Made by a program: the position numbers and the translations under genes. A model generated the notes under the pieces. That model did not search any database. It worked only from the letters and a program-made list of their open reading frames with translations, and was not told where the DNA came from. From positions 62,001 to 126,000 of the forward strand of contig NZ_BBYK01000059.1 in assembly GCF_001570365.1 (NCBI RefSeq): a stretch of 64,000 nt of DNA, in the 5' to 3' direction. The stretch is from Microtetraspora fusca (GTDB taxonomy: Bacteria > Actinomycetota > Actinomycetes > Streptosporangiales > Streptosporangiaceae). Below are positions 1 to 64,000 of this stretch, one piece after another. Every line of letters begins with the position of its first letter. Within the stretch, counting starts at the first letter, position 1.

Positions 1-125
1 GGCAACCGCTGCACAGTTGTTAGTTCCGCTCTGGGGTAGACACTCCCTCGCCGTGATGGCAATATCACGCCCCAAGTGGTGCGTCGCGCCACCTCGTGCC
101 TGCACCCCTCACCACGAGGAGAACC

Positions 126-1091
126 ATGACCGTGCGACTCCAACCCCTTCGGCCCCGTACCGCCGCGCTCCTGGCGGCGAGCCTGGTCTCCGCGGTCGCG
201 CTGGCCGGCTGCGGCTCGGGCGGCGACCCGGCCGCCGACGACGTCACGTCCCCCGCCGCCGGCGGTCCGGCCGCGAGCGCCGCCGGGACCGAGATCCCGG
301 CCCAGGAACAGGACCCGGCCGTCGCCGCGCTGGTCCCCAAGGAGTTCCGGGACAAGGGCACCGTGACGATCGCCAGCGACGCGAGCTACCCCCCGATGGA
401 GTTCATGGCCTCCGACGGCCAGACGGTCGTCGGCCTCGACCCCGACCTGGGCAAGGCCCTCGGCGAGGTGATGGGCCTCAAGATCACGATCGTCAACTCG
501 CAGTTCGATGCCATCATCCCCGGCCTGAGCGCGGGCAAGTTCGACATCGGCATGTCCGGCTTCAACGACACCGAGGAGCGGCGCAAGATCCTCGACTTCG
601 TCGACTACTACAAGGGCGGGTCGTCGTTCTTCGCCAAGTCGGGCGGCGTCGTGGTCAAGACACTGGACGACCTGTGCGGTCACCGCGTCGCCGTCCAGAA
701 GGGCACCGTCCAGCAGGACGATGTGACCGCTCAGGACGCGAAGTGCAAGAGCGCCGGCCAGAAGAGCGTCGACCTGCAGGTCTATCCCGACCAGGCGGCG
801 GCGAACCTGGCCCTGGTCAGCGGCCGGGCCGACGTCAGCATCGCCGACACCCCCATCGCGGCCTACCAGGTCGCCCAGTCGGGCGGCCAGTTCGCGCTGA
901 CCGGCGACGAGTACGGCGTGGTCATGCACGGCATCGCGGCGCCCAAGGGCAGCGGCCTGGTCAAGCCGCTCACCGCCGCGCTCGACACGCTCATGAAGAA
1001 CGGCGCCTACCAGAAGATCCTCGACAAGTGGGGCATCGGACACACCAAGCTCGACGCGCCTCTGGTCAACGGCGCCGAGCCGCAGCAGTGA
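126..1091 (+). CDS. Polar amino acid ABC transporter substrate-binding lipoprotein
   Basis: A 321-residue extracytoplasmic solute-binding protein of the SBP_bac_3 family, expected to capture a polar amino acid at the outer face of the membrane. A lipoprotein signal peptide is visible: basic start, hydrophobic stretch, then the lipobox LAGC near residues 26-29. The mature part has typical family features such as the DASYPPMEF entry strand, DPDLGKALG, and a C-terminal YQKILDKWGI helix. I chose ATG 126 because GAGGAG lies 5 bases upstream; a GTG at 96 has no such site. A permease and an ATPase follow on the same strand, so this is the binding subunit of that importer. The exact substrate (Gln, Glu, Arg, His) cannot be read from the sequence. 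Confidence 0.93.
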   Translation: MTVRLQPLRPRTAALLAASLVSAVALAGCGSGGDPAADDVTSPAAGGPAASAAGTEIPAQEQDPAVAALVPKEFRDKGTVTIASDASYPPMEFMASDGQTVVGLDPDLGKALGEVMGLKITIVNSQFDAIIPGLSAGKFDIGMSGFNDTEERRKILDFVDYYKGGSSFFAKSGGVVVKTLDDLCGHRVAVQKGTVQQDDVTAQDAKCKSAGQKSVDLQVYPDQAAANLALVSGRADVSIADTPIAAYQVAQSGGQFALTGDEYGVVMHGIAAPKGSGLVKPLTAALDTLMKNGAYQKILDKWGIGHTKLDAPLVNGAEPQQ

Positions 1092-1107
1092 ACAGCGGGG
1101 CCATTCC

Positions 1108-2040
1108 ATGCAGGTACAGCACATGACCCAGGCCGCCGAGTCCGTGGAGTCGATGCCGACCGTACGCCGCCGGCAGCCGGGCCGCTGGGTCGCCGCCGCG
1201 GTCGTCTGCGTGCTGCTGGCGATGCTGGTCAACACGTTCGTCACGAACGAGCGGTTCCAGTGGGACGTCGTCTTCGACTGGTTCACCTCGGACCGGATCC
1301 TCGCCGGGCTCGGGCGCACCATCCAGCTCACCGTGATCTCGATGCTGATCGGCATCGTGCTGGGGCTGGTTCTGGCCGTCATGCGGCTGTCCGACAACCC
1401 GCTGCTCTCCGGGGTCGCCTGGGCCTACATCTGGCTGTTCCGCGGGACGCCGGTCTTCGTGCAGCTCCTGTTCTGGGGGTTCATCTCCGCCCTGTACCCG
1501 CGGCTGTCCCTCGGCGTGCCGTTCGGCCCGGAGTTCACCAGCTTCTCGGCCAACGAGCTGATCAGCCCGTTCGTGGCCGCGATCCTCGGCCTCGGGCTGA
1601 ACGAGGCCGCGTACATGGCGGAGATCGCCCGCGCGGGCATCCTCTCGGTCGACCGCGGCCAGGCCGAGGCGGCGCAGGCGCTCGGCATGACCCGGGGCCT
1701 GGCCCTGAGGCGGATCGTGCTGCCGCAGGCCATGCGGGTCATCGTCCCGCCCACCGGCAACCAGGCCATCGGCATGCTCAAGACCACGTCGCTGGTGGCG
1801 GTCCTGGCCTACCCCGAGCTGCTCTACTCCGCGCAGCTCATCTACTCCGCCAACTACCAGACCATTCCCCTGCTGATCACGGCATCGCTGTGGTACCTGC
1901 TGATCACCTCGGTGCTCAGCGTCGGCCAGTTCTTCGTGGAACGGCACTTCGCCCGGGGATCCGTCATCTCGGCGGGCGCCACCGACCGCCGGGGAAGCCT
2001 GCGCCGGCTGGCCGCCCGGCTGCCCGGACGCCGCCCCTGA
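1108..2040 (+). CDS. Amino acid ABC transporter permease
   Basis: A 310-residue membrane permease of the HisM/GlnP type, forming the translocation path for the binding protein encoded 16 bases upstream. A short cytoplasmic N-terminus is followed by about six hydrophobic helices. The EAA loop is clear ([22 protein letters not shown], residues about 190-211), which contacts the ATPase. An internal ATG at 1123 is an alternative start. No strong ribosome-binding site precedes either, so translation may be coupled to the upstream gene. Family assignment is secure; substrate is not. Confidence 0.92.
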
Positions 2041-2092
2041 TCGCCGGACCGCCGGCGCCGCCCTCCCCCTGGAGCACAGGAAGGACCCGTTG

Positions 2093-2857
2093 ATGGCCCA
2101 GCCGATGGTCAAGGCCGTGCAGGTGCACAAATCGTTCGGCCGAGTGAAAGTCCTGAACGGCGTCGACCTCGAGGTCGCCCCGCGCGAGGTGCTCTGCATC
2201 GTGGGGCCGTCCGGATCAGGAAAATCCACTTTCCTGCGATGCATCAATCATCTGGAGAAGATTGACGCCGGACAACTGTTCGTGGACGGCGAACTCGTCG
2301 GCTACGCGCGCCGCGGCGGGAAAATGCACGAACTCGGGGAACGTGCGGTCGCGGAACAGCGGAAGAACATCGGAATGGTCTTCCAGCGCTTCAATCTCTT
2401 TCCGCATATGACCGCTCTGGAGAATGTGATGGAAGCGCCGGTCCGGGTGCGCGGGGAATCCCGGGCGACCGCGCGCGAGCACGCCGTGAAGCTCCTCGAC
2501 CAGGTCGGGCTGTCCGCGCGGCGGGACATGTACCCCGCCCAGCTCTCCGGAGGCCAGCAGCAGCGCGTCGCGATCGCGCGGGCGCTGGCGATGCGGCCCA
2601 AGCTGATGCTCTTCGACGAGCCGACCTCCGCGCTCGACCCCGAGCTCGTCGGCGAGGTGCTCGACGTCATGCGCTCGCTCGCCGAGGACGGCATGACCAT
2701 GGTCGTCGTGACCCACGAGATGGGCTTCGCCCGCGAGGTCGGCGACGCGGTGGTCTTCATGGACGGCGGTGTCGTCGTGGAGTCTGGCCACCCCCGCGAC
2801 GTGCTGGTCAACCCGCGGCACGCGCGGACCGCGGCGTTCCTCTCCAAGGTGCTCTGA
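2093..2857 (+). CDS. Amino acid ABC transporter ATP-binding protein
   Basis: The 254-residue ATPase that energises the importer. Walker [10 protein letters not shown], the signature LSGGQQQR, Walker [13 protein letters not shown] and the switch His in VVVTHEMGF are all present. Length and motifs match the GlnQ/HisP group. AGGAAGG lies 8 bases before ATG 2093; an overlapping TTG at 2090 is less well placed. A 52-base spacer separates it from the permease, and the three genes read as one operon. The downstream IclR-type gene is convergent and may regulate the operon, which is inference only. Confidence 0.94.
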
Positions 2858-2956
2858 TCTACCCGGTCGAACCGATCCGGCCGCGCTCGCTCACCCTCGC
2901 GCCGCGTACCGGCGGCCCCGCCGGTCGGCGCGCGGGGCGCGGGCCGACCCGGAAAC

Positions 2957-2970
2957 GCCGCCTCGGCGGC
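2957..2970. terminator. Possible short terminator hairpin between convergent genes
   Basis: GCCGCC and GGCGGC are separated by two bases, between the ABC ATPase stop and the IclR-family stop. There is no T-run, so termination is only possible. Confidence 0.3.
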
Positions 2971-2982
2971 TGAAACCGCAGG

Positions 2983-3666
2983 TCAGCGGGTGAAACCGGG
3001 GAAGCCGAGCTCGGCGGACAGCGCCTGGGCGTGCTCGGCGACCGCCTTCGCGTAGGACGCCAGGTCCTCCTCGCTGATCCGGAACGACGGCCCGATGATG
3101 CTCAGCGCCGCCACGACACCGCCGGCCGAATCGTAGACCGGGGCGGCCGCCGCCGCGGCTTCCGGCTCGACCGCGGTACGCCGGGACACGGCGTACCCTC
3201 CCTCGGACAGCCGCCCGTTCAGCGCCGCGCCCACCGCCGTGCCGACCGTGGGGATGGCCCGGCCCGCCCAGGTCGCGTGCCGGATCGCGCGGGGGCTCTC
3301 GACCTGGCGCAGGTAGAGCGCGTGGCTGTCCCCCTCGGCGACGGCGAGATAGGCCGTCTCGCCGGTGAAGTCGGCCAGGTCGCGCAGGTGCGGCTCAGCG
3401 ATCTTGTAGACCGGCAGGTGCCCGAGCGCGATGGCGCCGGCCTGGAGCATCCGGGGGCCGGGGTGGTACAGCCCGGACGAGTCCCGCCAGGCGAAGCCGG
3501 ACAGTTCCAGCGCCTTGAGCAGGCGCGCGGCCGTGCTCAGGGCGAGCTCCGCCTCGCGTGCCGCCGCGGTGAGAGTGAGCCCGCCGGACGAGATGGCGAC
3601 GATGTGCGCCAATCGGAGCGCGCGTTCCACCGTGCGTATCGCCGTCGGCTCGGCACTTTCGGACAT
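2983..3666 (-). CDS. IclR-family transcriptional regulator
   Basis: A 227-residue regulator with an N-terminal winged helix (TVERALRLAHIVA, then LTLTAAAREAELALSTAARLLKALE) and an IclR effector domain (AYLAVAEGDSHALYLRQVESP; the later RISEEDLASYAKAV stretch). I placed the start at ATG 3666 (MSESAEP) because the upstream extension is Arg-rich and unlike the family. It is convergent with the amino acid importer. IclR proteins usually control neighbouring catabolic or transport genes in response to a small metabolite, but the ligand cannot be inferred. Its own promoter must lie in the AT-richer DNA after 3667. Confidence 0.88.
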   Translation of the reverse strand: MSESAEPTAIRTVERALRLAHIVAISSGGLTLTAAAREAELALSTAARLLKALELSGFAWRDSSGLYHPGPRMLQAGAIALGHLPVYKIAEPHLRDLADFTGETAYLAVAEGDSHALYLRQVESPRAIRHATWAGRAIPTVGTAVGAALNGRLSEGGYAVSRRTAVEPEAAAAAAPVYDSAGGVVAALSIIGPSFRISEEDLASYAKAVAEHAQALSAELGFPGFTR

Positions 3667-4451
3667 GCGCCCCCGTCTCCGCGAGAGATTCGTCGGCCTG
3701 GACACCGGTGCGCGTTTCCGTGCCGCAATTCCGATCTGCGACCTGGGCCACACCCGATCACGGGCTAAACCCGCGATTATTTAACTGTACCGCAGAATAT
3801 CATCGGTAAGCGTCATTCCCTCTCGATCCGGCCGCCCGCATATCCCGAGCCCGGGACGCGATTTCATCCTCGCCTTCACCTTGTACCGCGCTTAGTTCGC
3901 AATGTCGCCCCGACCCCTCCGAACCGCGTGATCCATGCGCTCCCCGCCGCCTGTGCGCCAACGCGGAGTCTCGCGACCTCCGACGTCGCCTTCCACACTC
4001 CGGCACTCAGGTTGAGCCCCTCCACCCTGTCCAAGTGCCGCCGGAGAAACACCGGGCCACGGGAAGCCGCCGCTCCATGACAAGGCGTGCCGGATGCGGC
4101 ACAGGGCCCGGGAACGGACAGAGTCGCGCACCTCATCGGCAAACCCGTTCCCGTCGGTGAACCCGCGCATCCGTACGACACAGCCACGACAGGCCGGAGC
4201 CGCCCCCACCCACCTGTCGCCGTTCGCCCAGTTCACGACGCGCAAAGGCGGCCACGAGCGAGAGTCAGGGGCCCGCCAAGACGGAGCAGGGGGCGCGCGA
4301 CCTGTCCAGAAGGTGACATCACCCTCAACCCCCGACTCCCGATGTCGCCATATTCCGGCCGATGACGACTATCGAAACCTTGCCGATCACCAGGCTTGAA
4401 GTAACTCTGAGTAATCAATCAGCAACCATGAGCGCCTGGAGGCACCCAGAT
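3667..4451. other. Long intergenic region, no gene seen
   Basis: This 785-base spacer between the divergent IclR regulator and the subtilase has open frames on both strands, but none gives a recognisable protein, ribosome-binding site or actinobacterial codon bias. It is AT-richer near 3770-3800 and 4400-4425, which fits promoter DNA for the two flanking genes. I see no RNA gene or repeat. Confidence 0.5.
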
Positions 4452-6278
4452 ATGAGAACCATCCCCCTGCTCGTACGGCTGGCCGCCGTAGGAGCGGCGT
4501 CGGCCACGCTGCTCACCGGCGCCGGTACCGGCGCCGCGGCGGCCGCGCCCCGGCCGCCCGTCCCCTCCGGCGTCATTCGCGCCGCGGGCTCCCCCTTCAG
4601 CATCCCGGGCCAGTACATCGTCGTGCTGAAGGACAACGCCGCCAACCGCAGGCGCGGGGCCGAGCGCCTCGCGCAGGACCTCGCCTCCCGGCACGGCGGC
4701 ACCGTGCACCAGGTGTTCCGCAACGTCATGATGGGCTTCGCCATCAAGTTGAAGCAGCCGGACGCCGAGCGGCTGGCTTCTGACGGAGCCGTCGATTACG
4801 TCGAACAGGACCAGCGGGTCACGGTCAACGACACCCAGCGCAACCCGACGTGGGGTCTGGACCGCATCGACCAGGCTTCTCTGCCGCTCAGCGGCACCTA
4901 CACCTACCCGACCACCGCGTCGGGCGTCCACGCGTACGTCATCGACACCGGCATCCTCACCACGCACAGCGACTTCGGCGGCCGGGCGAGCAGCGGGTAC
5001 GACTTCATCGACAACGACAGCGACGCGACCGACTGCCACGGCCACGGCACCCATGTGGCGGGCACCATCGGCGGCACGACATACGGCGTGGCCAAAGGGG
5101 TCAAGCTCGTCGCCGTCCGCGTGCTCGACTGCTCGGGCGGCGGCGCGGTCTCCGGCGTGATCGCGGGCGTCGACTGGGTCACGGCCCACGCGATCAAGCC
5201 CGCGGTGGCCAACATGAGCCTCGGCGGCGGCGCGAGCAGCACCCTCGACTCCGCCGTGCAGCGGTCCATCGCCTCTGGCGTCACATACGGCGTGGCCGCC
5301 GGGAACGACGGCGCGAACGCATGTGACTCCTCCCCCGCCCGGCTCCCCGAGGCGATCACGGTGGGTGCGACGGCCTCGAACGACGGGCGGCCGTCCTGGT
5401 CCAACTACGGGAGCTGCCTGGACGTCTTCGCCCCCGGCGACTCCATCACCTCTGACTGGTTCACCGGCCCCACCGCGACGAACACGCTCAGCGGCACGTC
5501 GATGGCCACCCCGCACGTCGTCGGCACGGCGGCGCTGATCCTCGGCCTCATGCCGTCGGCGACCCCGGCGCAGGTGGCCGCGACGATCGTGTCCCAGGCG
5601 ACCAACGGGAAGGTGACGAACGCGGGGAGCGGCTCGCCGAACCGGCTCCTCTACACCGGCACGCTCGGCGGCGCCGCGCCAAGCCCGTCGCCCACCCCCA
5701 CGCCGACCCCGACATCGGCCCCGACGCCGCCGAGCGGCACCAGGGTCTTCTCGGACGACTTCGAGACGCCCACCGGCTGGGTCACCAACCCCAATCTGAC
5801 CGACACCGCCTCCTTCGGCACGTGGATGCGCGCCCGGCCGGAGGCGACCAGCGTCAACGGCATCCCCACCCAGCTCGGCACCCCGACCAGCGGCAGCTAC
5901 GACCTGGTCACCGGCCCGTTCGCCGGAATGGACGCGGGCACCTGGGACATCGACGACGGTGTCACCACGATCCAGTCGCCGCCCATCAAGCTGCCCGCGT
6001 CCGGGAAGCTGACCCTCTCCCTGAACTGGTACTTCGCGCACCTCAACAACGCGTCGAGCGCCGACTACTTCCGGGTGCGCGTGGTCGGCTCCACCACATC
6101 CACGGTCCTGCGCCAGCTCGGCTCGCCGACGAACCGGCCGGCCGCGTGGGCCAAGGCCACCGCCGATATCTCCGCCCACGCCGGGCAGACCGTACAGATC
6201 GTCATCGACGCGGCGGACAACGCCGAGCCCAGCCTGGTCGAGGCCGCCGTCGACGACGTGCTGATCACGCGATCGTGA
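4452..6278 (+). CDS. Secreted subtilisin-like serine protease (S8) with C-terminal accessory domain
   Basis: A 608-residue secreted peptidase. The signal peptide (MRTIPLLVRLAAVGAASATL, cleavage near an AAAAAP stretch) precedes an inhibitor I9 propeptide beginning at QYIVVLKD. The S8 domain carries the triad Asp165 (VIDTGI), His198 (GHGTHVAGT) and Ser350 (GTSMATPH), so it should be active. A Pro/Ser/Thr linker near residue 420 leads to a C-terminal domain of about 175 residues rich in beta strands and aromatic residues, likely a jelly-roll binding module. Start ATG 4452 has GGAGG nine bases upstream; in-frame ATGs at 4428 and 4362 are less likely. It would act outside the cell in protein degradation. 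Confidence 0.93.
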   Translation: MRTIPLLVRLAAVGAASATLLTGAGTGAAAAAPRPPVPSGVIRAAGSPFSIPGQYIVVLKDNAANRRRGAERLAQDLASRHGGTVHQVFRNVMMGFAIKLKQPDAERLASDGAVDYVEQDQRVTVNDTQRNPTWGLDRIDQASLPLSGTYTYPTTASGVHAYVIDTGILTTHSDFGGRASSGYDFIDNDSDATDCHGHGTHVAGTIGGTTYGVAKGVKLVAVRVLDCSGGGAVSGVIAGVDWVTAHAIKPAVANMSLGGGASSTLDSAVQRSIASGVTYGVAAGNDGANACDSSPARLPEAITVGATASNDGRPSWSNYGSCLDVFAPGDSITSDWFTGPTATNTLSGTSMATPHVVGTAALILGLMPSATPAQVAATIVSQATNGKVTNAGSGSPNRLLYTGTLGGAAPSPSPTPTPTPTSAPTPPSGTRVFSDDFETPTGWVTNPNLTDTASFGTWMRARPEATSVNGIPTQLGTPTSGSYDLVTGPFAGMDAGTWDIDDGVTTIQSPPIKLPASGKLTLSLNWYFAHLNNASSADYFRVRVVGSTTSTVLRQLGSPTNRPAAWAKATADISAHAGQTVQIVIDAADNAEPSLVEAAVDDVLITRS

Positions 6279-6304
6279 CGGACGGCTGAGCACAGCCCCC
6301 GAAC

Positions 6305-6376
6305 GTCGGCCCGGCGCGGGGCCGACAGGAAAGACGGCCGGTGCGGCTCGCGTGAGCCGCACCGGCCGTCCTGTTT
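6305..6376. terminator. Strong bidirectional terminator between subtilase and ppdK
   Basis: A perfect 17-bp stem (6333-6349 with 6354-6370) has a 4-base loop and is followed by CTGTTT on the + strand; the reverse reading is followed by TTTCC. A smaller 8-bp hairpin (6305-6312 with 6319-6326) precedes it. Placement between two convergent stops fits termination of both genes. Confidence 0.88.
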
Positions 6377-6436
6377 CTCCCGTTTCCCACACGGGAGCCC
6401 GCCCGCGCACCACCGCACCGGGCGCGGGCGGGCGGC

Positions 6437-9073
6437 TCAGCGGGTGTCGGAGCCGTCGGAGGCGAGCGCCGCGCGCCCCGCCTCCAGCCGGGCCACCGCG
6501 ACCCGGAACGGCGAGCACGACACGTAGTCGAGGCCGATTTCGTGGCAGAAGTGCACCGACGCCGGGTCGCCTCCGTGCTCGCCGCAGATGCCGATCTTGA
6601 GGTCGGGGCGGGTGCGCCGGCCCTCCTCGACCGCGATCCGCATCAGGCGGCCGACGCCGTCCCGGTCGATCGACTCGAACGGCGAGACGCCGAAGATGCC
6701 GAGGTCCAGGTACTTGCCGAAGAACGCGCTCTCCACGTCGTCCCGTGAGAAGGCCCAGGTCATCTGGGTGAGGTCGTTGGTGCCGAAGGAGAAGAACTCG
6801 GCCGCCTCGGCGATCTGCCCGGCGGTGAGGGCCGCGCGCGGCACCTCGATCATCGTGCCGATCATCGCGTCCACGCCCTTGTCGGCGAGGATGCCCAGCG
6901 CCTCCTCGCGGACGCTCTCCAGCTCCTGCACCGCGCCCACCAGCGGGATCATGATCTCGGCCCGGGGGTTGGCGCTCTCCTTGGCCGCGTCGGCGATCGC
7001 GCGTACCTGCATCGCGAACAGGCCGGGGATGACCAGGCCGAGCCGCACGCCGCGCAGGCCGAGCATCGGGTTCTGCTCGTGCAACCGCTTGACCGCGTCG
7101 AGCAGCCTGCGGTCCTTCTCGTCGGCCGCGTCGCCGGCGAGCGCGATCTTGACGGCCAGCTCGGTGTAGTCGGGCAGGAACTCGTGCAGGGGCGGGTCGA
7201 TGAGCCGGACGGTGACCGGCAGGCCGTCCATCGCCGCGAAGATGCCGGCGAAGTCGGCCTTCTGCAGCGGTTCGAGCGCGTCCAGCGCCGCCTGCCGCTC
7301 CTCGTCGGTGGAGGCCAGGATCAGGTCCTCGACCAGCTTGCGCCGATCGCCGAGGAACATGTGCTCCGTACGGCACAGCCCGATGCCCTGGGCGCCGAAC
7401 GCGCGGGCGCGGGCGGCGTCCTCCGGCGTGTCGGCGTTGGCCCGTACGTCGAGGCGCCGTACGGCGTCGGCGTGCCGCATGATCCGGTCCACCGCGGCGA
7501 CCAGCTCGTCCTCGACCGGGCCGCCCTCGAAGTACTCCATCGCCGGCGAGGCCACCACGGGCACCTCGCCCAGGTAGACGGCGCCGGTGCTGCCGTCGAT
7601 CGAGATCACGTCGCCCTCGTTGACGACGACACCGCCTGGAGCGGTGAAACGGCCGGCGCGCGTGTCCACGACCAGTTCCTCGGCGCCGCACACGCAGGTC
7701 TTGCCCATGCCGCGGGCGACCACGGCCGCGTGCGAGGTCTTGCCGCCGCGCGAGGTGAGCACGCCCTGGGCGGCGATCATCCCGGCCAGGTCGTCCGGGT
7801 TGGTCTCCCGGCGGACGAGGATGACCGGCTCGCCCCGGCCCGCCAGTTCGACGGCCTTGGCCGAGGTGAAGACGGCCTTCCCCACGGCGGCGCCGGGCGA
7901 GGCGTTCATGCCCGTGGTGAGCCGGGTGTTGTCGGCGGTGGCGGAGAAGCGCGGGAACATGAGCTGCGCGAGCTGGTCGCCGGAGACGCGGCTGACCGCC
8001 TCGTCCATGTCGATCAGGCCCTCGTCCACGAGCTGCGTGGCGATGCAGAAGGCCGCGCCCGCCGTCCGCTTGCCGACCCGGGTCTGCAGCATCCAGAGCT
8101 TGCCGCGCTCGATGGTGAACTCGATGTCACACAGGTCGCGGTAGTGGTTCTCCAGCGTGCTCATGATGTCGAGCAGCTCGCGGTAGGAGGCGGGGTCGAT
8201 CCGCTCCAGCTCCTGCAGCGGCACGGTGTTGCGGATGCCGGCCACCACGTCCTCGCCCTGCGCGTTCTGCAGGTAGTCGCCGTACACGCCCTGCTGGCCG
8301 GAGCCGGGGTCCCGGGTGAAGGCGACGCCGGTGCCCGAGTCCATCCCGATGTTGCCGAAGACCATCGCGACGACGTTGACGGCCGTGCCGAGGTCGGCCG
8401 GGATGCGTTCCTGCCGCCGGTAGAGGACGGCCCGCGGCGCGTTCCACGAGTCGAAGACGGCCCTGATCGCCAGCTCCATCTGCTCACGCGGGTCCGAGGG
8501 GAACTCCCGCCCCTTCTGCTCCCGGACGATCCCCTTGTACGTCTCGACGAGGCGCTGGAGGTCGCCCGCGTCGAGGTCGGTGTCCTGGCGGGAGCCCTTC
8601 AGCTCGTCGAGCGCGGCCTCGAACAGCTCGCCCTCGATGCCGAGAACGGTCTTGCCGAACATCTGGATCAGCCGGCGGTAGGAGTCCCACGCGAAGCGCT
8701 CGTTGCCGGACTGCTTGGCCAGCCCGAGCACCGAGGCGTCGTTGAGGCCGATGTTGAGGACGGTCTCCATCATGCCGGGCATGGAGAACTTGGCGCCCGA
8801 CCGGACGCTGACGAGCAGCGGGTCGGCGGCGTCGCCGAGGCGCTTGCCCATCGTCGTCTCGAGGGCCTCGAGGTGGGTGGCGATCTCGGCGGCGAGACCG
8901 TCGGGGGCGTCGCCCTCGGCGAGGTAGTGCCGGCAGGCCTCGGTGGTGATCGTGAAGCCGGGGGGGACCGGGAGACCAAGATTGGTCATTTCCGCAAGAT
9001 TGGCGCCCTTTCCACCGAGCAGATCCTTGAGATCCTTGTTGCCCTCGGTGAAGTCATAAACAAACTTGCGCAC
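6437..9073 (-). CDS. ppdK: Pyruvate, phosphate dikinase
   Basis: An 878-residue enzyme interconverting pyruvate, ATP and phosphate with PEP, AMP and pyrophosphate in the cytoplasm. The N-terminal nucleotide-binding domain starts with GGKGANLAEM. The swivelling phospho-histidine domain has GGKTSHAAVVARG with the phosphorylated His at residue 448. The C-terminal PEP/pyruvate barrel has GLCRTEHMF and GICGEHGGDP with the catalytic Cys. Length is normal for the family. The start is GTG 9073: AAGGAG lies five to six bases before it, whereas the frame extends upstream to 9091 without a site. The long spacer upstream carries three DasR-like operators, suggesting control by an amino-sugar or related GntR-type regulator (inference). 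Confidence 0.96.
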   Translation of the reverse strand: MRKFVYDFTEGNKDLKDLLGGKGANLAEMTNLGLPVPPGFTITTEACRHYLAEGDAPDGLAAEIATHLEALETTMGKRLGDAADPLLVSVRSGAKFSMPGMMETVLNIGLNDASVLGLAKQSGNERFAWDSYRRLIQMFGKTVLGIEGELFEAALDELKGSRQDTDLDAGDLQRLVETYKGIVREQKGREFPSDPREQMELAIRAVFDSWNAPRAVLYRRQERIPADLGTAVNVVAMVFGNIGMDSGTGVAFTRDPGSGQQGVYGDYLQNAQGEDVVAGIRNTVPLQELERIDPASYRELLDIMSTLENHYRDLCDIEFTIERGKLWMLQTRVGKRTAGAAFCIATQLVDEGLIDMDEAVSRVSGDQLAQLMFPRFSATADNTRLTTGMNASPGAAVGKAVFTSAKAVELAGRGEPVILVRRETNPDDLAGMIAAQGVLTSRGGKTSHAAVVARGMGKTCVCGAEELVVDTRAGRFTAPGGVVVNEGDVISIDGSTGAVYLGEVPVVASPAMEYFEGGPVEDELVAAVDRIMRHADAVRRLDVRANADTPEDAARARAFGAQGIGLCRTEHMFLGDRRKLVEDLILASTDEERQAALDALEPLQKADFAGIFAAMDGLPVTVRLIDPPLHEFLPDYTELAVKIALAGDAADEKDRRLLDAVKRLHEQNPMLGLRGVRLGLVIPGLFAMQVRAIADAAKESANPRAEIMIPLVGAVQELESVREEALGILADKGVDAMIGTMIEVPRAALTAGQIAEAAEFFSFGTNDLTQMTWAFSRDDVESAFFGKYLDLGIFGVSPFESIDRDGVGRLMRIAVEEGRRTRPDLKIGICGEHGGDPASVHFCHEIGLDYVSCSPFRVAVARLEAGRAALASDGSDTR

Positions 9074-9196
9074 GCGAGCTCCTTCGGCCACTTCAATTAC
9101 ACGGGTCCGTCCGCATTCGCACTGTACCGAGCATCAACCCGGCGAAACATCACCAGTCGAGAGATATCGTGTTTACCCAGGTAGGAGGGCACATGG

Positions 9197-9208
9197 AGGT
9201 CTAATCCA
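9197..9208. promoter_or_regulatory. Weak DasR/GntR-like operator copy 1
   Basis: AGGTCTAATCCA matches 9 of 12 bases of the DasR-type consensus TGGTCTAGACCA. It is the weakest of three related elements in the ppdK/peptidase spacer and lies 124 bases from the ppdK start. Confidence 0.35.
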
Positions 9209-9255
9209 TTCCAGCCTAGATTAAAAACGAGCATTTTTCTCCGATCATCAAAGAG

Positions 9256-9267
9256 TGGTGTAAACCA
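9256..9267. promoter_or_regulatory. DasR/GntR-like operator copy 2
   Basis: TGGTGTAAACCA matches 10 of 12 bases of TGGTCTAGACCA and keeps both TGGT and ACCA half-sites. Its centre is about 51 bases from copy 3. Confidence 0.5.
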
Positions 9268-9306
9268 ATTCCATCCGACATTGGAGATCGTTCATCTCGC
9301 GTTAAT

Positions 9307-9318
9307 TGGTGTAGACCA
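9307..9318. promoter_or_regulatory. DasR/GntR-like operator copy 3
   Basis: TGGTGTAGACCA matches 11 of 12 bases of TGGTCTAGACCA. It lies 128 bases before the peptidase start at 9446 and could serve either divergent gene. Confidence 0.55.
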
Positions 9319-9445
9319 TTACGCTTTCGAGTGGCGTGCGGCTTTCGGGGGCGGGACACGGCGACCGGGTAACGGGAACACCGGAGGCATGGGGCCTAGG
9401 ATTGATCCACCCCTCCGAAGATGATCCGTAACGGAGGGTGTTCGC

Positions 9446-10942
9446 ATGTCACCAAAGTTCCGGCATATCGCCATCTCCGGACTCGTCGTACTCGCCGCGA
9501 TGGGCTGTGGGGCCGGCCGGACCGAGATCTCCCCCACCCGGGTGGACGGCGCCTCCACCATCGACCCGTCCCCGCAGTCCCTCAAGTGGGGGGCGTGCAC
9601 GGGCGTGCCCTCCTCCGCGGGCTTCCAGTGCGCCACGCTGAAGGTGCCGCTCGACTACGCGAAGCCGTCCGGCGAGACGATCGGCATCGCCCTCGTCCGC
9701 CGTCCCGCCATCGACAAGAAGAACCGGATCGGCTCGCTGGTCTTCAACTTCGGCGGGCCCGGCGGCTCCGGCGTGTCCACACTGCTCGACGCCGCGGGCG
9801 CCTTCTCCACGCTCAACAAGCGCTACGACCTGGTCAGCTTCGACCCCCGCGGGGTGGACGAAAGCAGCGGGATCAGGTGCCTGAACAGCGCCGAGCTGGA
9901 ACGGTACCTCGCCCGCGAGCCGAGCGCCGACACGGTCGAGGAGACCCACCTGCTCACCCAGTTCGCCAAGGCCTGCGAGCAGAACGCCGGGCACATCCTG
10001 CCGTACGTCGGCACCCTCAACGCGGCGCGGGACATGGAGGTCATGCGCGCCGCGCTCGGCGACCAGCACCTGAACTATTTCGGCTTCTCCTACGGCACCC
10101 ACCTGGGCGCCCTCTACGCGACGCTGTTCCCCAAGCAGGTGGGCCGCATGACGCTCGACTCCACGGTCGACCCGACTGTGGGGATGCTGGACACGGCCCG
10201 CACCCAGATCAAGGGCTTCCAGAAGGCGTACGGGAACTACCTCGCCGCCTGTGTGAAGCAGCCGAACGGGTGCCCGCTCGGCAAGACCACCAAGGCGGCG
10301 AACGCGGCCGTGCTCAAGCTCATCGACCGCCTTGAGGCGCACCCCGCCAAGTCGGGCGACCGCGAGGTCACCTCCACCGTCGCCAGGACCGCCGTCGCCC
10401 AGGCTCTCTACAGCAAGATGGCTTGGCCGCTGCTCACCGAGGCCCTGGATGAGGGGATGAAGGGCAACATGGCCGGGCTGCTGACCCTCGCCGACCAGTA
10501 CGGCGGGCGCCGCCCCGACGGGACGTACTCGACCCTGCAGATGTCACTGCCCGCCATCCTGTGCGCGGACACCACGGCCCGGCCGAGCATCGAGGAGTCG
10601 GAGAAGGCGGCGCACGAGCTCAAGAACGAGTCGCCCATCTTCGCCATCACCGCGGCCAGCTCGGGCATCTGCAGCGTGTGGCCCGTCCCGGGTGAGGACA
10701 CCAACCGGCACATCGACGCGTCCGGGGCCAATCCGATCGTGGTCGTCGGCGTGACCCACGACCCCGCCACGCCGTACGAGTGGGCGCCCAGGCTGACCGA
10801 GCAGCTGCGCAGCGCCGTCCTGGTGACGCTGAAGGGCGAGGGCCACGGCGCCTACGGGCAGAACAACCCGTGCGTGGACAACGCCGTCAACTCCTACCTG
10901 CTGGAGGGGAAGGTCCCGCCCAAGGGCCTGATCTGCTCCTGA
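9446..10942 (+). CDS. Secreted alpha/beta hydrolase, tripeptidyl aminopeptidase-like (S33)
   Basis: A 498-residue exported lipoprotein hydrolase of the SlpD/tripeptidyl aminopeptidase type. The lipobox LAAMGC is at residues about 16-21. The fold begins with LKVPLDYAKP and the oxyanion region FNFGGPGGSG; the nucleophile is Ser215 in GFSYGTHLG. The acid and His are expected in GVTHDPATPY and GEGHGAYG near the C-terminus, inside a TAP-like C-terminal domain. GGAGGG lies 7 bases before ATG 9446. It probably trims N-terminal tripeptides from extracellular proteins; the precise specificity is unknown. It stands alone and is followed by a strong hairpin. Confidence 0.9.
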   Translation: MSPKFRHIAISGLVVLAAMGCGAGRTEISPTRVDGASTIDPSPQSLKWGACTGVPSSAGFQCATLKVPLDYAKPSGETIGIALVRRPAIDKKNRIGSLVFNFGGPGGSGVSTLLDAAGAFSTLNKRYDLVSFDPRGVDESSGIRCLNSAELERYLAREPSADTVEETHLLTQFAKACEQNAGHILPYVGTLNAARDMEVMRAALGDQHLNYFGFSYGTHLGALYATLFPKQVGRMTLDSTVDPTVGMLDTARTQIKGFQKAYGNYLAACVKQPNGCPLGKTTKAANAAVLKLIDRLEAHPAKSGDREVTSTVARTAVAQALYSKMAWPLLTEALDEGMKGNMAGLLTLADQYGGRRPDGTYSTLQMSLPAILCADTTARPSIEESEKAAHELKNESPIFAITAASSGICSVWPVPGEDTNRHIDASGANPIVVVGVTHDPATPYEWAPRLTEQLRSAVLVTLKGEGHGAYGQNNPCVDNAVNSYLLEGKVPPKGLICS

Positions 10943-10967
10943 CCTTCACCACACCGCCGACGCGACC

Positions 10968-11003
10968 GAAGCCGCCCCCGGGGACAGCCCCGGGGGCGGC
11001 TTC
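10968..11003. terminator. Terminator after the S33 peptidase
   Basis: A 16-bp perfect stem (10968-10983 with 10988-11003) with a 4-base loop lies 25 bases after the peptidase stop. There is no clear T-run, as is common in GC-rich actinomycetes. Confidence 0.8.
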
Positions 11004-11106
11004 CGCATGAGACCCGGGACGCGCTGTCCGAAGCCCCAGGATCAGCCCGCGGACTCAGCGGCCTGGTGGGGTGTCGACGAACCTGGTAGGCACAGGCCCG
11101 GACACG

Positions 11107-11143
11107 GAAGAGCACCCGCCGGACGGACCGGCGGGTGCTCTTC
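11107..11143. terminator. Terminator for glyS
   Basis: A 16-bp perfect stem (11107-11122 with 11128-11143) with a 5-base loop lies about 50 bases beyond the glyS stop. Together with the preceding hairpin it separates convergent transcripts. Confidence 0.78.
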
Positions 11144-11195
11144 GCTGCTCCGATGCCGCCCCGCACCCGCTCTACGCGGGCGGTGGGGCGGGCAC

Positions 11196-12581
<1,386 letters not shown>

Positions 12582-12742
12582 TGGTGAGAACTCCATCCGG
12601 CTGGGTGTCGGGTTGGGATCGTGCGCACACGTGCGGGGCCGCGCCGACGGGCCTGCCGTCGCCCGGGCGGAAGTCGCGCCCGCTACCTGCTCGATCTCAT
12701 CCAAGCTTAGGGGAACCCCGGCCCGACTCGCTCACAGCTCGC

Positions 12743-13054
12743 TCAGGTCTGATCGAGGACCCGTGACGGGGCGGCCGGGGCCGCGTCCACCGGCTCGAAC
12801 GCGCTCGGCTCATTGATCATCAAGGTCATCAGGGGGTACATCGCCATCCGGGCGGCGCCCAGCGCCCGGCGGTAGAAACCGGCCCCCTCCCACTCGCTGA
12901 CCAGGGCCCACAGGTCGGGCTCGTCGACGGACCTGCCGAGCTGGCCGCGCAGATATCCGGGCTGGGCGGCGAACAGGTCGAGGATGTCGCGGGCCTGCGC
13001 GGCGAACTCGTCCGCCTGGGCGGCGGGCACAGCGTAACGGATCAGGGCGAGCAT
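12743..13054 (-). CDS. Antibiotic biosynthesis monooxygenase (ABM) domain protein
   Basis: A 103-residue single-domain protein with the ABM ferredoxin-like fold: a first strand MLALIRYAVP, a helix with AAQARDILDLFAAQPGYL, then DLWALVSEWEGAGFYRRAL. Such proteins form dimeric barrels; some are cofactor-free oxygenases and many have no known role. A GATGCT hexamer six bases before ATG 13054 suggests a leaderless transcript. The gene sits between glyS and the znu region and shares no operon. Confidence 0.75.
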   Translation of the reverse strand: MLALIRYAVPAAQADEFAAQARDILDLFAAQPGYLRGQLGRSVDEPDLWALVSEWEGAGFYRRALGAARMAMYPLMTLMINEPSAFEPVDAAPAAPSRVLDQT

Positions 13055-13112
13055 GGGCCCAGCATCCCACGTGCCCGGCGGTCAGCGGGTGCGCCAAGGC
13101 GGCACGCGTGAC

Positions 13113-13118
13113 TAGGCT
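13113..13118 (+). promoter_or_regulatory. -10 hexamer for a leaderless transcript
   Basis: TAGGCT fits the actinobacterial TANNNT -10 and ends six bases before GTG 13125, which would place the transcript start on the start codon. No ribosome-binding site is present. Confidence 0.5.
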
Positions 13119-13124
13119 CGGCAC

Positions 13125-13589
13125 GTGGCAGGTGACACAGGGCAGGACAAGGGGCCGGGCGCGTCGAAGGTTCCGGCGCATCCCCTGGCCAGGAAGCCGG
13201 TCGGCGAGCCGGCGCGGGGACGCGGTCCGGGACGGCCGGGGACCCCGGGGCGGAAGGGGGCCGGACGTCCGCTCCCGCCGGGCGAGCAGTTCTTCACACC
13301 GGGCGCGACCGGCCTGCGGCGGGCGGTGGAGAGCAGGAGCGCGACCGCGCTGGTGTTCCTCTTCCAGCTCCCGCGCTGGGTGGTCCCGGTCGTCATGGTC
13401 GTCCTGATGCTGACCGGTGTCGTGGTGGACGACTGGCGCGGCGGCCTCGCCGTGCTGCCGGTGCTGGCGTTCGTCTTGTGGCTCGCGTACATGTCGTGGC
13501 CGTCCCTGCGCCCGGTCGCGCGCCTGCTGCGGGTGGCGCTGGTCACCTTCCTCGTCCTGCTCGCAGCGACCCGGTTCGGCTTGTTCTGA
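13125..13589 (+). CDS. Small Pro/Gly/Arg-rich membrane protein
   Basis: A 154-residue protein of unknown function. The first 65 residues are basic and rich in Pro, Gly and Arg, without a signal peptide, so they are probably cytoplasmic. Three hydrophobic helices follow (about 80-98, 104-122 and 132-152). It resembles short DUF6703-like actinobacterial membrane proteins, but I am not certain of the family. GTG 13125 sits six bases after a TAGGCT hexamer, so it is probably leaderless. It is just upstream of the zinc operon but separated by the Zur-controlled promoter. Confidence 0.7.
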   Translation: MAGDTGQDKGPGASKVPAHPLARKPVGEPARGRGPGRPGTPGRKGAGRPLPPGEQFFTPGATGLRRAVESRSATALVFLFQLPRWVVPVVMVVLMLTGVVVDDWRGGLAVLPVLAFVLWLAYMSWPSLRPVARLLRVALVTFLVLLAATRFGLF

Positions 13590-13644
13590 CCGCGACAGGG
13601 GGCTTCTATAGCGTCCTGCGCCGGTTCAGCGCACTCTGCCGATT

Positions 13645-13674
13645 TTGACAACGGTTTTCATTTTGCCGGATACT
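13645..13674 (+). promoter_or_regulatory. Zur box and promoter of the znu operon
   Basis: TGACAACGGTTTTCA (13646-13660) is a near-perfect dyad of the actinobacterial Zur type (TGAxAAnnnTTxTCA). It overlaps a -35 TTGACA (13645-13650); 18 bases later lies the -10 GATACT (13669-13674). The predicted start is at 13681-13682, directly on the znuA GTG, so the mRNA would be leaderless and Zur binding would block RNA polymerase. Confidence 0.82.
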
Positions 13675-13681
13675 TGGTGGC

Positions 13682-14617
13682 GTGATGTCCCGTATGCGCT
13701 CTCTCGTCCTCACCGGCGCCCTGCTGAGCGCCACCACCGCCACCGCCGCGGCCTGCGGCTCCGGAAACGCCGCCACCGGCGGCAAGCCCGCCGTGATGGC
13801 CGCCTTCTATCCGCTCCAGTGGATCTCGCAGCAGGTGGGCGGGCCGGACGTCTCCGTCGCCGGTCTCACCAAGCCCGGCACCGAGCCGCACGACCTGGAG
13901 CTGACCGCGCGCCAGGTCGCCGACATCCAGGACTCCTCGCTCGTCGTCTACATCAAGGGTGTCCAGCCGGCGGTGGACGAGGCGGTCGCGGGGCACGCGT
14001 CCGCCAAGGCGTTCGACGCCGCCTCCGTCGTGGCCACCCTGCCCGCGACGGCCGAGGAGGAAGCGCACGACGAGCACGGACACGACGACGTCCCCTACGA
14101 CCCGCACATCTGGCTCGACCCGAGCCGGCTCGCCACCGTCGCCGGCAAGCTCGGCGAGCGGCTGGCCGAGGCCGACCCCGCCCACGCCGCGGCGTACCGG
14201 CAGCGCGCCGCCGCCACGGCCACCGAGCTGAACAAGCTGGACGAGGCGTACCGGAGCGGCCTGACCGGGTGCGGCAAGAAGACGATCGTGACCAGCCACG
14301 CCGCCTTCGGCTACCTGGCCGCGCGGTACGGCCTGGAGCAGATCGCGGTCAGCGGCCTCGACCCGGACGCCGAGCCCTCCCCCACGCGCCTCGCGCAGGT
14401 GGCCGACGTCGCCAAGCGACAGAATGTGACTACCATTTTCACCGAGGAACTCGTCAGCCCCAAGGTGGCCGAGATCCTGGCCAAGGAGGTCGGCGCCCAG
14501 ACTGCCGTACTCAACCCCATCGAGAGCGCGCCCGATGGCGGTGACTACCTCTCCGCGGCCAAGCAGAACCTGGAAGCCCTGAGGAAGGCCCTGGAATGCC
14601 CCACGACGGAAGGGTGA
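13682..14617 (+). CDS. znuA: Zinc ABC transporter substrate-binding lipoprotein
   Basis: A 311-residue zinc-binding lipoprotein of the ZnuA/cluster A-I family. A lipobox TAAAC follows a short hydrophobic stretch. Zinc ligands are visible: the EPHDLEL His, the His-rich loop EEAHDEHGHDD, the DPHIWLDP His, and a later SHAAFGYLA His. It captures zinc outside the membrane for the ZnuBC permease. The start is GTG 13682 or ATG 13685; both fall at the predicted transcript start. It is the first gene of a four-gene operon ending in zur, so zinc represses the whole unit. Confidence 0.93.
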   Translation: MMSRMRSLVLTGALLSATTATAAACGSGNAATGGKPAVMAAFYPLQWISQQVGGPDVSVAGLTKPGTEPHDLELTARQVADIQDSSLVVYIKGVQPAVDEAVAGHASAKAFDAASVVATLPATAEEEAHDEHGHDDVPYDPHIWLDPSRLATVAGKLGERLAEADPAHAAAYRQRAAATATELNKLDEAYRSGLTGCGKKTIVTSHAAFGYLAARYGLEQIAVSGLDPDAEPSPTRLAQVADVAKRQNVTTIFTEELVSPKVAEILAKEVGAQTAVLNPIESAPDGGDYLSAAKQNLEALRKALECPTTEG

Positions 14618-14624
14618 TCGTGCG

Positions 14625-15443
14625 GTGAGTGCCGCGTTCACGATGACCGGCGGCGAGGTCGCCCTCGACGGCCGGCCCATCCTGCGGGGCGTCGACCTGG
14701 CGGTGAAGGACGGGGAGTTCCTCGTCGTCCTCGGCGCCAACGGCTCCGGCAAGTCCACGCTCGTCCGCACCCTGCTCGGGCTCGTCCCGCTGTCCGGCGG
14801 CTCCGTCCTGCTGTACGGCACGCCGCCCGGCAAGTTCCGCGACTGGGGGCGGATCGGCTACGTGCCGCAACGCCTGTCCGTCGGCGGCGGGGTGCCCGCC
14901 ACGGTCCGCGAGGTGGTCTCCTCGGGGCGCATCGCCCGGCGCCGCCGCTTCCGGCGGACCGCCGCTGAGGACCGGCGCGCCGTCGCCGACGCCCTCGACG
15001 CCGTGGGGCTCGCCGACCGGGCCGGATATCCCGTGCAGTCCCTGTCCGGAGGACAGCAGCAGCGGGTGCTCATCGCCCGCGCGCTGGCCGGCGAGCCGGA
15101 CGCGTTCGTGATGGACGAGCCGACCGCCGGTGTGGACGCGGACAGCCAGCGCCTGCTCGCGGGCACCCTCGCCGGGCTGCGGGAACGCGGCAAGACGGTG
15201 GTCCTGGTCGCGCACGAGCTCGGCCCGCTCGAACCGCTGATCACCCGCGCCATCGTGCTGCGCGAGGGCCGCATCGCCTACGACGGCGCGCCTCCGGCCG
15301 CGGCGGAGGCGGGGGCCGGCGCGGGCGGGCACGTCCACATCCACGCCCACGCCCACGCGCACACCGGCGTGCTGAACGGCTGGCCGGACGTCATCGGATC
15401 ACGGTCGGCGGCCGCCGAGGCCGGCGCGACGGGAGAGGCATGA
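14625..15443 (+). CDS. znuC: Zinc ABC transporter ATP-binding protein with His-rich tail
   Basis: A 272-residue ATPase with Walker A GANGSGKST, signature LSGGQQQR, Walker B AFVMDEPTAGVD and switch His VLVAHELG. The C-terminal tail has an alternating His run (HVHIHAHAHAH, around residues 233-245) absent from most ZnuC proteins and able to bind zinc. The start is GTG 14625, seven bases after the znuA stop. The next gene overlaps it by four bases (ATGA), which implies translational coupling. Confidence 0.93.
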   Translation: MSAAFTMTGGEVALDGRPILRGVDLAVKDGEFLVVLGANGSGKSTLVRTLLGLVPLSGGSVLLYGTPPGKFRDWGRIGYVPQRLSVGGGVPATVREVVSSGRIARRRRFRRTAAEDRRAVADALDAVGLADRAGYPVQSLSGGQQQRVLIARALAGEPDAFVMDEPTAGVDADSQRLLAGTLAGLRERGKTVVLVAHELGPLEPLITRAIVLREGRIAYDGAPPAAAEAGAGAGGHVHIHAHAHAHTGVLNGWPDVIGSRSAAAEAGATGEA

Positions 15444-16273
15444 GCGGCATCCTGCAGTACGACTTCATGGTCCTCGGGCTGGTCGCGGCCGTCTTCGTCG
15501 GCCTCGCCGCCCCCGTCGTCGGCACGTTCATCGTCCAGCGCCGTCTGGCGCTGCTCGGCGACGGCATCGGGCACGTGGCGCTGACCGGTGTCGCGCTCGG
15601 CTTCCTGACCGGCACCGCTCCCCTGGTGACCGCCATCATCGTGGCCATTCTGGGCGCCGTCGCCATCGAGATGGTGCGCGCCCGTGGCCGGACCAGCGGC
15701 GACGTGGCCCTCGCCCTGCTGTTCTACGGCGGCATCGCGGGCGGCGTGCTGCTCATCTACCTGTCGCCGGGGCAGAGCAACTCCACGCTGACGTCCTACC
15801 TGTTCGGCTCGATCTCCACGGTGGCCGAGCGGGACGTATGGGTGATCGGCGGCCTGGCGGCGGCCGTGCTCGGCGTCGTCGCGATCTTCGGACGCGAGCT
15901 GTTCGTGCTCTGCCAGGACGAGGAGGTGGCCCGGGCGAGCGGCCTTCCGGTGCGCTTCCTCAGCCTGCTGCTCGCGGTGACCGCGGCCCTCACGGTGGTC
16001 ATCGCCATGCGTGTGGTGGGCCTGCTCCTGGTGAGCGCCCTGATGGTCGTCCCCGTCGCGACCAGCCAGCAGATCATGCGCAGCTTCCGCGGCACGATGA
16101 TCCTCGCCACGGCGCTCGGCGTGGTCGCCACGGTCGGCGGCCTCACCACCGCGTTCTACATCGACGTCCCCCCGGGCTCGGCGATCGTGCTGATCGCGCT
16201 CGCCGGGTTTGTGCTCTCCCTGCTGATAGGTAGATTCGTACGGCGAAGCCGTACCTGGGAGTCGACACCATGA
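15440..16273 (+). CDS. znuB: Zinc ABC transporter permease
   Basis: A 277-residue ABC-3 family permease with about eight hydrophobic helices. Typical motifs are seen: VVGTFIVQRRLALLGDGIGH near the first loop and TSQQIMRSFR near the C-terminus. It starts at the ATGA overlap with znuC and its own stop overlaps zur in the same way. It passes zinc delivered by ZnuA into the cytoplasm. Confidence 0.93.
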   Translation: MSGILQYDFMVLGLVAAVFVGLAAPVVGTFIVQRRLALLGDGIGHVALTGVALGFLTGTAPLVTAIIVAILGAVAIEMVRARGRTSGDVALALLFYGGIAGGVLLIYLSPGQSNSTLTSYLFGSISTVAERDVWVIGGLAAAVLGVVAIFGRELFVLCQDEEVARASGLPVRFLSLLLAVTAALTVVIAMRVVGLLLVSALMVVPVATSQQIMRSFRGTMILATALGVVATVGGLTTAFYIDVPPGSAIVLIALAGFVLSLLIGRFVRRSRTWESTP

Positions 16274-16659
16274 GTAAGAGCAGTGACGCCGTTCACGCGA
16301 TCCTGCGGCAGAGCGAGGGGTTCCGAAGCGCCCAGGACATCTTCACCAAGATGCGGGCGGACGGCGCCAAGATCGGACTGACCACGGTCTACCGGGCGCT
16401 CCAGTCGCTCTCCGACGACGGCCGGGTGGACATGCTGCGCACCGACGACGGCGAGTCGGTCTACCGTGCCTGCGAGAGCGACGTCCACCACCACCATCTG
16501 GTGTGCCGCCGCTGCGGCCACACCGTCGAGGTCGCCGGGCCCGACGTCGAGCGCTGGGCCGAGGCCGTCGGGGCCGAGTACGGGTTCACCGAGGTCACCC
16601 ACACGGTCGAGGTCTTCGGCACCTGCCCCGACTGCGCGTCCGCCGCCGGGAGCCGCTGA
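16270..16659 (+). CDS. zur: Zinc uptake regulator (Fur family)
   Basis: A 129-residue Fur-family repressor. The winged helix (FRSAQDIFTKM to GLTTVYRALQSL) is followed by the metal-binding dimer domain: HHHHLVCRRCG gives several His ligands and the first CxxC; CPDCA near the C-terminus gives the second. Its place as last gene of the znu operon, behind a Zur box, indicates Zur rather than Fur and predicts autoregulation by zinc. Confidence 0.92.
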   Translation: MSKSSDAVHAILRQSEGFRSAQDIFTKMRADGAKIGLTTVYRALQSLSDDGRVDMLRTDDGESVYRACESDVHHHHLVCRRCGHTVEVAGPDVERWAEAVGAEYGFTEVTHTVEVFGTCPDCASAAGSR

Positions 16660-16741
16660 CCGGTTCATGACGATCCGCCGCTCGGCCGCGCGCCGGCCCT
16701 CTCCGCGGGGTACGCTGCCCCCGCCGACATAGGGAGATGCC

Positions 16742-17290
16742 GTGCCGTTCAGCCATGACATGGTGTACTCGCTGACCACCGTGGTCGATCTGCTCAACAC
16801 CTCGCCCGCGGCGGGCGGCGGCGAGGGCCTGACGAGCGTCGAGGACCTCCGCGCTTTCGTGGGCCGCCGCGTGATAAGCGACGTGGAGAACCTGGACGAC
16901 CGCGACCTCGCCGAGGTGCGGGAGCTGCGTGACGAGTTCTACAAGGTCTTCACGGCGCCGGATCGGGAGACCGCGGTGTCCCTGCTCAACACGCTGCTCG
17001 GCCGTACGCGCATCACGCCGAGCCTGGCCGAGCACGACGGTTTCTCACTGCACGTCCACTATTTCGCCCCGGGGGCGTCGCTGGCCGAGCACCTGGCCGC
17101 CGACTGCGGGGTCGCGCTCGCCCACGTGCTGGTCGAGGACGAGCGCGACCGGCTGCGCACCTGCGCGGCGCCCGACTGCGACCACGTGTTCGTGGACGAG
17201 TCGCGCAACCGCTCCCGGGTGTACTGCGACAGCCGTACGTGCGGGAACCGGATGCACGTGGCCGCCTACCGGGCCCGCCGCCGCGCCTAG
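16742..17290 (+). CDS. CGNR zinc-finger (ABATE-domain) protein
   Basis: A 182-residue protein of the CGNR family. The N-terminal helical ABATE-type region (VVDLLNTSP, LTSVEDLRAFV) precedes a C-terminal zinc finger (RTCAAPDCDHVFVD, YCDSRTCGNRMHVAAYR) containing the eponymous CGNR. Such proteins are predicted DNA-binding regulators. GTG 16742 has GGGAGA a few bases upstream. It follows zur by 82 bases and may be read by continuing znu transcription, but I see no proof. It ends convergent to the GH18-like gene. Confidence 0.85.
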   Translation: MPFSHDMVYSLTTVVDLLNTSPAAGGGEGLTSVEDLRAFVGRRVISDVENLDDRDLAEVRELRDEFYKVFTAPDRETAVSLLNTLLGRTRITPSLAEHDGFSLHVHYFAPGASLAEHLAADCGVALAHVLVEDERDRLRTCAAPDCDHVFVDESRNRSRVYCDSRTCGNRMHVAAYRARRRA

Positions 17291-17304
17291 AAGGCCACTC
17301 GGGT

Positions 17305-17330
17305 CCCGGAACCGGCGGCCCGGTCCCGGG
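17305..17330. terminator. Terminator between CGNR and GH18-like genes
   Basis: An 11-bp stem with one mismatch (17305-17315 with 17320-17330) and a 4-base loop lies in the 46-base gap between two convergent stops. Confidence 0.6.
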
Positions 17331-17336
17331 ACGCGG

Positions 17337-18410
17337 TCAGCTCTGCCGTAGGGCGGGCATCGGGATGGGGATGGCGTACGCGGTCGCGCCGCCGCCCACT
17401 CCTCCTTCGCAGGAGTTCGGAGGCGTGGTGGTCACGCCCTTGGTGGAGGGGCGTTCGGCGGCCCAGAACATGTAGCCGAGCATGCCGGGGGTGAGGCCGG
17501 CACCCTTCGGCGCGGCCGTCTGGACGAACGATCCCGTCGACTTCTGCAACGAGGCGGTGAAATCCGCGCATTCGGCGCGGACCTTGTTTCCTTCGGCGAT
17601 GTAGAACGCGCCGGTGAACTTGGCCGGAGCCAGCGGCGGGATCGGCGGGGAGTAGGTGGGCTTGCCGTCGAGGTGCTCCTGCCAGTTGGCGATGGCGTCG
17701 GAGCTGCTGGGCTGGCGGGCGGGCACCATCGCGTTGGCGTAGTCCAGGACCGGGGTGTCGGTGCGCAGCCAGTCCGCGGTGGCCTTCCTGCCGATGTCGA
17801 TGAGCCAGCGGTCACCCGCGGCGAGGTCGATGGTGAGCCGGGCGGCCGGGTTCGCGCCGCTCGGGTCGTACGGCAGGACGGAGCGGTAGGCGTCGATGAA
17901 GGCCTGCAGGCCGACCAGGTCGGGCTTACTGTTCTCCTCGTAGTCGATCTCGATGCCGACGCCGAGCCGCTGGGCGACCTCGGCCGCGTTGCGGCCGAAC
18001 TGCGCCGCGTTCTCCGCCAGGGCGGAGTTCCACGCGGTGGTGTACGTGATGCCGCCGATGGAGAGCATCACCCGAATGCCCCGGCCGGCGAAGTAGTTGA
18101 CGATGTCAGCGGTCATGCCGCGCGGCACGCCGTCGAGTGTCTGCGTGTCGGTGGTCTTGTGCAACAGCTTGACCGGGTGGACGAAGCTGAGAACCACGAC
18201 GTTGACCGACGGGCGGCCGTCGCCACGGTCGATCAGCCAGTGGTTCTTGGCGTCGAAGTCCGTTGTGCTGCGGACGTTGCCCCAGATGCAGGCGTCATCA
18301 CCGCAGTGCCACGCGCCGTAGACCTGCAGCGGGGTCGCCGCGGCCTGGGCGGGGGTGGGAAGGAGGAGGGGGAGGAGGAGTAAGGAGACGAGTGCGGCCA
18401 GGCGGCGCAT
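17337..18410 (-). CDS. Secreted GH18-like (chitinase-type) protein with altered catalytic motif
   Basis: A 357-residue exported protein. A clear Sec signal peptide (MRRLAALVSLLLLPLLLP, cleavage after AQA) precedes a glycoside hydrolase 18 barrel: VVVLSFVHP, VMLSIGG (residues 114-120) and the catalytic strand VGIEIDYE (151-158). In this last motif the usual DxxDxDxE reads VGIEIDYE: the proton donor Glu158 and the neighbouring Asp156 are kept, but the first Asp is Val and the second is Glu. Activity is therefore possible but uncertain. GGAGGT lies six bases before ATG 18410. No DasR-like site was found upstream. Confidence 0.85.
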   Translation of the reverse strand: MRRLAALVSLLLLPLLLPTPAQAAATPLQVYGAWHCGDDACIWGNVRSTTDFDAKNHWLIDRGDGRPSVNVVVLSFVHPVKLLHKTTDTQTLDGVPRGMTADIVNYFAGRGIRVMLSIGGITYTTAWNSALAENAAQFGRNAAEVAQRLGVGIEIDYEENSKPDLVGLQAFIDAYRSVLPYDPSGANPAARLTIDLAAGDRWLIDIGRKATADWLRTDTPVLDYANAMVPARQPSSSDAIANWQEHLDGKPTYSPPIPPLAPAKFTGAFYIAEGNKVRAECADFTASLQKSTGSFVQTAAPKGAGLTPGMLGYMFWAAERPSTKGVTTTPPNSCEGGVGGGATAYAIPIPMPALRQS

Positions 18411-18910
18411 GCTGATACCTCCGTACGCGAGAGATCAGTGCCCCTCCTGGCAATCTTTGCCTCGTCGCGTCGCCAGGACAGCGGCTCGCCGCGTTATCGC
18501 GTCACCCGCGAAAACTCGTCACAAGCTCGGGCTTTCCGCAGGGCCTGGGACTGTCGGCCGTAGGTTCCGCTACGGCCTTCTCCGCCTTGCGATGCACCAC
18601 CCTGGACATCGCTCCTTCCGAGCCAAACCCCGCCGATCACGGCACTGGAAAGAAGGTTAACCACTGCTGCGTGGTGCCGTCCCTCGCCTGGAGGACACAT
18701 CCGCCTCCGTCACACCGGGCAGGGTGTGCCGCTCTTCATCGGCGTGATCGCCTCGCCGGTCTCCGCGATGCCGCTCATGTGGGTGCTCGCCGAGTGGGCG
18801 GTCGGGCGCAGGGCCGTCCAGACGCGGCCCAAGATGTCCGGGGTCGGCACCGTCGGCGGCCTACGCACCTGGCAGGCAGGAAGAACCCGCCGAGCTGTAT
18901 TCGGCCGCTT
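18411..18910. other. 500-base intergenic region with one hairpin, no convincing gene
   Basis: A frame at 18726-18914 (+) encodes a short hydrophobic stretch, but it has no ribosome-binding site and no recognised family, so I do not call it. The region otherwise holds the GH18 promoter side and the hairpin at 18556-18577. No tRNA or repeat was seen. Confidence 0.4.
18556..18577. terminator. Isolated hairpin
   Basis: GGCCGTAG and CTACGGCC form a perfect 8-bp stem with a 6-base loop, followed by TTCT on the + strand. It lies upstream of the GH18-like gene and downstream of uppS, so it could end uppS transcription or an unannotated transcript. Confidence 0.4.
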
Positions 18911-19687
18911 CTAGAGTGCGACCGGGTTGGGGACGGCCCCGCCGTACCTGCGGTCGCGCTTGGCATAGATCTCGCAGGCCTGCCACAGGTCCCGGCGGTC
19001 GAAGTCGGGCCAGAGCTGGTTGAGGAAGACCATCTCGGCGTACGCGGCCTGCCAGATGAGGAAGTTGGACGTGCGCTGCTCGCCGGAGGAGCGCACGAAC
19101 AGGTCCACATCCGGGATCTCGGGCTCGTCGAGATAGCGGGCGAAGATCTTCTCCGACACCTTGTCCGGCTTGACCCGCCCGGACGCGATGTCCTGGGCGA
19201 GCTTGACCGCCGCGTCCACGATCTCGGCGCGGCCGCCGTAGTTGACGCAGAACTGCAACGTCAACGTCCTGTTGTCCCTGGTCATCTCCTCGGCGTCGCA
19301 CAGCTCGGAGATGACGCTCCTCCACAGCCGTCCGGGACGGCCGGCCCAGCGGACCCGCACCCCCATCGCGTGGAGCTGGTCGCGGCGGCGGCGGATCACG
19401 TCCCGGTTGAAGCCCATGAGGAAGCGCACCTCGTCGGGCGAGCGCTTCCAGTTCTCCGTCGAGAACGCGTACGCCGACAGGTAGGGGATGCCGAGCTCGA
19501 TCGCGCCCTCGATGACGTCGAAGAGCGACGCCTCGCCCATCTTGTGGCCCTCGGTCCTGGGCAGGCCGCGCGCCTTGGCCCAGCGGCCGTTGCCGTCCAT
19601 GACGATCGCGACGTGACGCGGCACGAGGTCGCGCGGGATCGCGGGCGGCGTCGCGCCCGAGGGATGCGGAGACGGAGGACGAACCAT
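18911..19687 (-). CDS. uppS: Isoprenyl (undecaprenyl-type) diphosphate synthase
   Basis: A 258-residue cis-prenyltransferase making the polyprenyl diphosphate carrier for cell wall synthesis. The family start [13 protein letters not shown], the [11 protein letters not shown] segment, and the C-terminal [16 protein letters not shown] and FLNQLWPDF motifs are all present. I start at ATG 19687 (MVRPPSP), which leaves a 31-base gap after recO; the frame extends into recO but that part is not family-like. It is co-oriented with recO, the standard actinobacterial pair. Confidence 0.95.
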
Positions 19688-19718
19688 GACCACGAGCGTA
19701 TTGGGTGTGACAGGGTCC

Positions 19719-20558
19719 TCAGGCGCGGAAAATGTGAGAGTTCGGTGTGGATTCCGCGCCGAATTCAGGCGGTGACGCCGCTCCGCGCTCCCCCGCCGAC
19801 GGCCACCACTCACGGCCGGACTCCCGCACGGACTCGCGCTCGACGTGGCGCAGCGAGCGGATCCCGTGCTCCAGGTGCCACTGCAGGTAGGCGGCCACGA
19901 GGCCGCTGCACTCGCTGCGGTGCCGCGACTCGGACGCGTCCGCCATGGGCCAGTCGCCGCGCAGCAACGCGATCATCAGGGCGATGGTCTCCGCCGCGGG
20001 CACCGTCGCGGCCGGCGGCCGGCAGCTTCCGCACACGACGCCGCCCGCCGCGATCGCGAACGCGCGTACCGCCTCGGCGCCGCATCGGGCGCACTCCGAC
20101 AGGGCGGGCGCGTACCCGGCCACCGCGAGGGAGCGCAGGAAGTAGGCGTCGAGCACCAGCCGGGCCTCGTGCTCGCCCTCGGCGAGGGTGCGCAGCCCTC
20201 CGACGAGCAGCAGGAACTGACGCAGGGCGGGTTCCTTCTCGCCCATGGTCAGCCGGTCGGCGGTCTCCAGCATGGCGGTCCCGGCGGTGTAGCGGGGATA
20301 GTCCGCTACCAGCGCCTCGCCGTACGGGCGGATGGTCTCGACCTGGGTGATCACGTCGAGGGAGCGGCCCTCGTGCAGCTGGAGGTCGACGTGGCTGAAC
20401 GGCTCCAGCCGCGCGCCGAAGCGCGAGGTGGTCCGGCGCACGCCCTTGGCCACACCGCGCACCTTGCCGGTGCGTTTGGTGAGAACCGTAATGATGCGGT
20501 CGGCCTCGCCCAGCTTCTGGGTGCGCAGCACGACGCCCTCATCCCGGTACAGGCTCAC
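19719..20558 (-). CDS. recO: DNA repair protein RecO
   Basis: A 279-residue recombination mediator with an N-terminal OB-fold ([24 protein letters not shown]) and a helical C-terminal domain containing a CARCGAE...CGSC zinc-type motif. It helps load RecA at gaps. The C-terminus is extended by about 40 polar residues. The start is GTG 20558. It is the first gene of the recO-uppS unit and divergent from the phospholipid synthase gene. Confidence 0.95.
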
Positions 20559-20790
20559 CAGGCCATCGTATGACCTCCCGCTGACTCCCCCCTGAGATCA
20601 CAAACGGTGAAATTTCGGTAATGATGCGGACTCGACGCTGACCGGACATCACCATCAACATGGACATTTCGGAACGGTCCCGGGAGGCTGGATGCACCGA
20701 CTTGACCGAAAGGTCACTAAGCTTTGCCCCCTGGCGGAACTTCCCCGCGCCTCTTCTAAAAGGCCCTGCCCCCGTGTTTGAAAGGGTGCC

Positions 20791-22380
20791 ATGACCCTCG
20801 TGGTCCTGCTGGGCTCATCGCCCGGCCCGATCGGTTCTCTGCCGCCGGGATCCGGCGGCCGGCCCGTCCTGCCGACGGACCTGAAGCTCACCTCACTCCC
20901 CGGCGCGCCCACGGCGTACGGCAGGCTGCTGGGGCAGGTGGCCTCGCTCGGCCCGCAGCCGGTCACGATCGCCCGCCCGGCCGACGCGTACGCGTACCGC
21001 GAGCAGGGCGGCCGGGTCGTCGAGAGCGCCGGCGTCGCCGAAGACCTGTGGGCCCTCGCCGACCTGGTCGAGCACACGACCGACAACATGCTGATCATGC
21101 CGGCCAACTCGTTCGTCCACGACGAGCTGATCTACCAGATCACCAAGGCGAAGCGCGCCGCGCTCGCGCTGATCGTGCGCGAGGAGCGGGACGAGAACGC
21201 GCCCGAGCCGCCCCCGATCGAGGAGGCCGAGCCCGAGATCGGGCGCGGCGTCCTGGAGGGCCTGCCGCAGCGCACCCGCGCCGGTCGCGGCCGCGTCACC
21301 TCGGTCGGCACGTCGTACCACGCCGTCACCCGGCCGAACGCGGCGCTGCTCGGGCCGATCCACCTGCACCAGCGGCACGCCGCGGTGCTCGCCGACGTCG
21401 CCCGCGAGCTGGCCGGCATGGCGCACCTGTTCGGCCCCGAGGACGACGTCACCGAGTTGCTCGTCCTCGGCCTGGTCCGGCGCGGCGTCTCGGTCGGCGT
21501 CCGCGGACGCCGCGACCTGTTCTACCGCCGCCTCCACACGCCGGAGGACACGGCCGAGGCCGAGCGGGACTTCGCCGGCTTCGACGAGGACCGGGCCCGC
21601 CTCGACAACGCGGTGAAGGGCGCCGACGGCTTCTTCACCACGTTCTTCGTCAGCACGTACTCCCGGTTCATCGCGCGCTGGGCGGCCCGCCGCGGCCTCA
21701 CGCCGAACCAGATCACCCTGGTCTCGATCTTCTTCGGCCTGCTGTCGGCCGCGTCGTTCGCCACCGGCACGCGGGCGGGGTGGATCGCGGGCGGGGTGCT
21801 CATCTACTTCGCCTTCGTCTTCGACTGCGTGGACGGGCAGGTGGCCCGGTACGCCAGGAAGTTCGGCGTGCTCGGCGCCTGGCTGGACGCCACGTTCGAC
21901 CGGTTCAAGGAGTACGCGGTCTTCGTCGGCCTTGCGGTCGGCGCCACCGTCTCCGGCCAGTTCGGCGACGGCGAGGGCGTGTGGACGCTCGCCTTGGCCG
22001 CGATCGCGCTCCAGTCGGTCAAGCACCTCCTGGACTTCTCGTTCGGTGCGGCCAACCGCCGCCGGGCGCCCGTCCCGCTGCCGACGCTCGAACTGCACGT
22101 CGCCAATGACCGCCCGCTGCGCGACGCCCTGGAGGAGCGCCGGGTCAGCCGCAGCACCGGCGTGCGCGGCCTGCTCAAGCTCTGGACCAAGGCCGGGAAG
22201 TTCCGTCCCGTCCACTGGGCCCGCAAGATGATCGTCTTCCCCATCGGCGAGCGCTTCGCCGCGATCGCGATCACGGCGGCCTTCTTCGACCCCCGCGTCA
22301 CCTTCATCACGCTGCTGATCTGGGGCGGCGTCGCGGCCACCTACACCCTCACCGGACGCATCCTGAGGTCTATCGCATGA
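20791..22380 (+). CDS. CDP-alcohol phosphatidyltransferase with N-terminal nucleotidyltransferase-like domain
   Basis: A 529-residue two-domain protein. Residues 1-270 resemble a sugar/inositol nucleotidyltransferase fold but lack the canonical GxGxR loop, so this half may be inactive. Residues about 285-529 are a membrane-embedded CDP-alcohol phosphatidyltransferase with the full catalytic motif starting at Asp345 (DCVDGQVAR, then GAWLDATFDR). The overall layout recalls bifunctional cytidylyltransferase/DIPP-synthase proteins. It should join a CDP-activated lipid or polyol to an alcohol; the substrates are unknown. The next gene overlaps by four bases and is its likely partner. Confidence 0.85.
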   Translation: MTLVVLLGSSPGPIGSLPPGSGGRPVLPTDLKLTSLPGAPTAYGRLLGQVASLGPQPVTIARPADAYAYREQGGRVVESAGVAEDLWALADLVEHTTDNMLIMPANSFVHDELIYQITKAKRAALALIVREERDENAPEPPPIEEAEPEIGRGVLEGLPQRTRAGRGRVTSVGTSYHAVTRPNAALLGPIHLHQRHAAVLADVARELAGMAHLFGPEDDVTELLVLGLVRRGVSVGVRGRRDLFYRRLHTPEDTAEAERDFAGFDEDRARLDNAVKGADGFFTTFFVSTYSRFIARWAARRGLTPNQITLVSIFFGLLSAASFATGTRAGWIAGGVLIYFAFVFDCVDGQVARYARKFGVLGAWLDATFDRFKEYAVFVGLAVGATVSGQFGDGEGVWTLALAAIALQSVKHLLDFSFGAANRRRAPVPLPTLELHVANDRPLRDALEERRVSRSTGVRGLLKLWTKAGKFRPVHWARKMIVFPIGERFAAIAITAAFFDPRVTFITLLIWGGVAATYTLTGRILRSIA

Positions 22381-23090
22381 TCACCCAGCCACAGGTCACC
22401 CCCACGCCCGACCCGGACGAGGAGCGGCGCCGCATCCAGACGGAGCGGCTGCTCGCCTACCGCGACGACGGCCCCCTGGTCGCCGCGCTCAAGGGCCGTC
22501 TCGGCCGCGGCCTGCCGCCCGTGCCCGCGGTGCTCGCCGCGCTGATCGCGATCATCGCGCTGGCCGTCACCGGCTCGCTCAAGGACGGCCCGATCCTGCT
22601 CGTCCCGGCGCTGGTGCTGGTCCTGCTGGTGGTGCCCAGCGCGCCGCGCGACCACCTCGGCCGGCTCGACTGGCTGACGCCGCCGCTGCTGCGCGGCGCC
22701 GAGTTCCTCACGATCATCCTGCTCGGCCTCGCGGCGGGCACGCCCAAGTGGCTGCTGTTCGTGCTGCTCTACGTCATCGGCTACCACACGTACGACACGG
22801 TCTACCGGACGCGGCAGAGCATCTGGCCGCCCACCTGGATCTTCCTGGCCGGGCTCGGCTGGGAGGTGCGTCTGCTCATCCTCGGCGTGGGCGCGGCCCT
22901 CGGGCAGCTCACCCTGGTCGCGGCGATCCTCACGGTCTACCTGTTCCTGCTGTTCTCCATCGAGAGCGTGGTGAGCTGGGTCGGCCTGGACAAGGCGACG
23001 GCGCAGGCCAACGCCGACCACGAGCAGGACCTGGAGCAGTCCCCCGAGGACGCCGCCGAGCAGGTCACCGGCGAGGCCGAGCACGCCTGA
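22377..23090 (+). CDS. DUF5941-like polytopic membrane protein
   Basis: A 237-residue membrane protein with about five helices and a polar acidic C-terminus. The segment DHLGRLDWLTPPLLRGAE is typical of the DUF5941 domain, which in other actinomycetes I recall as fused to the CDP-alcohol phosphatidyltransferase. Here it is separate but translationally coupled through an ATGA overlap. A role as accessory subunit in the same lipid pathway is inferred. A terminator follows. Confidence 0.75.
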   Translation: MITQPQVTPTPDPDEERRRIQTERLLAYRDDGPLVAALKGRLGRGLPPVPAVLAALIAIIALAVTGSLKDGPILLVPALVLVLLVVPSAPRDHLGRLDWLTPPLLRGAEFLTIILLGLAAGTPKWLLFVLLYVIGYHTYDTVYRTRQSIWPPTWIFLAGLGWEVRLLILGVGAALGQLTLVAAILTVYLFLLFSIESVVSWVGLDKATAQANADHEQDLEQSPEDAAEQVTGEAEHA

Positions 23091-23108
23091 CCGTTGCCCC
23101 TCCGTCTC

Positions 23109-23148
23109 CGGCCCCGTGCGATCGCGATCGCACGGGGCCGCGCGTTTT
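23109..23148 (+). terminator. Terminator after the DUF5941 gene
   Basis: A perfect 32-base palindrome (23109-23124 with 23125-23140) folds into a stem of about 14 bp and is followed by CGCGTTTT. It ends the two-gene operon. Confidence 0.85.
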
Positions 23149-23161
23149 CCGGCCGAGGCGC

Positions 23162-23647
23162 TCAGGCGGGGTGGTCGAGCAGGGCCCAGACGATCTTTCC
23201 CCGGCCCCTGATCAGGATCCAGCCCCAGGTGATGCTGACCGCCTCGATCAGGTGGAGGCCGCGGCCGGACTCCGCGAACTCGTCGTCGTGCGGCCCCGGC
23301 AGCGGCTCCCGCTCGCTGGGGTCGCGTACCGCGCAGAGCATGTGCGGCCCGTGGGTGAGCAGCCGAAGCTGGATGTGCGCGTCCGGAACGGCGGACAGCG
23401 CGTGGCGCAGGGCGTTGGTGACCAGTTCCGAGACCACGAGCTGCGCGTCGTCGATGAGCCCGGCCAGGCCCCACCGCCCGAGCGTGTGGGCGGTGAAGTC
23501 ACGGGCGGCGGAGGCGGAGGCGGTGTCCCCATGGAGCGCGCAGCTCGCGAACGGCGCGGATGATGTGTCGGCGCTGTCAGGACCGAACGCCGGCGTGGCC
23601 CACGAAGGTGCGGCGCCGGCTCTTCTGCCTGCCAGGTCTGCGGTCAT
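23162..23647 (-). CDS. RsbW-like ATP-binding protein (HATPase_c)
   Basis: A 161-residue GHKL-type ATPase domain protein. The N box ELVTNALRHA, G1-type VRDPSE and G2 ESGRGLHLIE are visible. The N-terminal 40 residues are variable and low in structure. Such single-domain proteins are anti-sigma-factor-like kinases or regulators. It is divergent from a DUF5753 helix-turn-helix gene, a pairing very common in streptomycetes and relatives, where the two act together in developmental or antibiotic control (family knowledge). The usual small DUF397 partner is not seen here. Confidence 0.85.
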   Translation of the reverse strand: MTADLAGRRAGAAPSWATPAFGPDSADTSSAPFASCALHGDTASASAARDFTAHTLGRWGLAGLIDDAQLVVSELVTNALRHALSAVPDAHIQLRLLTHGPHMLCAVRDPSEREPLPGPHDDEFAESGRGLHLIEAVSITWGWILIRGRGKIVWALLDHPA

Positions 23648-23924
23648 CGGATCCCTACGCGAGTCGTTGTCACATGGGTGCGCTGCCGCCGTCTATCGTT
23701 CCCTGAGCCTTGTCGGAGCAAGCGCGCCCGCACTCGCGAATGCGGGAACTTAGCCATGTCCTGCGTTGATTTACCGTAACCGTGACGTTGTCCGTCCGGA
23801 ACCGTCATCATCTCCTCGTCACTCTGACGAAATGAGACACTGTTCGACCATCGTCAGAAGCCGACTGCCATAGGAACCGTCAAAGCACAACGTTGTAGTA
23901 ATCCGTCCGCGCAATGGAGTCCAT

Positions 23925-24827
23925 GTGAAATCCCTGCAGGTCGCCCACGCCGATCCCCGATTAACGGGGCGCCCCCGAGGCGGGCCGACCGTGCTGCGCA
24001 TGCTGCTCGGAGCCCAGCTTCGCCGGCTCCGCCGGGAGAGGAACATCACGCCGGAGGAAGCGGGCCACGCCATCCGGGCCTCGCACGCCAAGATCAGTCG
24101 CCTGGAGCTCGGCCGGGTCAGCTTCAAGGAGCGCGACGTCGCCGACCTGCTCACCCTGTACGGCCTGGCCGACCCGGACCAGCAGGCGACGCTGCTCGAC
24201 CTCGCCCGGCAGGCCAACGCCCCCGGCTGGTGGCACAAGTTCACCGACATCCTCCCGCACTGGTTCGAGGTCTACGTGGGCCTGGAGGAGGCCGCCTCGG
24301 TCATCCGGACGTACGAGCTGCAGTTCGTGCCCGGTCTGCTGCAGAGCCCCGACTACGCCCGCGCGGTCATCCTGCTCGGGAACGCGGGCGCGCCCGAGGA
24401 GGAGATCTCCCGCCGCCTCGACCTGCGGATGCGCCGCCAGGAGCGGCTGACCGGCCCGGACGCGGTCCGGCTGTGGGCCGTGGTGGACGAGGCCGCGCTG
24501 CGCCGCCCGATCGGCGGCAACAAGGTCATGCGCCGCCAGATCGAGCATCTGATCGAGGCCACCGCCAACCCGAACGTGACGGTGCAGATCGTCCCCTTCA
24601 ACCGGGGCGGGCACTCGGCGGCGGGCGGGCCGTTCACGATCCTGCGCTTCGAGGAGACCGAGCTGCCCGACGTCGTCTACCTCGAACAGCTCACCAGCGC
24701 GCTCTACCTGGACAAGCCCGAGGAGACCGACGCGTACCGGCAGGTGATGAACACGCTGTGCGTGGAGGCGCGGCCGGCGTCGGCCACGCGCGCCTGTCTG
24801 GAGGAGATCCTCTCCGACCTGGAGTGA
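23925..24827 (+). CDS. Helix-turn-helix (XRE) regulator with DUF5753 domain
   Basis: A 300-residue regulator. Residues about 27-80 form an XRE helix-turn-helix (LGAQLRRLRRERNITPEEAG, then HAKISRLELGR); the rest is a DUF5753 sensor domain (YELQFVPGLLQSPDYARAV, VRLWAVVDEAALRRP, NVTVQIVPFNRGGHSAAGG). The start is GTG 23925 with GGAG upstream. It is divergent from the RsbW-like gene across a 277-base spacer that should hold both promoters. WhiJ-like regulators of this kind often sit in such pairs. Confidence 0.9.
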   Translation: MKSLQVAHADPRLTGRPRGGPTVLRMLLGAQLRRLRRERNITPEEAGHAIRASHAKISRLELGRVSFKERDVADLLTLYGLADPDQQATLLDLARQANAPGWWHKFTDILPHWFEVYVGLEEAASVIRTYELQFVPGLLQSPDYARAVILLGNAGAPEEEISRRLDLRMRRQERLTGPDAVRLWAVVDEAALRRPIGGNKVMRRQIEHLIEATANPNVTVQIVPFNRGGHSAAGGPFTILRFEETELPDVVYLEQLTSALYLDKPEETDAYRQVMNTLCVEARPASATRACLEEILSDLE

Positions 24828-24857
24828 TCCGGTTCCTCGCGGTGGGAGCCCGGCCGG

Positions 24858-25769
24858 TCAGGAGACGTTGGCGAAGAACGCCTCGCAGGTCTCGGTGAAC
24901 GCGGTGGCGCGGGCGGTCAGCCGCACACCGCGCATCGAGGCCAGGACGATGTCGAGGACCGGCACCTCCTCGCTGATCGGCCGGGAGACGACGTAGCCGC
25001 CGTCGTACGTCTGGTCCGTCGCGGCGCGCTGGTTGAGTATGGAGTAGCCGTGGCCTCCGGCGACCAGCGCCCGCACGGTCTCGTAGCTGGAGCTGCGGAA
25101 CCGGACGCGCGGCTCGACCGGGTGCAGCGCGCGGAAGTAGTCCCGGCTGTGCGGCAGGTCGAGCAGGATCATCGGCTCGCTGGCCAGCTCGACGAGCGAG
25201 ACCGCCTCCGCGTCGGCCATCGCGTGCCCGGACGGCAGCAGCACGTACGGCCGGACCCGGGTGAGGACGCGGACGTCGAGGTCGAGGGCGAGGTCGATGG
25301 CGTACAGCAGGGCGACCTCGCACCGGCCGTCCACGAGGGCGCGCTGGACGGCCGAGATCTCCCCTTCGGCGAGCGTCACCCGCACACCCGGGTGCCGGTC
25401 GGCGAACTGGCGCAGCAGCTTGGGCAGGTAGAACGGCGACAGCGTGGTGAAGCAGCCGACCGCGAGCTCGCCGCTCAGCGAGCCGGCCAGGCCGCGCGCC
25501 GACTCGGCGAGCGCCGCCGCGTGGGAGAGGAAGTCGCGGGCCTCGACGAGGAACCGCTCGCCCGCGCGGGTGAGCGAGAGACCCCTGGCGTGGTGCCGGA
25601 TGAGGAGCTGGACGCCGAGCTCCCGTTCCACCTGCGCGATGGCCGCCGAGATGGCCGACTGCGCCACCATCAGCTCTCGGCTGGCCGCGGTCATGCTTCC
25701 CAGCTCGGCCGCTGTCACGAAGTAACGCAGCTGGACGAGCGTGAAATTGACGTCCGCCACGTCACCCAT
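24858..25769 (-). CDS. LysR-family transcriptional regulator
   Basis: A 303-residue LysR regulator with the N-terminal helix-turn-helix (LVQLRYFVTAAELGSMTAASREL, in two parts around the recognition helix) and a LysR substrate-binding domain starting near residue 95. AGGAGG sits six bases before ATG 25769. Its target is unknown: the upstream side holds no intact gene on the divergent strand until the Lrp-like gene 318 bases away. Confidence 0.9.
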   Translation of the reverse strand: MGDVADVNFTLVQLRYFVTAAELGSMTAASRELMVAQSAISAAIAQVERELGVQLLIRHHARGLSLTRAGERFLVEARDFLSHAAALAESARGLAGSLSGELAVGCFTTLSPFYLPKLLRQFADRHPGVRVTLAEGEISAVQRALVDGRCEVALLYAIDLALDLDVRVLTRVRPYVLLPSGHAMADAEAVSLVELASEPMILLDLPHSRDYFRALHPVEPRVRFRSSSYETVRALVAGGHGYSILNQRAATDQTYDGGYVVSRPISEEVPVLDIVLASMRGVRLTARATAFTETCEAFFANVS

Positions 25770-25846
25770 TGTGACCTCCTGACCGTAGGGCGCTCGCAGA
25801 AATCACTTCAAGGCTGCGTCGCGGTTCCGGCTGGATTTTTCGCGTT

Positions 25847-25969
25847 TCAGACGTTCTCGCTCTGGAAGGTCCGTCCGCCGACGGCCACGTTCACGATCCC
25901 CCCGGTGAACAGCCCACGAACGGCTTCGACAAGATATCGGAAAGGCGCGAGCCTGGACAGGAGGTCGAG
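25847..25969 (-). pseudogene. Possible 3' remnant of an ABC-2 permease
   Basis: In the spacer between LysR and the Lrp-like gene, the - strand encodes LAPFRYLVEAVRGLFTGG followed by a short end and stop. This resembles the C-terminal region of DrrB-type ABC-2 permeases, where a similar segment precedes the last membrane helix. No start, upstream domain or final helix is present. A chance resemblance cannot be excluded. Confidence 0.3.
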
Positions 25970-26087
25970 CGCGTCCGAAGCCGCGGTATCGGCGGAACAC
26001 GCCCACCCGGGACGGCTGCCATGCGCCGGCGGGGACTCCACGGCGCCGATCGCGGGTTCCCGTGCGGTTCGCGGTATACAGGTCCGC

Positions 26088-26528
26088 GTGAAGTTGGACG
26101 GATTGGATCGCGCCATCATCGGGGTCCTCATTGAGGACGCCCGAGCGACATATGCCGAAATCGGTACTCAGGTGGGCCTGTCCGCTCCGGCGGTCAAACG
26201 GCGGGTCGACCGGCTTCTCGCCAGCGGCGCGATCACCGGGTTCAGCGCGCGGGTCGAGCCGTCCGCCCTGGGCTGGACGACCGAGGCGTACGTCGAGCTC
26301 TTCTGCCGGGGGAAGACGTCCCCCGCCGAGATCGGCGTGGCGATCGCCCGGCACCCCGAGGTGGTATCCGCCTGCACGGTGACCGGTGAGGCCGACGCGC
26401 TGCTGCACATCCGGGCCACCGACGTACGGGACGTGGAGCGGGTGATCGAGCGCATCGCGGCGGAGCCGTTCGTGGTCCGCACCAAGAGCGCGATCGTGCT
26501 CTCCCGGCTGATCGACGAGAAGCTCTGA
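26088..26528 (+). CDS. Lrp/AsnC-family regulator
   Basis: A 146-residue regulator. The helix-turn-helix (LDGLDRAIIGVLIEDARATY, then GLSAPAVKRRVDRL) and the RAM ligand domain (YVELFCRGKTSPAEIGVAIA, VTGEADALLHI) are clear. The start is GTG 26088; a TATACA hexamer ends seven bases before it and no ribosome-binding site is present, so the transcript may be leaderless. It directly precedes the arginine/ornithine genes. An Lrp-type gene beside rocD genes is also found in mycobacteria, so it probably senses an amino acid of that pathway. Confidence 0.9.
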   Translation: MKLDGLDRAIIGVLIEDARATYAEIGTQVGLSAPAVKRRVDRLLASGAITGFSARVEPSALGWTTEAYVELFCRGKTSPAEIGVAIARHPEVVSACTVTGEADALLHIRATDVRDVERVIERIAAEPFVVRTKSAIVLSRLIDEKL

Positions 26529-26689
26529 AACCTCGCCGCGCCGGGGCGCCCACGTGGTTAACGGATTGCCACAAAAACCGGGAATAACGCAACCGATCCA
26601 CGGTATGGCGCAATGGCGCGGCATTGGCCGGTCATGTCCATGTTTCTAGGCTGAGGAGCAGTTCAATCGCCTTCTCCCTGGAGTTCCGC

Positions 26690-27541
26690 ATGGCTCTTGC
26701 GACCCTGCCCGCCGCCACGAGCGGCGACCGGACGGGTACGGCGCGCCACTACCTCATGTGCCGCCCCGAGTTCTTCGCCGTGACGTACGCGATCAACCCC
26801 TGGATGGACCCTGACCAGGGCGCGGACACGGCTCGGGCCGTCCGGCAATGGGAGGAGCTGCGCGCGGCCTACGAGCGGCTGGGACACAAGGTGAGCCTCA
26901 TCGACCCGGTGGACGGCCTCCCTGACATGGTCTTCGCCGCGAACGGCGCCCTCGTGGTGGACGGCCGGGTCTACGGTGCCAAGTTCACCCACGCGGAGCG
27001 CGCCGCCGAGGGGCCGGCCTACCTGCGCTGGTTCGCCGACCGGGGCTTCGAGACGATGGCGCCGACGCACACCAACGAGGGGGAGGGCGACTTCCTCACG
27101 CTCGACGACGTGGTGCTCGCCGGCACCGGCTTCCGCACCGACGTGGCGGCGCACGTGGAGGCGCAGGAGTTCGTCGGCCGCCCGGTCGTCACCCTGCGGC
27201 TGATCGACCCGCGCTTCTACCACCTGGACACCGCCCTGTTCCCGTTGGACGGGCACAACGTCGCCTACTACCCGGGGGCGTTCTCCGAGGGCAGCCGCAA
27301 CGTGCTGCGGCGGATGTTCCCGGACGCGGTCATCGCCACCGAGGAGGACGCCGCCGTCCTCGGGCTCAACGCGGTCAGCGACGGCGCCAACGTCGTCATC
27401 AACGCCGAGGCGACCGGCCTCTCCCGCGAGCTGGAGCGGCTCGGCTACAACGTCGTCCCTGTCGAGCTGTCCGAGCTGCGCAAGGCGGGCGGCGGGCCCA
27501 AGTGCTGCACCCTGGAGATCCGGGAGGTCACGGGAGCATGA
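26690..27541 (+). CDS. Amidinotransferase-family arginine hydrolase (ArgZ-like or DDAH-like)
   Basis: A 283-residue guanidino-modifying enzyme. The entry segment LMCRPEFFAVTYAINPWM (residues 22-39), FAANGALV with Asn85, GEGDF near 131-135, His178 in FYHLDT and the Cys pair at 272-273 (PKCCTLE) outline the active site. Annotation as dimethylargininase would be usual, but the entry segment and Asn85 look more like arginine dihydrolases of the ArgZ/AgrE group, which make ornithine. The next gene, coupled by ATGA, is an ornithine aminotransferase, which fits an ornithine product. ATG 26690 has TGGAG six bases upstream. Confidence 0.85.
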   Translation: MALATLPAATSGDRTGTARHYLMCRPEFFAVTYAINPWMDPDQGADTARAVRQWEELRAAYERLGHKVSLIDPVDGLPDMVFAANGALVVDGRVYGAKFTHAERAAEGPAYLRWFADRGFETMAPTHTNEGEGDFLTLDDVVLAGTGFRTDVAAHVEAQEFVGRPVVTLRLIDPRFYHLDTALFPLDGHNVAYYPGAFSEGSRNVLRRMFPDAVIATEEDAAVLGLNAVSDGANVVINAEATGLSRELERLGYNVVPVELSELRKAGGGPKCCTLEIREVTGA

Positions 27542-28749
27542 ACGCCGCCGACCTCATCGCGCTGAGCGAGCGCCGGAGCGCGCACAACTACCACCCCCTG
27601 CCGGTGGTCATCCAGTCCGCCGAGGGTGCCTGGGTGACCGACGTCGAGGGCCGCCGCTACCTCGACTGCCTGGCGGGCTACTCCTCGCTCAACTTCGGGC
27701 ACGGCAACCCGGTGATCCTCGCGGCCGCCCGCGAGCAGCTCGACCGGCTGACGCTGACCAGCCGGGCGTTCTTCCACGACCGGTTCGCGGAGTTCGCGGC
27801 CGGCCTCGCCGACCTGTGCGGCAAGGACATGATCCTGCCGATGAACACCGGCGCCGAGGCGGTCGAGACGGCCATCAAGGTGGCCCGCAAGTGGGGATAC
27901 GAGGTCAAGGGCGTCCCCGCCGAGCAGGCGAACATCATCGTGATGGAGGACAACTTCCACGGTCGCACCACCACGATCGTGAGCTTCTCCACCGATCCGG
28001 ACGCGCACGACGGCTTCGGACCGTACACACCGGGGTTCCGGGTCGTGAAGTACGGCTCGGCCGAGGCGATCGGCGAGGCGATCGACGAGAACACGGTCGC
28101 CGTGCTGCTCGAACCGATCCAGGGCGAGGCGGGCGTGCTCGTGCCGCCGGACGGCTACCTGCGCGCGGTGCGCGACCTGTGCTCGGAGCGGGGCGTCCTG
28201 TTCATCGCGGACGAGATCCAGTCCGGGCTCGGCCGCACCGGCCACACCTTCGCCTGCGACCACGAGGGCGTCGTCCCCGACATCTACATCCTGGGCAAGG
28301 CCCTCGGCGGCGGCGTCGTGCCGGTCTCGGCCGTGGCGGCGAACGCCGACGTCCTCGGCGTCATCCGGCCCGGCCAGCACGGCTCGACCTTCGGCGGCAA
28401 CCCGCTCGCCTGCGCGGTCGGCGCCGCGGTCATCGGGCTGCTGGGCACCGGCGAGTACCAGGCCAGGGCGCGTGAGCTGGGCGAGCACCTCCACGGCCGG
28501 CTGCGCGAGCTGGTCGGCGCGGGCGTCGTCGCCGTACGCGGGCGCGGCCTGTGGGCGGGCGTGGACATCGACCCGTCGCTCGGGACCGGCCGCCAGGTGA
28601 GCGAGGCCCTGCTGCGCCGCGGCGTGCTGGTCAAGGACACGCACGGCTCGACGATCCGCCTCGCCCCGCCGATCGTGGTCTCCCGCGAGGACCTGGACTG
28701 GGCGGTCGATCAGCTCGCCGAGGCCCTGCGGGAGCTCAGGACAGCCTGA
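27538..28749 (+). CDS. rocD: Ornithine aminotransferase
   Basis: A 403-residue class III PLP aminotransferase converting ornithine and 2-oxoglutarate to glutamate semialdehyde and glutamate. Family landmarks: NYHPLPVVIQSAEGAWVTDV, NTGAEAVETAIK, FIADEIQSGLGRTG and the PLP lysine in ILGKALGGG. It starts inside the preceding stop (ATGA), implying coupled translation with the arginine hydrolase. Its 3' end overlaps the convergent PhoD-like gene by 14 bases. Confidence 0.94.
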   Translation: MNAADLIALSERRSAHNYHPLPVVIQSAEGAWVTDVEGRRYLDCLAGYSSLNFGHGNPVILAAAREQLDRLTLTSRAFFHDRFAEFAAGLADLCGKDMILPMNTGAEAVETAIKVARKWGYEVKGVPAEQANIIVMEDNFHGRTTTIVSFSTDPDAHDGFGPYTPGFRVVKYGSAEAIGEAIDENTVAVLLEPIQGEAGVLVPPDGYLRAVRDLCSERGVLFIADEIQSGLGRTGHTFACDHEGVVPDIYILGKALGGGVVPVSAVAANADVLGVIRPGQHGSTFGGNPLACAVGAAVIGLLGTGEYQARARELGEHLHGRLRELVGAGVVAVRGRGLWAGVDIDPSLGTGRQVSEALLRRGVLVKDTHGSTIRLAPPIVVSREDLDWAVDQLAEALRELRTA

Positions 28750-30316
28750 CCGAGCCCAGCTCGGCGTCGTGGGTCCGCCAGGTCACGGTGGCGGCGTCCT
28801 GGGCGAGGTCCACGGTCGCCAGCGCGTTGTCGAACCAGGGCCCGGCCCTCAGCCGCCACCGGATCGGCGGCGGAGGCAGCCGGGCCGTCAGCGCCGCCAG
28901 GCGTCCGAGCGGGCCCGCCGCGGCGACGGCCGCCACGATGTTGGCCGTCCGGAGCGCCCGGCTCAGCGGGTTGCGGATCGGCGAGCAGACGATCTGGTGG
29001 ATCCGGGAGCCTCCCCCGCCACGCGGCGGCCGTACGGAGGCGAGGTAGGAGTAGTGGACGTCGCCGGACAAGAGCAGCACCGTGGCCGGCGGACGTCCCC
29101 TGCCGCCCGCGGCGACGTCGGTCAGCAGCCGGGCCAGGTGCTCGAACGACCGGCGGAACGCCGCCCAGTGCTCCAGGTCGAGGAACCGGCGCAGGCGCTC
29201 GCCCCACCGTGCGGCCCGGCGCCCCCACAGGCCGTCGCAGACCGCCTCGTTCCAGCTCTCCACGTGGTGGATGGCCGGGGGCAGGAGCACCGGCAGTGAG
29301 GAGCCGACGATCAGGTGGTCGACGTCGCCCGCGGCCGACTCCTCCAGCCACGCCCGTCCGGCGTCGTCGAGCATCCGGCGGGCGCCCGGGGTGAGGACCC
29401 GGCCGCACCTGCTGTCCAGCATGATCACCCGGGTGGGCCCGATGTCGCGGCGGTAGCTCCAGCGGGCCGATCCCGGGTCGGCGTCGGCCCGCTCCGCGAA
29501 CGCGTCGAGCGCCGCGCCGCCGTCGCCCGCCCTGAGCGCGGCGAGCACGGGGTCGCCCGCGCGCTCCTCGGCCGTGAGGTTGCCGAGGTGCTGGTAGACG
29601 TAGTAGGCGCCCAGGCCGGACACGATGCGCCGCCGCCACCACGGCACCTCGGCCATGCTCTCGCGCCACGCCGCCGAGGTGTTCCAGTCGTCCCTGATGT
29701 CGTGATCGTCGAACATCATCAGGGTCGGCACCGCCGCCATCAGCCACCGCACGGCCGGGTCCGACCAGGCCCGGCGGTAGAGCTCGGCGTACTCGTCGAA
29801 GTCCACGACCTCCTCGGGCCCCTCACCGCGTCGCCCGGCGATGAACTCCTTCATCTCCGGGGACGGCTCGTCGGCGTACACCTGGTCGCCGAGCATGATC
29901 AGCAGGTCCGGCGCCTCCCCCGACTCCATCAGCCCCGTGCCGTACGCGCGCAGGACGTCCACGCCGTGCGTCCGCGCGTACGGCCCGTCGTGCGGCACGC
30001 CGGTCCGGCAGGTGCCGAAGACCAGGCGGCGCAGCCGGGTGAGCGGCCGGATCGCGGTGGCCGGCAGGTCCGGGACCGGCCACACGACCGCGCCGTCCAG
30101 CTCCACCGTGTACGGCACGCCTCCGGGCGGCGGGTCCGGCGGGAGGGCGACGTCGACGACCGCGTAATGGTGCCCGTGGACGGTGAAGGTGCGCTCCTCC
30201 GACCGCGCCTCGCCCGCCAGCACCGTGACCGCGCACGGCTCGCTCGTCTCCACCCAGATCGTCGCGCTCGCCGCGTCGACGTGGCGGAGCATGGGGCCGA
30301 TCACCAGATGTGCCAC
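28736..30316 (-). CDS. PhoD-like metallophosphatase
   Basis: A 526-residue protein with an N-terminal beta-sandwich (about residues 1-95) and a PhoD-type metallophosphatase domain: MLGDQVYADEP, MMFDDHDIRDDWN and LLLSGDVHYSYLASV carry the metal ligands. I see no Tat or Sec signal at the chosen GTG 30316; an upstream in-frame ATG at 30394 would add a basic segment without a hydrophobic core. It may therefore be cytoplasmic, unlike classical PhoD. Substrate unknown. It is convergent with rocD. Confidence 0.85.
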   Translation of the reverse strand: MAHLVIGPMLRHVDAASATIWVETSEPCAVTVLAGEARSEERTFTVHGHHYAVVDVALPPDPPPGGVPYTVELDGAVVWPVPDLPATAIRPLTRLRRLVFGTCRTGVPHDGPYARTHGVDVLRAYGTGLMESGEAPDLLIMLGDQVYADEPSPEMKEFIAGRRGEGPEEVVDFDEYAELYRRAWSDPAVRWLMAAVPTLMMFDDHDIRDDWNTSAAWRESMAEVPWWRRRIVSGLGAYYVYQHLGNLTAEERAGDPVLAALRAGDGGAALDAFAERADADPGSARWSYRRDIGPTRVIMLDSRCGRVLTPGARRMLDDAGRAWLEESAAGDVDHLIVGSSLPVLLPPAIHHVESWNEAVCDGLWGRRAARWGERLRRFLDLEHWAAFRRSFEHLARLLTDVAAGGRGRPPATVLLLSGDVHYSYLASVRPPRGGGGSRIHQIVCSPIRNPLSRALRTANIVAAVAAAGPLGRLAALTARLPPPPIRWRLRAGPWFDNALATVDLAQDAATVTWRTHDAELGSVRLS

Positions 30317-30439
30317 GCCTACAGATCTACTGCGGCGCCGCGCCACGCGCGAGAGCCACGGGGGCCGCCGGGGCTTCGTTTCCGGCCCCTCCAACGACCC
30401 GGCGGTCGTCTCCCGCCGAAACGGGTGATGCGGCGGTCG

Positions 30440-30946
30440 TCAGGCTTTCAGCAATCGCACCAGGTCGTCCAGTTCGTGCATGAGCCGCGCGGTGCGCTCC
30501 GCGCCGTACACCGTGAGGATCGCCCGGCGGTGCTCGCCGATGCCCTCCTCCAGGCGGCCAAGGAGGTCGCGCCCGCGGTCGGCCAGGTAGACCGCCACCT
30601 TGCGGCGGTCGAGGGGGTCGTGCCCGCGATAGACGAGGGCGCGCTCAACGAGCCGGTCGACCGCCTTCGTGAGGGTGGGGTGCGGCATCAGCGCGGCCTC
30701 GGCGAGGCCGCCCATCGAGTGGCCGCGCCCGTCCGCGAGCGCCTGGAGGATGCGCCACTGCTCGACGCTGACCTCCTCGGCCGCGAGCGCCGCCGACAGC
30801 TCGCGGTTGACCGCGCGTTCGGCCCGGCTCAGCAGGTACGCGAGCGAGGACGCGAGGCCCGACGGCGCGACCGCCTCGACCGGCCCTTCCGGCCCTTGGA
30901 TCGGCTGGTCAACCCGGCTCTCGCCGGTGGATCCCGCCGCCGTCAC
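30440..30946 (-). CDS. MarR-family transcriptional regulator
   Basis: A 168-residue MarR regulator: helix-turn-helix VSVEQWRILQALADGRGHSM to HPTLTKAVDRLV, wing HDPLDRRKVAVYL, and C-terminal dimer helix. GTG 30946 is the only plausible start in frame. A 15-codon frame on the same strand (30943-30990) ends with TGA overlapping this GTG (GTGA), so a short coupled leader peptide is possible. It is divergent from the amide sensor-permease-formamidase genes and is a candidate repressor for them; the dyads at 32260-32296 are possible targets. Confidence 0.88.
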   Translation of the reverse strand: MTAAGSTGESRVDQPIQGPEGPVEAVAPSGLASSLAYLLSRAERAVNRELSAALAAEEVSVEQWRILQALADGRGHSMGGLAEAALMPHPTLTKAVDRLVERALVYRGHDPLDRRKVAVYLADRGRDLLGRLEEGIGEHRRAILTVYGAERTARLMHELDDLVRLLKA

Positions 30947-31080
30947 GCGGCCCCCGACCCGTCCGCGACGTGGCGCGGCACCGTCATCATGACCACTGCG
31001 GGCCCCTTTCCTGTTTTCGGCGGTACTTTGCAGTGATTTTCCAGGCCTTCTGATGGTTCCCTTCACGGGGGCGGATGGAC

Positions 31081-31086
31081 GATACT
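31081..31086 (+). promoter_or_regulatory. -10 hexamer for the AmiC-like gene (leaderless)
   Basis: GATACT, identical to the znuA -10, ends seven bases before GTG 31094. No ribosome-binding site is present. The -35 is not clear. Confidence 0.45.
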
Positions 31087-31093
31087 CTCCCCC

Positions 31094-32197
31094 GTGATCG
31101 ATCCAGCCGCGGTGGTCATCGATCCCCTGGAAGCGCACCTGCTCAGGGCCGACACGCTGCGCGTATGCCTCGTTGTGCCCGTCTCCGGCGTGCTGGGCCT
31201 CGTCGGGCCGGGCGCGATCAACTGCGCGGCGCTGGCCGCCTCGGAGGTGAACGCCGCGGGCGGGCTGCTCGGCAGGCCGATCGAACTGGTCCTGGTGGAC
31301 GGCGGCCGCGCCCCGGCCGAGGTCGGCGCGGAGGTCGCCGAGCTGGTGCGGGCCGGAGCCGCACAGGCGGTCGTCGGCACCCACGCCAGCGACGTCCGCG
31401 TCGGGATCGAGCACGCCCTGCGCGGCGCGGCGCCGTTCGTCTACACGCCCCCGTACGAGGGCGGCCCACGCTCCCCGGGCGTCTACTTCCTCGGCGAGCA
31501 GGCGTCCTCCCAGGTCGCCCCGGGGATCGACTGGCTGGTCGACCACCGGCGGGCACGGCGCTGGTTCCTGCTCGGCAACGACTACATCTGGCCGTACCTG
31601 GTCCACGCGTCCGCGCGGGCGCACCTGACGTCCCGCTCCGCGCGCGTCGTCGGGGAGCGGTTCCTCCCCGCCGGCACGCGCGACATGGTACGGGTGATCG
31701 AGGAGCTGGCCGCCGTACGGCCGGACGCGGTGCTGCTCAACCTCATCGGGAGCGACCTGATCGAGTTCAACCGGGCGTTCGCGGCGAGCGGGCTGGGCTG
31801 CGCCCGCCTGTGCGGCGCGCTGGAGGAGCACGGCCTGCTGGCGATCGGAGGCGACTTCAGCGGCGAGCTGTACACCGCGATGGGGTACTTCGGCGGCATC
31901 GCCACCGACGACAACCTCGGGCTGCACGAGCGCTACACGCGGCGGTTCGGGCCGGACGCGCCGCTGCTCAACGGACATGGGCACGGGTGTTACGAAGGCG
32001 TGCTCATGCTCGCCGCCCTCGCCGCCCGCGCGGGCTCGCTCGCGGTGCCCGCGGTCGAGGCGATCGCCGACGGGACCACCGTCATCACCGGCCGAGGCCC
32101 GCTCACGCTCCGGGACCGGCAGGTGTCGCAGCGCGTGTACGTGGGACGCGCCGACGGCCTGGACTTCGATCTCGTGACCTCCTCACCCGGGCTGTGA
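31094..32197 (+). CDS. Cytosolic periplasmic-binding-fold amide/urea sensor (AmiC-like)
   Basis: A 367-residue protein with the type I periplasmic binding fold of the branched-chain amino acid/urea/amide group (VCLVVPVSGVLGLVGPGAIN, VNAAGGLLGRPIELVLVDGG, FLLGNDYIWPYL). It has no signal peptide or lipobox, so it should stay in the cytoplasm. That resembles AmiC of Pseudomonas, the amide sensor of the amidase operon, and fits the amidase and permease genes just downstream. No AmiR-like antiterminator is encoded nearby, so the output partner is unknown. The transcript is probably leaderless. Confidence 0.8.
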   Translation: MIDPAAVVIDPLEAHLLRADTLRVCLVVPVSGVLGLVGPGAINCAALAASEVNAAGGLLGRPIELVLVDGGRAPAEVGAEVAELVRAGAAQAVVGTHASDVRVGIEHALRGAAPFVYTPPYEGGPRSPGVYFLGEQASSQVAPGIDWLVDHRRARRWFLLGNDYIWPYLVHASARAHLTSRSARVVGERFLPAGTRDMVRVIEELAAVRPDAVLLNLIGSDLIEFNRAFAASGLGCARLCGALEEHGLLAIGGDFSGELYTAMGYFGGIATDDNLGLHERYTRRFGPDAPLLNGHGHGCYEGVLMLAALAARAGSLAVPAVEAIADGTTVITGRGPLTLRDRQVSQRVYVGRADGLDFDLVTSSPGL

Positions 32198-32259
32198 CGC
32201 CGCCTGTGGCGAGACGCCGCATGACGCCCATCTGACCACCGTCGTCATGGTGCCGCCAC

Positions 32260-32296
32260 AAAGATTTACAAACGAAATCTTTTCCTTTTCAAGGAA
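32260..32296 (+). promoter_or_regulatory. Two adjacent dyads in the amide permease promoter region
   Basis: AAAGATTT (32260-32267) and AAATCTTT (32275-32282) are perfect inverted 8-mers seven bases apart. TTCCTT (32282-32287) and AAGGAA (32291-32296) form a second dyad directly after. Such AT-rich symmetry is exceptional in this GC-rich DNA and lies 45-80 bases before the permease start, so they are probable operators. TTTACA at 32265-32270 could be a -35. Confidence 0.6.
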
Positions 32297-32340
32297 TAGT
32301 CCTATCGTACGCTCTGCCCCCCCGCGTGCGAAGGAGTCTC

Positions 32341-33768
32341 ATGTCTTCCCCCTCCACCACGCCCTCCTCGTCGGCGTCGCCGCAAAGTGCGGCGACCGGC
32401 GTGGAGCGGTTCGGATATCAGCAGGAGTTGCAGCGCTCGCTGAGCTTCACCGACCTGCTCATCTACGGCCTGATCTTCATGGTGCCGATCGCGCCGTTCG
32501 GCATCTTCGGATCCGTTTTCGAAGGCTCGGGCGGCATGGTCGCGCTGGCCTACATCATCGGCATGGTGGCGATGGCCTTCACCGCCCTGTCGTACGCCCA
32601 GATGTCCAAGGCGTTCCCGATGGCCGGCTCGGTCTACACCTACGCGGGCCGCGGGATCGGCGCCCCGGTCGGCTTCCTCGCCGGCTGGGTGATCCTGCTC
32701 GACTACATCCTCGTGCCCGCGCTGCTCTATCTCGTGGCGAGCGCGGCCATGGCGTCGTTCGTGCCCGTGATTCCCGTCTGGGCCTGGTTGATCATGTTCA
32801 TCGTCCTCAACACGGCGGTGAACTACTTCGGCATCCAGATGACCGCGCGGATGAACAAGATCATGCTGGTCGCCGAGCTGATCGTGCTGGCGATCTTCCT
32901 GGTCGTCGGCGTCGTCGCCCTCGCCCAGGGCAAGGGTCACGGCGACGCGTTCAGCCCGATCTTCGACTCCTCGACGTTCTCCGGGCCGCTCGTGTTCGGC
33001 GCCGTCTCGGTCGCGGTGCTGTCCTTCCTCGGCTTCGACGGCATCTCGATGCTCGCCGAGGAGAGCCGGGAGGACGCCCGCAAGCTCGGCCGTGCCATGG
33101 TCGGCGCGCTCATGCTGGCCGGTCTGCTGTTCATCACGCAGACCTGGGTCGCCGCGCTGCTCGCGCCGAACCGTGCGGAGCTGCTGGACAAGGGCGGATC
33201 CATGGACAGCGCGTTCTACGACGTCGCCGAGTACGCCGGAGGCCACTGGCTGAGCGTGCTGACCGCCGTCGCCACCGCGATCGCCTGGGGCTTCGCCAAC
33301 TCGCTGGTCGCCCAGGCCGCCACCTCGCGCCTGCTGTTCGCCATGGCCCGCGACCGGCTGCTGCCCCGGTTCCTGGGCAAGATCCACCCGAAGCACAAGG
33401 TGCCGATCAACGCCACGTTCCTGACCGCCGTCATCTCGCTGGTCCTCGGCCTCATCCTCGTCAACAGCGAGGACGGGATCGGGCAGCTCAGCTCGCTCAT
33501 CAACTTCGGCGCGATGACCGCCTTCCTCGCGCTCCACGTCTCCGTCGTCGTCCACTACGTCGTACGGAAGCGCAGCCGGGACTGGTGGCGGCACCTGATC
33601 GCCCCCGCGATCGGCTTCCTGATCCTGCTGTACGTCGTCATCAACGCCAAGGTCGCCGCCCAGGCGGTCGGCCTGACCTGGCTGGCGATCGGTGTGTTGA
33701 TCCTGATCACCTTCATCCTCATGGGCCGTCGCCCCACCCTTCCCGACGAGACGGAGGTCTCCGAGTGA
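32341..33768 (+). CDS. APC-family amino acid/amide permease
   Basis: A 475-residue transporter of the amino acid-polyamine-organocation superfamily with about 12 membrane helices. The first helix motif (LIYGLIFMVPIAPFGIFG) and the helix-6 region (FLGFDGISMLAEESREDAR) are characteristic. AAGGAG lies 5 bases before ATG 32341. The stop overlaps the next start as GTGA, so permease and formamidase are made together. I infer uptake of a short amide or related nitrogen source. Confidence 0.9.
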   Translation: MSSPSTTPSSSASPQSAATGVERFGYQQELQRSLSFTDLLIYGLIFMVPIAPFGIFGSVFEGSGGMVALAYIIGMVAMAFTALSYAQMSKAFPMAGSVYTYAGRGIGAPVGFLAGWVILLDYILVPALLYLVASAAMASFVPVIPVWAWLIMFIVLNTAVNYFGIQMTARMNKIMLVAELIVLAIFLVVGVVALAQGKGHGDAFSPIFDSSTFSGPLVFGAVSVAVLSFLGFDGISMLAEESREDARKLGRAMVGALMLAGLLFITQTWVAALLAPNRAELLDKGGSMDSAFYDVAEYAGGHWLSVLTAVATAIAWGFANSLVAQAATSRLLFAMARDRLLPRFLGKIHPKHKVPINATFLTAVISLVLGLILVNSEDGIGQLSSLINFGAMTAFLALHVSVVVHYVVRKRSRDWWRHLIAPAIGFLILLYVVINAKVAAQAVGLTWLAIGVLILITFILMGRRPTLPDETEVSE

Positions 33769-34775
33769 ACGTCGTCTCCTTCCGGCCCACGGCCGAGGAC
33801 CTGGCCTACACCTTCGGCGGGCGGCCCGCCGTGGCCCGGATCGCCCCCGGCACGGTCCTCGAACTCTTCACGGAGGACTGCTTTGGCGGGCGGGTGCGCG
33901 GCCCCGAGGACCTGCCGTCGAAGGTGTGCGAGTTCCCCTTCCTCAACCCGGTCACCGGTCCCTTCCACGTGGAGGGGGCCGAGCCGGGCGACACGCTCGC
34001 CCTGCACTTCGTCTCCATCGAGCCCGCCCGCGACTGGGCCGTCTCCACGACGTTCCCCCACTTCGGGGCGCTCACCGGCACCCACACCACCGCGATGCTC
34101 CAGCCTCCCCTCGACGAGGTCGTCTGGATGTACGACGTGGACGTGGAGAAGCGGACCGTCCGCTACCAGGCGCGGAACAGCGACTTCAGCGTGGAGATGC
34201 CGCTCGACCCGATGCACGGCACCGTGGGCGTCGCCCCGGCCGCCTCCGAGGCGCGGATGACGATCACCCCGGACGCCCACGGCGGCAACATGGACACCCC
34301 CGAGCTGCGGGCCGGCGTCACCGTCTACCTCGGCGTGAACGTGGAGGGCGCCCTGTTCTCGATCGGGGACGGCCACTGCCGCCAGGGCCACGGCGAGGTC
34401 TGCGGCACCGCGGTCGAGGCCGCGATGAACACGGTCGTCGCCGTCGAGCTGGTCAAGGGCGTCGGCACCCCGTGGCCGCGCCTGGAGGACGACGACCACC
34501 TGATGTCCACCGGCTCGGCCCGTCCGCTGGAGGACGCCTACCGCATCAGCCAGCACGACCTGGTCACCTGGTCGGCCGCGCTCACCGGGCTGGACGAGCT
34601 CGACGCGTACCAGCTCGTCAGCCAGGGCGGCGAGGCGCCGGTGGGCAATGTGTGCGACACGAACTACACGATGGTCGCCAAGCTGCCCAAGGCCTACCTC
34701 GGCCGCCCCGAGGTGTACGAGTCGGCCCACGCGCGCCTGCGCGCACTCGGCGCGGAGTACCTCTCCTCCCGCTGA
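33765..34775 (+). CDS. fmdA: Acetamidase/formamidase
   Basis: A 336-residue amidohydrolase of the FmdA_AmdA family, hydrolysing formamide or acetamide to ammonia and the acid. Family signatures: VLELFTEDCFGG, EGAEPGDTLALHF, HGGNMDTPELRAG, GDGHCRQGHGEVCG. The C-terminal part keeps SQGGEAPVGNVCDTNYTM. It starts at the GTGA overlap with the permease and is followed by a terminator. Together with the sensor and permease it forms a nitrogen-scavenging module. Confidence 0.92.
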   Translation: MNVVSFRPTAEDLAYTFGGRPAVARIAPGTVLELFTEDCFGGRVRGPEDLPSKVCEFPFLNPVTGPFHVEGAEPGDTLALHFVSIEPARDWAVSTTFPHFGALTGTHTTAMLQPPLDEVVWMYDVDVEKRTVRYQARNSDFSVEMPLDPMHGTVGVAPAASEARMTITPDAHGGNMDTPELRAGVTVYLGVNVEGALFSIGDGHCRQGHGEVCGTAVEAAMNTVVAVELVKGVGTPWPRLEDDDHLMSTGSARPLEDAYRISQHDLVTWSAALTGLDELDAYQLVSQGGEAPVGNVCDTNYTMVAKLPKAYLGRPEVYESAHARLRALGAEYLSSR

Positions 34776-34786
34776 CCTTCCGCGGC

Positions 34787-34818
34787 CTGATCCCGTCTCC
34801 TTCCGGGGACGGGATCAG
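34787..34818. terminator. Terminator between fmdA and the oxidoreductase gene
   Basis: A 14-bp stem with one G-T pair (34787-34800 with 34805-34818) and a TTCC loop lies between convergent genes; its right arm contains the stop codon of the - strand gene. Confidence 0.75.
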
Positions 34819-35732
34819 CTCGTCTTCGGCACCAGGTCCGCGTCGGCGAGCGCGGTGGACACGACCTCCTCGCACATCGCGTGGGTGATGAGCGCGTCGT
34901 CGGCGCGGAGCACGTCGCCCGCGCGGACCGCGTCCAGGAACGCGTGGCAGATCTGCTCGATGCCGCGCTGCCGCGCGACCGGCGTCCACGGCGGCCTCCG
35001 GGACAGGATCTCGCCGCCGTCGTGGTCGACCACGTCGCCGAGATCGAGCACCCGCCGCTTGCGCCCGCCGCCCATGACCTCGCAGGTCTCCTCGGTCGCG
35101 CCGCCGACCCGGTTCATGACGCCGATGGCGGTGAAGCCGTCGCCGCCCAGCTCCAGCACCACGTGTTCGAGCAGCCCGGACCGCACGCGGGTCCGCACCC
35201 GGACATCGGTGACCTCACCCGGCACGAGGAACCGCAGCGTGTCGACCACGTGGATGAAGTCGTCGAAGACCACCGTGCGCGGTGCCGCCGCCGCTCCCAC
35301 CCGGTTCTTCTCCAGAATCACCAGGTCGCGAGGCAGGTCGCGCAGCGCCACGTAGCCGGGGGCGTACCTGCGGTTGAACCCCACCATCAGCGACCTGTCC
35401 CGCTTCCGGGCCAGCCGTACCAGCCGCTCGGAGTCCGCCGGCTCGTCGCTGAGCGGCTTGTCCACGTAGACGTGCACGTCCGCCTCCAGCAGCGCCTCGA
35501 CGATCGGCACGTGCGCGCTCGTCGCGGCGTGGACGAAGGCCGCCTCGACACCCGCCGCGAGCAACTCCTCCACGCCGGTGAAGAGCCGGTCGATCCGGTA
35601 CGCGGCTCCGAGCTCGGCCAGCGTGTCCTCGTCGCGCGTGCACAGGTGGGGCACGATCCCCGGCGTGGCCGCGAGTACCGGCAGGTAGGCCTTCCGGGCG
35701 ATGTCCCCGAGCCCGATGATCCCGATTTTCAT
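34815..35732 (-). CDS. Gfo/Idh/MocA-family oxidoreductase
   Basis: A 305-residue NAD(P)-dependent dehydrogenase. The Rossmann start is KIGIIGLGDIARKAYLP; the catalytic-site motif VYVDKPLSDEP gives the Lys-Pro pair and GFNRRYAPG follows. The C-terminal substrate domain is compact, as in family members of about 300 residues. ATG 35732 lies seven bases after a TAGGCT hexamer, so the transcript is probably leaderless. It is divergent from padR and shares its 66-base promoter region. Substrate unknown. Confidence 0.88.
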   Translation of the reverse strand: MKIGIIGLGDIARKAYLPVLAATPGIVPHLCTRDEDTLAELGAAYRIDRLFTGVEELLAAGVEAAFVHAATSAHVPIVEALLEADVHVYVDKPLSDEPADSERLVRLARKRDRSLMVGFNRRYAPGYVALRDLPRDLVILEKNRVGAAAAPRTVVFDDFIHVVDTLRFLVPGEVTDVRVRTRVRSGLLEHVVLELGGDGFTAIGVMNRVGGATEETCEVMGGGRKRRVLDLGDVVDHDGGEILSRRPPWTPVARQRGIEQICHAFLDAVRAGDVLRADDALITHAMCEEVVSTALADADLVPKTS

Positions 35733-35739
35733 GTGCGGG

Positions 35740-35745
35740 AGCCTA
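35740..35745 (-). promoter_or_regulatory. -10 hexamer for the oxidoreductase (leaderless)
   Basis: TAGGCT on the - strand ends seven bases before ATG 35732. The expected -35 position falls in the PadR-type dyad at 35763-35775, so repressor binding there would block this promoter. Confidence 0.5.
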
Positions 35746-35762
35746 TCGCCGTTGCTAATTTC

Positions 35763-35775
35763 CACTTAGTAAGTG
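35763..35775. promoter_or_regulatory. Candidate PadR operator
   Basis: CACTTAGTAAGTG is a perfect 13-base dyad around a central G, in the 66-base gap between padR and the divergent oxidoreductase. PadR proteins usually bind such dyads beside their own gene. Confidence 0.55.
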
Positions 35776-35798
35776 AAACTGAATAGAGGAGGTGCCCC

Positions 35799-36122
35799 AT
35801 GGCCCGTCGCCAACCCGATCTGGGACGTTTCACCGACGTCGCCCTGCTGGTGCTCGTGAGCCTGGCCGAGGGTGACAAGCACGGCTATCGCATGATCCAG
35901 GACATCGAGGAGTTCTCGGGCACAGCGCTCGAACCCGGCACCCTGTACGGCGCGCTCATGCGGCTGGAGGAGCGCGGGTGGATCGAGCCGCTGCCGGTGG
36001 TCGAGCGGCGCCGGCCGTACCGGATCACTCCGGGGGGCCGCGAGGCCCTGGGCGAGCAGCTCGCCACGCTGCGCCGCATCGAGGAGACCGGCAGCAAGCG
36101 GATCCGGCCGTTATGGGGATGA
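35799..36122 (+). CDS. PadR-family transcriptional regulator
   Basis: A 107-residue PadR-type winged-helix regulator (ALLVLVSLAEGDKHGYRMIQ to EPGTLYGALMRLEERGWIEP). It lacks the long C-terminal helix of larger PadR proteins, which is normal for the short subfamily. AGGAGGTG precedes ATG 35799. A small membrane-protein gene follows after six bases and is likely co-transcribed. Possible targets are its own promoter and the divergent oxidoreductase. Confidence 0.9.
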   Translation: MARRQPDLGRFTDVALLVLVSLAEGDKHGYRMIQDIEEFSGTALEPGTLYGALMRLEERGWIEPLPVVERRRPYRITPGGREALGEQLATLRRIEETGSKRIRPLWG

Positions 36123-36128
36123 ACTGAG

Positions 36129-36284
36129 ATGCGATCGCTTGGCGGGTCGCCCTGTCGAAGCAGGCGGGCCCGGCCCCGGCCCCGGGTGAGCGCCCTGGTC
36201 AGCCTGGCGGTGTGCGTCGCGGTCGCGCGGATCGCGCTGTCCGCTCCCCGGACGCCGGGGCTCCCCCAGCCCGCGGCCGCCTGA
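36129..36284 (+). CDS. Small single-pass membrane protein after padR
   Basis: A 51-residue frame with an Arg-rich N-terminus (CRSRRARPRPR) and one hydrophobic helix (VSALVSLAVCVAVARIALSA). It begins six bases after the padR stop, which suggests coupling, and ends one base before the convergent SDR gene's stop. PadR genes are often followed by small membrane proteins. I do not recognise a family and it could be spurious. Confidence 0.5.
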   Translation: MRSLGGSPCRSRRARPRPRVSALVSLAVCVAVARIALSAPRTPGLPQPAAA

Positions 36285-37214
36285 TCAGCGGGCTCGCCAC
36301 GAGGCGATGGTCTCCTTCAGCGCCTCGTCCATCGGGGTGGCGGTGACACCGAAGGTCGCGGTGAAGGCGGAGGAGTCCACGATGAAGGGCCGATCGAACT
36401 GGTAACGCGTCTCCCTCAACTCGCGGAGGAGCGGCGAGACGACACCCCCGGCCGTGAGCGCCCAGCCCGGCAGGCGGCCGAGCCTGGGAGCCGGCGCCTC
36501 GGCCAGATCGCACAGCCGCTCCGCCATGGCCCGGATGCTCTGCGCCGGGCTCGTGGGGATGTGCCAGGCACGGCCCCAGGCGCGTTCGTCGGTCGCCACC
36601 GTGGCGAGAGCCGTCGCCACGTCGGGAAGGTAGGTCCAGCTGTGCGGGATGTCCGGGTCGCTCAGGACCAACGCGCGCCGTCCCGCGAGCAGCGGTCCGA
36701 CGAAGCGTCCGCCGAGGAACGACTGCTCCGACGCGCCCGGACCGAAATAGTCCGAGCCGCGTACCTCGGTGATCCGCACCCGCCCGGCCTGGTGCGCGGC
36801 GAGCGCCTGCTTCCACATCTCGGCGCGCACCCGCCCCTTGGTTCCCGTGGCCGCCAGCGGCGTGTCCTCGGTCATCGGCCCGTCCACGGGGCCGTAGCCG
36901 TACAGGTTGCTCAGGGTGACCAGGACCGCTCCCGTCGCCTCCGCCGCGCGCAGCAGCGAGTCCGCGATCGGCGGCCAGTCCTGGGCCCACCGGTGGTACT
37001 TCGGGTTCGCGCAGTTGTAGAGCGCGTCGGCCCCTTCCGTCACCCGGCGCATCTCGGCCGCGTCCTGGGCCGGGGCGGCGACTCGTGTGACCCCGGCCCG
37101 GTCGGGGCCCGAGCCCGAACGGGTGACCACGACCACGTCGTCGCCGGCCTCCGCGAGCGTCTCGGCGACCCTTCCTCCGACCTGACCGGCTCCGACGACG
37201 ACGTGCTTGCCCAT
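36285..37214 (-). CDS. NAD-dependent epimerase/dehydratase (atypical SDR)
   Basis: A 309-residue protein with the nucleotide-binding start KHVVVGAGQVGGRVAETLAEAG. A canonical YxxxK pair is not obvious (SNLYGYGPVDGPMTED occupies that place), as in atypical SDRs that bind NAD(P) without classical catalysis. GGAGA lies a few bases before ATG 37214. It is the second gene of an operon with the YrdB-like gene, under the TetR operator array. Confidence 0.85.
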   Translation of the reverse strand: MGKHVVVGAGQVGGRVAETLAEAGDDVVVVTRSGSGPDRAGVTRVAAPAQDAAEMRRVTEGADALYNCANPKYHRWAQDWPPIADSLLRAAEATGAVLVTLSNLYGYGPVDGPMTEDTPLAATGTKGRVRAEMWKQALAAHQAGRVRITEVRGSDYFGPGASEQSFLGGRFVGPLLAGRRALVLSDPDIPHSWTYLPDVATALATVATDERAWGRAWHIPTSPAQSIRAMAERLCDLAEAPAPRLGRLPGWALTAGGVVSPLLRELRETRYQFDRPFIVDSSAFTATFGVTATPMDEALKETIASWRAR

Positions 37215-37256
37215 GATCCGTCTCCTGTCTCTGTTCGTTCGTACGGGCGGTGGTCC

Positions 37257-37604
37257 TCAGACCTGGTCCCAGACCAGGCGCAGGACGCCGTTGACCACAT
37301 AGAGGATGGCGAAGACCGTGCCGCCCGTCACGAGCCCGGACGCGACGAGGGCGGCCGCGCCGCCGCCGAACCAGGCGATCTCGAACGCCGCCCTGGCCAG
37401 GCCGTGCAGCTTGAACCTCGCGCCGTTGGCCGCCGCGAAGAGCCCCCAGAGGGTGGCGAACACCACGGGTGCGCCGAGCCCGGCGAGGATCCGGACCGCG
37501 AGAGGAGCGGCGAGGGTGAACCCCCAGTACCCCACCGAGACCAGGACGCCGAGTTCGAGGAAGAACATCAGGGCGGGGTTGGCTCCCTTGGTCACGGTAA
37601 GCAT
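37257..37604 (-). CDS. YrdB-family (DUF2568) membrane protein
   Basis: A 115-residue membrane protein with four predicted helices; FFLELGVLVSVGYWGF and the central GLFAAANGARFKLHG loop fit DUF2568. Function unknown. AAGGAG lies five bases before ATG 37604; a GTG two codons upstream would overlap that site. It is the first gene of the operon facing the TetR gene across the operator array. Confidence 0.82.
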   Translation of the reverse strand: MLTVTKGANPALMFFLELGVLVSVGYWGFTLAAPLAVRILAGLGAPVVFATLWGLFAAANGARFKLHGLARAAFEIAWFGGGAAALVASGLVTGGTVFAILYVVNGVLRLVWDQV

Positions 37605-37624
37605 GGACACTCCTTCGATTCATC

Positions 37625-37683
37625 GCTCTCGTTCGAGAGCAATGCTCTCTAGAGAGAGCGCTGATGTCAAGAGCAGTGCTCTC
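37625..37683. promoter_or_regulatory. TetR operator array
   Basis: Six copies of GCTCTC/GAGAGC or close variants alternate in 59 bases. Two 15-base dyads of form GAGAGCANTGCTCTC stand out: 37635-37649 (perfect) and 37669-37683 (one mismatch), with centres 34 bases apart. Overlapping dyads GCTCTCG-TT-CGAGAGC (37625-37640) and GCTCTCT-AG-AGAGAGC (37644-37659) use the same half-sites. The array starts 20 bases before the yrdB-like start and ends 33 bases before tetR. Confidence 0.85.
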
Positions 37684-37715
37684 GAATACTGCCGCCGCTC
37701 TGATAGCCTCCGGAC

Positions 37716-38414
37716 ATGAGCGCGAGCCGCACCGCACGGGAACGAGTCAGAGCCGAGCTGATCAGGGAGATCACCGACATCGCCCGTCGACATCTCGCCG
37801 TCGACGGAGCGGCGGGGCTGTCGCTCCGGGCCGTGGCACGGGAGATGGGGATGGTCTCCTCCGCGATCTACCGCTACTTCCCCAGCCGCGACGACCTGCT
37901 CACCGCACTGATCATCGACGGCTACAACGCACTCGGGGAGGCGGTGGAGAACGCCGAGGCCGCCTGCGCCCGCGAGGACCTCACTGGCCGCTGGCTGGCG
38001 GTTTGCCGTGCCGTACGCGAGTGGGGGCTCGCCCATCCACATGAGTACGCCCTGCTCTACGGCTCTCCGGTGCCGGGCTACCGCGCCCCCGAGGACACCA
38101 TCGCCCCGGCGGCACGGGACATCCTGGTGTTCGGGAAGATCATCGCCGACGCAATCGCGACCGGGCGCCTCAACCCACCCGCCATCCTCCCCGAGCCGCC
38201 TGAGATCATCTCCCCGGACGCCGAGGCCGTCAGGGGGCTCATTCCCGGGGCGTCCGATGACGTGATCACCCGGTCCGTCGCCGCCTGGACGAATCTGTAC
38301 GGCATGGTGAACTTCGAGCTGTTCGGCCAGTTCAACAACACGATCGAGCACCGCGCGGAGTTCTTCGACCATGTCATGACCGGCCTCGCCCGCATGCTCG
38401 GCCTTCCCGAGTGA
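37716..38414 (+). CDS. TetR-family transcriptional regulator
   Basis: A 232-residue TetR repressor. The DNA-binding domain (ITDIARRHLAVDGAAGLSLR to GMVSSAIYRYFPSRDDLLTAL) is followed by an effector domain ending in a WHG/TetR_C-like region (AWTNLYGMVNFELFGQF). It is divergent from the yrdB-SDR operon; the dense operator array between them indicates autorepression and control of that operon. The ligand is unknown. Confidence 0.92.
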   Translation: MSASRTARERVRAELIREITDIARRHLAVDGAAGLSLRAVAREMGMVSSAIYRYFPSRDDLLTALIIDGYNALGEAVENAEAACAREDLTGRWLAVCRAVREWGLAHPHEYALLYGSPVPGYRAPEDTIAPAARDILVFGKIIADAIATGRLNPPAILPEPPEIISPDAEAVRGLIPGASDDVITRSVAAWTNLYGMVNFELFGQFNNTIEHRAEFFDHVMTGLARMLGLPE

Positions 38415-38420
38415 CACCTC

Positions 38421-38456
38421 TGGCACGACTCTTTCGTATGTGAAAGTGTCGTGCCA
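38421..38456 (+). promoter_or_regulatory. Large inverted repeat at the abiE start codon
   Basis: TGGCACGACTCTTTC (38421-38435) and GAAAGTGTCGTGCCA (38442-38456) are inverted 15-base arms with one mismatch and a 6-base spacer. The last base is the A of the ATG. AbiEi antitoxins are known to bind inverted repeats in their promoter, so this is the probable autoregulation site; as RNA it would also hide the start codon in a hairpin. Confidence 0.75.
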
Positions 38457-39151
38457 TGACAAGAAGTTACGCAATCGCCACCCTCGGTGCGATAGCCGAG
38501 GCACAATGGGGTCTCGTCACAGCAAGACAGGCAACGCGCAACGGTGTCTCCGCAGTGGAGCTGACGCGCCTGACGGACGACGGGGTTCTTGATCGTGTCG
38601 CATTCGGCGTCTACCGCCTGCCCGGCTCGCCTTCCGGCCCGCTCACCGAGCTTCGCGCGGCATGGCTCCAGCTCGACCCCGATACCGAAGCGGAAGCCCG
38701 TGGCATCGACTCGGGCGTCGTCTCGCACGGCAGCGCCTCGCTCGTCCTCGCTGTGGGGGACTTCACCGGCGATGTCCACGAGTTCACGTGTCCCAGGCGC
38801 AAGCGGTCCCGCCGCACCGACGTTAAGATCCACACCTCGCCCGTCCGGCTCGACGACATCGTGTGGCGTGACCAGCTTCCGGTCACCGCACCGGCACGAC
38901 TGGTCGGCGATCTGCTCGCGGATCGTCACGACGGTCAGCACATCTCCCATGTCGTGACGGACATCCTCGATCAGAGACTCGCCACGAGGAAGGAACTGGT
39001 ACACGCGGCGGCTCCGCATGCCGCCGCCTACGGCGTGACACCCGCCGGGGAGTTTCTCGACCACCTGATATCTCTCACCCGTCCTCCCACCCCCCGGAAG
39101 GCTCATGGAAACCCGCAGCGATCTGCCATACGCCTCCCCCCGTGCGCTTGA
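38456..39151 (+). CDS. abiEi: Type IV antitoxin AbiEi-like protein
   Basis: A 231-residue protein with an N-terminal winged helix (EAQWGLVTARQATRNGVSAV, LTRLTDDGVLDRVAFGVYRL) and an AbiEi C-terminal antitoxin domain (SHGSASLVLAVGD, IHTSPVRLDDIVW, LPVTAPARLVGDLLAD). It should repress its own operon and neutralise the toxin indirectly. The last 47 bases overlap the toxin gene in another frame. Codon use is less GC-biased than in neighbours, consistent with transfer. Confidence 0.87.
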   Translation: MTRSYAIATLGAIAEAQWGLVTARQATRNGVSAVELTRLTDDGVLDRVAFGVYRLPGSPSGPLTELRAAWLQLDPDTEAEARGIDSGVVSHGSASLVLAVGDFTGDVHEFTCPRRKRSRRTDVKIHTSPVRLDDIVWRDQLPVTAPARLVGDLLADRHDGQHISHVVTDILDQRLATRKELVHAAAPHAAAYGVTPAGEFLDHLISLTRPPTPRKAHGNPQRSAIRLPPCA

Positions 39152-40013
39152 CGCCGCGCTCACCGCCCGGTTCAAGAAGCTTTCGGCCGCACGCCCCCAC
39201 TCCATCTCCCAGATACGCCGGCAGTTCGCCTACGATCGCGCGCTCGCTCGGTGCTTCACCGGACCAAACGGTGATCGGTGGGTGCTCAAGGGCGGAATAT
39301 CCCTGCTCGCCCTACTCAGAGATGCTCGGCATTCCGCCGACCTGGATCTCGCCGCCGACGCGAGGGACACCGCGCAGGCGACGCAACTGCTTGGGGAGTC
39401 ACTTCAGCAGGATCTCGGCGACCACTTCTCGTTCCAGCTCGGGCACGGCCTCAAACTGATCGAGGGCATCGAGGGAGTGCGCGTCCCCGTGGTGGCGTTC
39501 CTCGGCCCTCGCCCATACGAGCGCTTCCACCTGGACGTGGTGATCGGGGCGACCGTCACCGGCAGTCTGGAGGAGGCCGACCCACTGGTGCCGGTTGGAA
39601 TTCCCGGACTGCGCCAGCCGAAGTACCAGCTCTATCCGCTGTGCGACACGCTGGCGGACAAGGTGTGCGCCATCATGGAGCGGCACGGCGACCGGCCGAG
39701 CACGCGTTTCCGCGACCTCGCCGACATCGTCCTCATCGCCAGGAGCCGTTCCATCGAAGCGGCCAAACTGAGTGCCGCGCTGACCTCTGAACGCCTGCTG
39801 CGGAAGAGCGGCCGGCATACGTCGCTCGACGTCCCGGATCAGATCATGTGGCGCGCCGGCTATGCCAAGGTCTCAGGAAACGCACCCGGACTTTACGGCT
39901 ATCGGGATCTGGAAGCCGCTCTCTCACTCGCGCGGGCCCTCGTCGATCCGGTGCTCGACGGCTCGATGCGCACCGGCCGGTGGAACCCGACAGCACTCCG
40001 CTGGGAGCCCTAG
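39105..40013 (+). CDS. abiEii: AbiEii-family nucleotidyltransferase toxin
   Basis: A 302-residue DUF1814-type nucleotidyltransferase. Motif I is LKGGISLL (residues 61-68), motif II SADLDL with Asp79 and Asp81, a further Asp at 144 (FHLDVV), and motif III DTLADKVCAI with Lys186. Relatives transfer nucleotides to tRNA or other targets and arrest growth; in phage defence they cause abortive infection. GGAAGG lies just before ATG 39105, inside the antitoxin gene. All catalytic residues are present, so the toxin should be active. Confidence 0.87.
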   Translation: METRSDLPYASPRALDAALTARFKKLSAARPHSISQIRRQFAYDRALARCFTGPNGDRWVLKGGISLLALLRDARHSADLDLAADARDTAQATQLLGESLQQDLGDHFSFQLGHGLKLIEGIEGVRVPVVAFLGPRPYERFHLDVVIGATVTGSLEEADPLVPVGIPGLRQPKYQLYPLCDTLADKVCAIMERHGDRPSTRFRDLADIVLIARSRSIEAAKLSAALTSERLLRKSGRHTSLDVPDQIMWRAGYAKVSGNAPGLYGYRDLEAALSLARALVDPVLDGSMRTGRWNPTALRWEP

Positions 40014-40087
40014 CATTCACCCCCGGATACGGGCAGCACAGACCGTGCTCTCGGCGCGACCGCCGACGAAATCAGTACGCAAAGGAA

Positions 40088-40122
40088 CGGGGCGGTGGCC
40101 GTGGGTCGCACGGCCGCCGCCC
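40088..40122. terminator. Terminator between abiEii and leuA
   Basis: A 15-bp stem with one G-T pair (40088-40102 with 40108-40122) and a 5-base loop, followed by TTCTCGTT, lies between two convergent genes. The remaining spacer (40014-40235) shows nothing else. Confidence 0.8.
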
Positions 40123-40235
40123 CTTCTCGTTGGCTTTGGCGCCCGGTCGTCGCGGCCTCGTGGGCCTGACCGGATGTCGTCGGTCCCGGGAGCCGGGCAG
40201 GTCGTGCCCGCGCTCCCGTCATCGGTGCGCGGGCG

Positions 40236-42149
<1,914 letters not shown>

Positions 42150-42228
42150 TTAGCAGACCGTCTCAAATGCTCCCGACGGCAAGGGGGACGGACACATAAC
42201 CGGCCCTCCGCTGGAAAGGGGGTCGGAC

Positions 42229-42474
42229 ATGAGGGACGACGAGATCCTCCGCCGCATCGGCGAGCTCATCGACGAAGAACACACCCTACGCGGGAGGCTG
42301 GCGGCGGGAGAACTCACCAGCGAGGAGGAGCACGAGCGGATCCGGACGCTGGAAGGCGCGCTCGACCAGTGCTGGGACCTGCTCAGACAGCGCCGGGCCA
42401 GCAGGGACGCCGGAGAGGACCCCGACATCGGCGTGCCGCGGCCGGTCGACGAGATCGAGGACTACGAGCAGTGA
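42229..42474 (+). CDS. DUF2630-family small protein
   Basis: An 81-residue acidic helical protein: ILRRIGELIDEEHTLRGR and LDQCWDLLRQRRASRDAG are typical of DUF2630, a small actinobacterial family of unknown role. GAAAGGGGG lies upstream of ATG 42229. It is divergent from the leuA leader; their promoters share about 75 bases. Confidence 0.87.
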   Translation: MRDDEILRRIGELIDEEHTLRGRLAAGELTSEEEHERIRTLEGALDQCWDLLRQRRASRDAGEDPDIGVPRPVDEIEDYEQ

Positions 42475-42590
42475 CGCGTGCCCGCGGCCTCGTGTAGGGC
42501 GAGCGCCGCGCGGCCCGTTTCCCGCCGGCGCGGGGTGCTGGGACGGCCCGGATAATCGGTCGCGCCCCCGTTGGCCAGTGCGGTTTCCTG

Positions 42591-43580
42591 GTGCGCATGC
42601 ATTTCGAACGCCTCCGCCTCTCCGACCCCGGCGACCGGGTTGCCGGCCTGTACGCGATCCACCAGGCCGTGGACGACCCCGGAGCCCCGACGTCGGTGCG
42701 GCACTTCTCGTCCATGCTGGAGGACGGCTGGACGGGCGAGCCCGGGGAGAGCTGGGTGGTCCGGGTGGACGGCGAGATCGCCGGCGGCTACACCCTGTAC
42801 TACCCGCAGGAGGACAACACCCACATCTCGGACCTGGTCTTCCTCCTCGTCCACCCCGAGCGACGCCGCCGGGGCCTGGGCGGGGCCCTTCTGGATCACG
42901 CGATCGGCCGGGCCCGCGGCGAGGGGCGCAGCCTCCTCGTCGGTGAGACGCCGACGGGCGGTCCGGGCGCGGCCTTCGCGCAGGCGAAGGGTTTCACGCC
43001 GGCCACGGCGGAGGCGCGCCGCGTCCTCGACCTGCGCACCGTGGACTGGGCGTCCTTCGAGCTCATGCGGGCCGACGCGGCGCGTCACGCGCGGGGGTAC
43101 ACGCTCGAACGGTGGACCGGCCCGGCGAGTGACGAGTTGCTCGACGACCTGGCTCTCCTGGCGGGGTCCATGAACGACGAGCCGCTGGGCGACCTGGAGA
43201 TGGAGGGCCACCGCTGGACCGCCGAACGGATGCGGGCCGGCGACGAGGCGCTGGTGCGGGCCGGGCTCACGGCCTACACGATGATCGCCCGGCATGACAC
43301 CAGCGGCGAGCCGGCGGGCTTCACCCGGATCCTGGTGGATGCGGAGGAGCATCGCGGCTGGGCGCGTCAGGCGGACACCGGCGTGCTCCAGGCGCACCGC
43401 GGCCACCGGCTCGGAACGGTGCTCAAGCTGGCCAACGCCGCCTGGCTGCACGCCTGCGAGCCCGCTGTCGAGCGCATCATCACCTGGAACGCCGACTACA
43501 ACGCGTACATGCTGCGGATCAACGAACTGATGGGGTTCCGCCTGCTGGACAACTGGAACGCGTGGCAGCTCCGCGTCTGA
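42591..43580 (+). CDS. GNAT-family acetyltransferase with two GNAT-like domains
   Basis: A 329-residue protein. The N-terminal domain has the acetyl-CoA loop motif VHPERRRRGLGGALLDHA (residues 87-104). The C-terminal half is a second GNAT-like fold ending LRINELMGFRLLDNWNAWQL with a weaker loop HRGHRLGTVLKLANA. Such tandem proteins often acetylate small molecules. The start is GTG 42591 or ATG 42597; neither has a good ribosome-binding site. No functional link to neighbours is visible. Confidence 0.87.
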   Translation: MRMHFERLRLSDPGDRVAGLYAIHQAVDDPGAPTSVRHFSSMLEDGWTGEPGESWVVRVDGEIAGGYTLYYPQEDNTHISDLVFLLVHPERRRRGLGGALLDHAIGRARGEGRSLLVGETPTGGPGAAFAQAKGFTPATAEARRVLDLRTVDWASFELMRADAARHARGYTLERWTGPASDELLDDLALLAGSMNDEPLGDLEMEGHRWTAERMRAGDEALVRAGLTAYTMIARHDTSGEPAGFTRILVDAEEHRGWARQADTGVLQAHRGHRLGTVLKLANAAWLHACEPAVERIITWNADYNAYMLRINELMGFRLLDNWNAWQLRV

Positions 43581-43608
43581 ACGGCTGGATGGGCCCGGGG
43601 TCGCTGGT

Positions 43609-43614
43609 TATGAT
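43609..43614 (+). promoter_or_regulatory. -10 hexamer for the kinase gene (leaderless)
   Basis: TATGAT, close to the consensus -10, ends six bases before GTG 43621. No ribosome-binding site exists in the 40-base gap after the acetyltransferase gene. Confidence 0.55.
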
Positions 43615-43620
43615 CCCGCA

Positions 43621-45849
43621 GTGGCGTCAAACGGTGGAAACCCCGATGAATCCCCGATAGGTGACGCCCTGCGCGAGGGGGATCCTCACCAGGCCGGGCC
43701 GTTCACCCTGCTCCGCCGGCTCGGCCAGGGCGGCATGGGCACCGTCTACCTCGGGCGCGCCCCCGACGGCGACCTGGTCGCGGTCAAGCTCATCCACCCC
43801 CAGTGGGCCGCCGACCCCGAATTCCGCCGCCGCTTCACCCGCGAGATCGCCGCGGCCCAGCGCGTCGCCCGCTTCTGCACCGCCCCCGTCCTGGCCGCCG
43901 ATGTCGAGGGCGACACCGCCTATCTCGTCACCGAATACGTCCCCGGGCCCACGCTCCAGCAGGCCGTACGCGAGCAGGGGCCGCTCAGCGGTTCGCACCT
44001 CGAGAGCGTCGCGGTGAGCGTCGCGGTCGCGCTGCAGGCCATCCACGCCGCCGGGATCGTCCATCGCGATCTCAAACCGGGGAACGTCCTGCTGTCCCCG
44101 CTCGGCCCCAAGGTGATCGACTTCGGCATCGCCCAGCTCGCCGAGGCCGGCGCCCACACCAGCAGCGCCATCGTCGGTACCCCCGCCTACATGCCCCCCG
44201 AACAGGCCCGAGGCGAACACGTCACCTCCGCCTCCGACATCTTCGCCTGGGGAGCCCTCGTCACCTACGCCGCCACGGGACACTCCCCCTTCGGCGACGG
44301 ACCGCCGCCCAGCGTCCTCTACCGCGTCGTCCACCACGAACCCGACCTCGCCGCGCTCGAACCCGACCTGCGCGCCCTCGTCGCCCAGGCACTGGCCAAA
44401 GACCCCGCCCACCGACCCACCGCCCAGCAGCTCATCGACGCCCTCACCCGCCACGCGCCGGTCGCTCAGGCCACCGCGGCGGGCCGTACGGGCGAGGAGA
44501 CGGGCGCCGAAGTCACGGGCGGGACGGCCGTCGCCCGCCGCAGCCCCCGGGTAGTCGCCGGAGCGGCGGCCGCCGCCGTGGCGCTCGTGACGGCCGGAGT
44601 CGTGATCGCCCTGCGGATCGGCCCGGCGGGCGGGGACGACGGCGGGCCTCCGTCGCAGGCCATCGGCTCGCAGAAGGTCCCCGTGTCGTCCACCGGCCCC
44701 GCCTCGGCCGCCTCCCCGGGTGGAGCGGGAGGCGGGACCGGCGGCGCTACGGACGGCGGGAAAGATCCGGCGACGGACGGCGCCGGTGGAGGCGTCAAGG
44801 ACGGCAACCCTCTGGGCGGGCAGGCGGTGCGGTTCTACGTCCGCCCCGACAGCGACGCGGCCGAGCAGGCGTCGATCTGGCAGGCGGACGGCCGGAAGGG
44901 CGACGCCGCCCTCATGCGGGCGCTCGCCCGGGTCCCGCAGTCGGTCTGGCTGGAGGCGCGCATGTCCGACGCCGACGCCGCCCGGGTCGTGAACGCGACG
45001 CTCGACGTGGCCGGGAAGCAGAAGGCCGTCGCCGTGTTCGTCACGGACGGCATCCCGGTGCGCGACTGCTACCCCAACGGCGCGCCCGACTCGCGGGCGT
45101 ACGCGTCGTGGATCGACGCGATCGCCACCGCCATCGGCGACCGCCCCGCCGTGGTCGTGCTGGAGCCCAACAGCCTGAGCAAGCTCCCGGGCGCGCCGGG
45201 CTGCTCCCTCGGAGGCCCCGACGGCGAGAAGAACCGTTTCGCCCAGCTCTCCGGCGCGGTCCGGCGGCTCGGCGCGCTGCCGAAGACCGCCGTCTACCTG
45301 GACGGCGGGCAACAGTACTGGCCCTCGATCGCGGACGCCGCGAGCCGCCTGATCAAAGCGGGGCTCGACCAGGCCGACGGGTACTTTCTCAACGCCTCCG
45401 GCTTCCAGCCGACCGCGGACGTCGAGGCGTACGGCGTCAGACTGGCCAAATGCGTCCATCTCATGAAGGAGCGCGCCGGGAGCCGCTGCCAGGCTCCGGA
45501 GATCGACACCGTCTCGAATGACACGCCGGGGCTGCCCCACTTCGTCATCGACACCGGCAGGAACGGCAGGGGTGAGTGGCGTCCGCCGGCCGGGAAGTAC
45601 AAACAGGCCCAGGAGTGGTGCAACCCGCCCGGCCGGGGCGTCGGCGCACGCCCCACGACGGACACCAGGAGCGGCCTGACCGACGCCTACCTGTGGCTCC
45701 GCGACCCCACCAAGTCGAACGGCACCTGCACGCGCGGCACCTCCGGCCCCGGGGATCCCGTCTACGGGCTCATGGCCCCGCACGGCGGCGCGTTCTGGCC
45801 GGACCTCGCCCTCCAGCGGGCCAAGAACGCCGTCCCGCCGCTGCGCTGA
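43621..45849 (+). CDS. Receptor-like Ser/Thr protein kinase with extracellular GH6 (pseudo-cellulase) domain
   Basis: A 742-residue one-pass membrane protein. Residues 28-280 are an intact Hanks-type kinase: P-loop GQGGMG (35-40), Lys56, HRDLKPGN with Asp150, DFG 167-169, activation segment to APE-like MPPEQ. A hydrophobic helix spans about 311-333, then a Gly/Ser/Thr-rich linker. Residues about 402-740 are a glycoside hydrolase 6 domain: FYVRPDSDAAEQA, IPVRDC (Asp482), HFVIDTGRNG, EWCNPPGRGVGARPTT, AYLWLRDP. The conserved catalytic-acid motif EPDSL reads EPNSL (Asn517), and the base-region ESDG reads KSNG (Asn700); the usual active-site Tyr before the RDC motif is also replaced. A sensor for cellulose-like glucan, not a hydrolase, is inferred. 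Confidence 0.9.
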   Translation: MASNGGNPDESPIGDALREGDPHQAGPFTLLRRLGQGGMGTVYLGRAPDGDLVAVKLIHPQWAADPEFRRRFTREIAAAQRVARFCTAPVLAADVEGDTAYLVTEYVPGPTLQQAVREQGPLSGSHLESVAVSVAVALQAIHAAGIVHRDLKPGNVLLSPLGPKVIDFGIAQLAEAGAHTSSAIVGTPAYMPPEQARGEHVTSASDIFAWGALVTYAATGHSPFGDGPPPSVLYRVVHHEPDLAALEPDLRALVAQALAKDPAHRPTAQQLIDALTRHAPVAQATAAGRTGEETGAEVTGGTAVARRSPRVVAGAAAAAVALVTAGVVIALRIGPAGGDDGGPPSQAIGSQKVPVSSTGPASAASPGGAGGGTGGATDGGKDPATDGAGGGVKDGNPLGGQAVRFYVRPDSDAAEQASIWQADGRKGDAALMRALARVPQSVWLEARMSDADAARVVNATLDVAGKQKAVAVFVTDGIPVRDCYPNGAPDSRAYASWIDAIATAIGDRPAVVVLEPNSLSKLPGAPGCSLGGPDGEKNRFAQLSGAVRRLGALPKTAVYLDGGQQYWPSIADAASRLIKAGLDQADGYFLNASGFQPTADVEAYGVRLAKCVHLMKERAGSRCQAPEIDTVSNDTPGLPHFVIDTGRNGRGEWRPPAGKYKQAQEWCNPPGRGVGARPTTDTRSGLTDAYLWLRDPTKSNGTCTRGTSGPGDPVYGLMAPHGGAFWPDLALQRAKNAVPPLR

Positions 45850-45933
45850 GGACGTAGGCGGCGGGGGACGGGGTTCTGTCGGCCCCGGCTGCTAGGAATC
45901 TCACCGTCACCTCCGACGAGCGAAGGACGTCCG

Positions 45934-46326
45934 ATGGCGTTGGTCACATTCCGCGACGAGACCGCGACCGGCAGGTCGCTGGACGAGTTCGTCCTGCCCG
46001 GCGTGCCCGAGCGGATCTCCGCCCGAGAGCTGGTACGGCTGCGCGTGCGCGAGGAGGTCGCCCGATACAACGCGGCTCCGTCGGCTCACTTCCGCGGCCT
46101 GGTCAGGCCGACCGAGGCCGAGGTCGAGCTGAACGGCTACCGGATGCGCACCGCCCGCAGGCTCGACTGGGAGCGGCAGGCCGACGCGGCCGAGGCGGCC
46201 TTCGCCCGCAACGGGTTCATCCTCCTGGTCGGCGACCGGCAGATCGAGGACCTGGCCGACGAGATCGACCTGGCGGCCGACCCCGTGGTGTCCTTCGTCA
46301 AGCTCGTCCCCCTGGTCGGAGGCTGA
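45934..46326 (+). CDS. Hypothetical protein preceding DUF4132 gene
   Basis: A 130-residue protein of no family I recognise. It begins with strands (LVTFRDETATGRSLDEFVL), then a helix ISARELVRLRVREEVARYN, and ends with a strand-rich part, LVGDRQIEDLADEIDLAADP. GAAGGA precedes ATG 45934. It sits 55 bases upstream of the DUF4132 gene on the same strand and is probably co-transcribed with it. Confidence 0.78.
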   Translation: MALVTFRDETATGRSLDEFVLPGVPERISARELVRLRVREEVARYNAAPSAHFRGLVRPTEAEVELNGYRMRTARRLDWERQADAAEAAFARNGFILLVGDRQIEDLADEIDLAADPVVSFVKLVPLVGG

Positions 46327-46381
46327 CCGTGGGCGTCGTCGCCGATCCGTCCGTCGCCCGCCATATCAAGGGATGATCCCG

Positions 46382-48712
46382 ATGCGCCTCTCTCCCGCCG
46401 CGCTGACCCTGCGCGCGCTCATGACCGACCCGGACACCACCGGCGACCCATGGTTTGAGAAGTCCTACCTGACCGCTTCCGACCTGGGCGCGCTCCTGCC
46501 GTACGCGTACCGGACGACGGGGAGCGGAGGCACGTCCATGTCGGCGAGGTTCGTGGTGGAGGACGCCGTCAAGGAGCGCCAGCCGTCGTTCACGCCGGAG
46601 GCGTGCGCCGGCCTGTTCCTGGCCCTCGTGGACGGGCTGCCGGAGCGCCAGTGGTCCAACCTTCCCCTGGCCGCGGCGGCGTTGGTGCGCTGCCCCGACG
46701 GCCCGCCACGCGCCGACCTCGCCGAGCCCGCGCGGGCGTTGGTGCGCTTCCACCTCGGCTCGCGCCGCCTGGAGCACCCGCACGCGCTGCTGGCGGTCGC
46801 CGGGCTCGCCGGGCTGGACGACGAGGTGGCCGCGGTGCTCAAGACCGGGCCGGGTCCGATCGCCACGGGCGAGATCGACCTGCTGCTCGGCTGGGAGGCG
46901 GAGCGCCGGGCCCTGCTGGCCGAGATCGTCGAGAGGAGCTACGGCTGCCCTCCCCCGCTGCCCGACGCCTGGGAGCGGCTGGCCGCGATCCCGGAGTACG
47001 CGGCCTTCGCCCGCTCCGCCCTGGAAGTGGCCGACACCAGGGTCGCCGCCATCCACGCGGGCGAGATCCCCTATCGCGCCGACCGCGCCTTCGACGACGG
47101 GGAGAAGACCGTGCTCGGCCGGGCCGTACGGCTGGCGCTGCGGCAGGACGAACCGTGGCTGCCCGACCTGTTCGACCGGCTGGCGCGCGGCGTGGCGGTG
47201 GCGCCCACCACGGCGCGCACGCTGCCCTCCCAGGGCCTGCTGTACGAGATGGCCCGCGCCGCGGAGGAGTTCCCGACCCCGGAGGCGGTCGGCGCGCTGC
47301 GGGCCGCGCGGGAGGTGACGCGGCACGCGGGCGTGCCCAAGCAACTCGACCGCACGCTCAAGCGGATCGAACAGGCGCTGGCCGATCGGGTCGAGGTGGC
47401 CTTCCGGATGCCGGACCTCGGGTTCGAGCCGGGCGGGCGGCTCCGCGTGCCCGTCGGCGGGCACGCGGCCGTGATCTCCGTCGGCGACGACGTCGAGCTG
47501 GCCTGGTGGCAGGGCGACAAGCGGCTCAAGGGGGTGCCCGCGGCGGTACGGCGGGACCATGCCGACGAGGTCAAGCGCCTGCGCGACCTGACGGGGCGAG
47601 CCCGCCGGCAGCTCACCACGCTGATCCGCGCGCTGGAGGCGGGATTCCCCGGCGAGACGGCCCATCCGTACGCGACCTGGCGGGAGCGGCTGGCCGACCA
47701 TCCGATCGCCGGGACGGTCGCACGGCGGCTGATCTGGGAGATCGAGGTCTCCCCCGGGCGACGGGTGAGCGTACTGGGCGGCGCCACGGACGCCGACATC
47801 GCCGGAATCACCGGGGTCGCGCCGCCGCCCGACGCCCCGGTCCGGCTGTGGCATCCGGTCCGCGCCTTTCTGGACGACGTACGCGCGTGGCGCGAACGGA
47901 TCAGTGAGGACCGGATCAGGCAGCCGTTCAAGCAGGCGTTCCGCGAGATCTACCCGCTCACCCCCGCCGAGGAGCGCACCGGCGTCTACTCCAACCGGTT
48001 CGCCGCCCACGTGGTGGACTACCGGAAGCTGTACGCGCTGTTCAAGCAGCGCGGCTGGGCGGCCGACATGCTGGGCCCGTGGGACGGCGGCAGCCACGGG
48101 ACGGCCCGGCGCATGCTCGCCGGCGGACGCTGGCAAGCGTTGTTCCTCCACGAGGCCGACGGATCGGGCGAGCACGCCACCACCGACCAGATCCGCTTCC
48201 ATCGCAACGAAGACGGCGAATGGCGGCAGGCGGCGCTCAGCGAGGTGCCGCCGCTGGTGTTCAGCGAGGCGATGCGGGATGTGGACCTGTTCGTCGCGGT
48301 CACGTCGATCGCCACCGATCCCGGGTGGGCCGACCGCGGCGACGCCCGCCGCGACGACTACTGGCACACGGCCGCCTTCGGCCCGCTGCCGCCTTCGGCG
48401 GAGGTCCGTCGGGACGCGCTGGCCCGCCTGCTGCCGCGCACCGCGATCGCGGAGCGCTGCGTCCTGACGGACCGCTACCTGCAGGTCCGGGGCGATCTGC
48501 GGAGCTACCGGATCCATCTGGGCAGCGCCAACATCCTCATGGACCCCGGCGACGTCTACCTGTGCATCGTCAGCGCCCCGGACGCGGCCGACGACGTCTT
48601 CCTGCCGTTCGAGGAGGACGGGCGACTCGGGCTGATCCTCAGCAAGGCGTTCCTACTGGCCCGCGACAGCGAGATCGAGGACGAGACCATCCTGCGGCAA
48701 ATCAAGGGGTGA
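46382..48712 (+). CDS. DUF4132-domain protein
   Basis: A 776-residue cytoplasmic protein. The N-terminal half is helical and repeat-like; the C-terminal half (from about residue 430) is DUF4132, with LADHPIAGTVARRLIWEIE and RQPFKQAFREIYPLTPAE as hallmarks. Members include MolR-like proteins of unknown biochemical role. AAGGGA lies eight bases before ATG 46382; the in-frame ATG at 46373 overlaps that site. I infer an operon with the preceding small gene. Confidence 0.85.
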   Translation: MRLSPAALTLRALMTDPDTTGDPWFEKSYLTASDLGALLPYAYRTTGSGGTSMSARFVVEDAVKERQPSFTPEACAGLFLALVDGLPERQWSNLPLAAAALVRCPDGPPRADLAEPARALVRFHLGSRRLEHPHALLAVAGLAGLDDEVAAVLKTGPGPIATGEIDLLLGWEAERRALLAEIVERSYGCPPPLPDAWERLAAIPEYAAFARSALEVADTRVAAIHAGEIPYRADRAFDDGEKTVLGRAVRLALRQDEPWLPDLFDRLARGVAVAPTTARTLPSQGLLYEMARAAEEFPTPEAVGALRAAREVTRHAGVPKQLDRTLKRIEQALADRVEVAFRMPDLGFEPGGRLRVPVGGHAAVISVGDDVELAWWQGDKRLKGVPAAVRRDHADEVKRLRDLTGRARRQLTTLIRALEAGFPGETAHPYATWRERLADHPIAGTVARRLIWEIEVSPGRRVSVLGGATDADIAGITGVAPPPDAPVRLWHPVRAFLDDVRAWRERISEDRIRQPFKQAFREIYPLTPAEERTGVYSNRFAAHVVDYRKLYALFKQRGWAADMLGPWDGGSHGTARRMLAGGRWQALFLHEADGSGEHATTDQIRFHRNEDGEWRQAALSEVPPLVFSEAMRDVDLFVAVTSIATDPGWADRGDARRDDYWHTAAFGPLPPSAEVRRDALARLLPRTAIAERCVLTDRYLQVRGDLRSYRIHLGSANILMDPGDVYLCIVSAPDAADDVFLPFEEDGRLGLILSKAFLLARDSEIEDETILRQIKG

Positions 48713-48849
48713 ACGGCCGCGGGCCCTGACGGCGGAGCCCGCTGAGCCCGACGTCCACGAACGTCCGCGACGCGCTCCATGCCGCCGCCTCGCACAACCG
48801 CCGGCAATGGGCGCGTCCTCGAATGATGGCAGGGCGGCTCCCCGGGCCG

Positions 48850-48855
48850 TAGCCT
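48850..48855 (+). promoter_or_regulatory. -10 hexamer (leaderless)
   Basis: TAGCCT fits TANNNT and ends six bases before GTG 48862; the alternative GTG at 48856 would abut it directly, which supports the later start. Confidence 0.45.
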
Positions 48856-48861
48856 GTGATC

Positions 48862-49341
48862 GTGGCCGACCTCACCCCGTCCCCGCAGGGGGTTCCCGCC
48901 AGGAGCGGCGGGGGGACGTTGATCTCCATGGCCGTGATCGTCACCGGCCTGGCGCTCGCCGTCACCGCCGTCCTTCCCTGGGCCGGGGTGACGGCGGAGT
49001 TCGGCCTGGTGGGCACCGAGCTCACCCGGGCGATCCGCGGCGTCGACAGGGCCCCGGGCTGGTTCGTCCTGGGCGCGGGCATCGCGGCCACGCTCCTGGG
49101 CGTTCTCGGGATGACGAGGAGCAGGCTGTTCACCGGGTTCGCGATCCTGCCCGGCGCCGTCGCCGCGTTCGCGCTGGCCATGTTCCTGACCGACCCGCAG
49201 GAGTGGGTCGAGCGGCTGAGCTTCCGCATCCCCGGCCTGGTGGACGTGCATCCCAGCGTCCAGTACGGCTGGTTCGCCGCCCTGATCGCCTCCGTCGCGG
49301 TCGCCGCCCTGGCCGCCGCCGCCCTCCTGCGCCGCCGCTGA
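48862..49341 (+). CDS. Four-helix membrane protein
   Basis: A 159-residue integral membrane protein with helices at about 22-42, 66-84, 92-110 and 134-155 and a basic C-terminus. The layout resembles the Trp-operon-associated membrane protein family, but no trp gene is near and the match is weak. No function is assigned. Confidence 0.72.
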   Translation: MADLTPSPQGVPARSGGGTLISMAVIVTGLALAVTAVLPWAGVTAEFGLVGTELTRAIRGVDRAPGWFVLGAGIAATLLGVLGMTRSRLFTGFAILPGAVAAFALAMFLTDPQEWVERLSFRIPGLVDVHPSVQYGWFAALIASVAVAALAAAALLRRR

Positions 49342-49438
49342 CGGCACGACACCGGCCTGAAGACCGTCGGCCGCCGCCCGCCCCGCGGGGTAGCGGTGGC
49401 GGAGGCCGGACGGCCGACGTTCGAGAGGTCCCCGAGAC

Positions 49439-50344
49439 TCAGTCGTAGAAGCCGAGGCGGCGGAGCTGCTTGGGGTCGCGCTGCCACTCCTTCGCGACCT
49501 TGACCCGCAGGTCGAGGTAGACGCGGGTGCCGAGCAAGGCCTCGATCTGCTTGCGCGCCCGGGTGCCGACGTCCTTGAGCCGGGCACCCGCCGGACCGAT
49601 CACGATCGCCTTCTGCGACGGCCGCTCCACGAACATGTGGGCGTAGATGTCGAGGAGGTCGTCCCGGCCCTCGCGCGGGCCCATCTCCTCCACGACGACC
49701 GCGATGGAGTGCGGCAGCTCGTCACGGACCCCTTCGAGCGCCGCCTCGCGGATCAGCTCGGCCACGAGAACCTGCTCGGGCTCGTCGGTCAGCTCGCCTC
49801 CGGCGTACAGGGGCGGGGACTCGGGCAGCCGCGCGGTGAGCAGGTCGGCGAGCACGTCGAGCTGCTCTCCGCTCTCGGCGGAGACCGGCACGATCTCCTC
49901 GAAGTTCGCCAGGGACGAGACCGCGAGGAGCTGCTCGGCGATCTGCTGCCGGCTGGCCAGGTCGCACTTGGTCACCACGGCGACGAGCGGCGTCTTCTTG
50001 ACCGCGGCGATCTTCTCGGCGATGAACCTGTCGCCCTTGCCGATGGGCTCGTTGGCCGGCACGCAGAAGCCGATCACGTCCACCTCGGTCAGCGTGGACA
50101 GCACGAGGCTGTCGAGCCGCTCGCCGAGCAGGGTGCGCGGCCGGTGCAGGCCGGGGGTGTCCACGATGACGAGCTGTGAGCCGGGCCGGTGCACGATCCC
50201 GCGGATGGCCCGCCGCGTGGTCTGCGGCTTGGAGGAGGTGATGGCCACCTTCGTGCCGACCAGCGCGTTCATCAGCGTGGACTTGCCCACGTTCGGCCGC
50301 CCGACGAAGCAGGCGAAACCGGCGCGGAATTCGGGAGTGCTCAC
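49439..50344 (-). CDS. era: GTPase Era
   Basis: A 301-residue GTPase for 16S rRNA maturation and 30S assembly. G motifs: G1 GRPNVGKST, G2-region TTRR, G3 DTPG, G4 TKCD, G5 SAES. The C-terminal KH domain has the family motif KAIVIGPAGARLKDVGTRAR. It begins one base after the Cdd-like gene's stop and belongs to that three-gene unit. Confidence 0.97.
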   Translation of the reverse strand: MSTPEFRAGFACFVGRPNVGKSTLMNALVGTKVAITSSKPQTTRRAIRGIVHRPGSQLVIVDTPGLHRPRTLLGERLDSLVLSTLTEVDVIGFCVPANEPIGKGDRFIAEKIAAVKKTPLVAVVTKCDLASRQQIAEQLLAVSSLANFEEIVPVSAESGEQLDVLADLLTARLPESPPLYAGGELTDEPEQVLVAELIREAALEGVRDELPHSIAVVVEEMGPREGRDDLLDIYAHMFVERPSQKAIVIGPAGARLKDVGTRARKQIEALLGTRVYLDLRVKVAKEWQRDPKQLRRLGFYD

Positions 50345-50345
50345 G

Positions 50346-50681
50346 TCAGACGTACCGGCCCTTCACCACACCGTCGGGACCGGCCAGGAAGATGGGGGCC
50401 TTGCCGAGGTCCCGGACCGCGGCGACGTCCCGCTCGCCCGGCTCGTCCACCTCGCCGACCAGCGCCACGGCCTCCAGAGACGCCGCCCCACTGGAGACCG
50501 CCATCGCCACCGCCACCTGCGTCGCGGACAGCTCCAGCGAGGGCAGGGCGACGTTCGTCGCCACGTACGTGCGCCCGGTCTCGTCCCGTACGGCGGCGCC
50601 CTCGGCCGAGCCGTTGCGCGCGCGGGCCGACCTGGCCAGCGTGATGATCTTTTGGTCTTCGGGGTCGAGTGTCTCAGTCAC
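50346..50681 (-). CDS. Degenerate cytidine deaminase-like protein
   Basis: A 111-residue protein with the cytidine deaminase fold (IITLARSARARNGSAEGAAV, TYVATNVALPSLELSATQVA). The zinc-binding HAE and PCxxC motifs are absent: the corresponding places read LELSATQVAVAM and no cysteines occur. It cannot be a normal deaminase. Such a gene in front of era is common in actinobacteria and presumably has a structural or regulatory role. It starts at a GTGA overlap with the upstream lipoprotein gene. Confidence 0.82.
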   Translation of the reverse strand: MTETLDPEDQKIITLARSARARNGSAEGAAVRDETGRTYVATNVALPSLELSATQVAVAMAVSSGAASLEAVALVGEVDEPGERDVAAVRDLGKAPIFLAGPDGVVKGRYV

Positions 50682-51343
50682 AGGTCAAGGGTACTGACCC
50701 TTCCGACCAGGACCCTGGCGAGTGCCGCGGTGCCCTTGACGTCCGCGGACGCGACTCCCCCATGAACGAGGGTGATCAGCGCGTCCCCCTGCCGCGCCAC
50801 CACCAGGTGCATCTCGTACGGATATCCGCCGACCCGGCCCCTGAGCCGCCGCGCCTCGACATCGTCGCCCACGTCTTTGATCGGCAGGCGTGAGGCGCGG
50901 AGGCGGTCGCCCTTGCCCGGGCCCCCGGCGGCGGCGACGCGGCAGCTCCGCATGGCCCGTTCCAGCCGGCCGAGCACCCCGCCGGCCGCGTTGTCCCCGT
51001 AGACCGCGAGGCCGACGGCCGCGGTCTCGCCAACGTGCTTCCCCTCGTAGGTGGTGGCGGTCCCGGCGACGAGGTCGCGCGTGGGCGGCCGGCCCGCCGC
51101 CGCGTCGAACAGGACCCGGCAGTCACCGCTCTTGGCCCGGAACGGCGGCTTCCACTGCTCGCGCTGGTGGTCGGAGAAGCCCTGGGGCATGTCCTCGATC
51201 CCGCCGAGCAGGACCTTCAACCGTCCTGCGTCCACAGCCGCCTGCTGTGTCGCGTCTCCACCGCCGTCGTCGCATCCCGCCAGCGCGGCCACGAGACAGG
51301 CCGCGGCCGCGGCCGCGCAGACAGCACCGCCGATGATCCGCAT
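50678..51343 (-). CDS. Hypothetical lipoprotein
   Basis: A 221-residue exported protein: basic start, hydrophobic core and lipobox LAGC near residues 22-25. The mature part is a mixed alpha/beta domain with two Cys (SGDCRVLFD and RSCRVAAAG) that may pair. No family was recognised; the fold length recalls sensor-type lipoproteins of actinobacteria. I chose ATG 51343, preceded by GGGGGA. Its stop overlaps the next start, so lipoprotein, Cdd-like protein and Era share one transcript. Confidence 0.78.
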   Translation of the reverse strand: MRIIGGAVCAAAAAACLVAALAGCDDGGGDATQQAAVDAGRLKVLLGGIEDMPQGFSDHQREQWKPPFRAKSGDCRVLFDAAAGRPPTRDLVAGTATTYEGKHVGETAAVGLAVYGDNAAGGVLGRLERAMRSCRVAAAGGPGKGDRLRASRLPIKDVGDDVEARRLRGRVGGYPYEMHLVVARQGDALITLVHGGVASADVKGTAALARVLVGRVSTLDL

Positions 51344-51439
51344 TCCGGTGTCCCCCGTTCTCCGGCGGGTCCGGAAGATCCCCGCCGACGGCTTTCTTCC
51401 CCGGCGGCAAAAGTGGCAATCACCCTGAGTAACCAATAT

Positions 51440-51474
51440 GGGCCTCTCACCCGATCAATTCGGGCGAGAGGCCC
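51440..51474. other. Hairpin in a divergent intergenic region
   Basis: A stem of about 14 bp with one mismatch (51440-51454 with 51460-51474) and a 5-base loop lies between divergent genes in a 335-base spacer, where no terminator is expected. It may be a 5' leader structure of the lipoprotein mRNA or end an unseen transcript. No gene was found in the spacer. Confidence 0.5.
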
Positions 51475-51678
51475 CAAGGAACTCCCCCGTGTTCTCCCCT
51501 TGTGAGGAAGGGAGCCGGTGCGCCGCGAACCCCTCCCGGCGCGCCGGTACTTCCCCTCATAACGCCCCGAACCCCCCGGGCGTCTGAAGAGATCCTCGCC
51601 GACCCCACTTGTAAGCCACTTGAGACCCACTTGCCCGGCCTCCGGCGCCACCGCGCCTAGGGGGTTCCAACTGGCCGG

Positions 51679-52113
51679 ATGCACCCTTGTCACGTGATCA
51701 GCGAACTGGAGCGGCGGCTGGCCGGCGCCCCTGCGCGAGGGACCCTCATGCACCTCGCCACCCTGCGCGCCGACGGCTCGCCCGCGCTCTGCAACGTGCG
51801 ATACCACGCCACGTTCGCCCCCGACCGGCTCTACTTCGTCGTCCACCGGGACCGCCGGTACGCCCGGGACCTGCGGTCCGACATCCGGGTGGCCGGCTCC
51901 ATCGTGACCGTCGGCCGGGACGGCGACGCCCGCGCCGAGGGCGTGACCTTCACCGGGACCGCCCGGGAACTGCCCGAAGACGCCCAGATCCCCGACCATC
52001 CCGTACGGCTCTCGCCCGGCGAGCGGGTCTACCGGCTGGACGTCGCCGAGTGGTCCCTGCTCGACGCGGACCGGCTCGATCATGAGCCCCGCGCGATCCC
52101 GGCCAGGCCCTGA
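51679..52113 (+). CDS. Pyridoxamine 5'-phosphate oxidase-like flavin/F420-binding protein
   Basis: A 144-residue split-barrel protein: MHLATLRADGSPALCNVRYH, LYFVVHRDRRYARDLRSD and a strand with VTFTGTARELPED fit the PPOx/F420-binding family (TIGR03618-like). It probably binds FMN or F420 and reduces or oxidises a small molecule. The 3' end overlaps the convergent AfsR-like gene by 34 bases. Confidence 0.8.
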   Translation: MHPCHVISELERRLAGAPARGTLMHLATLRADGSPALCNVRYHATFAPDRLYFVVHRDRRYARDLRSDIRVAGSIVTVGRDGDARAEGVTFTGTARELPEDAQIPDHPVRLSPGERVYRLDVAEWSLLDADRLDHEPRAIPARP

Positions 52114-55100
52114 CGTGCTGCGTCGGCCCACACCGTCGCGCCCGCCGCCGTGGCGAGGCGGAGGGCCGTACGGTACCGCTCGGCGGCCTCGTCCGTGCGG
52201 CCGAGGAAGGCCGCGAGGTCCCCGAGCACCTGGGCGACCGGCCACAGCGGGATCAGCCCGGTGCCGTTGGTGACCAGGCCCTCCGGGTACGGCGCCAGCG
52301 CCTCGTAGGTCTCCAGCACCCTGGCGCGGTCGGCGACGGCGACCCCCAGCAGGCCGCGGACCACGACGAACACGCGCGAGTAGTAGTCGGGCCTGATCGG
52401 CCGGGGCTCGCCGGCGACCTTCCGCGCCTCCTCCACCCGTCCGGCCCGGGCCAGCACGAGCGCGTACGGCTCGACGGCGACGTCCCAGTGTCCGGCGATC
52501 AGCTCGGCCTCGGGGAGCAGGTGGGTGAGATCGCCGCGGAGGAGGGCGATGCAGTACCGCCCCATGTACGACAGGCCGATCTCGAACCGCCAGTTGCCGA
52601 CGGCCGCGTGCGCCCGCGCCCCCTCGAGGTAGAGCCGTTCCGCCTCCTCGTACTCGCCCACGATGGCGTGGCGGAACCCTTGATAGAAGGTCACGAGGGA
52701 TCCCGGCATCGTCAGGTCGTACCGTTCGGCGAGCCGTTCGGCTCGCACGGCGTGTTCCTCCGCACGCGCGAAGTCGAGGCTCCCGATGGCCTGCTGCATG
52801 AGGATCAGGTGGGCCACGACCTCGGCGACGGCCATGCCGTTCTCCCGCGCCAGTGCCAGCAACTCGGTGCCGATCCGGCCGCGTTCGGCGTGACCGTCCC
52901 CCCGGAAGGTGTGGAAGTGCCGGGCGTTGAGCGCGCGGGCCAGGGCGTCGGCGTCGCCGAGCCGCCGGGCCATCGCCACCGCCTGCTCCGCCGCCTCGAC
53001 CCCGCGCGTGCTCAGCTCGCCTTCGAGCTCGAACGCCAGGGACGTGAGCAGGCCGCACCTCGCCGCGCCGTCTCCGGGCGGGAGCAGCGGCAGCGTGTCC
53101 TCGACGGCCCTGACGACAGCCTGCGACACCGTGCCGTAGTCCCTGGTGCTCCACAGGGCGGGCGTGTCGAAGGCCGCGATCACCCGCGCGGTGATCACCG
53201 GGTCGCCTCTCGGGAGAGCGAGGCCGAGCGCGCGTTCCCGCATCTCCCTTGCGGCCGCGAAGCGGTTGCCGTACGCGAGCGACCGGACCCGACGCATGAT
53301 CAGCTCCAGGTCGTCCCCGTCGCCGAGGTCGAGCGCCTGTTCCCAGAGCGCCGCCGCCTCGCGGTAGGCGAACCGCCGCTCGGCCTGCTCCGCGGCGAGC
53401 GCGCTGTAGCGGGCCGCTTTGGCACGTTCCCCACCCGCCGCGAAGTGGTGCGCCAGCGCCGCGATGCCGTCCGGGCGGAGCCGTTCGAGCACCTCGGCCA
53501 CCCGGGCGTGCGTACGCGAGCGCCGTAATCGCGACATGTCGTCGTAAAGTGTGTCCCGGACGAGGGCGTGCGCGAAGCGCAGGCCACCGCCCTCGGGCTC
53601 GACGAGCAGCCCGGCCATCAGCGCCGCCTCGACGGCGTCCAGGACGACGTCCTCGCCGCCTCCGTTCACCGCCGCGAGCACGTCCACGTCGATGTCCCCG
53701 CCGATCACCGCGGCCTCGCGCAGCACGGTCTGCGCGGGCACGGGAAGCCGGCCGAGTCTGCGTCGCAGCACGTCGCGTACCCCGGCGGGGACGGCGGAAA
53801 GTGCCGCCGCCTCCCCTTCCGAGGCGATCAGCCGGGCGGTCTCCCGCAGGAAGAACGGGTTGCCCCCGGTGCGCTCGGCGAGCGCGTCCACGGTCTCGGC
53901 CGAGATCTCCACACCGGAGACCGCGGCGAGCAGCTCGGCGGCGGCGTCCCGCCGGAGCCCGGACAGCGGGATCCGCAGCGGCTCGTGCCGGGCCAGGGCC
54001 GCCGAGGTGTCGGCCAGCCGCTCGGCCTCCTCCTGCCGGAACGTCCCGAGGATCAGCACGGGCGCGTCTCGCAGGTCGGCGGCGAGGTGGACGAGGATGG
54101 CCAGCGTCTCCGCGTCCGCGCGGTGCAGGTCGTCGAGGACCAGCAGCAGCGGCGCCCCCCGCGCCACCTCCCCCAGGTACGCCGCGAGCGCCAGGCGGAG
54201 CCGGAACCGCTCGGCGGTCGCGTCCGCCTCCTCCGGCGCCCGCTCGCCGTCGCCCGGCTCGTCCAGCAGCCGCCGGATCTGCGCGGCGGGCGCGGCGAGC
54301 GGCGCGACGGCCGCCGTCAGCGTCCGGAGGATCTCGCCCCACGCCCATCCGGCGGGAGCGCCCTCGGTCTCGGGCGATCTGCCCACGGCGACCCGCCAGC
54401 CCGCCCGGGACCGTTCGGCGGCGAACGCCCGCGCGAGCGCGGACTTGCCCATGCCCGCCTCGCCGCCGATCAGGGCGACGCCGCGCGTACGGCCGAGCAG
54501 CAGGGCGAGCTCGCGATCCCGCCCGTACAGCCGATCCGCGGCGGGGGCGGACGGCTCGGGGACCACCGTGAGGCCGCCACGCCCGCCACCGGCCAGGTCG
54601 CCGCCCGTCGGATCCGGATCGAGCGTGGGCGCGTGGGCGAGGATGTCGCTCTCCAGCCGCCGCAGCGCCGGCCCCGGGTCCACGCCCAGCTCGTCGGCGA
54701 GCCGCTCGCGGGCCTGCCGCAGCACCGACAGCGCGTCCCCCTGCCTGCCCTGGCGGTACAGCGCGACGGCCAGCAGCCGCCAGCCCTCCTCCCGCAGCGG
54801 GTGGGCGGCGACGTGCGCCTGCAGGTCGGCGACGGCCGACCCCGGCGCGCCGAGCGCGATCGCCGCCGCGGCCCACTGCTCGACCGCCAGCGCGTGCAGC
54901 TCCTCCAGCCGCATGATCTCGGTCACGGCCCAGTCCGCCGTGGCGAACTCCGCGTACGCGGGACCGTTCCAGAGCCGGAGTGCCTCCTCGGTCTGCCGCA
55001 GCGCCGCCCGCAGGTCGCCCCCGGCCAGCAGGTCGGCTCCCCGGCGCACCAGCTCCTCGAACCGCCAGGCGTCGACCTCGCCACCCCGGATCGCGTACCC

Positions 55101-55376
55101 GGGAGGGACGGTGACCAGCACCCGCGCCGGGGTGCGGGCCGTACGGCGGGGCTCCAGCACCCGCCGCAGGTTCGAGACATAGGCCTGCACCGAGGCCAGG
55201 GCGCTCGGCGGAGGCTGGTCGCGCCACAGATCGTCGATGATGCGCTCAACCGGTACGACGTGTCCCCGGGCCACGAGCAGCCGCGCGAGCACCGATCGTT
55301 GCCGCGGCCCCCCGAGCTCCGCCGGCCCATTTCCCCCTATGGCGTCGAACGTACCAAGAACCCGAAATGTCGCCAC
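52080..55376 (-). CDS. AfsR/SARP-family regulator with ATPase and TPR-like region
   Basis: A 1098-residue regulator. Residues 1-95 are an OmpR-type winged helix (FRVLGTFDAIGG, RQRSVLARLLVARGHVVPVE), 100-250 a bacterial transcriptional activation domain, and from about 283 an AAA-type ATPase with P-loop GGEAGMGKS (304-312) and Walker B LLLVLDDLHRAD. The remaining 500 residues are helical and TPR-like. Such proteins activate secondary metabolism or other pathways; no biosynthetic cluster is in view. GTG 55376 lies six bases after a TAGTTT hexamer, so it is probably leaderless. Confidence 0.92.
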   Translation of the reverse strand: MATFRVLGTFDAIGGNGPAELGGPRQRSVLARLLVARGHVVPVERIIDDLWRDQPPPSALASVQAYVSNLRRVLEPRRTARTPARVLVTVPPGYAIRGGEVDAWRFEELVRRGADLLAGGDLRAALRQTEEALRLWNGPAYAEFATADWAVTEIMRLEELHALAVEQWAAAAIALGAPGSAVADLQAHVAAHPLREEGWRLLAVALYRQGRQGDALSVLRQARERLADELGVDPGPALRRLESDILAHAPTLDPDPTGGDLAGGGRGGLTVVPEPSAPAADRLYGRDRELALLLGRTRGVALIGGEAGMGKSALARAFAAERSRAGWRVAVGRSPETEGAPAGWAWGEILRTLTAAVAPLAAPAAQIRRLLDEPGDGERAPEEADATAERFRLRLALAAYLGEVARGAPLLLVLDDLHRADAETLAILVHLAADLRDAPVLILGTFRQEEAERLADTSAALARHEPLRIPLSGLRRDAAAELLAAVSGVEISAETVDALAERTGGNPFFLRETARLIASEGEAAALSAVPAGVRDVLRRRLGRLPVPAQTVLREAAVIGGDIDVDVLAAVNGGGEDVVLDAVEAALMAGLLVEPEGGGLRFAHALVRDTLYDDMSRLRRSRTHARVAEVLERLRPDGIAALAHHFAAGGERAKAARYSALAAEQAERRFAYREAAALWEQALDLGDGDDLELIMRRVRSLAYGNRFAAAREMRERALGLALPRGDPVITARVIAAFDTPALWSTRDYGTVSQAVVRAVEDTLPLLPPGDGAARCGLLTSLAFELEGELSTRGVEAAEQAVAMARRLGDADALARALNARHFHTFRGDGHAERGRIGTELLALARENGMAVAEVVAHLILMQQAIGSLDFARAEEHAVRAERLAERYDLTMPGSLVTFYQGFRHAIVGEYEEAERLYLEGARAHAAVGNWRFEIGLSYMGRYCIALLRGDLTHLLPEAELIAGHWDVAVEPYALVLARAGRVEEARKVAGEPRPIRPDYYSRVFVVVRGLLGVAVADRARVLETYEALAPYPEGLVTNGTGLIPLWPVAQVLGDLAAFLGRTDEAAERYRTALRLATAAGATVWADAARQGLAGIARGS

Positions 55377-55382
55377 GAAGGG

Positions 55383-55388
55383 AAACTA
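55383..55388 (-). promoter_or_regulatory. -10 hexamer for the AfsR-like gene (leaderless)
   Basis: TAGTTT on the - strand ends six bases before GTG 55376; no ribosome-binding site is present. Confidence 0.45.
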
Positions 55389-55440
55389 CAGATCACGCAG
55401 TCCCGGGCGGCAGGCTCCGGAGTCCCGAGAAGCCGGGACA

Positions 55441-56730
55441 TCAGTCCTGTTCGACGCGGGCGCTCACGGCGTCACCCTCGACCGGCTCGACCCGGCGCAC
55501 CACCACGGTGCTGATCCGGTTGCGGCGGCCCGCGAGGCTCTCCGCGATCAGCCGCAGCCCATCGACGGTGGCCTCGGAACCCGCTATCGGCACCCGGCCG
55601 AGGGCGTGCGCGAGCAGCCCGCCGACCGTGTCCACGTCGTCCACGTCGATCTCGACGTCGAAGAGCTCGCCCAGCTCGTCGACCGGCAGCCGCGCCGTCA
55701 CCCGCACCGACCCGTCGTCCAGCCACTCGACCGGCGGGATCTCCTGGTCGTACTCGTCGGTGATCTCGCCGACGATCTCCTCGATCACGTCCTCGATCGT
55801 CACGAGGCCGGCGGTGCCGCCGTACTCGTCGATCACGATGGCGAGGTGGATCTGCCGCGCCTGCATCTCGCGCAGCAGGTCGTCGATCGGCTTGCTGTCC
55901 GGCACGAACGTCGCGGGACGCATCAGCTCCTGGACCCGGGCGGCGCCGTCGCCGGTCTCCTGCATCCGGCGCACGATGTCCTTCATGTAGGCGATGCCGA
56001 CGACGTCGTCCTCGTTCTCGCCGGTCACCGGGATGCGGGAGAAGCCGCTGCGCAGGGCCAGCGAGAGCGCCTGGCCCAGCGTCTTGTGCCGCTCGATGAT
56101 GACCATGTCCGTACGGGGGACCATGACCTCGCGCACCAGCGTGTCGCCCAGCTCGAAGACCGAGTGGATCATCTCGCGCTCGTCCGGCTCGATAACCCGG
56201 CGCTCCTCGGCGAGGTCCACCAGGTCACGCAGCTCGGCCTCGGAGGTGAACGGCCCCTCGCGGAAGCCCTTGCCCGGCGTCAGCGCGTTGCCCAGCAGGA
56301 TCAGCAGCTTGGGCAGCGGGCCGAAGATCCGGGTCAGCCCGTACACGATGGGCGCGCCGGCGAGCGCCACCCGTTCGGCGTGCTGCCGGCCCAGCGTGCG
56401 CGGCGACACCCCGACGATCACATAGCTGACCAGGACCATCACGACCGCCGCGGCGGCGTACGCCTGGCCGCGGTCGCCGAGCCAGTCGATGAACAGCAGC
56501 GTCGCGATCACCGTCGCGCCCAGCTCACAGATCAACCGCAGCAGGAGCAGCAGGTTGAGGTAGCGCGGCGGGTCCTTGACGATCGCCTGCAGCCGCAAGG
56601 CGCCGCGCCGGCCCTCCTTGACGAACTCCTCGGCGCGTACGCGGGAGATGCGCGACAGCGCCGTCTCCGCGCTCGCGATCAGGCCGCCGACCACGATCAG
56701 GACGACGGCCGAGATCAACCAGCCGTTCAT
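55441..56730 (-). CDS. CNNM/CorC-type (hemolysin family) protein
   Basis: A 429-residue membrane protein: N-terminal DUF21 membrane domain (LISAVVLIVVGGLIASAETA and two further helices), paired CBS domains (VREVMVPRTDMVII, LAIVIDEYGGTAGLVTIEDV) and a C-terminal CorC/HlyC domain (ARLPVDELGELFDVEI). Family members act in magnesium or cobalt homeostasis. It begins seven bases after ybeY and is co-transcribed with it. Confidence 0.93.
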   Translation of the reverse strand: MNGWLISAVVLIVVGGLIASAETALSRISRVRAEEFVKEGRRGALRLQAIVKDPPRYLNLLLLLRLICELGATVIATLLFIDWLGDRGQAYAAAAVVMVLVSYVIVGVSPRTLGRQHAERVALAGAPIVYGLTRIFGPLPKLLILLGNALTPGKGFREGPFTSEAELRDLVDLAEERRVIEPDEREMIHSVFELGDTLVREVMVPRTDMVIIERHKTLGQALSLALRSGFSRIPVTGENEDDVVGIAYMKDIVRRMQETGDGAARVQELMRPATFVPDSKPIDDLLREMQARQIHLAIVIDEYGGTAGLVTIEDVIEEIVGEITDEYDQEIPPVEWLDDGSVRVTARLPVDELGELFDVEIDVDDVDTVGGLLAHALGRVPIAGSEATVDGLRLIAESLAGRRNRISTVVVRRVEPVEGDAVSARVEQD

Positions 56731-56737
56731 CGGTCGC

Positions 56738-57214
56738 TCACCGCTTCCCGCGCGACTCCCGCCACGACTCGAGCAGCTCGCCCTGGAGCCCGAACATCTC
56801 GGCGTGTTCCTCGGGCTCGGCGTGGTCGTAGCCGAGCAGGTGCAGGATGCCGTGCGTGCAGAGGAGCTCCAGCTCGTCCTGCGTGCCGTGCCCGGCCTCG
56901 GACGCCTGCCGGGCGGCCACCTGGGGGCAGAGCACCACGTCGCCGAGGAGCGCCGGGTCCGGGGACGCGTCCTCGTCCCGGCCGCCGCCCTGCCCCGGGC
57001 GCAGCTCGTCCATCGGGAAGGCGAGCACGTCCGTGGGGCCGGGCTCGCCCATCCACTGCTCGTGCAGCTCGGCCATGGCCGGCTCGTCGACGATCAGGAT
57101 GGACAGCTCGGCCAGGGGGTTGATCCCCATCTTGCCCAGGACGTGACCGGCCAGCTCCGCGAACACCGCCTCGTCGACCTCGACGCCCGACTCGTTGGCG
57201 ACCTCGACACTCAC
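56738..57214 (-). CDS. ybeY: rRNA maturation endoribonuclease YbeY
   Basis: A 158-residue metalloendoribonuclease for rRNA processing. The zinc motif HGILHLLGYDH (three His) and the preceding PTDVLAFPMD segment are present. GAGGAG precedes GTG 57214. It lies in the conserved phoH-ybeY-corC order. Confidence 0.96.
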   Translation of the reverse strand: MSVEVANESGVEVDEAVFAELAGHVLGKMGINPLAELSILIVDEPAMAELHEQWMGEPGPTDVLAFPMDELRPGQGGGRDEDASPDPALLGDVVLCPQVAARQASEAGHGTQDELELLCTHGILHLLGYDHAEPEEHAEMFGLQGELLESWRESRGKR

Positions 57215-57275
57215 CGGTTCTCCTCGCTCCGCGGCCCGGACAGGGGGCGCGGGCCGCGCCGTTCCGTTCTCTCGC

Positions 57276-58295
<1,020 letters not shown>

Positions 58296-58348
58296 GGGTG
58301 GCCGTTACGGCCTGCTCGCCTCCCTAGTTCCTACGGTCATGCTATCCG

Positions 58349-58693
58349 TTAGCCGGGAGGCCACGTCAGGCCACGGCCACCCAGCACATGCGCGTGAACG
58401 TGGAACACGGTCTGCCCTGCGCCCACGCCGGTATTGAAAACGACGCGATATCCGCTCTCGGAGACGCCCTCCTGAAGGGCCACGTCGTGGCATGCTTTGA
58501 GAACGTCGTCGGCGAGGCCGTCGTCCGCCTGGGCGAGCGCCGCGGCATTCGCATGATGCGACTTGGGGACGACCAGGACGTGTGTGGGCGCTTGGGGGTT
58601 GACATCGCGGAACGCCAGCGCCCGCTCGGTCTCCAGGACGATGTCGGCGGGAATTTCCCTGGCGACGATTTTGCAGAACAGGCAGTCGGTCAC
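58349..58693 (-). CDS. HIT-family nucleotide hydrolase
   Basis: A 114-residue histidine triad protein: CLFCKIVAREIPADIVLE at the start and the catalytic triad HVHAHVLGG near the end. It probably hydrolyses nucleotide phosphoramidates (HinT-like). I chose GTG 58693 because the usual family start (DCLFCKI) follows at once; the frame extends upstream without family similarity. Confidence 0.93.
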   Translation of the reverse strand: MTDCLFCKIVAREIPADIVLETERALAFRDVNPQAPTHVLVVPKSHHANAAALAQADDGLADDVLKACHDVALQEGVSESGYRVVFNTGVGAGQTVFHVHAHVLGGRGLTWPPG

Positions 58694-58814
58694 GACCGAG
58701 AAGCGTAGCCGTTGCCAATCAGTGATGTCGTTGAAAGATCCCCCAGATAGTGTGAATGTGCGACACTGCACCGACAAAAACACCCCTAGTGTCGGGCGAG
58801 GACACAACTGGGTC

Positions 58815-59420
58815 ATGCCCTCTAATGATTCGGAAGAGCGTAAACCCCCCGGGGAGGACGAGCGTCCTACTGACGTGACCACCGAGACCCTCGTGGCCGA
58901 CAGGTCGCTGGGGGCGGTGCCCGTCGGATGGGACGCCGACATGGCCGTGACCGCGCTCTACAGCGCGCACTATCGGTCACTCGTGCGTCTCGCCGTGCTG
59001 CTGGTCCGCGATGTGGCCAGCGCCGAGGAAGTCGTGCAGGACGCGTTCGTCGCCATCCACGGGGCCTGGCGGCGGCTGCGCGACACCGACAAGGCACTCG
59101 CCTACCTGCGCCAATCGGTCGTCAACCGATCTCGCTCAGTGCTGCGCCACCGCGCCGTCGTGGAGAAGTACGCTCCAAAGGGGCTCCCCGACGCGCCGAG
59201 CGCCGAGAACGGCGCGATCGGCGAGCTCGAGCGATCCGCGGTCATCGAGGCTCTGCGCCACCTGCCCACCCGGCAGCGCGAGGCACTTGTCCTGCGCTAC
59301 TACGGTGACCTGTCCGAGGCTGAGATCGCGCACGCGATGGGCATCAGCAAGGGCGCGGTGAAGAGTCACACGGCCCGCGGCATGGCCGCCCTACGGATGG
59401 CACTGGAGCAGTTCTCATGA
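58815..59420 (+). CDS. ECF-type sigma-70 factor (SigE-like family)
   Basis: A 201-residue sigma factor. Region 2 (LYSAHYRSLVRLAVLLVRDV, AEEVVQDAFVAIHGAWRRL) and region 4 (LPTRQREALVLRYYGDLSEA, GISKGAVKSHTARGMAALR) are clear, with a polar N-terminal extension of about 45 residues. The start is ATG 58815. The next gene overlaps by four bases and encodes a membrane protein that is the likely anti-sigma factor. The pair is inserted, opposite in strand, between rsmE and the HIT gene. Confidence 0.92.
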   Translation: MPSNDSEERKPPGEDERPTDVTTETLVADRSLGAVPVGWDADMAVTALYSAHYRSLVRLAVLLVRDVASAEEVVQDAFVAIHGAWRRLRDTDKALAYLRQSVVNRSRSVLRHRAVVEKYAPKGLPDAPSAENGAIGELERSAVIEALRHLPTRQREALVLRYYGDLSEAEIAHAMGISKGAVKSHTARGMAALRMALEQFS

Positions 59421-60109
59421 CCTTCCCCACCGACGACGAGTACGGCGAGATCCTGCGCCGTGCCATGCGGGCGGAGGCGGACTCGGTCGTTCCGTCGCCC
59501 GAAGGGCTCGACATCATCCGGCGCCGCATCGATGAGCGGGGCACCCGCGGCCTGCGCGGCCTGTTCTGGTGGCGCATCGGCGCCTCGGTCGCCGGGGCGG
59601 CGCTGGTGGCGGGCACCGTCGTGATGCTCGTCCCCGACCTGCGCACCCAGGTGATCCACAGCACGGTCTCCAACACCGGGGACGACTCGCGGCTCCCCGA
59701 CACCTCGTCGGTGCAGCGCCCTCCGAGGGTCAACAACGAGCCGCCTCCCGTCACCGGCCCACCGACGCGGAGCGACGAGCCCTCGGCCACGGCCGTGGCG
59801 ACACCGCGTACCAGCGCTCCGGCCGCGGCCAGGCCGTCGCCGTCCCCGAGCGACCCGTGCGCGAGTCCGGAGACGACGGGCCAGGTCGTCGAGCCGAACC
59901 CCTCCGGCTCCCCGGCGTGCCCCACGGCGGAGACGCCGACGCCGCCGGTCGGGCCGTCCGCCGGTCCCACGCCGAGCCGTACGCCAGCCGGGTGCTCCGG
60001 CAGGCATTGCGAGACGCCCACGCCGAAGCCGTCGCCCTCGCCGACCGCGAGCCCGTCGGACAGCGACATGGTCACCCCGGAGCCGGTCGCCGAGTCGCCC
60101 TCGGCGTAG
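59417..60109 (+). CDS. Probable anti-sigma factor, single-pass membrane protein
   Basis: A 230-residue protein: cytoplasmic N-terminus (about 1-50; DEYGEILRRAMRAEADSVVP, IIRRRIDERGTR), one helix (about 54-72) and a long Pro/Ser/Thr-rich extracellular tail with four Cys near SDPCAS, PACPT, GCSGRHC. It lacks the HxxxCxxC zinc motif of ZAS anti-sigma factors. Coupling by ATGA to the sigma gene is the main evidence for the role. Confidence 0.78.
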   Translation: MTFPTDDEYGEILRRAMRAEADSVVPSPEGLDIIRRRIDERGTRGLRGLFWWRIGASVAGAALVAGTVVMLVPDLRTQVIHSTVSNTGDDSRLPDTSSVQRPPRVNNEPPPVTGPPTRSDEPSATAVATPRTSAPAAARPSPSPSDPCASPETTGQVVEPNPSGSPACPTAETPTPPVGPSAGPTPSRTPAGCSGRHCETPTPKPSPSPTASPSDSDMVTPEPVAESPSA

Positions 60110-60125
60110 CGGCCTGGCGCGGGGG

Positions 60126-60866
60126 TCACCAGCGGCCGCTGCGTGACAGCAGCACGGCAGCGGCGGCCACCCCCGCCGTCGAGGTGCGCAGCACCGTCGG
60201 GCCCAGCAGGGTGGGTACGGCCCCCGCCGCCCTGAAGGCGGCGATCTCCTCGTCGGTGATGCCGCCCTCGGGGCCCACGATCACGACGACGTCGCCGTCG
60301 TCGGGCAGAGCGAGGCCGCTCAGCGGCCGGGCGGCCTCCTCGTGCAGCACGACGCCGAGCGCGGCCCCGGTGAGCAGGTCGGCGACCTGTGCGGTCGTCG
60401 CCTGCTCAGTCACCTCGGGCAGGTGGAAGCGGCGGGCCTGCTTGCCCGCCTCGCGCGCGGTGCTGCGCCAGCGGGCGAGCGCCTTGCCGGCCCGCTCGCC
60501 CTTCCACTGCGTGACGCAGCGGGACGCGGCCCACGGGACGATCACGTCCACGCCCGCCTCGGTCATCATCTCGACCGCGAGCTCACCCCTGTCGCCCTTG
60601 GGCAAGCCCTGGACCACGACCAGGCGCGGGCGGGCCGCCTCCACCTCGTACCGCCGGAGCACCTCGGCGGTGAGCGAGTCCTTGGCCACGTCGCGGACCA
60701 CGCACTCGGCGACCTGGCCGGCGCCGTCCGTCAGGTCGATCCGCTCTCCCGGGCGGAGCCTGCGTACGGCGGCGGCGTGCCGCCCCTCGGGGCCGTCCAG
60801 CAGGACGCGGTCGCCCTGACCGGACGCGGCCGCCGACAGATCGGCGAGGAACACGGGAACGCTCAT
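60126..60866 (-). CDS. rsmE: 16S rRNA m3U1498 methyltransferase
   Basis: A 246-residue SPOUT methyltransferase. The N-terminal PUA-like part (GPEGRHAAAVRRLRPGERI) and the C-terminal knot motifs VVIVGPEGGITDEEI and LGPTVLRTSTA are typical. It methylates U1498 of 16S rRNA. It follows dnaJ by 27 bases, as in other actinobacteria. Confidence 0.95.
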   Translation of the reverse strand: MSVPVFLADLSAAASGQGDRVLLDGPEGRHAAAVRRLRPGERIDLTDGAGQVAECVVRDVAKDSLTAEVLRRYEVEAARPRLVVVQGLPKGDRGELAVEMMTEAGVDVIVPWAASRCVTQWKGERAGKALARWRSTAREAGKQARRFHLPEVTEQATTAQVADLLTGAALGVVLHEEAARPLSGLALPDDGDVVVIVGPEGGITDEEIAAFRAAGAVPTLLGPTVLRTSTAGVAAAAVLLSRSGRW

Positions 60867-60893
60867 GACGTCACCAGTCGCGCGGGCCCGGCC

Positions 60894-62027
60894 TCAGCGG
60901 CCGTTGAACGCGTCCCTCAGCCGGGAGAAGAACCCCTGCTGGCCCGGGGAGAACTTCCCCGGCGACCGCTCCTCGCCGCGCAGCTTGGCCAGCTCACGCA
61001 GCAGCTCCTCCTGCTGCGCGTCGAGCTTGGTGGGCGTCTCGACGTTGACATGGATCAGCAGGTCGCCCCGGCCGGTCTCGTTGAGCCGCTGGACGCCTCT
61101 GCCGTACAGGGGGATCACCTGGCCGGCCTGGGTGCCGGGACGCACGTCGATCTCCTCGGCACCGTCCAGGGTCTCGATCGTGAGGGAGGTGCCCAGGGCG
61201 GCGGCGGACATCGGGATCTGGACCGTGCAGTGCAGGTCGTCGCCGCGCCGCTCGAAGATCGCGTGTGCACGCTCGGCGATCTCCAGGAAGAGGTCGCCGG
61301 GCGGGCCGCCGCCGGGGCCGACCTCGCCCTCGCCGGCGAGCTGGATGTGCGTGCCGTCCTCGACGCCCGCCGGGATGCGGACCTTGATCGTACGGCGGGT
61401 TCGGACCCGGCCCTCGCCCGAGCACTCCAGGCAGGGGTTGCGGATGACGCTGCCGTAGCCGCCGCACTGCGGACACGGCCGCGAGGTCATCACCTGGCCG
61501 AGGAACGAGCGGGTGACCTGCGACACCTCGCCCCGGCCGTGGCACATGTCGCACGTGTCGGGGTGGGTGCCCGCGGCGGCGCCGGAGCCGTGGCACACGT
61601 CGCACAGCACCGCGGTGTCGACCACGATCTCGCGGGTGGTGCCGAACGCGGTCTCCGCCAGGTCGAGCTCGACCCGGATCGTCGCGTTGCGGCCGCGCCT
61701 GGCCCGGGAACGCGGCCCGCGGGCGCCTCCGGCGCTGCCGAAGAAAGCGTCCATGATGTCGCTGAACGGGAACCCTGCGCCGAACCCGCCGGCCCCGGCA
61801 CCCGCGCCGGAGCTGAACGGATCGGCTCCGAGGTCGTACATCTGGCGCTTGTTGGTGTCGGACAGGACCTCGTAGGCCTGCGTGATGTCCTTGAACCGCT
61901 CCTGCGTCTCCGGGTCAGGATTGACGTCCGGGTGCAGCTCGCGGGCAAGGCGGCGATAGGCCTTCTTGATCTCTTCCTGGCTGGCGTCCCGCCGGACCCC
62001 GAGGGTCGCGTAATAGTCCTTGGCCAC
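60894..62027 (-). CDS. dnaJ: Chaperone DnaJ (type I)
   Basis: A 377-residue co-chaperone. The J domain has the HPD motif ([10 protein letters not shown]); a Gly/Ala-rich segment and the four zinc repeats [32 protein letters not shown] follow, then the substrate-binding C-terminal domains. This is the DnaJ2 copy linked to hrcA. GTG 62027 immediately follows the hrcA stop (TAAGTG), so the two are coupled. Confidence 0.96.
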
Positions 62028-63041
62028 TTACGACCCCGCCAGGATCTGGCCGACGTAGCGCGCCACCGCGCGCACCGCACCCATGGTCACCGGATAGTCC
62101 ATTCGCGTCGGGCCCAGCACTCCGAGCCGGGCCAGTTCCTTGTCGCCCGAACCGTACCCCGCGGCCACGATCGAGGTGCCGCGAAGCCCGGTGTACGGGT
62201 TCTCGGAGCCGATCCTCACGGTCAGCCCCGGCAGGTCGCCGGTCTCGCCGAGCAGCCGCATCAGCACGACCTGCTCCTCCAGCGCCTCAAGCACCTCGCG
62301 CAGGCCGACGCTGAAGTCGGCGGCCGCGAGGTTCGCGGCGCCGGCGAAAACAATCTTCTCTTCGTGCCGCTCGACCAGGGTCTCGAGCAGCACCGACAGG
62401 ATGGTCGCCGCCACCGGCCGATCCTCGATCGGCAGCCTGTCGGGGAGCTCCGCCACCGTCTCCGGCACGTCGGACAGGCCGCAGCCGTCCAGGCAGGAGT
62501 TCAGCACGGCGCGCAGGTGGGCGATCCGGTCGTCCGCCACGGCCTCGGGCACCTCGATCACCCGCTGCTCGACCCGGCCGGTGTTCGTGATCAGCACCAG
62601 CATGACCCGCCGCTCCGCCACCGGCACGATCTCCACGTGCCGGACCGTCGAGCGGGTCAGTGAGGGGTACTGCACGACGGCGACCTGCCGCGTGAGCTGG
62701 GCGAGCAGCCGAACCGTCCGCATGACGATCTCGTCCAGGTCCACGGCGCCGGCGAGGAAGGTCTCGATCGCCCGGCGTTCCGCCGCGGACAGCGGCTTGA
62801 TCTGCGAGAGGCGGTCGACGAACAGGCGGTATCCCTTGTCCGTCGGCACCCGTCCCGCGCTGGTGTGCGGCTGGTGGATGTATCCCTGCTCCTCCAGCGC
62901 CGCCATGTCGTTGCGGATCGTGGCCGGCGAGACACCGAGGTTGTGCCTGTCGGTGAGAGCCTTGGAGCCGACCGGCTCATTGGTGGACACGTAGTCCTCG
63001 ACGATGGCGCGGAGCACGGCCAGCTTGCGTTCGTCGAGCAA
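62028..63041 (-). CDS. hrcA: Heat-inducible transcription repressor HrcA
   Basis: A 337-residue repressor of heat shock genes. The winged helix ([37 protein letters not shown] in part) and the HrcA GAF-like domain are present. The start is TTG 63041: the family N-terminus begins exactly there and GGGAGGTG lies about six bases upstream, while the longer frame to 63140 crosses the CIRCE operator. HrcA binds CIRCE, so hrcA-dnaJ is autoregulated. Confidence 0.95.
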
Positions 63042-63076
63042 AGTGTCACCTCCCTGTGCATCGGGAAACACGCTGT

Positions 63077-63103
63077 CTGGCACTCCGTGTTCCCGAGTGC
63101 CAA
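63077..63103. promoter_or_regulatory. CIRCE operator of hrcA-dnaJ
   Basis: CTGGCACTC - 9 bases - GAGTGCCAA matches the CIRCE arrangement (TTAGCACTC-N9-GAGTGCTAA). It lies 36 bases before the hrcA start; a TACACT -10 (63103-63108, - strand) abuts it, so HrcA would cover the transcription start. Confidence 0.9.
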
Positions 63104-63190
63104 GTGTACGGCTACCGCCCACGGGGTGCGATAACACCAATCGGGCCGATTACACAAGCCGCCCGCAATCGCCTCACAAGTTGTCCTTTC

Positions 63191-63196
63191 TAGGGT
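63191..63196 (+). promoter_or_regulatory. -10 hexamer (leaderless)
   Basis: TAGGGT ends seven bases before ATG 63204; no ribosome-binding site is present. Confidence 0.45.
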
Positions 63197-63203
63197 CCCG
63201 GTC

Positions 63204-63905
63204 ATGACCGACAACCAGACCCCCTTCCCCGGTGACGCCCACGCGCCGTCACCGCCGTACGCGCAGGCCATGCCGCCACTGGGCGCCGCCGGCACCGGAG
63301 GGCCGTACGGCCCTCCACAGGAGGGGCCGTACGCGCCGGGCGGGTACGGCCCGCCACCGTCGCCGGGCCCGGTGCGGCCGCGGATCCTGTGGATCGTCAT
63401 CGCCTGGGTGATCTTCGTCGTGCTGCTGATCCTGGGCGTGGCCGGTTTCGCCCGCGGGCTGGGCTCCGCCGTCAAGGACGCCGCCTCGCTCACGACGTTC
63501 AGCGCGGGCGAGTCGGTGAGCGTGCGGCTCGACCCGAAGGACAGGCCCGCGATCTACGCCGCGGCGGAGCAGGCGGCGGACGTGAGCTGCACGGTCGAGG
63601 GCGCGCCGGGCCTGGACATCCGCCTCACCCGGCCGAGCGCCGCCCAGAGCATCACGTACGACGGCACCACCTGGGAGATGGTCTTCCAGATCGGCGCCCC
63701 GACCGCGGGCGACTACCAGGTCTCCTGCACGGGCGAGGGCGTCAGGTTCGGCGTCGGCAAGGAGATCATCGGCAGCGTGGGCAAGGTGGTCGGCGGCGCG
63801 GTCGCGATGATCGCCCTCCCCTCGGTGGGCTTCCTGATCGCGATCGTCGTCACCATCGTCGTGCTGGTCCGGCGCGCGGGCGCCCGTAAAAGGGCGATGC
63901 GCTGA
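63204..63905 (+). CDS. Pro/Gly/Tyr-rich two-helix membrane protein
   Basis: A 233-residue protein: Pro/Gly/Tyr-rich cytoplasmic tail (1-58), helix (about 61-82), an extracellular beta-rich domain with two Cys (ADVSCTVEG, YQVSCTGEG) and a second helix near 205-223 followed by basic residues. Many such proteins exist in actinomycetes without known function. It is divergent from hrcA. Confidence 0.75.
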   Translation: MTDNQTPFPGDAHAPSPPYAQAMPPLGAAGTGGPYGPPQEGPYAPGGYGPPPSPGPVRPRILWIVIAWVIFVVLLILGVAGFARGLGSAVKDAASLTTFSAGESVSVRLDPKDRPAIYAAAEQAADVSCTVEGAPGLDIRLTRPSAAQSITYDGTTWEMVFQIGAPTAGDYQVSCTGEGVRFGVGKEIIGSVGKVVGGAVAMIALPSVGFLIAIVVTIVVLVRRAGARKRAMR

Positions 63906-63996
63906 CCGCCCCGCGGTTGTGCTCAGGTGCCCGTGGGAAGGAGGCAGCGCGCCGGACTCCGGCCCGCGGATGCCCGATTTTGCTAGCGTTCCCGCC

Positions 63997-64000
63997 ATGT
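63997..64000 (+). CDS. Start of a further gene, cut by the window end
   Basis: TAGCGT (63984-63989) ends seven bases before ATG 63997, the same leaderless spacing as in several genes of this window. Only the first codon is visible. Confidence 0.35.

Follow-up and report, generated by a model that had tools for sequence, protein, structure and literature searches.

A family of actinomycete Ser/Thr protein kinases with a GH6 domain that has lost its catalytic residues: probable glycan-sensing pseudoenzyme receptors

A single open frame in the window (the whole 64 kb stretch of Microtetraspora fusca DNA that was analysed) encodes a Ser/Thr protein kinase joined by one predicted membrane helix to a glycoside hydrolase family 6 (GH6) domain that has lost its catalytic residues. 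The 742 aa product is probably a glycan-sensing pseudoenzyme receptor, that is, a single-pass kinase in which the GH6 fold serves as a binding module and hydrolysis has been given up. More tentatively, with confidence somewhat short of even, we propose that the ectodomain of these actinomycete receptor kinases is a former cellulase that now senses cellulose or beta-glucan. Such a receptor would detect insoluble polysaccharide directly at the cell surface and signal by Ser/Thr phosphorylation; it would act ahead of the intracellular cellobiose repressor CelR/CebR and independently of it.

The preliminary description of this DNA had read an intact kinase, one membrane helix and a GH6 domain from this frame. 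The Pfam and hydropathy results agree (Table 1) and support a receptor-like topology. In the Pfam scan, Pkinase matched residues 29-272 (E 5.5e-42) and Glyco_hydro_6 (PF01341) matched residues 423-706 (E 1.7e-48; 166.5 bits against a cut-off of 27), a score that places the C-terminal domain in GH6 as a fold and sequence family. The motifs GQGGMG, VAVK, HRDLKPGN and DFG identify the N-terminal domain as a Hanks-type Ser/Thr kinase. Its best solved-chain match was PknB, followed by PknA and StkP. The top NCBIfam model was AfsK, at 230 bits against a cut-off of 1300 and over residues 17-318 only, so that the protein does not belong to the AfsK equivalog.

Apart from the membrane helix, the hydropathy scan flagged a second segment at residues 129-147, but this lies inside the kinase domain. 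A single helix between kinase and GH6 domain was found in 73 of 83 relatives, with the N-terminal side more positive in 71 of these 73. Among the other ten, three have no segment over the threshold, four have a segment beyond a mis-set domain start and three have one or two extra segments. By hydropathy, the protein thus has one helix between the kinase and the outer domain and its positive side inside, as in single-pass receptor kinases. This layout is known from Hanks-type receptor kinases such as PknB, PknD and AfsK, which share with the present protein an inner kinase with intact motifs, one helix and an outer domain. In the known kinases of this type the outer domain consists of PASTA repeats or a beta-propeller, whereas here it has a glycoside hydrolase fold.

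Table 1. Features of the receptor gene, in positions of the window
Feature	Positions	Strand	Evidence
Kinase - membrane helix - pseudo-GH6 receptor gene, 742 aa	43621..45849	+	GTG start, open frame and Pfam
Ser/Thr protein kinase domain, residues 29-272, PknB/AfsK-like; Lys, HRD Asp and DFG Asp intact	43705..44436	+	Pfam, NCBIfam, solved-chain matches, family alignment
Single predicted membrane helix, residues 311-329, kinase-facing side positive	44551..44607	+	Hydropathy only
Gly/Ser/Thr-rich linker, residues 330-401 (72 residues), predicted extracellular	44608..44823	+	Translation and hydropathy
GH6 domain, residues 402-742, catalytic residues lost	44824..45846	+	Pfam, 1TML alignment, family alignment
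Asp476 at T. fusca Cel6A Tyr73 position	45046..45048	+	1TML alignment, family alignment
Asp482 of RDC at T. fusca Cel6A Asp79 position; kept in the window protein, Asp in 57/84	45064..45066	+	1TML alignment, family alignment
Asn517 (AAC) at catalytic acid Asp117 position	45169..45171	+	1TML alignment, family alignment, codon read
Asn700 (AAC) at Asp265 position	45718..45720	+	1TML alignment, family alignment, codon read

We aligned the GH6 domain by HMMER to T. fusca Cel6A (1TML) and M. tuberculosis Cel6 (1UP0) and counted residue numbers along the alignment. Asp117, Asp265, Tyr73 and Asp79 of T. fusca Cel6A are the residues that we take to act in GH6 catalysis. EPNSL stands opposite EPDLI of 1TML, which contains Asp117, and KSNG opposite EADG, which contains Asp265. 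The replacement of both catalytic Asp by Asn that had been claimed earlier is thus borne out, and direct reading confirmed both AAC codons. The same holds for the reported loss of the active-site Tyr and retention of the RDC Asp, with Asp476 opposite Tyr73 and Asp482 opposite Asp79. Among the further cleft positions, Arg694 replaces T. fusca Lys259 and Gly594 replaces Asn190. Codons, Pfam hits and the 84 genes described below agree, which rules out chance or misreading as the source of the catalytic losses.

With these two endoglucanases the receptor shares the sequence family and, weakly, the predicted fold; it differs from them in the lost catalytic residues, the membrane tether and the fused kinase. 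An AlphaFold2 model of the domain built from three sequences was poor (mean pLDDT 52.7, pTM 0.56, residues 248-347 of 347 below 50). Its top 27 Foldseek matches were all GH6 structures or GH6-based scaffolds, including 1TML (E 1.8e-12; TM 0.47 by query and 0.55 by target; rmsd 11.4). At this model quality, the prediction resembles the GH6 fold weakly.

We searched for the same architecture in 341 genomes of the same GTDB family, 124 of which gave matches to the GH6 domain with E <=1e-20. The search yielded 84 kinase-GH6 genes, the window's own included, and two fragments at contig edges, in 70 genomes. Both fragments look like the 84 kinase-linked genes; they are outside counts over 84 and inside counts over 86. 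A gene was called kinase-linked if it scored >50 bits to the window kinase. One gene, L132, passed narrowly, as part of its kinase lies in another frame (genome G076, contig C44; kinase part 4104-4859, rest 2722-4692), which points to a broken gene or a sequencing error. It is also the one exception among the 84 in which the kinase Lys and both Asp are not all kept. Identical frames, the window's own copy (L084, present as QUERY) and the L085_1131 and L086 rows, which duplicate or truncate genes already included, were left out before counting. The comparators were 24 kinase-free GH6 genes, comprising the 17 nearest and seven weaker matches; the other GH6 gene of the window's genome (L001) was outside the alignment. 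Further pseudo-GH6 genes or fusions could exist among the weaker GH6 matches outside this comparison.

In an order-level search of 345 genomes, only four of which lie beyond the 341, all 87 genomes with matches at E <=1e-70 belonged to the same GTDB family. In a class sample of 394 genomes, matches outside the family at E <=1e-40 came from seven genomes of one genus, and the one of these that was read carries a kinase-free GH6 gene with EPDSL, ESDG and YNVPGRDC intact. Among the best 80 of 531 matches, the gene of Microtetraspora niveoalba was the sole full-length one; the others were listed with query residues up to 360.

None of the 84 kinase-linked genes keeps all four catalytic residues, whereas all 24 kinase-free relatives do. 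The acid position (517) is Asn in 34, Ser in 22, Gly in 19, Ala in three, Asp in two, Gln in two, Lys in one and Glu in one, and is thus non-Asp in 82 of the 84. The Asp265 position is Asn in 42, Ser in 25, Asp in 11, Gly in four and Thr in two; Tyr is kept at the Tyr73 position in five. Asn at both the acid and the Asp265 site occurs in only 21 of 86 rows. By the alignment, the double Asn is a detail of one clade and not a rule of the family. The preliminary description had named orthologues with Asp at both sites as evidence against its reading. One of the 86 (L090, genome G082) has them, yet its RDC Asp and its Tyr are gone, and no member looks catalytically complete.

The rest of the domain was better preserved. 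Across 60 columns invariant in the 24 kinase-free relatives, mean retention in the 86 rows was 0.79 overall but 0.22 in the four catalytic columns, and random draws of four columns gave so low a retention with p about 0.001. Of the two residues that directly precede the lost acid, Glu515 is retained in 85 of 86 and Pro516 in all 86; Asp561, Trp653, Trp666, Arg647 and Asn648 are unchanged in 86. This pattern indicates, at the level of the aligned sequences, that catalytic loss was targeted on a retained scaffold and extends to further cleft positions.

In a tree calculated without the four catalytic columns, a single branch (SH-aLRT 99) separates the 86 kinase-linked rows from the 24 kinase-free rows, and one step suffices for the change of architecture. 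The tree is quick, made without a mixture model, unrooted and subject to a long-branch warning, and is therefore by itself silent on which state came first. On the sequence relationships, the ectodomain and the secreted GH6 cellulases have a common ancestor; the term 'secreted' rests on an N-terminal hydrophobic segment found in 18 of the 24 kinase-free relatives.

The nearest of these relatives are 17 GH6 genes from as many genomes of two genera (g55 and g63), whose domains are 46-49% identical to that of the receptor. Unlike the receptor genes, they carry no kinase and keep all four catalytic residues; 15 of the 17 begin with a signal-like hydrophobic segment. We searched for the CelR/CebR box TGGGAGCGCTCCCA, as given in part of PMC4898821 (for background on CelR, see the CelR passages of PMC3377646). 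A perfect box lies 5' of 19 of the 24 kinase-free relatives, and none of the 17 nearest lacks it. With up to two mismatches allowed, the box was absent from the available sequence 5' of all 84 receptor genes (>=400 bp for 59 of them), from the whole 64 kb window and from 20 wider receptor loci. We dropped the idea that CelR controls the receptor gene, which does not belong to the CelR/CebR regulon by this search.

A GH48 gene lies directly 3' of the receptor gene, on the same strand, in five of the 70 genomes (genera g43 and g45), its presumed start 294-433 bases past the receptor stop. In these genomes a perfect CelR box stands between the two genes and a box with one mismatch just past the presumed GH48 start. 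In the two of the five cases that were scanned, the GH48 protein has the domain order CBM2 - Big_7 - GH48. At loci L120 and L134 of these genera, an additional Ser/Thr kinase gene upstream (5686-6999 and 5715-7001, respectively, both on the minus strand) gives a row of kinase, receptor and GH48.

A cellulase neighbourhood as a general rule was rejected, as it occurs only in g43 and g45; the 20 loci scanned for neighbours came from other genera. The commonest families among the 116 neighbour genes of these loci were leuA, TetR, MFS, GNAT and two-component genes; polysaccharide deacetylase occurred in four of the 116, and no glycoside hydrolase was among the 25 families listed of 91. GH48 is present in 59 of the 70 receptor genomes and in 140 of the 271 others. 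This association is confounded by kinship: within g39, the largest carrier genus (G136-G189), GH48 was found in 32/37 against 13/17 genomes (p 0.44) and the association vanishes.

A beta-1,4-glucan ligand is plausible; we infer it from the CelR boxes of the 17 nearest active relatives and from the five genomes with GH48 3' of the receptor. For the suggestion that the receptor binds cellulose and switches on cellulases, our evidence is circumstantial, with no CelR box near the other loci examined.

In the mechanism that we propose, a glycan, most likely beta-1,4-glucan or a cello-oligosaccharide, would bind the ectodomain outside the cell. Binding would pair or reorient two receptors, and the inner PknB/AfsK-like kinase domains would phosphorylate each other and then cytoplasmic targets. 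Receptor pairing and trans-phosphorylation are the mode of other receptor kinases of this type. We infer the topology from hydropathy and general knowledge of such kinases, and activation by dimerization by analogy with related kinases; the ligand and the output are proposals only. To our knowledge, few bacterial Ser/Thr kinases have an identified outside signal. The present ectodomain derives from enzymes whose ligands and crystal structures are known, which makes the ligand question directly testable here.

The closest working analogue is the anti-sigma factor RsgI6 of Clostridium thermocellum. Passages of one report describe a GH10 ectodomain with very low activity that has retained polysaccharide binding and through which this single-pass regulator, which controls genes for polysaccharide degradation, senses the outside (PMC4711584). 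RsgI6 differs from the receptor in having a GH10 rather than a GH6 domain outside, an anti-sigma domain rather than a kinase inside, and a clostridial rather than an actinomycete host; we claim no homology. The N-terminus of the receptor is a kinase, and the Pfam scan gave no RsgI N-terminal anti-sigma domain, but the receptor may still work like an RsgI-type biomass sensor. If the reading is correct, the receptor would join RsgI6 as the second example of a sensor recruited from among polysaccharide-degrading enzymes. It could also reveal how these actinomycetes perceive insoluble plant material at a stage when soluble cellobiose has yet to reach CelR/CebR.

Both receptor kinases and sensors derived from enzymes have precedents; their combination here appears to be undescribed. 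As the preliminary description had supposed, none of the openly accessible papers listed in searches for kinase-glycoside hydrolase fusions described one. A survey from 2012 that covered GH6 and CelR sites in actinobacteria mentions, in its passages on kinases, protein kinases near CelR sites and no fusion to GH6 (PMC3377646).

The ligand might instead be a glycan of the cell's own envelope, such as a cellulose-like polymer at the hyphal tip, and the receptor might be coupled to growth control as AfsK is to polarity. AfsK is the best NCBIfam model of the kinase domain, though far under its cut-off, the receptor-gene sequence examined holds no CelR boxes, and the commonest neighbours are not cellulose genes. 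In Streptomyces, according to passages of PMC13432765, the phosphorylation of the glucan synthase CslA is influenced by PknB, and DivIVA is a substrate of AfsK. We nevertheless regard an own-glycan ligand as rather unlikely. PF09118 belongs to the GlxA-type oxidase, the partner of CslA. It occurs in only three of the 70 receptor genomes and is absent from the window's own, which lowered a sensor of the CslA/GlxA tip glycan as the main idea. Moreover, PF09118 lies beside another GH6 gene in ten genomes, and the three such GH6 genes that were read (L188, L189 and L192) are catalytically complete. This arrangement of GH6 beside a GlxA-type oxidase is presumably that of the Streptomyces cslZ-glxA region.

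It is unlikely, too, that the GH6 fold has come to bind a protein or small molecule in a remodelled cleft. The earlier claim that the binding cleft remains held in part: Asp561, Arg647, Asn648 and Trp666 are kept, but the equivalent of T. fusca Lys259 (694) is kept in none of the 86, that of Asn190 (594) in two and that of the -2 Trp, Trp41 (443), in 38, being lost in 48. These three we take to be substrate-binding positions, and since they have changed too, the ligand may have changed. Against a non-glycan ligand stand the five invariant residues Trp653, Trp666, Asp561, Arg647 and Asn648, together with Trp567, which is kept in 83%.

We consider it very unlikely that the domain is a slow hydrolase, a tethered enzyme that uses other acids. 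Asp482 and Asp561 are present in the window protein, and some members keep the Asp265 equivalent (11/84) or the acid Asp (2/84), but the four-residue set is found in no member and the Asp117 and Asp265 equivalents are both absent in 74 of 86.

Over 16 close pairs, the catalytically dead GH6 domain had a dN/dS ratio of 0.11-0.59; five kinase-free pairs gave 0.14-0.38. The ratio of the membrane and linker region was 0.17-0.93 and exceeded 0.5 in 11 of 15 pairs. These values come from a simple counting method and from pairs picked for closeness. By this measure, the GH6 ectodomain is held by purifying selection. The claim that the Asp-to-Asn changes reflect selection stood as far as the domain is maintained (dN/dS <1) and was not supported for Asn itself, as eight residues occur at position 517. 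A decaying remnant beside a kinase that works alone is disfavoured and highly improbable: catalytic and several cleft residues are lost, but dN/dS is <0.6 in all 16 pairs, the GH6 domain is in frame in all 84 genes and many of its Cys, Trp and core residues do not vary.

Two further genes of the window lie close to the receptor gene. Three called genes 5' of it, positions 39105-40010 (+) encode an AbiEii-family nucleotidyltransferase (PF08843), a toxin-type gene; next but one 3' of it, positions 46373-48709 (+) encode a DUF4132/DUF7737 protein. A protein similar by eye to the latter lies 3' of a receptor pair in M. niveoalba (L004), whose tandem copies occupy 5965-8238 and 8261-10441. Tandem receptor copies also occur at L114, L117, L118 and L128. 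Such copies differ in their catalytic motifs, e.g. KSNG and VSSG in M. niveoalba, and may have different ligands.
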